DNA of 33,092 bases from Polyangiaceae bacterium (lineage in GTDB: Bacteria > Myxococcota_A > Polyangia > Polyangiales > Polyangiaceae): positions 1 through 33,092 of the forward strand of contig JAHBVX010000020.1 in NCBI GenBank assembly GCA_019637295.1, in the 5' to 3' direction. Made by a program: the position numbers and the translations under genes. This document shows, piece by piece, positions 1 to 33,092 of the stretch. Numbering within the stretch: the stretch's first letter is position 1; each line of letters starts with the position of its first letter. The notes under the pieces were generated by a model. That model worked only from the letters and a program-made list of their open reading frames with translations. It was not told the origin of the DNA and made no database searches.

Positions 1-1
1 T

Positions 2-1012
2 ACCTACGGTGCCAACGGCGAACTAAAGACGAAGACCGACGGCACGGACACGACGACGTACACCTACGACGCCCTGAACAATCTGCGTCAGGTGGTCCTC
101 CCGAACGCCGACACCATAGAATACCTGGTAGACGGCCTCGGCCGTCGCGTGGGCAAGAAGAAGAACGGCACGCTGGTCAAGAGGTGGCTCTTCAAGGATC
201 AGCTCGAGCCCATCGCCGAGATCGACGAGCCCTCGGGAAACGTGAGGCGGTTCATCTACGCTTCGCGCGCCCACGCGCCCGACCTGATGATCGACCACAA
301 CGGCGTCGCCTACCGGCTACTCACGGATCAGCTCGGCTCAGTGCGCCTCGTGGTGCGTGTGAGCGACGGCGAAGTCGTGCAGCACATCGACTACGATCCC
401 TGGGGCGTGCCCACGGTGGTGACTGGCGGCTGGGGCATACAGAGCTTCGGCTTCGCGGGTGGCGTGTACGACGCGGAAACGGCGCTGGTGAGGTTCGGGG
501 CGCGGGATTACGACGCGCGGGTGGGAAGGTGGACGGGGAAGGATCCGGTGCGGTGGAGTGGACAAGACGCAAATCTCTACCGGTATGTCGAGGATGATCC
601 GGTCAATTGGTTCGACCCTTTGGGTTGGTTGAAGCTGCCCGCAGACCCGTCACAACTCCCACCGGAGTGGTCGGAGGATCCCTCCCACAAGCATCCCTTC
701 GGAAAGCGCTTCCGTCATCCAAGCGGCGACGTGCTCGATTGGCATGACGCGCAACCGGGTGCGCCCGGTTGGCGGGGCCGCGATCACTGGCACCACAACC
801 AAGGCAAGAAGCATCTGCCGCCAGGAACCGACGTCGCAGACCCACAGATGGTGTGCCGCGACTTCGCTGCGGGCCCCCCATTCGCTCCGGATCCGTTCCT
901 GCCAGAGCCTCGCGACTTCTTCCGTGGTGGAATCCCAATTTGGCCCCTGCCGTGGTGGCCATTCCCGCTTCCCTGGTCCTTGCCACACCCAGGCCCTGTT
1001 CCGGTGTACTAG
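2..1012 (+). CDS. RHS-repeat protein, 3' part with C-terminal toxin-like tip (5' end outside window)
   Basis: The frame is open from the left edge, so the start lies upstream. It encodes YD-repeats (TYTYDALNNL, GQL/GEL-type turns) and then the RHS core end (YLVDGLGRRV, QLGSVRLVV, DYDPWG, RFGARDYDARVGRWTGKDP, YRYVEDDPVNWFDPLG). In RHS proteins this core forms a shell enclosing a C-terminal toxin. The tip, about 130 residues after DPLG, is unrelated to the other tips in the window. It is rich in Trp, His and Pro, with a compact HPSGDVLDWHDAQPG / GWRGRDHWHHNQGKKH region that resembles small nuclease-type polymorphic toxins (Ntox37-like is a guess from memory). It ends in a Pro/Trp-rich segment. 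Only this tip follows a canonical DPLG core terminus. Bases 17-231 nearly match 2211-2425. The RHS call is firm; the tip activity is inference. Confidence 0.85.
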   Translation, partial: TYGANGELKTKTDGTDTTTYTYDALNNLRQVVLPNADTIEYLVDGLGRRVGKKKNGTLVKRWLFKDQLEPIAEIDEPSGNVRRFIYASRAHAPDLMIDHNGVAYRLLTDQLGSVRLVVRVSDGEVVQHIDYDPWGVPTVVTGGWGIQSFGFAGGVYDAETALVRFGARDYDARVGRWTGKDPVRWSGQDANLYRYVEDDPVNWFDPLGWLKLPADPSQLPPEWSEDPSHKHPFGKRFRHPSGDVLDWHDAQPGAPGWRGRDHWHHNQGKKHLPPGTDVADPQMVCRDFAAGPPFAPDPFLPEPRDFFRGGIPIWPLPWWPFPLPWSLPHPGPVPVY

Positions 1013-1015
1013 TTG

Positions 1016-1420
1016 ATGCCTTCCCTTGATGTTGCTCTGATCGAGTTCCACGACGCGGTCGTCGCTCAAGTTCTGCTAACTCCGGGGAGCGCGGCCATCA
1101 GATTCGCGCACCTGGCGGTATACGAGCAGACTGCCGTCGTTGCTTACGACGTAGTGTCGTTCCAAGCGGAGTTGCTCGTCAGGGAGTGCAGCATGGTGAA
1201 GTTTGAGGGCACGTGGGACAGCGAGACTGTAGTTCTGAGTGCTGCGGCTGACGGCGTGGATCTCGCCAGGCAGGCCGCGTCGCTATTGAAAGGACTCGAC
1301 CTTCGCGAGTTGGAGTTGGAGTTCAACTCAGGCGGAGTTCGAATACAATGCCGCCACGCCCAACTGGTCTTGGGTACTAGGGGAGATGTCGTGGACACTT
1401 GGATGGGGCCACTTGGCTAG
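1016..1420 (+). CDS. Small hypothetical protein, likely immunity protein for the upstream RHS tip
   Basis: About 134 residues, starting at ATG 1016 or at TTG 1013, the codon directly after the rhs stop (1010-1012). No membrane segment or signal peptide is visible, and composition suggests a mixed alpha/beta soluble protein (MPSLDVALIEFHDAVV..., LKGLDLRELELEFNSGG). I do not recognise the family. The zero-to-three base spacing to the toxin-bearing rhs gene is what one expects of a translationally coupled immunity gene, and the other two rhs tips in the window also have an adjacent or overlapping small partner. The immunity role is inferred from position only. Confidence 0.6.
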   Translation: MPSLDVALIEFHDAVVAQVLLTPGSAAIRFAHLAVYEQTAVVAYDVVSFQAELLVRECSMVKFEGTWDSETVVLSAAADGVDLARQAASLLKGLDLRELELEFNSGGVRIQCRHAQLVLGTRGDVVDTWMGPLG

Positions 1421-1545
1421 GACCGTGGGGGCGAACCCTGCTCATTCCGGCACAGCGGCACAGCCACCAGCCGGCAGAATTGCTTCGCTGGGCTCACGAC
1501 AGCGCGCTCTATGGAGTCATTGTCCGCAAGCAGAAGGCCGCGTAG

Positions 1546-1871
1546 CCGCAGGCTACCCTTCGGACGTCATGTCGAGACCGGTGCGGGCCCGGGATTTCGA
1601 CACCAGCGGGGATCTGGTGCCGACAGCGATGACCGTCACGGACGCCATGAGCGCAGTTGCTCCGTCGCGATCCCGGCTCGGGCCCCGAGCCGCCCGCCTC
1701 CTCCATCGCGCGCGAGGCCGTCGCGCGCAAGCCCGCGCGCAGGCCGCACGGATGCAACAGGTCGTGCGCTCGTCGCGTCGCGCGGCGGCCGAGCACGGAG
1801 CGAGCACGTCGGCCGAGCCCGCGATTTGGGGGAGGCAAGCTGCGCGTCAGCGCAGCGGGTGGGGGCAACAA
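1546..1871 (+). repeat. Repeat copy R1: deletion derivative of the regulator locus, ending in a hairpin block
   Basis: Bases 1546-1620 match 6249-6323 (the -10-like TACCCT, start codon and first 17 codons of the regulator at 6272). Bases 1621-1845 then match 6977-7203, just past that gene's end, with a few substitutions. About 650 bases of regulator are absent. Bases 1800-1871 are identical over 72 bases to 4206-4277 and contain a perfect 7-bp stem with a GTCA loop at 1839-1856. Recognisable rhs sequence begins immediately after 1871. The TTGACG found upstream of the intact regulator is not retained here. Confidence 0.85.
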
Positions 1872-3026
1872 GACAACGCCCACGGCGAGCTCGCGACGCA
1901 GACCGCGGAGGTCGACGCCACGCCGCTGCTCGACATCGCCTACCACACCACCTCCGATCCCCGCGACGCGCTGGGCCGCATCACCAAGAAGACCGAGTGG
2001 CTCGACGGCACGACCACGACCTGGACGTACACCTACGACTCCCTGAACCGCCTGCACGTCGTCACCAAGAACGGCCAGCCCTTCGCGACCTACACCTATG
2101 ACCTGAACGGCAACCGACTGACCGTCGACGGCTCCACCACCATCGCGACCCACGACGACCAAGACCGCCTGCTCAGCTACGACGGCACGACGTACACCTA
2201 CGGTCAAAACGGCGAACTAAAGACGAAGACCGACGGCACGGACACGACGACGTACACCTACGACGCGCTGAACAATCTGCGTCAGGTGGTCCTCCCGAAC
2301 GCCGACACCATAGAATACCTGGTAGACGGCCTTGGTCGTCGCGTCGGCAAGAAGAAGAACGGCACGCTGGTCAAGAGGTGGCTCTTCAAGGATCAGCTCG
2401 AGCCCATCGCCGAGATCGACGAGCCGTCCGGCAACGTTCGCCGCTTCATCTACGCTTCGCGTGCGCACGTGCCCGACCTGATGATCGACAATACGGGGGT
2501 CTACCGCTTGCTGACCGATCAACTCGGCAGCGTGCGCCTCGTGGTGCGTGTGAGCGACGGCGCCGTCGTGCAGCACATCGACTATGATCCGTGGGGCGTG
2601 CCTACGGTGGTGACCGGAGACTGGACCGTGCAGGGGTTTGGGTTCGCGGGCGGGGTGTACGACGCGGAGACGGGGTTTGTGAGGTTTGGGGCGCGGGACT
2701 ACGACGCGAGGGTGGGGAGGTGGACGGCGAAGGATCCGATACGGTTTGATGGTGGCGACAACTTGCTCATGTACGCGTTGGGGGATCCGGTTGGGAAGGT
2801 TGACTTGGATGGTCGGAACCCGATCGCTGTGGTGTGCCGGTTCTTAATCCAGCGGGCATTCTCGTTTCTCGTGACTAGCTCGATCTTCGGGGCGAAGGCA
2901 GGGCCGACCCCGAGCGGGCCGGGAGGACTATGCACTGGTCCAACAGCCCCGCCACCCCCACCAACCCCACCCCAAGGACCGAATTGTTCAGGGTGCGATC
3001 CAGAGCCACCCCCCCTATGTCAGTAG
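1569..3026 (+). CDS. Displaced RHS 3' fragment fused in frame to repeat R1, with hydrophobic/Pro-Cys tip
   Basis: The frame is open from 1386. ATG 1569 is the copied start of the downstream regulator, and it is in frame with everything that follows. Residues 1-101 are translated repeat R1 (MSRPVRARDFDTSGDLV, then Arg/Ala-rich). RHS homology starts at about base 1872 with YD-repeats (TYTYDSLNRL, TYTYDLNGNRL) and runs to the core end (RFGARDYDARVGRWTAKDPIRF, YALGDPVGKVDLDG). The tip is about 68 residues: a hydrophobic segment (AVVCRFLIQRAFSFLVTSS), then a Pro-rich, Cys-containing tail. An intact rhs gene is usually several-fold longer, so this is an orphan tip or pseudogene; whether it is translated from 1569 is unknown. 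The core ends in DLDG rather than DPLG, so canonical self-cleavage is doubtful. Confidence 0.65.
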   Translation: MSRPVRARDFDTSGDLVPTAMTVTDAMSAVAPSRSRLGPRAARLLHRARGRRAQARAQAARMQQVVRSSRRAAAEHGASTSAEPAIWGRQAARQRSGWGQQDNAHGELATQTAEVDATPLLDIAYHTTSDPRDALGRITKKTEWLDGTTTTWTYTYDSLNRLHVVTKNGQPFATYTYDLNGNRLTVDGSTTIATHDDQDRLLSYDGTTYTYGQNGELKTKTDGTDTTTYTYDALNNLRQVVLPNADTIEYLVDGLGRRVGKKKNGTLVKRWLFKDQLEPIAEIDEPSGNVRRFIYASRAHVPDLMIDNTGVYRLLTDQLGSVRLVVRVSDGAVVQHIDYDPWGVPTVVTGDWTVQGFGFAGGVYDAETGFVRFGARDYDARVGRWTAKDPIRFDGGDNLLMYALGDPVGKVDLDGRNPIAVVCRFLIQRAFSFLVTSSIFGAKAGPTPSGPGGLCTGPTAPPPPPTPPQGPNCSGCDPEPPPLCQ

Positions 3027-3763
3027 ACACAGCGAGTCGGGCTGCCGATCGTTCTCGCAGCGTCGTGTTTGCAGTCATTCATACCTCGATTTGGGTAGGG
3101 TTGAGCGTGTGGGTGCTTCCGCAGCCAGCCACGACTGTAGTCCGACTGGTCACCGGCGCGCTTCTGCTGGCGATGACGGTAGCCGCCGCCTACACCGGTT
3201 TGGTCGTGGTGCGTGAAGATCGCGAGAAATCGCGCCAGATCCATCTGCAGGATCTGCTCGAGGTAGGTCCCATAGCTCTGCTGCTCCTCGTTGGCGTAGG
3301 GATGGCATCCTCTGGAGTTCCACGTCTTCTGGCCTGCGTGCTGGGCGCGCTGTTCATCGCGACGATCTTCTCAGTCGCAAAGCGTGTAGCGACCTCGACG
3401 CCTCCGGCGTCGGTGCAGCAACAGTTTGTACCGCCTCGTCTGTGGGTGCTCGCGACGGCGCTACGAAGCCTGGACGGGCAGGAGCGTACTGGGGTCGGAT
3501 GCCTCGCAGGTGCTGCTGGGATCCTGGGGCTCGTCGCCACAGTGCTGCAACTCGTGTCGATCGCGGGTGCGTGGATCGTTGTGGAGCTGCTCCTCCCTGC
3601 GGTAGCATTCGTTGCAAACGTCCCGCGGCGGGCTCTCGGCGGACTCGTGGCCGGCGGAGCGCGAGCTTCTGTCGGGCCTTTCGTTTTCGCCGCTGTCCAG
3701 ACCTCCGCGTCGACCGTACCGGCTGGCCTGCTTTGGGTCGCCTGGGCGGTGACCGCCGCATGA
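3017..3763 (+). CDS. Polytopic membrane protein, likely immunity partner of the displaced RHS tip
   Basis: I chose ATG 3017 (MSVDTASRAADRSRS) because it overlaps the rhs stop at 3024-3026 by ten bases, as for a coupled immunity gene; an upstream in-frame start at 2930 would lie deep in the rhs tip. The product has about 248 residues with roughly six hydrophobic segments (for example SVVFAVIHTSIWVGLSVWVL, LVTGALLLAMTVAAAYTGLVVV, VGPIALLLLVGVGM, LLACVLGALFIATIFSV, and two or three near the C-terminus). No family is recognised. A membrane-embedded partner fits a membrane-acting toxin, which matches the hydrophobic segment in the preceding tip; that link is inference. Confidence 0.65.
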   Translation: MSVDTASRAADRSRSVVFAVIHTSIWVGLSVWVLPQPATTVVRLVTGALLLAMTVAAAYTGLVVVREDREKSRQIHLQDLLEVGPIALLLLVGVGMASSGVPRLLACVLGALFIATIFSVAKRVATSTPPASVQQQFVPPRLWVLATALRSLDGQERTGVGCLAGAAGILGLVATVLQLVSIAGAWIVVELLLPAVAFVANVPRRALGGLVAGGARASVGPFVFAAVQTSASTVPAGLLWVAWAVTAA

Positions 3764-4095
3764 GTTATCAGCCAATCGTCCGGCGTTCCAGCGCCCTACA
3801 GACGCTCGGTGAACTGCATGGCAGTCAGAAACGAGGGTCGTCGAGGACTTCGGTGACAGTGGCGCCCTTGTGATTGAGGAACCACCGGAGTAGGCGATGG
3901 TCTTGGTTGCTACGGGTGCATCTGACGTGGACGCAGGTATCCAGGATGGGTCCCCCGTTCCGACGCGACGCCCCAGCAACGCGGAGCGAAGGCCAACCCT
4001 ACCCGCCCTCGCCACACCCTCCCCAGTCGCCCGTCCCATGACGCCCACCGCAACGCGGTTGTCCACCACCACACGCCTCGTCCCCTCACGTCGAA
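3764..4095 (+). other. Non-coding or decayed stretch between immunity gene and repeat R2
   Basis: No convincing gene on either strand. A plus-strand frame is open from 3897, but its product here (poly-Thr/Pro/Arg) does not look like a natural protein. On the minus strand, 3825-3998 stays open and reads partly like protein (LDTCVHVRC, then DHRLLRWFLNHKGATV) but has no start codon and ends at a stop at 3825. It may be a relic of a deleted gene. Confidence 0.4.
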
Positions 4096-4727
4096 TCGCC
4101 GGCCTCCTCCATCGCGCGAGAGGCCCGTCGCGCGGAGCGCGCGCGCAGGCCCGAATGACGAGAAGCGTCTTCTCCCCCTTCTCACCCCGCCGGGGCCGAG
4201 CACGTGCGAGCACGTCGGCCGAGCCCGCGATTTGGGGGAGGCAAGCTGCGCGTCAGCGCAGCGGGTGGGGGCAACAACAGAGCTTCGGATTTGCGGGTGG
4301 GGTGTACGATAGCGAGACGGGGTTGGTGAGGTTCGGGGCGCGGGATTACGACGCGCGGGTGGGAAGGTGGACGGGGAAGGATCCGGTGCGATTCGAGGGG
4401 GATGGGCCGAACTTGTATCCGTATGTGCTTGGGGATCCGGTTAACTTCATCGACATCACTGGTGAAAATGCCGCACCTCCCATGCCCATCCCGTGGTGGG
4501 TGTGGGCGGGGGCGTTCTCGAATCCGATTACAGCGCCGGTTGCGCTGTGCGTCGGGGCAGCTTTGTTGATGACGGGGGATTCGTCCCGGGAGAGCGAAGC
4601 GGCGAAGCGGGCACGTTGTAGTCAACACGCATTGCGCGTGTTCGAGGATTGCATGAAGCATACCGGCGACACGCACAAGTGCTTGGGCAGTATGGATCGT
4701 GCCTTTCTCCGATGTATGAATGGGTAG
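3897..4727 (+). CDS. Short displaced RHS core end with Cys-rich tip, fused to repeat R2
   Basis: The open frame begins at ATG 3897, but only 4278-4727 is recognisable protein: the last RHS core segment (SFGFAGGVYDSETGLVRF, ARDYDARVGRWTGKDPVRF, YVLGDPVNFIDITG) and a tip of about 90 residues. The tip has one hydrophobic segment (PWWVWAGAFSNPITAPVALC) followed by a helical Cys-containing end (CSQHALRVFEDCMKHTG, HKCLGSMDRAFLRCMNG). A 66-base stretch around 4325-4390 is identical to the core end near 487-552. Everything upstream of 4278 is repeat or unassigned DNA, so this is most likely a stranded tip awaiting or left by recombination rather than a working secreted toxin. Confidence 0.55.
   Translation: MVLVATGASDVDAGIQDGSPVPTRRPSNAERRPTLPALATPSPVARPMTPTATRLSTTTRLVPSRRIAGLLHRARGPSRGARAQARMTRSVFSPFSPRRGRARASTSAEPAIWGRQAARQRSGWGQQQSFGFAGGVYDSETGLVRFGARDYDARVGRWTGKDPVRFEGDGPNLYPYVLGDPVNFIDITGENAAPPMPIPWWVWAGAFSNPITAPVALCVGAALLMTGDSSRESEAAKRARCSQHALRVFEDCMKHTGDTHKCLGSMDRAFLRCMNG
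4096..4277 (+). repeat. Repeat copy R2: diverged Arg/Ala block plus identical hairpin block
   Basis: The left part (about 4096-4150) resembles R1 and R3 around their CCTCCTCCATCGCGCG core but is diverged, with inverted repeats GGCCTC...GAGGCC and GAGAAG-CGT-CTTCTC. Bases 4206-4277 are identical to 1800-1871, including the 7-bp stem, GTCA loop hairpin at 4245-4262 and the GGGGGCAACAA end. Rhs core sequence starts at 4278, exactly as at 1872 in R1. Confidence 0.8.
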
Positions 4728-5118
4728 GTGGGACTTGAATGTCGAGGACCTTGAACGTGAGTTGGAGGAGGCACTCCGGGGTTCCGTTCACGATAGTGGC
4801 AGCGCTGCGGCCGCGATTCTCCGCATCCGTCGCGACGCGCAAGCACACGGCTATCAACGCTTGGCCACTGCGTGTCTAGGGGCGCTTAGCGTCATTCTGC
4901 CTGCCGAAGAAGCGGTCGTGCACGCTGACGCGCGCGCTACTGAAGACCCCAGCACGATTTCGCACTTGGCACGAGCTCGGGCGATGGCGGAAGTGGGTCG
5001 ACGCAACGAAGCGCTGCAGAGCTACATCAAGGCACTTGAGGTCGAGGGGCCTGACGGCGACGCCGAGCTCTTGAGCCTCTGTCTAGCGGGTTTGACTAGT
5101 TTGCTCAGCCAGCGATGA
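4720..5118 (+). CDS. Small helical protein, likely immunity partner of the Cys-rich RHS tip
   Basis: 132 residues from ATG 4720, overlapping the rhs fragment's TAG (4725-4727) by eight bases. The product is soluble and predicted all-helical with a TPR-like look (ISHLARARAMAEVGRRNEALQSYIKALEVEG is the clearest repeat; an acidic helix DLERELEEAL lies at the N-terminus). No catalytic motif is seen. The overlap with a toxin-tip frame and the lack of enzyme motifs suggest an immunity protein that binds its toxin. A TPR-like adaptor is the alternative. Confidence 0.6.
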   Translation: MGRWDLNVEDLERELEEALRGSVHDSGSAAAAILRIRRDAQAHGYQRLATACLGALSVILPAEEAVVHADARATEDPSTISHLARARAMAEVGRRNEALQSYIKALEVEGPDGDAELLSLCLAGLTSLLSQR

Positions 5119-5160
5119 GGTATCGCACCGGGAGTGTCAGAACTTCTGTGCCACGCAAAT

Positions 5161-5506
5161 ATTCTGCCAGCTCGAGCCCATCGCCGAGATCGACGAGCCC
5201 TCGGGCAAGGTCCGCCGCTTCACTTCACCAGCCCACGTCGCGGACCTCATGATCGACCACACGGGCGTCGCCCACCGCCTCCTGGCGGACTAGCGCAGCG
5301 CGCGCCTCGTGGGCCGAGTGAGCGACGGCGCCGTGGGGCAACACATCGACTGCGATCCCTCGGGCGTGCCCACGCTGGTGACCGGGGACCGGACGGATCA
5401 GGGGTTCGGATTCGGGGGTGGGCTGACGCGGAGACAGACTCGGAGGTTTGGGGCGCGGGACCACGACGCGAGAACTCGCGCGCGAGTTCGAGGCCGGCGA
5501 CCGTGA
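5161..5506 (+). pseudogene. Decayed RHS core fragment
   Basis: Translation gives QLEPIAEIDEPSGKVRRF, HVADLMIDHTGVAHRLLAD, then an in-frame TAG at 5291-5293 where the intact copies have QLGSVRL. After it RVSDGAVGQHIDCDPSGVP continues in frame. Small indels follow (GFGGGLTRRQTRRFGARDHDAR instead of the AGGVYDAET...RFGARDYDAR pattern), and the sequence ends before any tip. No start codon or partner gene is evident. The DNA is close to the copies at about 200-500 and 2395-2710, so this is a recent but dead duplicate. Confidence 0.8.
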
Positions 5507-5569
5507 ATAGAAGGTGCGCCGTTCAGTGACCCCTTGACGCCCACTCCCGACCCGCACAAGCTCCCCATC

Positions 5570-6238
5570 ATGGACATCCGGGAGGTCACGGTCCTGATCG
5601 TCGATGACGAGACGCTCGCGCGAGCAGCGATGCGCAGGGCGCTGCGCCCACTGTCGCCCCTGCGCATCCTGGAGGCCGAGACGGGCGCCGAGGCGCTCGA
5701 CCTCATCGAGCGCGAGCAGCCCCACGTCACGCTGCTCGATCTCGGGTTGCCCGACATCTACGGGGTAGAGGTGCTCCGCCGCAGTCGTCGCAAGGGCTAT
5801 CAGGGCGCCGTCCTCGCGGTGACCGGCGACGCGCGACAGCGCACCCGCAGCCGCGTGCTCGCGTCCAAGGCCGACGACTACATCGTGAAGCCCTTCAGCA
5901 CCGCGGAGCTGCGCGAGCGCATGGTGATGGTGCTGCGCCGGACGCGGAGCTTCGCTCAGCCGCTCGGCCGCCCGCGGCTCGAGCTCGATCGCGAGGCATG
6001 CCGACTCCGCGCCGACGGCCAGGAGTTCGAGCTCACGCTGACCGAGGCCCGTCTGATGGATTGCCTTCTCGAAGCAGAGGGCACCGTCGTCACCCACGAG
6101 CTGCTGCTGGCCCAGCTCGACACACCAACGCCGGGCGCCCTTCACGCGCACGTCCGCCGCCTGCGTCGCAAGCTCGGGCCGTACGGCAAGCTCATCGTCA
6201 CTGTCGCGCGCCGCGGCTACCGCCTCGCGACTCCTTGA
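5570..6238 (+). CDS. OmpR/PhoB-family response regulator
   Basis: 222 residues from ATG 5570 (MDIREVTVLIVDDE); an in-frame TTG at 5534 would add 12 residues. The receiver domain has the acidic pair D12/D13, phospho-acceptor D57 (LLDLGLPD), T85 (AVTGD) and K107 (VKPFS), so it should be phosphorylatable. The C-terminal winged helix (about 135-220) ends in the family's HVRRLRRKLG...RRGYRL signature. No histidine kinase is encoded nearby, so it is an orphan here. Its stop is followed 33 bases on by a second, receiver-defective regulator, suggesting a pair. Confidence 0.92.
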   Translation: MDIREVTVLIVDDETLARAAMRRALRPLSPLRILEAETGAEALDLIEREQPHVTLLDLGLPDIYGVEVLRRSRRKGYQGAVLAVTGDARQRTRSRVLASKADDYIVKPFSTAELRERMVMVLRRTRSFAQPLGRPRLELDREACRLRADGQEFELTLTEARLMDCLLEAEGTVVTHELLLAQLDTPTPGALHAHVRRLRRKLGPYGKLIVTVARRGYRLATP

Positions 6239-6262
6239 CGCCCGGGCCCCGCAGGCTACCCT
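6235..6262 (+). promoter_or_regulatory. Candidate sigma-A-type promoter for the regulator at 6272
   Basis: TTGACG (6235-6240), a 16-base spacer and TACCCT (6257-6262) stand 9 bases before the ATG. The -35 overlaps the stop codon of the upstream response regulator. In repeat R1 the -10 and start region is duplicated but the -35 is not. The leader would be very short. Confidence 0.45.
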
Positions 6263-6271
6263 TCGGACGTC

Positions 6272-6988
6272 ATGTCGAGACCGGTGCGGGCCCGGGATTT
6301 CGACACCAGCGGGGATCTGGTGCTGCGCGCCATCGTGCGCGGGCGGCCCCGGTCGAGCCGAGGCGCGGGCACTGAGATTGTCGAGTGCGCGTCGACGGAC
6401 GAGCTGCTGTACGTGCTTCGCTGGCGGCCCGCGGTAGCGATCGTGGCGGCGGGTTGCGATGACGAAACTCGGTCGCAGCTGGAAGCGCTCAGCGCCCATG
6501 TGTCCGTGACGTTCGCGCCGCGCGCGTCGGTAGACGAGACGTCCGCTCTGCTAGCGGAGAGCATGAGCGTTCACCCGCGCGCACCTGCCCACTTCCTGTC
6601 GCCGCCCACTTGGGAGGGCCTCGCCGGCGCCGTGTTCTCCCTCGGCGGCCTGCGCGTCGACCGCGCGTGCCGGGTCGCGTGGCTGTTCGGGCGGCACGTG
6701 GATCTGACGGACACGCTGTTCGACGGATTGCTCGCGCTGTGCGACCAGTGGACGGTGTCGCCGGAGGCTCTGCTCCCGGTCGACACGGTCATCGAGCTCT
6801 CCAGCGGCGAGCGCCACGTCTTTGGCTACGACGACGCAAAGCGCCTGCGCGGAGAGTTCGGGTGCAAGCAGCTGATCCGCACGAGCGCCAGACGCGGCTA
6901 CGCGCTGCGCAAGCTCGAGACGCCGCCCGCCGCGGCGAGAAAATCCGAGAGCGGCCTGCGGCGCGCAACGAGGTTGCGACAGCGATGA
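6272..6988 (+). CDS. Winged-helix regulator with degenerate N-terminal domain
   Basis: 238 residues. The N-terminal part (about 1-110) is receiver-sized (DELLYVLRWRPAVAIVAAGCDD) but lacks the acidic pair and Asp-Lys pattern needed for phosphorylation. The C-terminal part (about 125-215) matches the PhoB/OmpR winged helix: GGLRVDRACRVAWLFGRHVDLTDTLFDGLL, then RLRGEFGCKQLIRTSARRGYAL. It follows the intact response regulator in tandem, so heterodimerisation or phosphorylation-independent control is possible. Its first 17 codons and upstream -10 region are duplicated at 1546-1620 as part of the repeat that abuts an rhs fragment. Confidence 0.82.
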   Translation: MSRPVRARDFDTSGDLVLRAIVRGRPRSSRGAGTEIVECASTDELLYVLRWRPAVAIVAAGCDDETRSQLEALSAHVSVTFAPRASVDETSALLAESMSVHPRAPAHFLSPPTWEGLAGAVFSLGGLRVDRACRVAWLFGRHVDLTDTLFDGLLALCDQWTVSPEALLPVDTVIELSSGERHVFGYDDAKRLRGEFGCKQLIRTSARRGYALRKLETPPAAARKSESGLRRATRLRQR

Positions 6989-7203
6989 CCGTCACGGACG
7001 CCATGAGCGCAGCTGCTCCGTCGCGATCCCGGTTCCGGCCCAGAGCCGCCCGCCTCCTCCATCGCGCGCGAGGCCGTCGCGCGCAAGCCCGCGCGCAGGC
7101 CGCAAGTGTGCGACGGGTCGTTCGCTCGTCGCGTCGCGCGGCGGCCGAGCACGGAGCGAGCACGTCGGCCGAGCACGGAGCGAGCACGTCGGCCGAGCCC
7201 GCG
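6977..7203 (+). repeat. Repeat copy R3: Arg/Ala-rich block downstream of the regulator
   Basis: It matches 1621-1845 in R1 with scattered substitutions and, more weakly, the left part of R2. It contains GCCTC...GAGGC and GCGCGC...GCGCGC inverted repeats. Unlike R1 and R2 it stops after GCCCGCGA and lacks the hairpin and GGGGGCAACAA block, and no rhs sequence follows. It is therefore the probable parental context of the repeat. Confidence 0.8.
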
Positions 7204-7209
7204 AGCTGA
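6985..7209 (+). CDS. Possible small basic Ala/Arg-rich protein
   Basis: 74 codons whose ATG overlaps the regulator's stop as ATGA (6985-6988), a spacing typical of coupled genes in this window. The product is MTVTDAMSAAAPSRSR, then Arg/Ala-rich, then two tandem AEHGASTS units. The same frame is preserved in R1, where it runs on into rhs. However, differences between the copies are not biased to synonymous sites, and high GC keeps many frames open, so this may be a non-coding repeat. Confidence 0.25.
   Translation: MTVTDAMSAAAPSRSRFRPRAARLLHRARGRRAQARAQAASVRRVVRSSRRAAAEHGASTSAEHGASTSAEPAS
7144..7191 (+). repeat. Two perfect tandem 24-base units
   Basis: Units 7144-7167 and 7168-7191 are identical; each encodes AEHGASTS in the frame of the small ORF. 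R1 carries a single unit, so copy number differs between paralogous copies, consistent with slippage. Confidence 0.85.
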
Positions 7210-7325
7210 GCGCCACCCGGGCGACCGATGGGCCTCTCACCTTCCGCGAAGCGCCATCGGCTTGACGATGGCGGACTTCGGCGATCCACCTCAGTGGTTC
7301 TGCTGCACCGTGGTAGAGTTGGTTC

Positions 7326-7550
7326 GTGACCCGGGCTGCTGAAGAATCGCTGAGCCCCCCAACAGAGCTGCCGTTTCTGGAAGCCCTGTCGTGGTTCGAC
7401 AGTCACTGGCGTGAGCTCAGCCCGCTCGACGCGCTGCGCCGCTACGAAGCGGGCTGGCGCCATCGTGGTGTGCTAGCTGAACCCTCGGAGGACGAACTCG
7501 AGTTCGTCCGCGCATTGGTCGTCCGCTACGGCAGCGTGCTCGATGTATGA
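7326..7550 (+). CDS. Small hypothetical protein paired with an AbiEii-like nucleotidyltransferase
   Basis: 74 residues from GTG 7326, preceded by a -10-like TAGAGT at 7314-7319. No domain is recognised. The sequence is acidic and helical with several Trp (LSWFDSHWRELSPLDALRRYEAGWR, SEDELEFVRALVVRYG). Its stop overlaps the start of the nucleotidyltransferase gene by eight bases. By position it could be the antitoxin of a type IV-like pair, though it is much shorter than classical AbiEi antitoxins and no helix-turn-helix is visible. Confidence 0.55.
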   Translation: MTRAAEESLSPPTELPFLEALSWFDSHWRELSPLDALRRYEAGWRHRGVLAEPSEDELEFVRALVVRYGSVLDV

Positions 7551-8268
7551 GCGGCCGCTCCATCGGACGATCGCTCGCATCCTGCCGGCGTTCAACGCTT
7601 CAGCGCTCCGTGCCTGGGAGTGCTACTTCGCGGGAGGAACCCGGATAGCGCTCGAGTTGAGCGAGTTTCGCCAGTCGCGCGACATCGACTTCCTGTGCTC
7701 TGCGGCAGAGGGCTATGCCAACATGCGGCTCGCTGTGCGGGAGCAAGGGTACGCCGCGCTGTTTGACGGGGCGGAAGCGTCAGGCATGGCGTTCCCGCGC
7801 GAGATTCGGTCGGATCAATACGGGATCCGCTTTCCCGTGGTGGTGGGCAACACCCGCGTCAAGGTCGAACTGGTGAGGGAAGCTCGGTTCGAACTGTCGT
7901 CGCCGGTCGAGCCTGGATGGTCACCGGTCAGTTGCATCAGCCACGTCGATTGCTTCACGTCCAAGTTGCTCGCGAACTCGGATCGTTGGGCGGACCGCGA
8001 TTCGCTCTCTCGGGACCTCCTCGATCTCGCGGCTCTGCGCCTTGCCCATGGTCCGGTCCCCGAAGGCGCCTGGCAAGCCTCGGAGCTGGCCTACAAACGC
8101 GCCATCGTCGAAGACCTGACCCGGGCGGCGAGTCTCTTCGAGGGAGACGCTCGCCATCGAACACGCTGCTTCGAGGGCCTAGAGATGTCGAGCGACCGCC
8201 ATGCGGAGTTTCGGGAGGCGGTACGCTTGCTAGCCGGGGAAGCCGCCGCTCGGTCACGGTCATCATGA
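7543..8268 (+). CDS. AbiEii/AbiGii-type nucleotidyltransferase (toxin family)
   Basis: 241 residues. The family signature is clear: YFAGGTRIALEL (Gly-Gly-Thr at 31-33) and RQSRDIDFL (Asp47-Ile-Asp49), the pattern of DNA polymerase beta-fold nucleotidyltransferases of the AbiEii/AbiGii group. Further conserved-looking parts are NTRVKVELVREA and a CFTSKLLANSDRWADRDSLSRDLLDLAAL segment, matching the family's KL.A..DR...RD..DL motif. Known members act as toxins of type IV toxin-antitoxin or abortive-infection systems by adding nucleotides to tRNA or other targets. The first gene of the pair overlaps it. Family assignment is strong; the toxin role is by analogy. Confidence 0.85.
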   Translation: MYERPLHRTIARILPAFNASALRAWECYFAGGTRIALELSEFRQSRDIDFLCSAAEGYANMRLAVREQGYAALFDGAEASGMAFPREIRSDQYGIRFPVVVGNTRVKVELVREARFELSSPVEPGWSPVSCISHVDCFTSKLLANSDRWADRDSLSRDLLDLAALRLAHGPVPEGAWQASELAYKRAIVEDLTRAASLFEGDARHRTRCFEGLEMSSDRHAEFREAVRLLAGEAAARSRSS

Positions 8269-8375
8269 CAGCGTCGGCGCTACCGCCCGCCCCAGAAGCG
8301 CCTGCAACACCACCCGTGCCGTTGAGGGCGAAGTGTCGGCAACACGCGTGGAGCCCTGTGCAAAGTAGCCCGAGC

Positions 8376-9272
8376 TCAGCTTGGGCGGCCTCGCCCGCGA
8401 CCCGCCAAGGGCTCGACTTCGACCGCATCCGCCGCTTCGGCTTCGGCGGCTTCGGCGGCCTCGGCGGCCTCGGCGGCCTCGGCGGCGACGTCGCTCGCGC
8501 CCGCGTCGATCCGTACCCGTCGCTCATGGCTCTGCAGGCTCTCTCGCACCGCCCGCTCGACCTCTAGGAGGACCTGGTCCGCGAACTCCCCGCGGGTGAT
8601 CTGTCGTCGTCGTATGGCGCGCCGGAGTCCCACGAAGGAGCCTATGGCCGCGCCGATGCCCACCAGTGCAGCCACGCCCATCACGACCGGGAGACCACTC
8701 GCCCTGGAGAGGTCTGCCGCCTGAGCGATCGCCACGCCCGCCACCGTGCCGAGCGCCCCCGCCATGCCACCGGCGAACGCGGACAAGGTCCCGAAGCCGA
8801 CCGTCATCTGGCCGCGCTCCGCGAGCGTCTCGACGTAGCGAAGGGTAGTGACGCCGTCCTTGGCGCTGACGGTAACAGCAGGCTCGAGGAGTGCGCCGGG
8901 CGGTGTCCATGTCAGCGTGTTGCCGACGGCGGAGACACGTCCCGGGATCTTCATGTTCATCGAGATTGTCTCCGCGATGGACTCGAAGCTGTCAGGCGAG
9001 ACCATGCCGTCGATCTGAACGATGCGTTCGACCCGTATCGCTCCGTCGTCCTCCGTCGCGGGGCTCTCGGTGGGACGCTCCGCCATTGCCTGGCGCGCTA
9101 CTTCCGAGGAGATGCCCAGGGCGTGCAGGCGTTGCTCGAGTTCAGCCACCGTGAGCGCCTTACCCCCGAACTCCTCCTCTGGTCGTGCGAGCTCCAGCGC
9201 CGTGGCACGCTTCAAGATCCGTCGCACCTCCTCCGGAGGAACGCGACGCTCTCGAAAAGGTGGGTCCGTCAC
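8376..9272 (-). CDS. Hypothetical membrane protein with C-terminal EAA repeats
   Basis: 298 residues from ATG at 9272. The N-terminal 75 residues are helical and charged (PPEEVRRILKRATALE, LTVAELEQRLHALGIS), resembling a SHOCT-like or regulatory helical segment. Residues about 80-165 look like a beta-rich domain. Two adjacent hydrophobic segments follow (FAGGMAGALGTVAGVAIAQA and LPVVMGVAALVGIGAAIGSFVGL), then an Arg-rich stretch and a low-complexity AAEAAEAAEA tail. I do not recognise a named family. It overlaps the 3' end of the DUF5615-like gene by four bases and may be the last gene of that minus-strand unit. Confidence 0.7.
   Translation of the reverse strand: MTDPPFRERRVPPEEVRRILKRATALELARPEEEFGGKALTVAELEQRLHALGISSEVARQAMAERPTESPATEDDGAIRVERIVQIDGMVSPDSFESIAETISMNMKIPGRVSAVGNTLTWTPPGALLEPAVTVSAKDGVTTLRYVETLAERGQMTVGFGTLSAFAGGMAGALGTVAGVAIAQAADLSRASGLPVVMGVAALVGIGAAIGSFVGLRRAIRRRQITRGEFADQVLLEVERAVRESLQSHERRVRIDAGASDVAAEAAEAAEAAEAAEAEAADAVEVEPLAGRGRGRPS
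8433..8487. repeat. Nine-base microsatellite inside a gene
   Basis: On the plus strand, GGCGGCCTC/GGCGGCTTC-type 9-base units occur in tandem. On the coding (minus) strand they encode repeated Ala-Ala-Glu. Changes by one unit keep the frame and would alter only tail length. Confidence 0.75.
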
Positions 9273-9721
9273 GGACTCGATACTACTGCAAACCCGAGCG
9301 CGCGACGGCGCCCGCGTCGTGCCCGCGACGCACCGACAAAGACATCTACCCAGCTTCTTTGTCGGTCAGACGCGATCACGGCGCGACGCGAGTGGCGGGT
9401 GGGATGCCGAGGCTTCGAGCTCGCCGAGCAGCGCGAGCCGATCCGCGGGCGGTCGGGGATTTGCTCGCGGTCGGGTCGAGTGGTGGCGTGGGTGCGAGCC
9501 TGCATGATGCTGGGTCCCAACTCCCCGGCCATGGCGACGAGAATCCCGAAGTCGAGGTCGTGGGTGAACACAACGGCGTGGTGGGCAAGTGCCCAGGCAA
9601 CGAGTTCCAAGTCCGGGGCACGAGGGTTGCCGATCTTTGACCAGTGGCACGCTTCGTGTCCTGCGTCGTTCAGAATGTCGACCCACCTTGGTGAAAGGTT
9701 CATGTCGACCAGGATCTTCAT
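9269..9721 (-). CDS. DUF5615-like PIN-fold protein, probable toxin
   Basis: The start at 9721 gives MKILVDMNLSPRWVDILNDAGHEACHW, the hallmark N-terminus of DUF5615 (PIN-like, Mut7-C-related) proteins. DLELVAWALAHHAVVFTHDLDFG then carries the conserved acidic residues, and ELGPSIMQAR the core end. PIN-fold proteins are usually metal-dependent RNases. The predicted 150 residues exceed the usual length of about 115-125, and the last 60 (after QARTHATT) are Arg/Ser-rich and unlike the family. Another frame there (ADRLALLGELEA) looks more family-like, so a frameshift is possible. Its ATG overlaps the antitoxin-like gene's TGA (ATGA). Confidence 0.8.
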   Translation of the reverse strand: MKILVDMNLSPRWVDILNDAGHEACHWSKIGNPRAPDLELVAWALAHHAVVFTHDLDFGILVAMAGELGPSIMQARTHATTRPDREQIPDRPRIGSRCSASSKPRHPTRHSRRAVIASDRQRSWVDVFVGASRARRGRRRALGFAVVSSP

Positions 9722-9954
9722 GATGCCCGAAGCGGTACGTCGACCTCCTCGGCTCTCCACGCGGCGTACGAGAGCGCCGCGTGAACGTCCTCCTTCTCGA
9801 GGTAAGGATGGAGTTCCAGAACGTCGCTTACGCTCTGACCGGAGGCGAGCAAGCCTACGAGAGTGCCGACCGTAACGCGAAGGCCGCGGATGCAGGGTCG
9901 GCCCCCCATCACGCCGGGATCGTGCGTGATCCGGTCGAGCAGTTCGTGCGACAT
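9718..9954 (-). CDS. DUF433 family protein, probable antitoxin
   Basis: 78 residues: MSHELLDRITHDPGVMGGRP, then CIRGLRVTVGTLVGLLASGQ and a C-terminal helix pair (LHPYLEKEDVHAALSYAAW). The pattern DPxVxGGRPxIxGxRxxV is diagnostic for DUF433, a small helix-turn-helix family commonly encoded just upstream of DUF5615 proteins. The stop overlaps the toxin-like start in ATGA, so the two should be co-translated. Start CAT at 9952-9954; the 180 or so bases upstream toward 10139 hold no other gene and presumably the promoter. Confidence 0.88.
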   Translation of the reverse strand: MSHELLDRITHDPGVMGGRPCIRGLRVTVGTLVGLLASGQSVSDVLELHPYLEKEDVHAALSYAAWRAEEVDVPLRAS

Positions 9955-10139
9955 GCATCCAGTGTACCCCAAAATCCGGCCGCGGCGATGGCGTAGCGTC
10001 CGCAGTGACCGGGGCGCGACGCGGGGACGAGCGCACCGCGCTTGCGAACCGCGCCCGCGCCGCTCGTGGCTCCACCAGAGCCACCGCCACCTCGTGTAGG
10101 CATCAGACGCGACAAGAGCGCCAGAGCGACGCCGAGCGC

Positions 10140-10796
10140 TCAGAACGCGCCTCGATACCCTACCGCGCCGCCGAACATGTTCTCGAAGGCGAGGGTGTCC
10201 GGGTTCTTGCGATAGAGGTTCAGGTAGGCGCTGAATAGCGTTGCTTCGTAGTAGACGCCGTGGCGCTCGAAGAAGCCGGCGGGCGGGACATAGTCGAGCT
10301 CCACGCCGACGCGGGCGGTCCAGTAGAGGGACGAGGGCGGGTAGTAGTTCGAGTCGATGTGAGAGTACTGCTCGGGAACGCGAGTGAAGAAGCCTTCGCC
10401 CCCGGTGTAGAGCAGGCCGGGGCCGACGTAGATGGGGACCACCCGAAAGTCGCCGAGCCGCTGGTCGAAGGGGCGGATCAGTATCTCCAGGGACGCCGCG
10501 TGTACGGTGGTGCCGACGAGTGAGGCTGGAGTGAAGCCGTAGTGAGCGCTCACGTTCAGCACGTCGTCGAAGGCGGCGTAGCCCACGCCCACGGCCACCA
10601 GCCCGACGAAGCCGCCGGTTTGAAGCCGAACGAAGTCGGGCACGTACCAGCCGAGCTCGTCCGTGTCCCGTTGGTGCCGGCGCGAGGGAGCGTCTGCGAC
10701 GGAGTCGTACTCGGTCATGGGCGCTATCCTCTCGCCGCTGGCGGGCGAAGCGAGAGCGGCCACGCCGAAGGCGATCAGAGCGGACCGCCCGCTCAC
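10140..10796 (-). CDS. Probable outer-membrane or secreted protein, unknown family
   Basis: I chose GTG at 10796 because it overlaps the upstream gene's TGA (GTGA) and gives a clean signal peptide (SGRSALIAFGVAALASPASG). The mature part of about 195 residues is rich in Tyr, Phe and Gly with alternating hydrophobic stretches (FVRLQTGGFVGLVAVGVGYA, VVPIYVGPGLLYTGGEGFF, SLYWTARVGVELDY, YYEATLFSAYLNLYRK) and ends in GYRGAF, a C-terminal aromatic typical of outer-membrane beta-barrels. It likely spans or sits in the outer membrane and is co-translated with the metallophosphoesterase. No specific family is recognised. Confidence 0.65.
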   Translation of the reverse strand: MSGRSALIAFGVAALASPASGERIAPMTEYDSVADAPSRRHQRDTDELGWYVPDFVRLQTGGFVGLVAVGVGYAAFDDVLNVSAHYGFTPASLVGTTVHAASLEILIRPFDQRLGDFRVVPIYVGPGLLYTGGEGFFTRVPEQYSHIDSNYYPPSSLYWTARVGVELDYVPPAGFFERHGVYYEATLFSAYLNLYRKNPDTLAFENMFGGAVGYRGAF

Positions 10797-11638
10797 GGGA
10801 GCTCCGATTCTGGCGTCGGCGCGACGGGCTCGCACTGTCCAAACTCACAGCGTTCGAAGGAGAGTTTCCCGTCTTCTTCCACGGTGACGACGGCGTGGGT
10901 GAACACCTTCTCGTAGGTTCCGCACTGCAGGACCGGAACGCCGTGCCAGTCTGCCAGGACGAAGTCCTCGTGATGACCGTGGAGCACGCCAGAGACTCCG
11001 GCGCGCTGAACTAGCGCTTCGTAGAACTCCGCGACGTCCCCGTCTGGAAAGTCTTCCGGCTGCATCAAGGCGTGATGTGCGGTCAGCACGACTCCCTCGG
11101 CGCCGCCCTGGTCATCCACCTGGGTGCTCAGCCAGGCGCGGTTCGGCACGTGAGGCCCGAGCTCCAGAGTGTTGGAGTTGAACATCACGAACTTCATCTG
11201 GCCATAGTGGAAGGAGTAGTCATACGGTCCGTACATCTTGCGGTAGATTGCGGGGCCGTTGCTGATGGCATCGTGATTGCCCATCACCGTCAGGAACGGA
11301 GCGTCGAGCCGCGAGTACGCCTCGTAAGAGCGCTCGAACTCTCGAAGCAGGCCGGAGACCGTCATGTCGCCAGCGATGAGCACGAACTCGATGTCGTGGC
11401 GGTCGTTGATGGCGTCGATGGTGACGTTCAGGTTGTCGTAGTCGGCGTGGGTATCGCCCAGGGCGACGAACTTGTAGCGCGGCGGTGGAGTCTGAGCCGC
11501 GAGCTTGGCCAGCTGCTTCGCCGTCAGATCCCGCACACTTGGATCCGAGCCAAACGGCGTCGAGCGGATGCAGCCCGCCCCGCACAGCCACGCGGCGCAC
11601 AGCACACTCGCGATCGTCCACGTCCGCCTCGGAGGCAT
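10793..11638 (-). CDS. Calcineurin-like metallophosphoesterase, probable lipoprotein
   Basis: 281 residues from ATG 11638. The signal sequence ends in LCGAGC (Cys23), a plausible although not ideal lipobox. The catalytic metal-binding series is complete: GDTHAD, LIAGDMTVSG, VMGNHDAIS, VLTAHHALM and VLHGHHEDF, the order seen in calcineurin-type phosphoesterases (PF00149). Substrate cannot be told; secreted members include phosphodiesterases and phosphatases acting on periplasmic substrates. The gene precedes and overlaps the probable outer-membrane protein gene, so the pair should be co-expressed at the cell envelope. An earlier in-frame start would place the signal sequence internally. Confidence 0.88.
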   Translation of the reverse strand: MPPRRTWTIASVLCAAWLCGAGCIRSTPFGSDPSVRDLTAKQLAKLAAQTPPPRYKFVALGDTHADYDNLNVTIDAINDRHDIEFVLIAGDMTVSGLLREFERSYEAYSRLDAPFLTVMGNHDAISNGPAIYRKMYGPYDYSFHYGQMKFVMFNSNTLELGPHVPNRAWLSTQVDDQGGAEGVVLTAHHALMQPEDFPDGDVAEFYEALVQRAGVSGVLHGHHEDFVLADWHGVPVLQCGTYEKVFTHAVVTVEEDGKLSFERCEFGQCEPVAPTPESELP

Positions 11639-11820
11639 GGCTGTCGAAAACGCAAGAGTCGTGCCCACCACTGCCCGTGCAAGCTCGCGACGATTCTGAT
11701 GGCCGCAGGGGTAGACGCGCCCCAGTGAGGTGGATTGCCTCAGCTCGAGAGCCGACTTCTCGTGGCAGGCGCTGGTCGATTTTCCGCGTCCACGCCGCTT
11801 TGACGCCGTCTCTACAGGAG

Positions 11821-12012
11821 ATGAACACACGACCTGATCTACCTCCCACCACTGAGCCCACCCAGGACGCTTCGAGCGGCTGCTGCGGCGGTCCGGCACC
11901 CAAACAATCGAACGCGTGCTGCGCGCTCGACGCCGAGGTCAAAGCGAGCGGCGGCTCGGGCTGCGGCTGTGGCCCGAAGACGGCTGCGACGACCAAGAAG
12001 GGTTGCTGCTGA
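11821..12012 (+). CDS. 63-residue Cys-pair peptide
   Basis: ATG 11821 follows AGGAG closely. The peptide (MNTRPDLPPTTEPTQDASSG, then SGCCGGPAPK, NACCALD, GSGCGCGPKT and the end KKGCC) has eight Cys in 63 residues: three CC pairs and one CGC. There is no signal peptide or membrane segment, so it should be cytoplasmic and reduced. Vicinal Cys pairs are typical of soft-metal or As(III)/Sb(III) binding, and the flavoprotein encoded next ends in the same kind of Cys-pair tail. TGA and ATG of the next gene share a base (TGATG), so translation is coupled. Function as a metal(loid) chaperone or sensor is inference. Confidence 0.7.
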   Translation: MNTRPDLPPTTEPTQDASSGCCGGPAPKQSNACCALDAEVKASGGSGCGCGPKTAATTKKGCC

Positions 12013-13307
12013 TGTCGGCGGAGAAGCTGCCCGTAGTCGTCATTGGCGCGGGTCCGGTCGGGATGTCCGCGGCTGTGCAGCTCCTCGACCGCAGCATCGA
12101 CGTGATCGTACTCGAAGCGGCCGACGACGTCGGCGCGAGTCAGCGCGACTGGGGCCACGTCGGGCTGTTCTCGCCGTGGCGCTACAACGTCGACAAGACG
12201 GCGGCGCGCTACCTCGAAGCGGCCGGTTGGACTGCTCCGCCGCCGGAGGAGATGCCGACCGGCGCCGACCTGTACCACCGCTACCTGCGACCGCTGGCGG
12301 CGCTGCCACGGCTCCGCGAGCGGATCCGAGTGAGCCGACGCGTCACCGGGATCACCCGCGTCGGTGTCGACAAGACTCGCACCGAGGGACGCGGCGACCT
12401 GCCGTTTCTGGTTCGCACCGACGCCGAGGACCTCCTCGCGCGGGCGGTGGTCGACGCATCCGGGACCTGGTGGACGCCGAACCCGCTCGGCGCCGCGGGC
12501 CTCCCTGCGCGGGGGGAGACGGCGCTAGCAGGCCGCATCCACTACGGTATCCCGGACGTGCTCGGCATTCACCGCGAGCGGTACGCGGGCCGATCGACGA
12601 TGGTGGTCGGCGCCGGTCACTCGGCGGCAAACAGCCTCCTACCGCTCGTCGAGTTGGCGAAGACGAGCCCCGGCACGACAGTGTATTGGGCGACCCGCGG
12701 CGCCGACCTCTCGCGCGTGTTCGGCGGCGGCGAAACCGACGGCCTGCCTGCACGCGGCCGCCTCGGCAGCGCACTGCGCACGCTCGCCGAGACCGGTGCG
12801 TTCACGCTCATGCAGCGGTTTCAGATCGAGTCGCTGCGGGAGACCGAAGGCAAGCTCGAGGTCGCCGGGTCGCGGGACGGCGCCCCGTACGTCGCGCGCG
12901 GCCTCGACGCGATCATCGCGGCCACGGGCCAGCGGCCGGACTTGTCGATTGAACGCGAGATGCGGCTGGGCATCCACTCGGCGCTGGAGTGTGCCGAGGC
13001 GCTCGGCCCCCTGATCGATCCGAGCATCCACAGCTGCGGCAGCGTGCGCCCGCACGGCGCCGTGGAGCTGGCGCACCCCGAGCCGGACTTCTACATCGTG
13101 GGTAGCAAGAGCTATGGTCGCGCGCCGACGTTCCTCCTCGCGACCGGCTACGAGCAGGCGCGTTCGGTCGCCGCGATGATCGCGGGTGACCGCGACGCAG
13201 CGCTGCGCGTCGAGCTCGATCTGCCCGAGACGGGTGTCTGCAGGAGCGACCTCACCGAGAATGACGCTGCCGGCTGCTGCTCGCCCGGCAAGAGCGCGTG
13301 CTGCTGA
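12012..13307 (+). CDS. FAD/NAD(P)-dependent flavoprotein with C-terminal Cys-pair tail
   Basis: 431 residues. The FAD-binding Rossmann motif is VVVIGAGPVGMSAAV (Gly12, 14, 17). A second dinucleotide motif (MVVGAGHSAANS) and the ATGQRPD motif define a flavin monooxygenase / thioredoxin-reductase-like two-dinucleotide enzyme. No CxxC redox centre is seen at the usual reductase position, but the C-terminus ends GVCRSD...AGCCSPGKSACC, five Cys in the last 25 residues. Related flavoproteins are often encoded in arsenic-resistance clusters; I recall this rather than having verified it. It overlaps both neighbours, a Cys-pair peptide and an MFS transporter, so the three likely act as one detoxification unit: redox conversion, then export. 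Confidence 0.85.
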   Translation: MSAEKLPVVVIGAGPVGMSAAVQLLDRSIDVIVLEAADDVGASQRDWGHVGLFSPWRYNVDKTAARYLEAAGWTAPPPEEMPTGADLYHRYLRPLAALPRLRERIRVSRRVTGITRVGVDKTRTEGRGDLPFLVRTDAEDLLARAVVDASGTWWTPNPLGAAGLPARGETALAGRIHYGIPDVLGIHRERYAGRSTMVVGAGHSAANSLLPLVELAKTSPGTTVYWATRGADLSRVFGGGETDGLPARGRLGSALRTLAETGAFTLMQRFQIESLRETEGKLEVAGSRDGAPYVARGLDAIIAATGQRPDLSIEREMRLGIHSALECAEALGPLIDPSIHSCGSVRPHGAVELAHPEPDFYIVGSKSYGRAPTFLLATGYEQARSVAAMIAGDRDAALRVELDLPETGVCRSDLTENDAAGCCSPGKSACC

Positions 13308-14467
13308 GCGGGGGGCGCCTGTGGGGGGCCGTCGCCGGGTTGTCCGTCGATCAGCTCGTCGCCTGGGGTATCCTCTATTACGCGTACACGGTCCTGTCGG
13401 CTCCGGTCGCGCTGGACCTGGGCGTGTCGCGTCTCCAGATGGCAGCCGCGTTCTCGGGCTGCTTGCTGGTCGCGGGCTGGGTCGGGCAGTTCCTTGGCCC
13501 GTTCCTCGACGTGTACGGCACGCGCTACGCGCTGCGCGCCGGCGCGATCGTCGCGCCGCTGGCGTTCGCAGCGGTCGCCCTGGTCGACGGCATGGTGTCG
13601 CTCGTCGTCGCGTTCGCGCTGCTGGGCGTCGCGCAGGCGCTGTCGCTGTACGAGCCAGCATTTCGCGCGATCGTCGACTGGTGCCCAGACGAGCGCGAGC
13701 GCTCGCGTGCAACCCTGGGGCTCACGCTGGTGGGCGGCTTCGCCAGCGCGGTGTTCCTCCCCTTCACGAGCTGGCTCCTGGCGCATCACGGCTGGCGCCA
13801 GGTCGTGCTCGTCCTGGCCGGCGTCTTGACGCTCGTCCTCGTTCCGACGCGACTGCTCCTGCCGCTGACGAGTCGCGGACACGTGCAGCATCGGACCTCG
13901 CACGCGCCCGTGGCGCCCTCGGTGCGCCGCCTGGCGGCCGGCCTCGCGCTGCAGTCACTCGCATCGACCGGCGTATTCCTGTATCTCATGTGGCAGCTCG
14001 TGGAGCAGGGTGAACCTGTCGTCGCGGCTGCGGCCGTCGCCGGCCTCGCGGGCGCCGCGCAGGTTCCCGGCCGGCTCCTGTACGGGCCGCTGCGGCGATT
14101 CGTCGGCGGCGAGTCGCTGCTGCCGCTCTTGCTCGGCGTGCAGGCCGCGGCGTTGCTGGGTATCGCGCTGACACGAGGCGCACTCGCGCTCGCGTGCATT
14201 CTCCTCTTCGGCGCCGCCAACGGCATGATGACGCTCGAGCGCGCGACCGTACTCGTGGGGTGGTACGGCCGCGCGACCTTCGGAGCGCACCAGGGACATC
14301 TGGTCGCGGCGACCGGCATGGCGCGCGCCCTCTCTCCGTTCGTCGTCGAGCTGGGACACGCCGTCGTGAGCTACGCGGTGGTCTTCGGTCTCCTCGGCGC
14401 GGTGCTCACCCTCGGCGCGTGGGCGTGCAGCTCGGCCGCATCCCTTCGTGCCCAGGACGCCGGCTGA
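13298..14467 (+). CDS. Major facilitator superfamily transporter
   Basis: 389 residues from GTG 13298, overlapping the flavoprotein stop by ten bases. About twelve hydrophobic segments are visible, with the MFS-like loop motif DVYGTRYALRAGAI between helices 2 and 3 (variant of GxxxDRxGRR) and a central hydrophilic loop around SRGHVQHRTSHAPVAPS. The second half includes QVPGRLLYGPLRRFVGG, another loop signature. Being the last gene of a tightly coupled operon with a Cys-rich peptide and a Cys-tailed flavoprotein, it probably exports the product or substrate of that enzyme. Substrate is unknown; As or Sb species or an organic electrophile are candidates. Confidence 0.88.
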   Translation: MLLSGGRLWGAVAGLSVDQLVAWGILYYAYTVLSAPVALDLGVSRLQMAAAFSGCLLVAGWVGQFLGPFLDVYGTRYALRAGAIVAPLAFAAVALVDGMVSLVVAFALLGVAQALSLYEPAFRAIVDWCPDERERSRATLGLTLVGGFASAVFLPFTSWLLAHHGWRQVVLVLAGVLTLVLVPTRLLLPLTSRGHVQHRTSHAPVAPSVRRLAAGLALQSLASTGVFLYLMWQLVEQGEPVVAAAAVAGLAGAAQVPGRLLYGPLRRFVGGESLLPLLLGVQAAALLGIALTRGALALACILLFGAANGMMTLERATVLVGWYGRATFGAHQGHLVAATGMARALSPFVVELGHAVVSYAVVFGLLGAVLTLGAWACSSAASLRAQDAG

Positions 14468-14514
14468 GAGCCCGCCGCTGGTGCCCGCCCCCGGGCGCCG
14501 CTAGGCTACGCCTC

Positions 14515-15927
14515 GTGACCGAGCTCCTGCGTCGTTGGCCGCTGGTCGTCGCCGTGACCCTGGCCGCAGGTTGCGGCGGGGACGACGAGCCTCGAGCTGC
14601 GGGCAGCGGTGGCACATCCGGCTCGGGGGGCATCCTCGGCACCGGCGGCGGCTTCCCGAGCGGCGGGAGCGGTGGCGGCGCTGCGGCGGCAGGCGCCGGA
14701 GGTTCGGCGTATGCCGGACCGACGCGGTATCCCGCTGCCAGCTTGCGTTCGCCGATCGCCCCCTCGGTCGTCGCGCGCGTGCGCGCCATCGCGGAGCAGG
14801 CGCCGCGCGCCGAGGACGTGTTCATGAAGGTGGGCGCTTCGAACACGGTGAACACCGGCTTCTTTCACTGCTTCGCGGGCACCAACGTCGAGCTCGATGG
14901 GCGCGCTCATCTCGACGCGACGCTCACGCACTTTCGCGCCGGTTCCGCGGGTGGCAAGACACCCTTCGATCGTCAGAGCCTCGCGGCCAAGGTGGGCGCG
15001 GGCGCGGTGTGGTCCATGACCGGCAGCCCACCGCCGGTGGAGCAGGAGATCGCTGCCATCGATCCGCGCTACGCCCTGGTGCACTACGGCACCAACGACA
15101 TGCAGCTCGGCGTCTCGCATCAGAGCGCGCTGTTTCCGTTCTTCGAGAACCTCTCGCTGCTGCTCGATCACCTCGAGTCTTCCGGCGTGGTGCCCATCGT
15201 GTCGGCGCTGCCGCCCCGGTCGGACACGGTCGCCGCGGCGCGTTGGGTGCCGACCTATGACGCGGCGACGCGGGCCATCGCCGAGGCGCGGCAGCTGCCG
15301 TTCATCAGCGTCTACGGCGCGTGGAGTCCGCTCCCGAACCAGGGGCTCATCTCCGATGGACTGCACGGCAACGCCTTCAATGGCGGCGCGTGCGTCTTGA
15401 CCGCGGCGGGGCTGCAGCATGGCTTCAATACCCGCAACCTGCTGACCCTCGAGCAGCTCGACGTGACCCGGCGGGTGCTGGCGGGCGAGGCAGCACCCGA
15501 TGTCGCCATCGCGCACCAGGGGAGCGGCAGCGCTGCCGACCCGTTCCTCGTCGACGTGCTGCCGTTCACGCACGCGGGCGACACGTCGCTCTCGTCGAGC
15601 CGCGGCATCGACAGCTACCCCGGCTGTAGCGCGACGCAGGACGAGTCCGGTCCGGAGCTGTTCTATCGACTCGAGCTGGACGCGCCGACGCCGCTGCGGG
15701 CGGTGCTCCTCGATCGCGCGGGCGTCGACGTCGACCTTCATCTGCTGGCCGCCGAGCCCACGGGTCAGGCGTGTCAGGCCCGGAGCGATCGCATCGTGCA
15801 GGGAACCTTCGGACCGGGCACGGTGTACCTCGCGGTGGACAGCTTCGTGTCCTCCGCGGGCGAGCAAGCGGGTCCCTATCTGCTCGTGGTCGTGCGCTGC
15901 GAAGCCGGCGATCCGGATTGTGGCTGA
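14515..15927 (+). CDS. SGNH/GDSL-type hydrolase lipoprotein
   Basis: GTG 14515 lies 7 bases after a -10-like TAGGCT (14502-14507). The 470-residue product has a lipobox LAAGC (Cys20) and a Gly/Ser/Ala linker (about 21-65). The hydrolase domain shows KVGASNTVNTGFF (block I; GAS in place of the usual GDS), VHYGTNDMQLG (block III with Gly-x-Asn-Asp-like pattern) and SDGLHGNAF (block V Asp-x-x-His). The C-terminal 130 residues (from about SSSRGIDSYPGCSATQ) resemble a bacterial pre-peptidase/PPC-like beta-sandwich with paired Cys. The protein should sit on the cell surface and hydrolyse an ester such as an acetylated glycan; the substrate is unknown. Confidence 0.82.
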   Translation: MTELLRRWPLVVAVTLAAGCGGDDEPRAAGSGGTSGSGGILGTGGGFPSGGSGGGAAAAGAGGSAYAGPTRYPAASLRSPIAPSVVARVRAIAEQAPRAEDVFMKVGASNTVNTGFFHCFAGTNVELDGRAHLDATLTHFRAGSAGGKTPFDRQSLAAKVGAGAVWSMTGSPPPVEQEIAAIDPRYALVHYGTNDMQLGVSHQSALFPFFENLSLLLDHLESSGVVPIVSALPPRSDTVAAARWVPTYDAATRAIAEARQLPFISVYGAWSPLPNQGLISDGLHGNAFNGGACVLTAAGLQHGFNTRNLLTLEQLDVTRRVLAGEAAPDVAIAHQGSGSAADPFLVDVLPFTHAGDTSLSSSRGIDSYPGCSATQDESGPELFYRLELDAPTPLRAVLLDRAGVDVDLHLLAAEPTGQACQARSDRIVQGTFGPGTVYLAVDSFVSSAGEQAGPYLLVVVRCEAGDPDCG

Positions 15928-15965
15928 GCGCTGGGCCGGGAGTGGTGTAATACTCGGCTCGGACC

Positions 15966-16208
15966 ATGACGCGCCTGGCCGTGTTGACCTCCGGGGGTGA
16001 CGCTCCGGGCATGAACGCCGCGATCCGAACGCTGTCCAAGCTGTGCCCGCAGCGCGGCGTCGAGCTCGAGGCCATGGGCTTCACGCGCACGGACAAGAGG
16101 CGCCTCTCGAGCGTGAAGAGCGAGGGTGTCGAGATCCCGTGTACGCGACTGGTGCGCGAGGTGCAGACCCTCGTCGAGCAAGAGATCGGCGAGGCGCGAG
16201 CGCGGTGA
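15966..16208 (+). pseudogene. 6-phosphofructokinase N-terminal fragment
   Basis: ATG 15966 begins MTRLAVLTSGGDAPGMNAAI, the nucleotide-binding N-terminus of ATP-dependent phosphofructokinase (normally about 320 residues). Similarity stops within about 40 residues. The rest (GFTRTDKRRLSSVKSEGVEI, LVREVQTLVEQEIGEARAR) matches no part of the enzyme that I recognise, and the frame stops at residue 80. An 18-codon frame (16205-16261) then links by GTGA overlaps to the PLD-like gene. The simplest reading is an internally deleted or fused relic; a genuine short protein using only the P-loop-like motif is less likely. A TAATAC element at 15948-15953 could still drive transcription. Confidence 0.55.
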
Positions 16209-16257
16209 CTCAGTGGCGCGTGAAGATGCTCGAGTCGGTGGAGGCGGCCTTGGCGCT

Positions 16258-16890
16258 GTGACCATCGCCACGCGACGGGCCGACGTGCGCTTGGTCACCG
16301 GCGCGGAGGTGTACGATGAGGTCGTGTTGGGTGCGCTGCCCGCCGCTCGGGTGAGCGTGTGGATCGCGACGGCGAACCTGAAAGAGCTGCGCGTGCCGGC
16401 TCAGGTGGGGACCCGCGCCCGGGCTCGTGGTCAGTACGTCTCGGTGCTCGACACGCTGGCAGATCTCACGGATCGCGGCGTGGACGTGCGCATCCTGCAC
16501 GCACGCGCGCCGTCCCGGCCCTTCGCGGCGGCGCTCGGTCGGCGCGGTCGCTTGAAGAAGGCGCTCGCGCTGCGCGAGTGCCCGCGGGTTCATCTCAAGA
16601 CGCTGACCATCGACGGCCGGCTCTTGTACCTGGGCAGCGCGAACTTCACCGGAGCCGGGCTCGGCGCCCGCGCGGACTCCCGCCGCAACTTCGAGCTCGG
16701 GATCCTGACTGAGGACGAGCACCTGCTCGACGCGACCCAAGCCCACTTCGACGCCATTTGGGCCGGCAGCCAGTGCGCAGGGTGCAAGCTCCGCGCGCTG
16801 TGCCCGAAGCCCATCGACACCCTGGCTCCGCCCCGCGCACCCAAGGTGCGCCTTGACGCTGCCGGTCCCCGCGCTAGGCGGAGTGCATGA
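16258..16890 (+). CDS. Phospholipase D-like (single HKD) protein
   Basis: 210 residues from GTG 16258. The motif VHLKTLTIDGRLLYLGSANFTGAG matches the H-x-K-x4-D...GSANxT catalytic signature of the PLD superfamily. Only one HKD motif is present, so the enzyme would act as a dimer, as bacterial single-motif nucleases and phosphodiesterases do. The C-terminus has CAGCKLRALC, a possible metal-binding Cys cluster unusual for the family. No signal peptide is seen, arguing for a cytoplasmic nuclease-like role rather than lipid cleavage. Its stop overlaps the next gene's start (ATGA). The length is near that of minimal PLD nucleases. Confidence 0.82.
   Translation: MTIATRRADVRLVTGAEVYDEVVLGALPAARVSVWIATANLKELRVPAQVGTRARARGQYVSVLDTLADLTDRGVDVRILHARAPSRPFAAALGRRGRLKKALALRECPRVHLKTLTIDGRLLYLGSANFTGAGLGARADSRRNFELGILTEDEHLLDATQAHFDAIWAGSQCAGCKLRALCPKPIDTLAPPRAPKVRLDAAGPRARRSA
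16853..16880 (+). promoter_or_regulatory. Candidate promoter inside the PLD-like gene's 3' end
   Basis: TTGACG (16853-16858), 16 bases, TAGGCG (16875-16880), with the next ATG 6 bases on at 16887. Same -35 and spacer length as at 6235-6262. It would allow the membrane protein gene to be expressed apart from the PLD-like gene. Confidence 0.35.
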
Positions 16891-17549
16891 GTCAGGCGGC
16901 CGCCCTGCCCGCGGCTGAGGCCGTCCCGCCCCGCTTGCGCCACGCGCTGTTCGCGTTGCTCGGCGTGGTGGGGGTGACCACCATCGCCGGTACCGCCTTC
17001 TCGCCCTACCTGTTGGTCAAGGCGCCGCTGCTGCTCGTCGCGCTCGCACCCGAGGGGCGTCACATCATCCTCGCCGTGAGCACGACGGATCCGGTGCTGC
17101 TCGTCGCCGTGGCCACCCTGCGAAGGTTGCTCGGGCTGATCGCGGCCTACGGGCTCGGGCTCACTTACGGTCCGGCCGCTGTCTCCTGGGTGGAGCGGCG
17201 CTTCCCTCGCTTCGGCAAGCTCGTGCGCATTGCCGAGCGACTCTTCGCTCGGGTCGGCGCGCCGCTCTTGCTGTTCATCCCGCTGCAGTCCATCGCGCTG
17301 CTGGCCGGCGCGGCGCGCACCCGCTTCTTCACCTTCCTCGGGTTCGTGTCGGTGGGCCAGTTCTGCATGGTGTTGATCACGTACCTGTTCGGAGACGCCA
17401 TCACCAAGTGGACCGAGCCCATCTTGGTCTTCTTGTCCGAGCACGTGGTCGAGACCACGATCGCGTGCGCCACCCTCGTGGCGCTGCAGCAAGGCGTCGC
17501 CTACTACCGTAAACGTCGCGGGGCTCCAGAGCTTGGGGTGGGGGAGTGA
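16887..17549 (+). CDS. VTT/DedA-like (SNARE-associated) inner-membrane protein
   Basis: 220 residues with about five hydrophobic segments. The central part resembles VTT-domain proteins: YLLVKAPLLLVALAPEGRHI early on, YGLGLTYGPAAVSWVERRF, then RVGAPLLLFIPLQSIALLAGAARTRFFTFL, which parallels the Gly-Ala/Arg-Pro re-entrant region of DedA proteins. Family members move or scramble lipids across the membrane. It is coupled to the PLD-like gene by an ATGA overlap, so the two may act on a shared lipid or polymer. The VTT assignment is by pattern only. Confidence 0.6.
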   Translation: MSQAAALPAAEAVPPRLRHALFALLGVVGVTTIAGTAFSPYLLVKAPLLLVALAPEGRHIILAVSTTDPVLLVAVATLRRLLGLIAAYGLGLTYGPAAVSWVERRFPRFGKLVRIAERLFARVGAPLLLFIPLQSIALLAGAARTRFFTFLGFVSVGQFCMVLITYLFGDAITKWTEPILVFLSEHVVETTIACATLVALQQGVAYYRKRRGAPELGVGE

Positions 17550-17628
17550 GGTAGGCCGGCCAGGACCAGCGCCAGGCCTGGCGGAAATCCGGGAACCGCG
17601 GGGCCGACACGTGCGTGTACCCTCTGGC

Positions 17629-18237
17629 ATGATGGCGCTGCCGATGGCCGCACCGCACCCGGAGCCCGAGCTCGACCCAGGCGTGCTCGAGCGCTGCCGG
17701 GCGGGGGATCCGCTCGCGTTCCGAGCGTTCGTCGTGCGCTTCGAGCGGCCCGTGTTCTCGTTGCTGTCGCGGGTGCTCGGGCGGGGACCGCACATCGACG
17801 ATCTAGCGCAGGAGACCTTCATCAAGGCCCATCGGGCGCTGCCTGGCTTCGAGCCCCGGGGCACGGCCAAGCTCTCGACCTGGCTGTACACGATCGCCAC
17901 GCGCGTAGCGATCGACGCGGTGCGCCGCCGTCGCGTGTCCGAGCGGCTGTTCGTCCAGTCCCTCGACGCCGGCGAGCACCCCGGCGCCGGGGCGTCGTCG
18001 TCCGAGTCGCCGGAGCGTGACGCCGAGCTCCGGCGCGTGCGCCGCGCCATCGCCGGCGCCTTGGGCGAGCTGCCCGTCGACCAGCGCGCGGCCTTCGTGC
18101 TGTACGAGTTGCACGGCATGAGCCTGCCCGAGATCGGCGATGCCCTGAAGATCCCGGCCGCTACGGCGAAGACGCGCGTGTTTCGCGCGCGACAGAAGCT
18201 GCAGGACGCCCTCGCGGCGTATCGGGAGGTGACGTGA
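17629..18237 (+). CDS. ECF (RpoE-type) sigma factor
   Basis: About 202 residues from ATG 17629 or 17632; TACCCT at 17618-17623 is a -10-like element. Region 2 runs VVRFERPVFSLLSRVLGRGP, then DDLAQETFIKAHRALPGFEP and TWLYTIATRVAIDAVRRRR; region 4 runs LGELPVDQRAAFVLYELHGM and LPEIGDALKIPAATAKTRVF. Both are canonical for ECF sigma factors. The gene overlaps the next one, which encodes a FecR-like transmembrane protein, the classic sigma/anti-sigma arrangement. Such sigma factors usually direct their own operon, so the upstream region may hold its own target promoter. Confidence 0.93.
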   Translation: MMALPMAAPHPEPELDPGVLERCRAGDPLAFRAFVVRFERPVFSLLSRVLGRGPHIDDLAQETFIKAHRALPGFEPRGTAKLSTWLYTIATRVAIDAVRRRRVSERLFVQSLDAGEHPGAGASSSESPERDAELRRVRRAIAGALGELPVDQRAAFVLYELHGMSLPEIGDALKIPAATAKTRVFRARQKLQDALAAYREVT

Positions 18238-19610
18238 TGGACAAGTCGAAGCTGGAAGCTGCCTGGCCCGTCGATGAACCTTCGCCGGACTTCGCTCAGC
18301 GCGCGGTGCTCCGCGTCTCGCGGAACCGAGCGCGTCGCAGGCAGCGCACCACGGCCGCCGGGTTGGTGGCCGTCGCCATGGTTGCGGCAGCCCTCGTGGT
18401 CGTGTTCTGGCCTCAGCTGCTCAGCTCGGGCTCCGGGTCGACGATCGCCTCCGCCCGCGAGACCATCACGCTCTCGCGCCGGGCCACCGCCGTACTCGAG
18501 CCTGGCGCGAGCGTGAGCTGGCGGGGGGACTCGGTGGACCAACCGCGGGGAGAGGTGTTCTATCGGGTGGACGGCGAGAAATCGTTCAAGGTGGTGACGC
18601 CGGCGGGAACCGTGGAGGTGGTTGGCACGTGTTTCCGGGTGCAGGTGGGCAGTGGGCCTGCTGCAGGAGGACGTGACGTGAAGCGAGAGGTGCTCTCCGC
18701 GTCGGGCGGCGCCGTACTGGCGGCGCTGGCGATCGTGACCGTGTACGAAGGCAAGGTGCAGCTATCGAGCGCGAAGGAGCGCGTGACCCTGGGGGCCGGC
18801 GAGAGCGGCCGGCTCGGCCCCGACGGCGCGAAGAAGCTCGGCCCGGACGAGCTCGCCCGAGCGCAGTCCGGGTTGAAGGGCGACGCGGATCCGGACAAGG
18901 TCGATCTGTCGCGCGCCAACGACTCGCTGGCAGGCGACATCGCCGGCTTGAATCGCCGGCTGAAGAGCCTCGAGGCCGAGAAGGCCAAGCTGCAGCGCGA
19001 GCTGCTGGGGGCGGAGACGGAGCTGGCGCGCCGCACCGACGGCAAGCCGCCGCGCGATCGCAACGAGTTCGACTTGGATCAAGAAGACTGGGCGGAGCTC
19101 GCCGAGAGCGGCACCATCAAGTATCGCGTGCCGTGCATGAAGGCGGACGGTTGGTCGCCACCGGCGGACAAGCTCGACGCCCTCGGGCTCTCGCCCGACG
19201 ACGCCGAGAGCATCCGCGCCGCGTATCAGAAGAGCTACGAGCGCCTGTGGCCGGGGATCGAGGCGCTGTGCATGCAGGCCATCGGAAAGAAGGACGTCGT
19301 GCAGGCGCTCGGTCCGGACACCTGCACGCACGTGGTGACGGACGCCGAGCGGCGCAAGGACGCCAAAGGCGCGACGGAGGCGATGCGACAGCTCGCGGAG
19401 CTGCGCGCGGGCACTCGGGCGGCGGTGGACCCCGCGGTGGCGGAGCACCCGGTGTACAAGCTGTTCTCGGCCCTCACCAGCGAGATGCCCCGCTTCGAGT
19501 CCGACCTAGCGCAGAGCTTTGGTCCCGCGGAGGCCAAGCGGCTGGCCTACGCCGAGGGCATGTGCGGCGCGCGCAGCACCTTCGGCGGGCCGGGCCCGCG
19601 GGGGAAGTGA
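18237..19610 (+). CDS. FecR-like transmembrane anti-sigma protein with long C-terminal extension
   Basis: I chose ATG 18237 (TGATG overlap, strong GGAGGTGA four bases upstream). The N-terminal cytoplasmic 38 residues (EAAWPVDEPSPDFAQRAVLRV) look like an anti-sigma helix, and one membrane helix follows (GLVAVAMVAAALVVVFW). A FecR-type domain covers about 75-205 (VLEPGASVSWRG, VEVVGTCFRVQVGSG, VYEGKVQLSSAKERVTLGAGES). Then come a coiled coil (LAGDIAGLNRRLKSLEAEKAKLQ) and about 190 helical residues with conserved-looking Cys (VPCMKADGW, LCMQAIGKK, DTCTHVV, EGMCGARS). The last part has no family I recognise and may sense an envelope signal for the coupled sigma factor. Confidence 0.85.
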   Translation: MDKSKLEAAWPVDEPSPDFAQRAVLRVSRNRARRRQRTTAAGLVAVAMVAAALVVVFWPQLLSSGSGSTIASARETITLSRRATAVLEPGASVSWRGDSVDQPRGEVFYRVDGEKSFKVVTPAGTVEVVGTCFRVQVGSGPAAGGRDVKREVLSASGGAVLAALAIVTVYEGKVQLSSAKERVTLGAGESGRLGPDGAKKLGPDELARAQSGLKGDADPDKVDLSRANDSLAGDIAGLNRRLKSLEAEKAKLQRELLGAETELARRTDGKPPRDRNEFDLDQEDWAELAESGTIKYRVPCMKADGWSPPADKLDALGLSPDDAESIRAAYQKSYERLWPGIEALCMQAIGKKDVVQALGPDTCTHVVTDAERRKDAKGATEAMRQLAELRAGTRAAVDPAVAEHPVYKLFSALTSEMPRFESDLAQSFGPAEAKRLAYAEGMCGARSTFGGPGPRGK

Positions 19611-19626
19611 GCAGCGACGGGCGCCG

Positions 19627-20472
19627 CTACAGCCCGACCCGCCCGAGCACCGCCTCGAGCGCGTCACTCGAGCCACCCTTGGGCTCGTCGAGTACGAAGC
19701 GGCGCTCGTACTCGGGGGTCGTGTCGCCGGTGATCAGGTGAATGGAGACGCCGAGGTGCAGCGGCAGCGCCAGATCCAGCTCGTAGATGTCGCCCACGAA
19801 CAGCGTACGCTCGGGGGCGGTCCCGGTCTCGTCCCAGATCCCGCGCAAGACCTCGTAGTAGCGACCTCGGCGCAGGTACACCGGACGGGGCAGGCCGGGC
19901 AGGGCTTGCGTTTCGGGCAAGCTCGCGAACGCCGCGTCGGGGTTCGTGGGCTCCTCGATGAACGCCTTCTTCGCGTTGCCACAAACCTTGGGGCGGCGTG
20001 CGCCGCTCGGCAGCAGCGTCTCGACCTTGCGCGTCACCGCCGCCGTGCCCGAGTTGGTCACCACGTAGACGGGCGTACCCGTCTCGAGCAACGTCTCGAG
20101 CACGCGCTTGGCGCCGGGGCGAAACACCGTGGCCGAGCGCTCGTAGCTGCTGCCGTACAGCTCCGCGAGCGCCGGCTCGCGCTCCGCCGGAGTCAGGTAG
20201 GCCTCGAAGCGATCCATCAACATGCGCGCGATGGTCGTCGCGCGAATGTACGGATCGGCGTTACCCGGGGCGACCAGCTTGCCCTGGAACAGCCAGCCGT
20301 ACTCGGCGGGATGCGCGCGCACCGTGGCCTCGCACTCGGACCACTCGGCGGAGAGATCGCGACCGAGCCGCCGGGCAAGCTCCGCTCGGTACGCCTCGGT
20401 GAACGGCGCGCCTTCGTCCTCTGCCAGGGTGAAGGTGCCGTCGAAATCCAGCAAGACGCAGTCGAAATTCAT
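19627..20472 (-). CDS. HAD-superfamily hydrolase
   Basis: 281 residues from ATG 20472. HAD motif I is VLLDFDGTFTL (Asp9 nucleophile, Asp11), motif II VYVVTNSGT, a Lys lies in the middle region (GNAKKAF), and motif IV is LFVGDIYELD. A large helical cap (about 20-125) places it with phosphatases of the phosphoglycolate phosphatase-like group. The substrate is unknown. The start overlaps the stop of the beta-helix protein gene upstream (ATGA), although one is cytoplasmic and the other surface-directed. The CCTCGAG-rich 3' end lies 17 bases from the convergent FecR gene's stop. Confidence 0.88.
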   Translation of the reverse strand: MNFDCVLLDFDGTFTLAEDEGAPFTEAYRAELARRLGRDLSAEWSECEATVRAHPAEYGWLFQGKLVAPGNADPYIRATTIARMLMDRFEAYLTPAEREPALAELYGSSYERSATVFRPGAKRVLETLLETGTPVYVVTNSGTAAVTRKVETLLPSGARRPKVCGNAKKAFIEEPTNPDAAFASLPETQALPGLPRPVYLRRGRYYEVLRGIWDETGTAPERTLFVGDIYELDLALPLHLGVSIHLITGDTTPEYERRFVLDEPKGGSSDALEAVLGRVGL

Positions 20473-22490
20473 GACCGCGGCACTCTATCACCCCTGCGCG
20501 CTCGGCGGACTCCAAGGGCGGCCACGAGCAACGACAGCCACGCCCAGGGAGGCCGCGGACTGCTGCCAACTCGGCAACCGCAGCCGCTGTCGTCTCCGCT
20601 CGCAGCGCCGCTGCTGCTGCCCCCGGCGTTGCCGCTGCCACTCGCGTTGCCGCTGCCGCCGGCATTGCCGCTGCCGCCGCCGTTGCCGCCGCCGCCCGTA
20701 TTGCCGCTGCCGCCCGTGCCCACGGGTGGATCGCCCTGGCCGCAGTCCACTGGGTTGGTCACGCCGTCTTGTCCGGGAGCGCGGGGGCCGTACATCGGCG
20801 CGGGGCAACCCGTCTCCCATGCGCCCAAGTCAGGTGCAGCGCCGAGGTGCCGCGCGTTGATGCCGTCGAGCACGCGTCCGGCGTCGATCGCGCTCGAGCC
20901 CGTCGCCAGGAGGAAGTCCTTGGGCGTCTGCTGGGTCTGCTCGTTCGCGGGTCCGACGAAGTCCGCCGCGAAGATCGGCTTACCGAGGAGCACGCCGTTC
21001 TGCTCGACGGCGCCGCCGCTCTGCACTGCGGCCCAGCTCGAGTACACCTGGTTCTGCCCGCCCACCGCGCCGAACCAGAAGCCGCCATCCGGGTAGTAGC
21101 CGTTGTAGTCGAACACGCCGCCGTTGAGCTTGGCGGTCCACTCCACCGTGCGACTGCCCGTCAGCACGTCGGGGCCGACGAACAGGTTGTTCTCGATGCG
21201 AAAATTGTGCTGCGTGATCGGCGTCTGCAGATTCAACGCGAGCTTGGCGCTCACGAAGGTGTTGTGGAAGATCAGGGCGCCGCTCGGCTCGTTCACCCCG
21301 CCGGTGCTCTTGAGCTTGATGGGCTCCTCCGGCGCGTTGAGCACCACGTTGCGCAGCACGTAGGCTGGCCCGCCCCACACGGGCTGGATGCTGACCGGGT
21401 CCATCACGTTGGTGAAGCGATTGTGAATCAGGCGTACGTTGCCTTCGGCGTCGTCGAGTTCCGTGCCGTCGAAGGAGTCGTAGATGTCGTTGCCATACAC
21501 GTCCCAGCCGCGGGACTGGCTCTTCTTGTTCACGACCGGATCGCCGAAGCCCCGGATCAGGTTGTGGCACACCACGTGACCGTCGCCGGTGATGTCGACT
21601 CCGCGATCGTCCCAATGCGTGCTGGCGTTGGCGTCGAAGGTCCAGGGCCACTTCAGCCGGCCCTCGAACACGTTGTCGCAGATGTAGTAGTCTTGCTGGT
21701 TGGCCTGGGAGCCGACGCCGTGCACGACGTCCTCGATGCGCACGTGCCGCAGGACGTTGTTCGTGGTTCCGCTGCCCTGAAAGCGCAGCCCGCGGATCGC
21801 GTTGCGAAGGGTCAGGTTCTCGACGTGAACGAAGCTGCCGTAGACCTCGAGCACGTTGCAGCCGCTGCACCCTCCGCCGTCGAGGATCACTTGGGTCTGA
21901 GACTCTCCCCGGAGCACGATGGGGTTGTCGGCGGTGCCGCTCGCGTTCAGGCTGAAGGACTGGCCCGAGTAGGTGCCGTTGGCCAGCAGGATCACGTCGC
22001 CCGGCGCGGCGGCCGACAGCGCGGCGGACAGCGCCGCTGCGCTCGATACGTTTACTGTCTTGGGCGACGCGGGCTCGAGCCGGGGCGCGCTGCGCGTGCT
22101 GGCCGTGACGGTCTGAACCGCGCCGCCGCCGTCGGGATCCGTGGCCGTCAGCTCGATCTCGTAGCTCTCGCCGGGCTCGAGATCGAAGATGCTGCCGGCG
22201 AACTGCGCGGGCACCGTGACGGTGATGGTCTCGGGCCAGACGCGCATCAGCGGCAGCCCCTGTCGCCACGCGCTGCTGCCCTGTTTGCGGTAGCGCACGG
22301 TCACCTGGGCGTCCCGGTCGTCATCGCCGCTGATCAGCCACTGCACGCCGATCGTGTGCAACGTCGAGCGGTCCAACTGCACCTGCCCCGGCGTGAGGGG
22401 ATCCGCCGCGCCCGCCGAGCTAGCCAGCGTCAAGAGCGCGCACGCGGTGAGCAGTCGAGTACGGCGTGGCGAGGGTTGCGAGCTAGGCAT
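20469..22490 (-). CDS. Secreted beta-helix protein with MYXO-CTERM-like anchor
   Basis: 673 residues from ATG 22490. A signal peptide (LLTACALLTLASSAGA) is followed by an FnIII-like domain (about 30-125: TIGVQWLISGDDDRDAQVTV, LEPGESYEIELTATD). A right-handed parallel beta-helix of the pectate-lyase/DUF1565 style comes next (about 135-560: ALSAALSAAAPGDVILLANG, NPIVLRGES, FVHVENLTLRNA, NNVLRHVRIED, FRIENNLFVG, ASAIDAG-like end). A long Gly/Ser/Asn linker follows, then GDDSGCGCRVG, a hydrophobic helix and an Arg-rich end: the MYXO-CTERM sorting signal. It is probably displayed on the outer surface, binding or cleaving polysaccharide; catalytic residues cannot be assigned. Confidence 0.87.
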   Translation of the reverse strand: MPSSQPSPRRTRLLTACALLTLASSAGAADPLTPGQVQLDRSTLHTIGVQWLISGDDDRDAQVTVRYRKQGSSAWRQGLPLMRVWPETITVTVPAQFAGSIFDLEPGESYEIELTATDPDGGGAVQTVTASTRSAPRLEPASPKTVNVSSAAALSAALSAAAPGDVILLANGTYSGQSFSLNASGTADNPIVLRGESQTQVILDGGGCSGCNVLEVYGSFVHVENLTLRNAIRGLRFQGSGTTNNVLRHVRIEDVVHGVGSQANQQDYYICDNVFEGRLKWPWTFDANASTHWDDRGVDITGDGHVVCHNLIRGFGDPVVNKKSQSRGWDVYGNDIYDSFDGTELDDAEGNVRLIHNRFTNVMDPVSIQPVWGGPAYVLRNVVLNAPEEPIKLKSTGGVNEPSGALIFHNTFVSAKLALNLQTPITQHNFRIENNLFVGPDVLTGSRTVEWTAKLNGGVFDYNGYYPDGGFWFGAVGGQNQVYSSWAAVQSGGAVEQNGVLLGKPIFAADFVGPANEQTQQTPKDFLLATGSSAIDAGRVLDGINARHLGAAPDLGAWETGCPAPMYGPRAPGQDGVTNPVDCGQGDPPVGTGGSGNTGGGGNGGGSGNAGGSGNASGSGNAGGSSSGAASGDDSGCGCRVGSSPRPPWAWLSLLVAALGVRRARRGDRVPRS

Positions 22491-22606
22491 GCGAAGTCTC
22501 CCGGCTCCATGGTGCCAAAGGCGGACGCCGACGGCCAGGGGAAGCGCCGAGCCGCGCGGGCTTCGGCCTTCGATCTCGCGCCGCCCCGAGGTAGACTGCC
22601 CGCGAA

Positions 22607-23614
22607 ATGGGTGAGTACCCCACGCGATTCTCCAACACCCGCGAGCTGTGCGCGCTGCCGTGGTTCGACCTCGTGGACGGACGCCTGGTACGGGATCCGA
22701 GCTTCGGCCTCGCCATCGACGTACACACGCACCTCGCGCTGGCCTACTTGCTGCCACAGAAGCTCGACCTGCTGGCCGAGCACCCCGAGACGCACCACTA
22801 CTTGCCGCTGCATCGCCCGCTCGACTTGGACGTGTACGCCAACCGCAACTTCAGCGACGGCGATCTGAGCACCCTCGAGCGCGACCTGTCCATCGGCAGC
22901 CTCACCGCTGGCGGCCTGCGGCGCACGCACACGCTGCCCAATCTCGCGCGCGAGATGAGGGACCTCGGCGTCAAGAGCTCGGTGCTGCTCGCCATCGACT
23001 TCCCCGCGCTCAGCGACAACGCCGGCGATTGGCTCGCAGCGGCGCGGGGCCGCGACGACTTCGTCGTGTTCGGCTCGGTGCATCCCTTCCGCCGTCAGCC
23101 CGAGCGGGAGCTCGATCGCCAAGTGCTGCTCGGCGCCAAGGGCATCAAGGTCCACCCCGCGGCGCAGCTCGTGCACCCGAGCGCCGAGCGGGCCATCCGG
23201 CTGTATCGCGAGTGCGGCAAGCGCCGCCTGCCGGTGCTGTGGCACTGCGGTCCGGTCGGGATAGAGCCCAGGCTCGGTCGCTACCTGTCCGCGGTGCGTC
23301 ACTACGGCAAGGCCATCGAGGCTTGCCCCGACACCACCTTCGTCCTCGGGCACACCGGCGCGCTCGAGGTGGATGAGGCCATCGAGCTCTGCCGTGCGCA
23401 CGACAACGTGTGGGTCGAGACCTCGAGCCAGTCCGTCTCCGCGGTCCGCAAGATCCTGAGCAGCGTCAACCAGGACAGGATCCTGCTCGGCAGCGACTGG
23501 CCCTTCTATCACCAGTCCATGCCGCTCGCGAAGCTGTTCATCGCTGCGGACGGGGACGACGCGCTGATCGCCAAGGTGCTGCGCGAGAACGCCACGCGGC
23601 TGCTGTCGCTGTAG
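22607..23614 (+). CDS. Amidohydrolase-family (metal-dependent) hydrolase
   Basis: 335 residues from ATG 22607, with a -10-like TAGACT at 22592-22597. Metal-ligand motifs of the amidohydrolase-2 TIM barrel appear in order: AIDVHTHLAL (His40, His42), GIKVHPAAQL, VLWHCGPVG, VLGHTGALE and LLGSDWPFYH (Asp). Family members include decarboxylases and lactonases acting on small carboxylic substrates; nothing here fixes the substrate. The inserted stretch between the first His pair and the barrel (about 45-110, HHYLPLHRPLDLDVYANRNF) is long and may form a cap. The divergent neighbour encodes the beta-helix protein; a common 116-base region may control both. Confidence 0.87.
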   Translation: MGEYPTRFSNTRELCALPWFDLVDGRLVRDPSFGLAIDVHTHLALAYLLPQKLDLLAEHPETHHYLPLHRPLDLDVYANRNFSDGDLSTLERDLSIGSLTAGGLRRTHTLPNLAREMRDLGVKSSVLLAIDFPALSDNAGDWLAAARGRDDFVVFGSVHPFRRQPERELDRQVLLGAKGIKVHPAAQLVHPSAERAIRLYRECGKRRLPVLWHCGPVGIEPRLGRYLSAVRHYGKAIEACPDTTFVLGHTGALEVDEAIELCRAHDNVWVETSSQSVSAVRKILSSVNQDRILLGSDWPFYHQSMPLAKLFIAADGDDALIAKVLRENATRLLSL

Positions 23615-23760
23615 TCCCTGTAGTCTTGCCTCGCATGCGTGGTGACGTGCGCCGGGTTGGTCCGACGCGGGAACGTCGCGGCGGGAAGGTGGCGAACCCG
23701 CAGGCGCGACATTTCGACGGTGCTCTGCAGCCTGCGCGAGTGGGGACGACGGTGCGAATC

Positions 23761-24168
23761 TCACCGTTGGATCGATACAACCTTCACGTTCGTCGCATGC
23801 CCCGCGAGAGCGTTCATGTCGGCGACATCGACGGTGGCGATCACCGCGCCACCGGCTAGATCGGCGACCGCGACGACGAACGCGTCTACTGCCACGTCGG
23901 AGCCCCGCCTCGTGGCGCCCAGCAATTGCCCGGCGCGCACCCCCGTCCGTGTGTCCACGGGATGAACCTGGACACGTTCCCGCCGAAGGCCGGAGAAGAC
24001 AGCGGCATCTCCCGGGCGGCCGCGAACCACCTCGGCGAGGACGGCGGCGACCGTTCCCACCGGGAGGTCTCTCCGCCGCATCTCGGCAACGAGCGCGCGG
24101 ACGCGATCCCGTCGCCCAGCCGGACCGCTTGCGATCGCCGAGATCGCCTCGCTGTCTAGGAGCAGCAT
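23761..24168 (-). CDS. PIN-domain toxin
   Basis: 135 residues from ATG 24168. The pattern MLLLDSEAISAIA, VLAEVVRGR, GSDVAVDAFVVAVADLAGGA and IATVDVADMNALAG places the acidic residues (Asp5, a Glu in AEVVRG, Asp in SDVAVD, Asp in TVDVADM) as in VapC-type RNases. Preceded and overlapped (ATGA) by a small antitoxin-like gene, giving the standard antitoxin-first order. RNA target unknown. No signal or membrane segment. Start choice is fixed by the overlap. Confidence 0.88.
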   Translation of the reverse strand: MLLLDSEAISAIASGPAGRRDRVRALVAEMRRRDLPVGTVAAVLAEVVRGRPGDAAVFSGLRRERVQVHPVDTRTGVRAGQLLGATRRGSDVAVDAFVVAVADLAGGAVIATVDVADMNALAGHATNVKVVSIQR

Positions 24169-24431
24169 CAGCCGGCCTTGCGGCGACGCGTACGCTTCGC
24201 CCACTCGTCGACGACTTGACCGGCCCACTCGAGGGTCTCGGGTGGTACCAGCCCGTGTTGCTTCTCGAGCTCCCCGAGCCATTCGTCCACGGCCGCGAGG
24301 TGCTTCATGCGCGAGACGTGCGCCGCAATGGCATGGTCGACGGTCGCCGACAGGCTCCGCTGGCCCACCAGCGATCGCAGCGTTGCCAGGTTCCCCGCGT
24401 CGAGGGTGAGCGTCACCTTCTCTTTGGCCAT
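24168..24431 (-). CDS. Ribbon-helix-helix-like antitoxin
   Basis: 87 residues from ATG 24431: MAKEKVTLTLDAGNLATLRS with LSATVDHAIAAHVSRMKHL following, a beta-strand/helix/helix order typical of RHH DNA-binding antitoxins. A C-terminal helical part (DEWLGELEKQHG, WAGQVVDEWAKRTRRR) would wrap the toxin. It precedes the PIN gene with a four-base overlap. The start codon lies inside a repeat that could be the operator the protein binds, so autorepression is likely. Confidence 0.8.
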   Translation of the reverse strand: MAKEKVTLTLDAGNLATLRSLVGQRSLSATVDHAIAAHVSRMKHLAAVDEWLGELEKQHGLVPPETLEWAGQVVDEWAKRTRRRKAG

Positions 24432-24455
24432 ACCCGATGGTAGTACCTTCATACC
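24429..24455 (-). promoter_or_regulatory. Operator-like repeat over the antitoxin start
   Basis: CATACC at 24429-24434 and again at 24450-24455 (direct repeat, 21-base spacing) flank the palindrome GGTAGTACC (24439-24447). Two helical turns between direct repeats with a central dyad fit an RHH antitoxin binding site. The left repeat includes the antitoxin start codon, so transcription start or translation would be blocked by bound protein. Confidence 0.5.
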
Positions 24456-24610
24456 ACGCCGGCAAGCTCGCGATGGGGACGTGGGGACGTGCTCGCCGAC
24501 GGGCGACTGCTTGCTCGCTATCGGTCGGCCGCCGCTCAGCGCGAAAGCCGCGCCAGCGCGCCAGAACCTAGAGAGCTCGGGAACGTCGCGGCTACCACGA
24601 CGGAGGCGAA

Positions 24611-25081
24611 TCAACAGGTGTCATCGCATCCCTCGCCGCAGTTCGACGCGACGTAGCACGTGACGCACTCTGCCGACGCGGCGGTACAGATGTCCGAGCA
24701 GATGACCCAGTCCGGATCCATGCACGCTTGCATCTTGTTGCACAAGGCGTTGCAGTCCTTGGTCGGCGCGACGGGCTTGTCTTTGCAAGTGCCGATGCTC
24801 GTGAGCGGATCGATGTCGTCGCAGTTCTGGTTCGACGTGCAGTTCTGCGCCGTGAGGCAGCCGTTGATGCAGACGGTGTTGAAGCAGTGCTGACCGGCCT
24901 GACATTGCGAGCCGCCGCAGGTTGAGGTTCCGCCACCGCCGCCGCCGCTGCCGCCGGTGGCCCCGGCGCCTCCCCCACCGCCGGCTCCGCTGCCGGCTGC
25001 GCCGCCTCCCCCGCCGTCGCCCGAACCGCTCGAGCACGCCAAGAGTAGAGTCATGAGTCCGATCGAGAAGCCGTTGTGCAT
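24611..25081 (-). CDS. Cys-rich lipoprotein with poly-Gly linker
   Basis: 156 residues from ATG 25081, preceded by a strong ribosome-binding site GGAGGTAAC. The lipobox is LLLAC (Cys16), followed by about 35 residues of almost pure Gly/Ala/Ser. The remaining 100 residues contain about 17 Cys (STCGGSQCQAGQHCFNTVC, GCLTAQNC, DCNALCNKMQAC, ICSDICTA, CVTCYVASNCGEGC) and end in Cys. This is an EGF- or Dickkopf-like disulfide-dense fold seen in myxobacterial surface proteins. Function unknown. The only adjacent gene is the STAND regulator upstream, separated by an AT-rich repeat element. Confidence 0.8.
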   Translation of the reverse strand: MHNGFSIGLMTLLLACSSGSGDGGGGGAAGSGAGGGGGAGATGGSGGGGGGTSTCGGSQCQAGQHCFNTVCINGCLTAQNCTSNQNCDDIDPLTSIGTCKDKPVAPTKDCNALCNKMQACMDPDWVICSDICTAASAECVTCYVASNCGEGCDDTC

Positions 25082-25154
25082 CGTGTTACCTCCACCTCGG
25101 TGTACGGCCTTGGCGGGCTGCGGATCCCGGCGCGCTGCTGAGCTGCGCTGAGCT

Positions 25155-25185
25155 GAGTTACATCAGTAATTACCGCGAGTTACTG
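25155..25185 (-). promoter_or_regulatory. AT-rich phased repeat upstream of the Cys-rich lipoprotein gene
   Basis: GAGTTAC occurs at 25155-25161 and 25177-25183 (22-base spacing). TTAC occurs at 25158, 25170 and 25180, about one helical turn apart. GTAATTAC at 25166-25173 is a perfect palindrome, and CAGTAA (25164-25169) pairs with TTACTG (25180-25185). The element overlaps the last codons of the STAND gene and is strikingly AT-rich for this DNA. The pattern suits a PhoB/OmpR-type winged-helix protein. Confidence 0.5.
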
Positions 25186-28062
25186 AATTGGATCCGCTCG
25201 TCGCACCGGCACCCCGGGGTCGAGCGCATAGCCGCCGCCCTCCGGGCGAAGCAGCTGCGAGTGAGTTGCGGGCAGGAGTTGTCGCAAGGCGCTGACGGCA
25301 GCGTACAGCTTCGGGTCGTGGCGCAGCGGATGGTAGTCGTGCTCATGCCACACGGTCTGCAAGAGCTGCTCCTTGCTGGCTCCTCCGCCCGCGGAGACGA
25401 GCGCGTCGAGCAGGTTGAACAGCAGGCGCCGCTCCGAGAGATCGACGACCGCTCCCGCCGTCCACACGCTGTACGTGCCATGGTCGAGCCCAAGGCCCGG
25501 CGAAGGAGCGTCCGGACCGAGTACGCAGCTTACTCGCACTCCCAGCGCGCGCTGTGCCGCCTGGACGACGATGGTGTCGATGGCATCCAGGGGGGTGGCG
25601 ATGCCGAGCAGCGCGCGGGCTCGCCGACCCGCCGCGTCGTTGGGCTCGACGAGCAGCTCGAGGTGAGCAGCCGCCCGGGCCGGCGCGCAGGGAATCGCCG
25701 AGTGCCAGCGCCCGTCGGCGAGCGCAGCGCGTGCCTCAGCACGCCGTGCGGCGTCATCGAGCTCGGCGGCCAGCGCGGAGTGCTCCGGGTGGGCCGAGAC
25801 CAGCATCGCGTCGAGCAGGGCGCGGACAGCCTGGAGATCGAGTAGCGCATGGCCGTCGGGTTGCGCGGCCAAGCGCGCCCGCTGCGCTGCGGCCACGGCT
25901 GCTGGCGCTTGCCCCAACAGCAGGCAGTGCCTCGACTCGAGCAATTCTGCCAGCACGCGGACCTCAGCGAGGACCCAGGGAGGCAAGGTCGGCTCCAACA
26001 ACGAGAGACCAGTCGGATCCCCTCGATGCAGTCGGTACAGCGCCCACCAGGCTGCGAGCTCGCGGTCGAAAGGCCCCGCGTCACCCGGCAGCGTATCGGG
26101 CCGCGGGAGCGGGTCCTCGCCCGGGCCCGCCTCGATCGCCGAGCGCACCTGGAGCACGAACACGCCACGTCGAATGGTGGGCAGCACGTCGGGCTCCCTG
26201 GCTAGGCCCTCGAGAGCGCTGGTCGCGTCGTCTAGATCACCACGGTCCAGGGCGACGTTGGCGTGGAGCATGCGAAAGTAGTCTCGCGTAGTGGGGTCCC
26301 GCCCCGTCAGCACCGAGGCTCGATCGATCCAGCGTTGGGCCTCGCCCAGGTTTGCGCGACCGATCTCGATTCCGCTCCGCAACAACAAACGGCGCGCGCT
26401 CTCGTGCTCGTACAGCGCTCCGGAAGCGGAGCCTTGGTCGAACACTCGCCCAGCGTCTGCCAGCTTGCCGGACCAGTAGTAGATCCATGCCACGCCGTAG
26501 CGCAGCCGTGCTGCGTCGAGGGGCGCAGCGGTCGCGAGCTTCACCTCGAGCCGCGCCGCGATCTCGAGCGCCTCGGCGGCGCGATCGAGGCGCACGGCGA
26601 TGACGGCACGGTCCAGCTCGTGCAGCGCAGTCCAAGGTCCGACGTAGCGCTCGCTGAACACCTGCCAGGCTCGCAGCGGGTCGTCGCTTTGCAGGTAGCT
26701 TCGCCCCACGATGCGCACCGCGTCCCGGTGCAGGTCACCATCGGTCTCCGCGTCGAGCTCGGACAGGAGCAGCTCCGCTTCTCGCCGAGCGTCTTCGAGC
26801 CTTCCGAGCAACAGCAACACGGAAGCCCACCGCTCGCGGTCCCGGGGCGACGGCGCTGGCGGCAGCGCCACCCGCTCGAGGGCGTGCGAGTTGCCGAGCG
26901 CGACCGCGACCTCCAGTCGGAAGGCGGCGAGCTCTGGAGCGGCCTCGTTCGCCACGATCTGCCAGACGCGCGGAGCGAACCCGGCGTCCAACCAGCCGCG
27001 ACCATTCTCGTCCACCCAGCGCCGCGCCGCGGCCGGTTCGACCTCGAGAGCGAGGCGTAGCCCCTCGAGCTGCAGGAGCGGATCGGTCGCCTCGCGGAGC
27101 GAGGAACACAACTCAACCGAGACTCGCTGGAGCTCTCCGGCCTCCGCCGCGGCAAGGACGGTTTGTCGAGCCACGTCGTGCAGTCGTACTGTGTCTGCGC
27201 TTCGCTCCAGGATGCCTCGACGCGTGAGGTTCTCCACCGCGTCCGCCTCCAGACCGCTGAGCGCGCGCGCCACGTCGTGAGGCGACTCCACCTGCAGCAG
27301 TCCGAGCGTCAGGATCCCGCGCCGGACGCCGGGAGCCATGGCGGACAGCCAGTCCAGCTCGCCGGGCTGCAGCCCCGGCCTCGCTCCGGCGACCAGTTGC
27401 TGAAGTCTCCAGGGGGAACCCGCAGCGCGCTCGGCCCACTCGGAAACCCGGTCGTCCGAAGCCAATGGGTCCCACCTCCGGGCCAGCTCGCACAGCGTTG
27501 GCACGGGCAGCGGGTCGAGCAACACGCCCTGGCCGGGCAGCGCTGCAATGTCGACCTGCGCGCGGCTGGTCACCAGCACACGACTGTCGCGTGCATGTTC
27601 TGCGAAGAGCGCCAAGGGCTCGGCGTCGTCGCCCGGCGCGCGGTGGAGATCCTCGAGCAACAGCCAATGGGCCGGCCCGCGGCGACCGCGTAGCCCCCGA
27701 CCCTCGGCGAGCTCCAGGAGCTGAGCCACGACGTCCTCCGTGGAGTCCGCGGGGCTGACGACCGTGAGGCCTCGCACCTGCGCGAGCACCGCGACGGCTC
27801 GGCGGAGCACTTCCGTCACGCTCTCCCCAGCGATGACGCGCAGTGCGACGACTCGCTCACGTTGCTCGGCGAACGCGCGCTCCATGACCGTGAGCACGAG
27901 GGCCGTCTTGCCCAGCCCGCCAAAGCCCGTTACCCACGCGACGGGCGCGCGTCGTACGGCGTCCTCGAAGCTCCGCAACTCTCGCTCGCGACCGACGAAC
28001 CAGGGCGGAGCGTTCGGCATGCGATGACGCAGGGGTAAAGGCAAGCGCTCGCGTCGCGACAT
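25180..28062 (-). CDS. STAND-type NTPase regulator with C-terminal winged helix
   Basis: About 960 residues from ATG 28062 (ATG 28020 is a shorter option). An NB-ARC/AAA core opens with WFVGRERELRSFEDAV, the P-loop VTGFGGLGKTAL (46-53), a Walker B-like WLLLEDLHRA and a sensor-like RVLVTSRAQVD. A long helical middle with TPR-like arms (LLGRLEDARREAELLLSEL, LDRAAEALEIAARLE) is the likely ligand-sensing part. The C-terminal 90 residues form a PhoB-like winged helix (VVDLSERRLLFNLLDALVSA, KLYAAVSALRQLLP, LLRPEGGGYAL). STAND regulators usually carry the DNA-binding domain at the N-terminus, or a LuxR-type domain at the C-terminus, so this layout is less common. Possible target: the repeat at 25155-25185. 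Confidence 0.85.
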   Translation of the reverse strand: MSRRERLPLPLRHRMPNAPPWFVGRERELRSFEDAVRRAPVAWVTGFGGLGKTALVLTVMERAFAEQRERVVALRVIAGESVTEVLRRAVAVLAQVRGLTVVSPADSTEDVVAQLLELAEGRGLRGRRGPAHWLLLEDLHRAPGDDAEPLALFAEHARDSRVLVTSRAQVDIAALPGQGVLLDPLPVPTLCELARRWDPLASDDRVSEWAERAAGSPWRLQQLVAGARPGLQPGELDWLSAMAPGVRRGILTLGLLQVESPHDVARALSGLEADAVENLTRRGILERSADTVRLHDVARQTVLAAAEAGELQRVSVELCSSLREATDPLLQLEGLRLALEVEPAAARRWVDENGRGWLDAGFAPRVWQIVANEAAPELAAFRLEVAVALGNSHALERVALPPAPSPRDRERWASVLLLLGRLEDARREAELLLSELDAETDGDLHRDAVRIVGRSYLQSDDPLRAWQVFSERYVGPWTALHELDRAVIAVRLDRAAEALEIAARLEVKLATAAPLDAARLRYGVAWIYYWSGKLADAGRVFDQGSASGALYEHESARRLLLRSGIEIGRANLGEAQRWIDRASVLTGRDPTTRDYFRMLHANVALDRGDLDDATSALEGLAREPDVLPTIRRGVFVLQVRSAIEAGPGEDPLPRPDTLPGDAGPFDRELAAWWALYRLHRGDPTGLSLLEPTLPPWVLAEVRVLAELLESRHCLLLGQAPAAVAAAQRARLAAQPDGHALLDLQAVRALLDAMLVSAHPEHSALAAELDDAARRAEARAALADGRWHSAIPCAPARAAAHLELLVEPNDAAGRRARALLGIATPLDAIDTIVVQAAQRALGVRVSCVLGPDAPSPGLGLDHGTYSVWTAGAVVDLSERRLLFNLLDALVSAGGGASKEQLLQTVWHEHDYHPLRHDPKLYAAVSALRQLLPATHSQLLRPEGGGYALDPGVPVRRADPIQ

Positions 28063-28162
28063 GTTTTGCTCGGTGCGCGGACTCGACGGACTATTTCGTA
28101 CCGGCCCGGTGCTGTCCATCCCCCCCGAACGAGGCCGCCCGAGCACCGGAAACCGGGGTAAG

Positions 28163-29419
28163 ATGCCCTGCGTGGGAACGACATCGAGCGCGCGTCGCTA
28201 CTCGGTCGCGGTATGGCTCTTGGCGCTGGCGGCGACGCACTGCAAACGCGCGCCCCCCGGAGAGGTCGGGCCCAGCGCTTCGGCCTCCGCGGCTGTCTCC
28301 GGCTCGAGCCCGCACGACGCGTTCGAGCCATTGCCGGCCGACCTCACCGCCGCGCCCCTCGACGGCTACACCGAGCTGGCGCTCACGGGCTCCGGAGGCT
28401 GCGCGATCCACGCGAGCAAGCGCGTGGCGTGTTGGGGCGATCGCATCCACGGCCAGGGCACCGAGTGGCGGAGCAGTCAGGTGCCGGCGTGGGTGGCGGG
28501 GCTGGACTCCATCACTCGGCTTTCCACCGGCGCGAGCGCCGTGTGCGCCACCCGCGAGTCTGGCGAGACCCGCTGCTTCGGACTCGGCCCGTGGGGCACC
28601 TCGGCCGCGGGCAACTACGCGTTCGTTCCGACCCGCGCGCCGCACCTCGACGGGCTGACGATGGCGATGTCGCCGGAGCTCGGTACCGGCCACGGTTGCG
28701 GCATCTCGGCCGAGGGGGAGGTCTCCTGCTGGGGGGAAGGTCGCGTCGGAGCGACAGGCATCGGCGAGGCGCCGGGCTTCAATCCAGTCGGCGTCATCCT
28801 CCGAGCGACGGCGGGCCGAGCGGTGAGCGTCGCGTGCGGCCGCCGGCACGCTTGCGCACAGCTGGCGAGTGGCCAGCTGATCTGCTGGGGCTATGGGGAG
28901 GGCGGCGCGCTCGGCGATGGAGTGGTGCACCAGCGGCACTGCACCTTCTACAACGCGCCCTCCGCGCCCGGTGTGCTCCCCGGTCCGCAGCTTCGCAAGT
29001 GCGATGGCCCCGAGCCAGTCTTCTTGCCCCGCCTGGCGCTCGCGGTAGGCGCGATCCGCCTGCTCGCCCCGAACGGGCAGTGCGCGGTGACGTCAGAGAG
29101 CTTGCGCTGCTGGGGCAAGGGCTGGGCGGCGTCGCCCGTGGACGTGAGCACCGGCGCGCCCGTCGCCGAGATCGTCGAGCTCGCCGGTCACGACGAGGTC
29201 GTCTGCGCGCGGAGTCGAGCCGGCGAGGTGACCTGCCTCGGTGAGGCGCCGAGTGGACATCTTCGGTTCACTCCCCCGCGGGCCGTCCCCGAGCTGCGCG
29301 GCGCGAAGCGACTCGCCGCGCGGGGGCTGCGAGTGTGCGCGATCGTCGCGGGAGGTGGCGTCCGCTGCATCGGCAAGAACCCCTCGGGGCTCGAGCTGGT
29401 GGACTGGACGACGCGATGA
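28163..29419 (+). CDS. RCC1-like seven-repeat secreted protein with paired cysteines
   Basis: 418 residues from ATG 28163, or 415 from GTG 28172, which lies 7 bases after TAAGAT (28159-28164) and may be the true start. A signal sequence (YSVAVWLLALAATHC) has Cys at its end but an atypical lipobox. Seven units share Cys, 7-9 residues, Cys-(Trp/Phe/Leu/Ile)-Gly: CAIHASKRVACWG, CATRESGETRCFG, CGISAEGEVSCWG, CAQLASGQLICWG, CAVTSESLRCWG, CARSRAGEVTCLG, CAIVAGGGVRCIG. This suits a seven-bladed RCC1-type propeller with a disulfide in each blade, a form frequent in myxobacterial surface proteins. Ligand unknown. It is divergent from the STAND gene across about 100 bases. Confidence 0.85.
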   Translation: MPCVGTTSSARRYSVAVWLLALAATHCKRAPPGEVGPSASASAAVSGSSPHDAFEPLPADLTAAPLDGYTELALTGSGGCAIHASKRVACWGDRIHGQGTEWRSSQVPAWVAGLDSITRLSTGASAVCATRESGETRCFGLGPWGTSAAGNYAFVPTRAPHLDGLTMAMSPELGTGHGCGISAEGEVSCWGEGRVGATGIGEAPGFNPVGVILRATAGRAVSVACGRRHACAQLASGQLICWGYGEGGALGDGVVHQRHCTFYNAPSAPGVLPGPQLRKCDGPEPVFLPRLALAVGAIRLLAPNGQCAVTSESLRCWGKGWAASPVDVSTGAPVAEIVELAGHDEVVCARSRAGEVTCLGEAPSGHLRFTPPRAVPELRGAKRLAARGLRVCAIVAGGGVRCIGKNPSGLELVDWTTR

Positions 29420-29423
29420 CGGG

Positions 29424-29590
29424 GCGTGCGCGCCCATGCCGCGGCTCGCCACCCCTCGATTGCGCGCGCAGGTGGTGCACGTCCACGTAGCGCCGGCGAT
29501 GGCAGCCGGGCACGCGGCACGTCGCGCGATCTCGCAAGAGCACCGCACGCCGCACGCCGCACGCCCGCCGGCATGGGACCGCCGCGTGGC
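29424..29590 (-). pseudogene. HNH endonuclease remnant
   Basis: On the minus strand, RRAVLLRDRATCRVPGC, then HRRRYVDVHHLRAQSRGGE, gives the Cys-x4-Cys plus VDVHHL...GG core of HNH nucleases of the type joined to DUF222. The expected continuation (N-L-x-LC-x2-HH) is missing and the frame degenerates toward the RCC1 gene's stop. Upstream, a 7-base unit is triplicated (plus-strand CCGCACG repeats around 29546-29567) and shifts MPAGVRRA out of frame with the HNH part. Only this fragment of the gene survives. Confidence 0.7.
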
Positions 29591-29685
29591 TCTACGCTCC
29601 CCAGGGTCGCAGCGCGGGTTCGTACTCGGCGACCATCGATGTCGCGGGCGTGGTGGACGTGGTCGGTGTGGTCGGCGTCGCGCTC

Positions 29686-29741
29686 GCGAGCGCGACGACG
29701 ACGACCCACGTTGGGTCGCGAGCGCGAGCGCGACGACGACG
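29686..29741. repeat. 18-base direct repeat around a palindrome
   Basis: The same 18 bases (GCGAGCGCGACGACGACG) occur at 29686-29703 and 29724-29741. Between them lies the palindrome GACCCA-CGT-TGGGTC (29703-29717). The surrounding 29591-29905 holds no recognisable gene on either strand; GTC/GAC triplet runs suggest slippage in neutral DNA. Confidence 0.7.
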
Positions 29742-29905
29742 GACGGACCGAGAATCAAGCGGTCCACTGGGATGGGAACGCTCATGCGCGGATTCGAGAG
29801 ATTCGAAGCCATGGCGGAGGGTTGGGCCCACCAGGAGATGTGAGCACGGGTCAGACGCCGCCGCGTCCGCGCGGTGTGGGTCCCAGCTCGCCCCCTATAG
29901 TCCAC

Positions 29906-30133
29906 TCACTTCGACGGCACCGCGTCCGCGCAGCAGCGAATGCCCAGGTGGGAGTAGACTTGGAGGGCGAGCGGGAAGCCGAAGCTGGCGGTGCAGTCCT
30001 TGTCCTCGTCCGGCGGCTGATCCCCGCCGCTACCAGACGCGGCGCAGAGCCGGTTGCCGCTCTTGGTGATGAAGCAGACGTTCTGCCACTCGCGGAGATG
30101 AACCTGGACTTGGTCATGTCTCGCGCCTTTGCA
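29906..30133 (-). pseudogene. C-terminal fragment of a secreted-type Cys protein
   Basis: A 75-codon frame without a start codon reads QVQVHLREWQNVCFITKSGN, RLCAASGSGGDQPPDEDKDC, TASFGFPLALQVYSHLGIRC and ends CADAVPSK. This is convincing protein sequence, and the GIRCC end resembles formylglycine-generating-enzyme (SUMF1-like) C-termini, though the RGGSW hallmark is absent. Stops lie just upstream (25-30 bases), so the rest of the gene is gone. Probably a relic from the same decayed neighbourhood as the HNH fragment. Confidence 0.5.
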
Positions 30134-30229
30134 TCACTAGAAGAATACGGGATGAGGCCCCACCCTGAAGCCTTCCGCTCTTCCGCCCTTACTGTGCAAG
30201 CCGCCTGAGGGGAGTATAGTGCTAGGCTC

Positions 30230-30811
30230 ATGCCCTCGTTCGCTTGGCTCGTGGTGGTGCTGCTCGTGCTGGGCTGTGGAGGTACGCCGCCCCCGGTCAC
30301 GTCGGACTCGGTGGACGAGCCTGGCGACGTCGTCGCCGCAAGCGAGGCCCCAGAGTCGTCGTCGACGACGGCCGAGGCCGCGAGAGACGAGCCGGCGCCG
30401 AGCGACGCGCCGGCCGCCGAGCAGCCTCCGGCGTATCAAGAGCCGCCGCCGATCGTGGTGCGGCGCTACCACGTGTTCGCCAGCATGGAGGCGCGGGTGA
30501 AGAAGAAGGTCACCATCACGTCGCTGCTCACCACCGCCGCGGACGACGCCGACGCGCTGGCCCCCGGCCTCGAGGCGCTGCTCGAGCACAAGCCCGCGGG
30601 GGCCCAGGAGTGGGCTCCCGTCGCCGACGTGACCGTGACTTCTGTCACGACCAAGGGTAGCCGCGCCGCGGGCAACGAGCGACAGGTGATCGAAGTCGAG
30701 ATCCGCTCCGAGCACGCGGCGGCGAGCCAGAAGGGCAAGCTGAGCCCGTTCACGCGCAGGGGCCGCGTGCGGCTGCAAGTGGACCGGCCCACGTCTCAGC
30801 CGTCACCGTGA
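30230..30811 (+). CDS. Lipoprotein of unknown function
   Basis: 193 residues from ATG 30230; a -10-like TATAGT lies at 30215-30220. The lipobox is LVLGC (Cys16), followed by about 65 disordered Pro/Ala/Glu/Ser residues. A folded part of about 110 residues follows (IVVRRYHVFASMEARVKKKV, then PVADVTVTSVTTKG and a basic end KLSPFTRRGRVRLQV), probably beta-rich. No family is recognised. It lies eight bases upstream of the MYXO-CTERM protein gene, so the two probably form an operon producing envelope proteins. Confidence 0.75.
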   Translation: MPSFAWLVVVLLVLGCGGTPPPVTSDSVDEPGDVVAASEAPESSSTTAEAARDEPAPSDAPAAEQPPAYQEPPPIVVRRYHVFASMEARVKKKVTITSLLTTAADDADALAPGLEALLEHKPAGAQEWAPVADVTVTSVTTKGSRAAGNERQVIEVEIRSEHAAASQKGKLSPFTRRGRVRLQVDRPTSQPSP

Positions 30812-30818
30812 GGTCCCC

Positions 30819-31790
30819 ATGAAGTATCGATCCTTTGTCGTGTTCATCGCGGCGGTCGGCGCGGCGTCGCCGGCGATCGCGGCGCCCAAGTTGATCCTGG
30901 ACGATCCGCTCACCGCGCCGTTCGGCTCCAGTCAGACGGTGACCGGCGGCTCGTTCTCTGGCGGTGGCTGGACGCGGGACGGCTTCGACTCGCAGCTCCT
31001 CTACGACTTGGGTGGCCCCATCACGGCTGGGCGCATCGTGTTCGAGATGGACGGAGTCAACGGCGTCGATCACGGAGTGGGCGGCTTTCCAGACTGTCGC
31101 GCCATCTTCGCCGCGGTGGACGACAACGGCAGCGGTAACATCCAAGAGCCGGGTAACGACAACGTGCAGCTGCTCTGGGCCTGGGCCATGGAGGAGACCG
31201 ACTACTGTAACCTCGGCCCCGGCGGGTTCGAGCGCACCCACAAGATGAAGCTGCTGGTGAACACCATGGGCGCCGAGGAGCCGGGTGAGCCGATGAGCGA
31301 TCCGCTCGTGTGGGACCAAACGAAGTTCTACACCTACGAGATCGGCTGGGACGAGAACCACGCCTGGCTCTTGCGCGACGGCGCCGAGGTGCTCGACATG
31401 CCGTATCCGTCCGCGCCCATCATCATGCAGCTGCGCTATGTGTTTCTGGGTACGGTGCATCGCTACGACGCGGGCGTGAAGGGCGCGACGTTCCGCAACT
31501 TGAAGGTCTATGACGACGAGGGACCGCCCATCCCCTCGGGTACGGGCGGCGGCGCGGGCGTTGCAGGCGCCGCGGGCACGGCGGGTGGCGGCGGCGCTGG
31601 CGGCGGATGGACGCTCGACGGCGGCGCAGGCAGCAGCGCTTCGGGTGGCTCGCCCGGCGCCCAGCCCCGCGGCTCGACCGTCCAGGACGACTCCGGCTGT
31701 GGCTGTCGCACGCGAGGCTCGGCGTCCGGTGCGCACGGCCTGCTGGGCCTGTTCTTCTTGGCGGCGGCTCGCCGGCGGCGCCGCGTCTAA
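30819..31790 (+). CDS. Secreted lectin-like protein with MYXO-CTERM-like anchor
   Basis: 323 residues from ATG 30819 (GAGG six bases upstream). The signal peptide is MKYRSFVVFIAAVGAASPAI plus AA. Residues about 25-225 look like a concanavalin A-like / laminin-G-type jelly roll (LYDLGGPITAGRIVFEMDGV, TYEIGWDENHAWLLRDGAEV, ATFRNLKVYDDEGP). A Gly/Ala/Ser linker leads to QDDSGCGCRTRG, a hydrophobic helix (LLGLFFLAAA) and RRRRRV: a MYXO-CTERM sorting tail. It is expected to be processed and held at the outer surface. Glycan binding or hydrolysis is possible, but no catalytic Glu pair is evident. Confidence 0.84.
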   Translation: MKYRSFVVFIAAVGAASPAIAAPKLILDDPLTAPFGSSQTVTGGSFSGGGWTRDGFDSQLLYDLGGPITAGRIVFEMDGVNGVDHGVGGFPDCRAIFAAVDDNGSGNIQEPGNDNVQLLWAWAMEETDYCNLGPGGFERTHKMKLLVNTMGAEEPGEPMSDPLVWDQTKFYTYEIGWDENHAWLLRDGAEVLDMPYPSAPIIMQLRYVFLGTVHRYDAGVKGATFRNLKVYDDEGPPIPSGTGGGAGVAGAAGTAGGGGAGGGWTLDGGAGSSASGGSPGAQPRGSTVQDDSGCGCRTRGSASGAHGLLGLFFLAAARRRRRV

Positions 31791-31791
31791 C

Positions 31792-33092
31792 TCAACTCGC
31801 TTGCCCGAGGCGCACCAAGCGACCCGGGCGCTCGCCGGTCAGCCGATCGTTCTCGAGGATCACCGCCCCGCTCTTGACCGTCGCGCGGTAGCCCTCGGCG
31901 TGCTGCATCAAGCGCCGGCCGCCGGCGGGCAGATCGTGCCGCAGCCGAGGTGGAGCGAGGTTCAGGTGCTCGTAGTCGATCACGTTCAGATCCGCCCGCT
32001 GCCCGACCTCGACGGCGCCGCGGTCCGAGAGACCCATGTAGCGAGCCGTGTCGAAGGCCTGCATCTGAATGGCGCGCTCGAGCGAGATGCGATCCTTCGG
32101 TCTATCCCGCGTCCAGTGCATGAGCAGGAAGGTCGGAAAGCTCGCGTCGCAGACGGTGCCAACGTGCGCGCCGCCGTCCGAGAGCCCGGGCAGAGCCAGC
32201 GGGTGGGTGAGCATGCGGTGGACGTTGTCGAGGGACATCTCCGTGTAGTTGTAGACGGGGAAGTACAAGAGGGCGCGACCGTCGTCCTCGAGCAACGCGT
32301 CGTAGATGGCCTCGAGCACGGGCTTGTTCGCCTGCTGAGCGCGGAAGTAGAGGGCCTCTTCCAGCGTGGGCTCGTAGCTCGGCCGCTCGCCCAGGGGATA
32401 GAGCCGCAGCGAGACCATCTCGATCTGCGCGAGGAGCTGATCTGCCAGCGGGGGCAGCGCGCTGCCGTCGCCCGCGACCTTCTCGGACTGCTCCGACAAG
32501 ATCCGTCGCTTCGTCTCCGGATCTCGGAGCCTCGCCACGCGCTCGGCGAGGGGGAGCTGAGAGACGGCCTTGTAGGATGGGAAGCCCATGAAGGGATGAA
32601 ACGTGGCCTCGAGCCCGAGCAGCACGCCGATGCCGCGCGGAGCGACCTGCACCCGCATGGGCACGCCGCGGGCGGAGGCTCGCTCGACCCGCTCGAGGAT
32701 GCGCTCCCACTGCTTGGGCGATTGATCCCGCTGCATCAGGGAGACGCTCACCGGATGGCCGTCGGCTGCGGCGCCCATGCTCTCCACGAGATCGAACTCC
32801 TCGTCGAAGTGCTCGTCGCCCCGCGCCATGTCGAAGTCGCTCACGGCTTGCAGCACGCCGTGCTTCAGACCCGAGAAGGCCCGGGCCAGGCCGCACAGCT
32901 CGGCCGCGCGGGCCTCCGACGCAGGCGTCGACTTGCCGCGGGCCGTGCGGTGATTGTCGCTGCGGCCGGTGGAGAAGCCAGCGGCGCCGGCCTCGAGCGC
33001 CTCGCGCAGGAGCTGCCGCATCGCGTCGATGTCCGCGTCCGTCGCGTGCTCCTCGGCGACCGCGCGCTCGCCCATCACGTACATTCGCAGCG
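31792..33092 (-). CDS. Amidohydrolase, N-acyl-D-amino-acid deacylase-like (5' end outside window)
   Basis: The frame continues past the right edge: the ATG at 33084 lies within [10 protein letters not shown], an internal family motif. [30 protein letters not shown] (the Asp/His metal-site region), [24 protein letters not shown] and RADLNVID are typical of D-aminoacylase/dihydroorotase-like amidohydrolases of the AaaA group. Full-length members have about 530-580 residues, so roughly the last 433 are present and the N-terminal HxH motif is off-window. Its stop is one base from the convergent MYXO-CTERM gene's stop, leaving no room for separate terminators. Confidence 0.85.

What the first reader, a model, noticed from the sequence alone, without database searches (positions are those of the whole stretch)
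1546..4277. Repeat with an exact boundary to rhs fragments, built from a deleted regulator locus
Two rhs 3' fragments begin exactly after the same 72-base block (1800-1871 and 4206-4277, identical), which ends GGGGGCAACAA and contains a perfect 7-bp stem hairpin. In R1 the block is preceded by the start of the regulator gene (6249-6323) joined to its downstream flank (6977-7203), with about 650 bases missing. The shared clean junction at two different rhs positions suggests a recombination or insertion element that moves or caps rhs tips, rather than random decay.
Basis: partly seen in the sequence, partly recalled or inferred. Interest (0 to 1): 0.75.

Follow-up and report, generated by a model that had tools for sequence, protein, structure and literature searches.

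The report
Triplex-forming repeat marking gene-tail duplications
The repeated block is the end of a short dispersed DNA element, apparently able to fold into a three-stranded hairpin, whose 3' end often marks the exact point where a second copy of a neighbouring gene's tail begins, which may explain how orphan toxin tips pile up behind a main toxin gene.

Summary
In detail: the identical 72-bp block ends at the same base before two different rhs positions. It is not rhs-specific. The block is the 3' half of a dispersed element found in 50 of 183 genomes of the order, 49 of them in the window's own family; named relatives are Polyangiaceae. Layout: pyrimidine strand CCTCCCCC, hairpin, TTT, purine strand GGGGGAGG, hairpin, third strand GGTGGGGG, CANC. 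The third strand covaries with the purine strand as expected for a purine-motif intrastrand DNA triplex, in two sets of copies (0 of 10,000 shuffles each). In a minority of copies the sequence 2-8 nt after CANC is the exact start of a direct repeat whose other copy lies upstream: 12 of 55, then 10 of 73 further copies, against 0.16-0.18% of random positions. The repeats are tails of rhs, GroEL, malate dehydrogenase, a FadB-like gene, HU and others. Where the frame is known they differ mainly at synonymous sites, suggesting imported alleles. Best model (inferred): additive recombination anchored in the gene tail, whose non-homologous end is set where synthesis stops at the triplex. Rhs orphan tips are one prominent outcome. 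A small transposon with long target duplications is the main rival.

The parts
1697..1873 (+). Element copy R1 (full length). Pyrimidine strand 1697-1704, purine strand 1828-1835, second hairpin 1839-1856, third strand 1858-1865, CAAC 1866-1869, then a few boundary nucleotides
4103..4277 (+). Element copy R2 (full length). Pyrimidine strand 4103-4110, purine strand 4234-4241, third strand 4264-4271, CAAC 4272-4275
7053..7204 (+). Element copy R3, 5' half only (lacks purine strand, second hairpin and third strand), 3' of the regulator-like gene
1546..1696 (+). Copy of the regulator-locus start (=6249-6323, 100%) joined to its 3' flank (=6977 onward, 94.5%), 653 bp missing; lies just 5' of element R1
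1873..2750 (+). rhs fragment directly after R1; 2196-2745 is 88.8% identical to 2-554
4277..4442 (+). rhs fragment directly after R2; its start coincides with the start of a direct repeat of 439-552 (91%) and of 2631-2792 (78%)
2..1012 (+). Upstream rhs 3' part (5' end lost at the contig end) with its own C-terminal extension; parent copy of the duplicated tail
1013..1420 (+). ORF behind the first rhs tip; immunity-like by position only, no Pfam match
2930..3763 (+). ORF behind the second rhs tip; immunity-like by position only, no Pfam match
4720..5118 (+). ORF behind the third rhs tip; immunity-like by position only, no Pfam match
5168..5472 (+). Decayed rhs remnant (78% to 2394-2710, one internal stop) without an element in front of it
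6249..7204 (+). Regulator-like gene (6272-6988, no Pfam or NCBIfam match) with its 3' flank and R3; source of the deleted copy in R1

Best explanation
The block is the 3' half of a dispersed DNA element that looks like a class II purine-motif intrastrand triplex: pyrimidine strand, hairpin, purine strand, hairpin, reverse-Hoogsteen third strand, CANC. Shown by computation: the layout, the third-strand covariation, and that in a minority of copies, far above chance, the 3' end of the element is the exact point at which a second copy of an upstream gene's tail starts. Inferred: DNA carrying gene tail, cargo and element is added next to a resident copy of the gene. Homologous pairing in the gene tail anchors one side. 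On the other side, synthesis of the incoming strand stops a few nucleotides after the third strand has been made, because the new strand folds into the triplex; its end is then joined back to the resident gene a little upstream of the anchor. The result is gene (tail partly imported) - cargo - element - second tail. With rhs this swaps in a new C-terminal tip and leaves the old tip as an orphan module behind the element.
For: Exact boundary: a direct repeat with an upstream copy starts at the element's 3' end in 13 of 55 copies (12 after removing one pair of adjacent tRNA-Ser genes) against 39 of 21,803 random positions, with 0-1 of 53-55 at shifted positions. Repeated on 73 further copies: 11 of 73 (10 after removing G088, which lies in a tandem array of the element itself) against 44 of 28,040, 0-1 of 73 at shifts. 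Apparently intact parent genes upstream for malate dehydrogenase, FadB-like, HU and PEGA genes, and C-terminal pieces after the element. Tail differences lie mainly at synonymous sites: malate dehydrogenase 7 synonymous/0 nonsynonymous, FadB-like 2/0 and 7/2 (the 2 in the codon after the stop), rhs G052 28/8; this points to two functional alleles brought together rather than a copy decaying after insertion. Triplex rule: 118 of 136 cells against 97.6 +/- 3.9 shuffled, wrong polarity 92; 203 of 264 against 177.6 +/- 5.3, wrong polarity 165; 0 of 10,000 shuffles each. Neighbouring elements within 20 kb share orientation in 25 of 28 pairs. PMC4666352 states that R-type triplexes can arrest polymerase, that BoxC/PIT elements block DNA polymerase in vitro, and that purine-motif triplexes do not form in RNA.
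Against: Most copies (42-43 of 55, 62-63 of 73) show no such duplication within the stretch held; whether these are old, cut by contig ends or made differently is unknown. The 10 clean second-set cases come from 5 genomes (5 of them from G051, two sharing one left copy). No enzyme or transfer route was identified or searched for. Zero-cargo cases (G001:C77:31313, G051:C1:1306474, G051:C1:483073) could equally be element insertion with a long target duplication. The empty-site test at the FadB-like locus was inconclusive because the downstream flank does not align between genera. Weaker purifying signal: G097 rhs 14/8 and 15/12, window R2 pair 4/3, window first tip against R1 tail 37/22, PEGA 40/32. 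No triplex was measured here; the same paper reports no effect of PIT elements in vivo and no triplex in in vivo footprinting, and no link of BoxC to mobile elements.
Confidence: 0.5

Rival explanations
1. A small non-autonomous transposon: the element itself jumps and makes long, variable target-site duplications; cargo between the left duplicate and the element is added later or carried along.
For: Zero-cargo copies: a 209-bp duplicate at 99% flanking only the element (G001:C77:31313), 546 bp at 97.8% (G051:C1:1306474) and 2,915 bp at 92% (G051:C1:483073). Dispersed, multi-copy, class-specific within a genome.
Against: Duplication lengths (45-2,915 bp among counted cases) are far outside the usual target-site duplications of transposons (recalled knowledge). 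Tail copies in frames of known genes differ mainly at synonymous sites, hard to get from a dead duplicate. Most duplicated cases carry 0.8-3 kb or more between left tail and element. The ends CCTCCCCC and GGTGGGGG are not terminal inverted repeats.
Confidence: 0.22
2. An integron-like cassette system: each unit is gene(s) plus a folded 3' recombination site, integrated by a site-specific recombinase.
For: Site 3' of cargo genes, neighbouring sites mostly in one orientation (25 of 28 pairs), class-specific sites per genome, structured single-strand site.
Against: The integron core box GTTRRRY (recalled) is absent within 14 nt of the boundary in 130 of 130 elements; its complement RYYYAAC occurs in 3. 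The units sit in unrelated gene tails rather than at one platform. Presence of an integrase was not tested.
Confidence: 0.1
3. Ordinary sequential displacement of rhs tips by homology-facilitated illegitimate recombination, with a G-rich intergenic repeat at the break only as a fragile site.
For: Kirchberger et al. 2017 (PMC5361080, passages) propose this route for T6SS effector arrays and say that it was also hypothesised for rhs orphan arrays.
Against: A fragile site should give scattered breakpoints; here the repeats start 2-8 nt after the element's CANC and almost never at shifts of 20-100 nt. The third-strand covariation asks for a structural role. Many non-toxin genes are involved.
Confidence: 0.15

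Closest known systems
Class II intrastrand triplex motifs; BoxC/PIT/TM_ECO of E. coli (Holder et al. 2015, PMC4666352)
   Same: Pyrimidine, purine and reverse-Hoogsteen blocks in that 5'-3' order on one strand; G-rich; dispersed; linked to genome variability.
   Different: 8-nt blocks separated by long hairpin loops instead of 1-6 nt; different consensus; CANC tail; an exact 3' boundary to direct repeats, which the parts of that paper that I read do not describe.
Sequential displacement of T6SS effector-immunity modules (Kirchberger et al. 2017, PMC5361080)
   Same: New tip and immunity gene added at a conserved gene, old module pushed downstream; homology on one side, illegitimate joining on the other.
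   Different: The passages I read name no end motif; here the illegitimate end coincides with a structured element, and many non-toxin genes are involved.
Integron attC sites
   Same: Structured 3' site of a gene unit, mostly same-orientation arrays, genome-specific variants (attC side recalled).
   Different: No GTTRRRY box at the boundary, no single platform seen, mirror (triplex) symmetry rather than a simple imperfect palindrome.
MITEs / REP sequences
   Same: Short, dispersed, hairpin-forming (recalled).
   Different: No terminal inverted repeats, no short target duplication; only the right end is fixed.

Membership tests
Class II purine-motif intrastrand triplex motif (ITxF definition, PMC4666352) | Y, R and reverse-Hoogsteen blocks in order on one strand, third strand antiparallel to the purine strand with G.GC, A.AT, T.AT triplets | tested here: met
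   8/8 compatible triplets in 41 of 51 usable copies (57 examined) and 43 of 73 copies; shuffles 0 of 10,000 each; wrong polarity scores lower
Class II purine-motif intrastrand triplex motif (ITxF definition, PMC4666352) | Loops of 1-6 nt between blocks | tested here: not met
   Loops are hairpins of roughly 20 nt to over 100 nt, so that search would miss them
Class II purine-motif intrastrand triplex motif (ITxF definition, PMC4666352) | Triplex forms in vitro (CD, NMR) | not testable with these tools
   Needs oligonucleotides
TM_ECO / BoxC | CCCTCNCCC N3-6 GGGNGAGGG N3 GGGNGAGGG | tested here: not met
   Block length and loops differ; by reading
Rhs orphan-module array | rhs core fragments with distinct C-termini behind a main rhs gene | tested here: met
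   TEN_YD-shell or RHS_repeat matches in three ORFs, repeats; the main gene is cut by the contig end
Rhs orphan-module array | Cognate immunity genes | tested here: inconclusive
   ORFs 1013-1420, 2930-3763 and 4720-5118 have no Pfam match
MITE | Terminal inverted repeats and short target-site duplication | tested here: not met
   Ends are CCTCCCCC and GGTGGGGG+CANC; counted direct repeats are 45-2,915 bp
Integron attC | GTTRRRY box at the cassette boundary | tested here: not met
   0 of 130 elements have it within 14 nt of the boundary; RYYYAAC in 3 of 130; 1 of 130 random segments has either; definition recalled
Integron attC | Integron integrase in the genome | not tested
Known Rfam RNA | Match to a covariance model | tested here: not met
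   No gathering-level match in the window and L015; in 14 further loci only 3 weak matches far below the families' gathering scores

The most novel reading that the evidence does not exclude
A dedicated DNA triplex serves as a programmed stop that gives incoming DNA a defined end, so that genes are added behind resident gene tails at reproducible junctions: a cassette-addition system in one bacterial family that needs only homologous recombination and a self-folding end, and that diversifies rhs toxin tips among many other loci.
Probability: 0.3. Interest if true: 0.9.

Novelty: new variant of a known kind. Interest (0 to 1): 0.76.

Why it matters
Intrastrand triplex repeats have been noted in many bacterial genomes without an assigned function (PMC4666352), and orphan effector tips have been explained by illegitimate recombination without a defined end (PMC5361080). 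Here both meet: the end is the same structured element each time. This makes a long-standing guess testable with simple polymerase-stop and transformation assays, and gives a marker for tracing gene additions in these genomes.

Tried and rejected
Coding reading of the block: R1 and R2 are open in frame into rhs, but in the C20 copy the two conserved halves lie in different frames (read), so in-frame fusion is not a shared feature. Known RNA family: rejected. An HDV-like ribozyme resemblance (recalled) was considered and dropped for lack of an Rfam match. RNA-intermediate model (A/C-rich 3-4 nt tail after CAAC in the first copies seen): dropped, because close copies share the tail (read) and purine-motif triplexes are reported not to form in RNA.

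Rhs-specific element: rejected. Simple tandem duplication of gene plus element: not favoured, because in the pairs the likeness of the two tails ends before cargo and element. Empty-site comparison at the FadB-like gene: inconclusive. Dropped rows: G094:C100 in the first boundary set (two neighbouring tRNA-Ser genes) and G088:C56:1050 in the second (tandem array of the element). In one search, five of 31 rows are element-to-element matches (6/6 identity before the junction) and two more are 4/6 (one G097 row and G116); G116 turned out to lie in a large tandem repeat that contains the element and is not used. G044:C325:9610 has its second copy downstream, not upstream, and is not in the 11. For GroEL in G009 the upstream copy is the longer tail after the first element; no full-length groEL lies on that contig. 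The first P1 alignment had a wrong G001 coordinate and was redone. The RNAalifold structures of models R1 and R2 do not show the intended fold; the models served only as sequence finders. The pyrimidine strand is matched 7/8 by purine strands of other classes in 34.7% of trials, so only 8/8 matches are telling.
Full report
1. Observation. The 72-bp block is present twice, identical, at 1800-1871 and 4206-4277, with the stated hairpin and end; both copies run straight into rhs coding sequence at different rhs positions. R1 is preceded by the start of the regulator locus (75 bp, 100%) joined to its 3' flank (201 bp, 94.5%), with 653 bp missing. In the own genome (7.65 Mb, 25 contigs; the window is a whole 33-kb contig) the full block occurs only here. 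A longer query finds further copies of the same repeat at C20:533219 and C20:535402, around a stretch of small ORFs; the three tested have no Pfam match.

2. What the block is. GGTGGGGGCAACAA occurs 3 times in the own genome, each time at the end of the repeat, and in 7 of 108 family genomes (10 places; the reversed control pattern 1 place). Of the 7 places outside the own genome, those in G001 (1), G092 (1) and G093 (2) end a recognisably similar repeat with no rhs match in the stretch held; the other 3 (G020, G058, G067) do not. A pattern scan of GTDB contigs hit 3 stretches in two Polyangiaceae MAGs. A model of the 3' half found 63 matches in 21 of 108 family genomes; a second model from compact copies found 256 matches in 50 of 183 genomes of the order, 49 of the 50 in the window's family (match totals are my sums of the printed per-genome counts). 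Among the 130 copies I examined, neighbours within 20 kb share orientation in 25 of 28 pairs; the exceptions are in G051, G088 and G094.

3. Structure. Compact copies show CCTCCCCC - hairpin (often GCGCGCAG..CGAGCAC) - TTT - GGGGGAGG - hairpin - GGTGGGGG - CANC. The last four bases are CAAC in 45, CAGC in 23, CATC in 22 and CACC in 10 of 130 copies. Different classes exist, and in them the blocks change together: GGGAGGGG with GGGGTGGG, GGAGGAGG with GGTGGAGG, GGGGAAGA with AGTTGGGG, GGGGGAGA with AGTGGGGG. Read antiparallel to the purine strand these are G.GC, A.AT and T.AT triplets. First set: 51 of 57 copies usable, 41 of 51 fully compatible; 17 distinct combinations score 118 of 136 against 97.6 +/- 3.9 when third strands are shuffled (0 of 10,000), wrong polarity 92. 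An earlier, cruder anchoring gave 231 of 288 against 202.6 +/- 4.9 (0 of 5,000). Second set: 73 of 73 usable, 43 fully compatible, 33 combinations score 203 of 264 against 177.6 +/- 5.3 (0 of 10,000), wrong polarity 165. The purine strand was picked by a rule that favours G-rich runs; misplaced picks count as failures. The pyrimidine strand is found upstream at 8/8 in 30 and 7/8 in 17 of 51 copies; with purine strands of other classes 8/8 occurs in 2.9% and 7/8 in 34.7% of 663 trials. In the window copies the pyrimidine strand is CCTCCTCC, one wobble from perfect. Rfam has no such family.

4. The exact boundary. I asked whether a direct repeat of at least 40 bp whose other copy lies upstream starts within 4 nt of the expected end. 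Of the 63 matches 57 were examined and 55 had enough sequence: 13 of 55 do, against 39 of 21,803 random positions in the same loci, and 0-1 at shifts of 20-100 nt. One of the 13 is a pair of tRNA-Ser genes and is removed, leaving 12 in 6 genomes. The test was repeated on 73 of the 256 matches, taken from the printed list without regard to flanks and excluding copies already used: 11 of 73, against 44 of 28,040 random positions, 0-1 of 73 at shifts. One (G088) lies in a tandem array of the element and is removed, leaving 10 in 5 genomes, 5 of them in G051. The second set is not wholly independent: some genomes are shared and the finding model was trained on copies of the first set, though not on flanks. 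The repeats start 2-8 nt after CANC, most often at the fifth base. At most junctions the six bases before the two copies agree at 0-2 positions (22 of 31 rows), so microhomology is not the rule.

5. What is duplicated. Apparently intact upstream genes and C-terminal pieces after the element were identified by Pfam for malate dehydrogenase, a PEGA-domain gene, and by repeat for a FadB-like hydroxyacyl-CoA dehydrogenase (two units in a row; its 58-aa tail has no Pfam match of its own) and HU. rhs parents are cut by contig ends in the window and in G052; in G119 the parent frame is 2,031 aa. A GroEL tail was identified by Pfam after the first element of G009 and a shorter one follows the second; the full gene is not on that contig. 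Protein-kinase and VgrG-like pieces follow other elements without a detected upstream copy. I identified the gene in 11 of the 22 clean cases (rhs 5, FadB-like 2, malate dehydrogenase, HU, PEGA, GroEL); in these 11 gene and element point the same way. Between a gene and its nearest element lie 0 to about 3 kb in most of these cases. Genes in these stretches include DUF559, four-helix-bundle and YcxB-like proteins; a SUKH-like gene lies beside the second G009 unit. rhs-like coding in the 200 nt directly 3' of the element: 10 of 128; in a 200-nt window 200-400 nt 5' of the model match: 0 of 124.

6. Mode of origin. The two tails differ mainly at synonymous sites where the frame is known: malate dehydrogenase 7/0, FadB-like 2/0 and 7/2 (the two in the codon after the stop), rhs G052 28/8; weaker in G097 rhs (14/8, 15/12), the window (R2 pair 4/3; first tip against R1 tail 37/22) and the PEGA gene (40/32); the GroEL and HU coding parts are identical or nearly so and say nothing. 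A duplicate that decays after insertion should not look like that; two functional alleles brought together should. Hence homologous recombination with imported DNA on the gene side. On the other side the junction is the element end. Kirchberger et al. 2017 (PMC5361080; passages read) proposed homology-facilitated illegitimate recombination for T6SS effector arrays and say it was also hypothesised for rhs orphan tips. Holder et al. 2015 (PMC4666352; abstract, sections 15, 16, 18, 19 whole and the first parts of 3 and 20 read) describe class II intrastrand triplex motifs, polymerase arrest in vitro, genome variability and unknown function. I combine the two: the triplex folds in the newly made strand and fixes its end. 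This step is inference. Rivals, above all a small transposon with long target duplications, remain open, because copies with nothing but the element between the two repeats exist (G001:C77:31313, G051:C1:1306474, G051:C1:483073).

7. Reading of the window. The array is rhs tip - ORF - R1 - rhs tip - ORF - R2 - rhs tip - ORF - decayed rhs remnant - two regulator genes - R3. The start of the R2 tail coincides with the start of a repeat of the upstream rhs (439) and of the second tip (2631). The parent copy for the start of the R1 tail is cut off by the contig end and could not be tested. R1 also carries a deleted copy of the regulator locus that still exists with a 3'-truncated element (R3), so R1's left part probably derives from that locus (inference).

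8. Limits. Most genomes are draft assemblies; the pattern also holds in a genome of 5 contigs (G051), and the copies differ by 1-22%, so assembly artefacts are unlikely to explain it. No in vivo or in vitro data. The searched library is open-access only; my statement that this boundary is undescribed rests on searches, of which I read two papers in part and saw the rest only as listings.

Noticed in passing
7543-8268: AbiEii-type nucleotidyltransferase toxin gene (Pfam); a small ORF lies just upstream, so it may be a type IV toxin-antitoxin pair.
   Followed up: no
5534-6238 and 6272-6988: A response regulator (Response_reg + Trans_reg_C) followed by a second gene of similar size without any Pfam or NCBIfam match; the second may be a diverged relative.
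   Followed up: partly
L015 8450-10370 (own genome C20:533450-535370): Small ORFs, three of them tested and without Pfam match, lie between two copies of the element, possibly orphan toxin/immunity pairs away from any rhs gene.
   Followed up: partly
L074 7200-8536 (G001:C102): Several copies of a tRNA-Ser-like 3'-end sequence followed by the same short tail; one copy closely follows the element.
   Followed up: no
29668-29740: Imperfect palindrome of about 38-71 bp (self inverted repeat).
   Followed up: no
L123 417-716 and L124 (G065): Two elements are followed by near-identical VgrG-like C-terminal coding (Gp5_trimer_C in the one tested), a T6SS tip gene.
   Followed up: partly
L254 (G116:C1:6137600-6151700): Large tandem repeat with units of about 3.5 kb at 85-89% identity that contains the element.
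   Followed up: no
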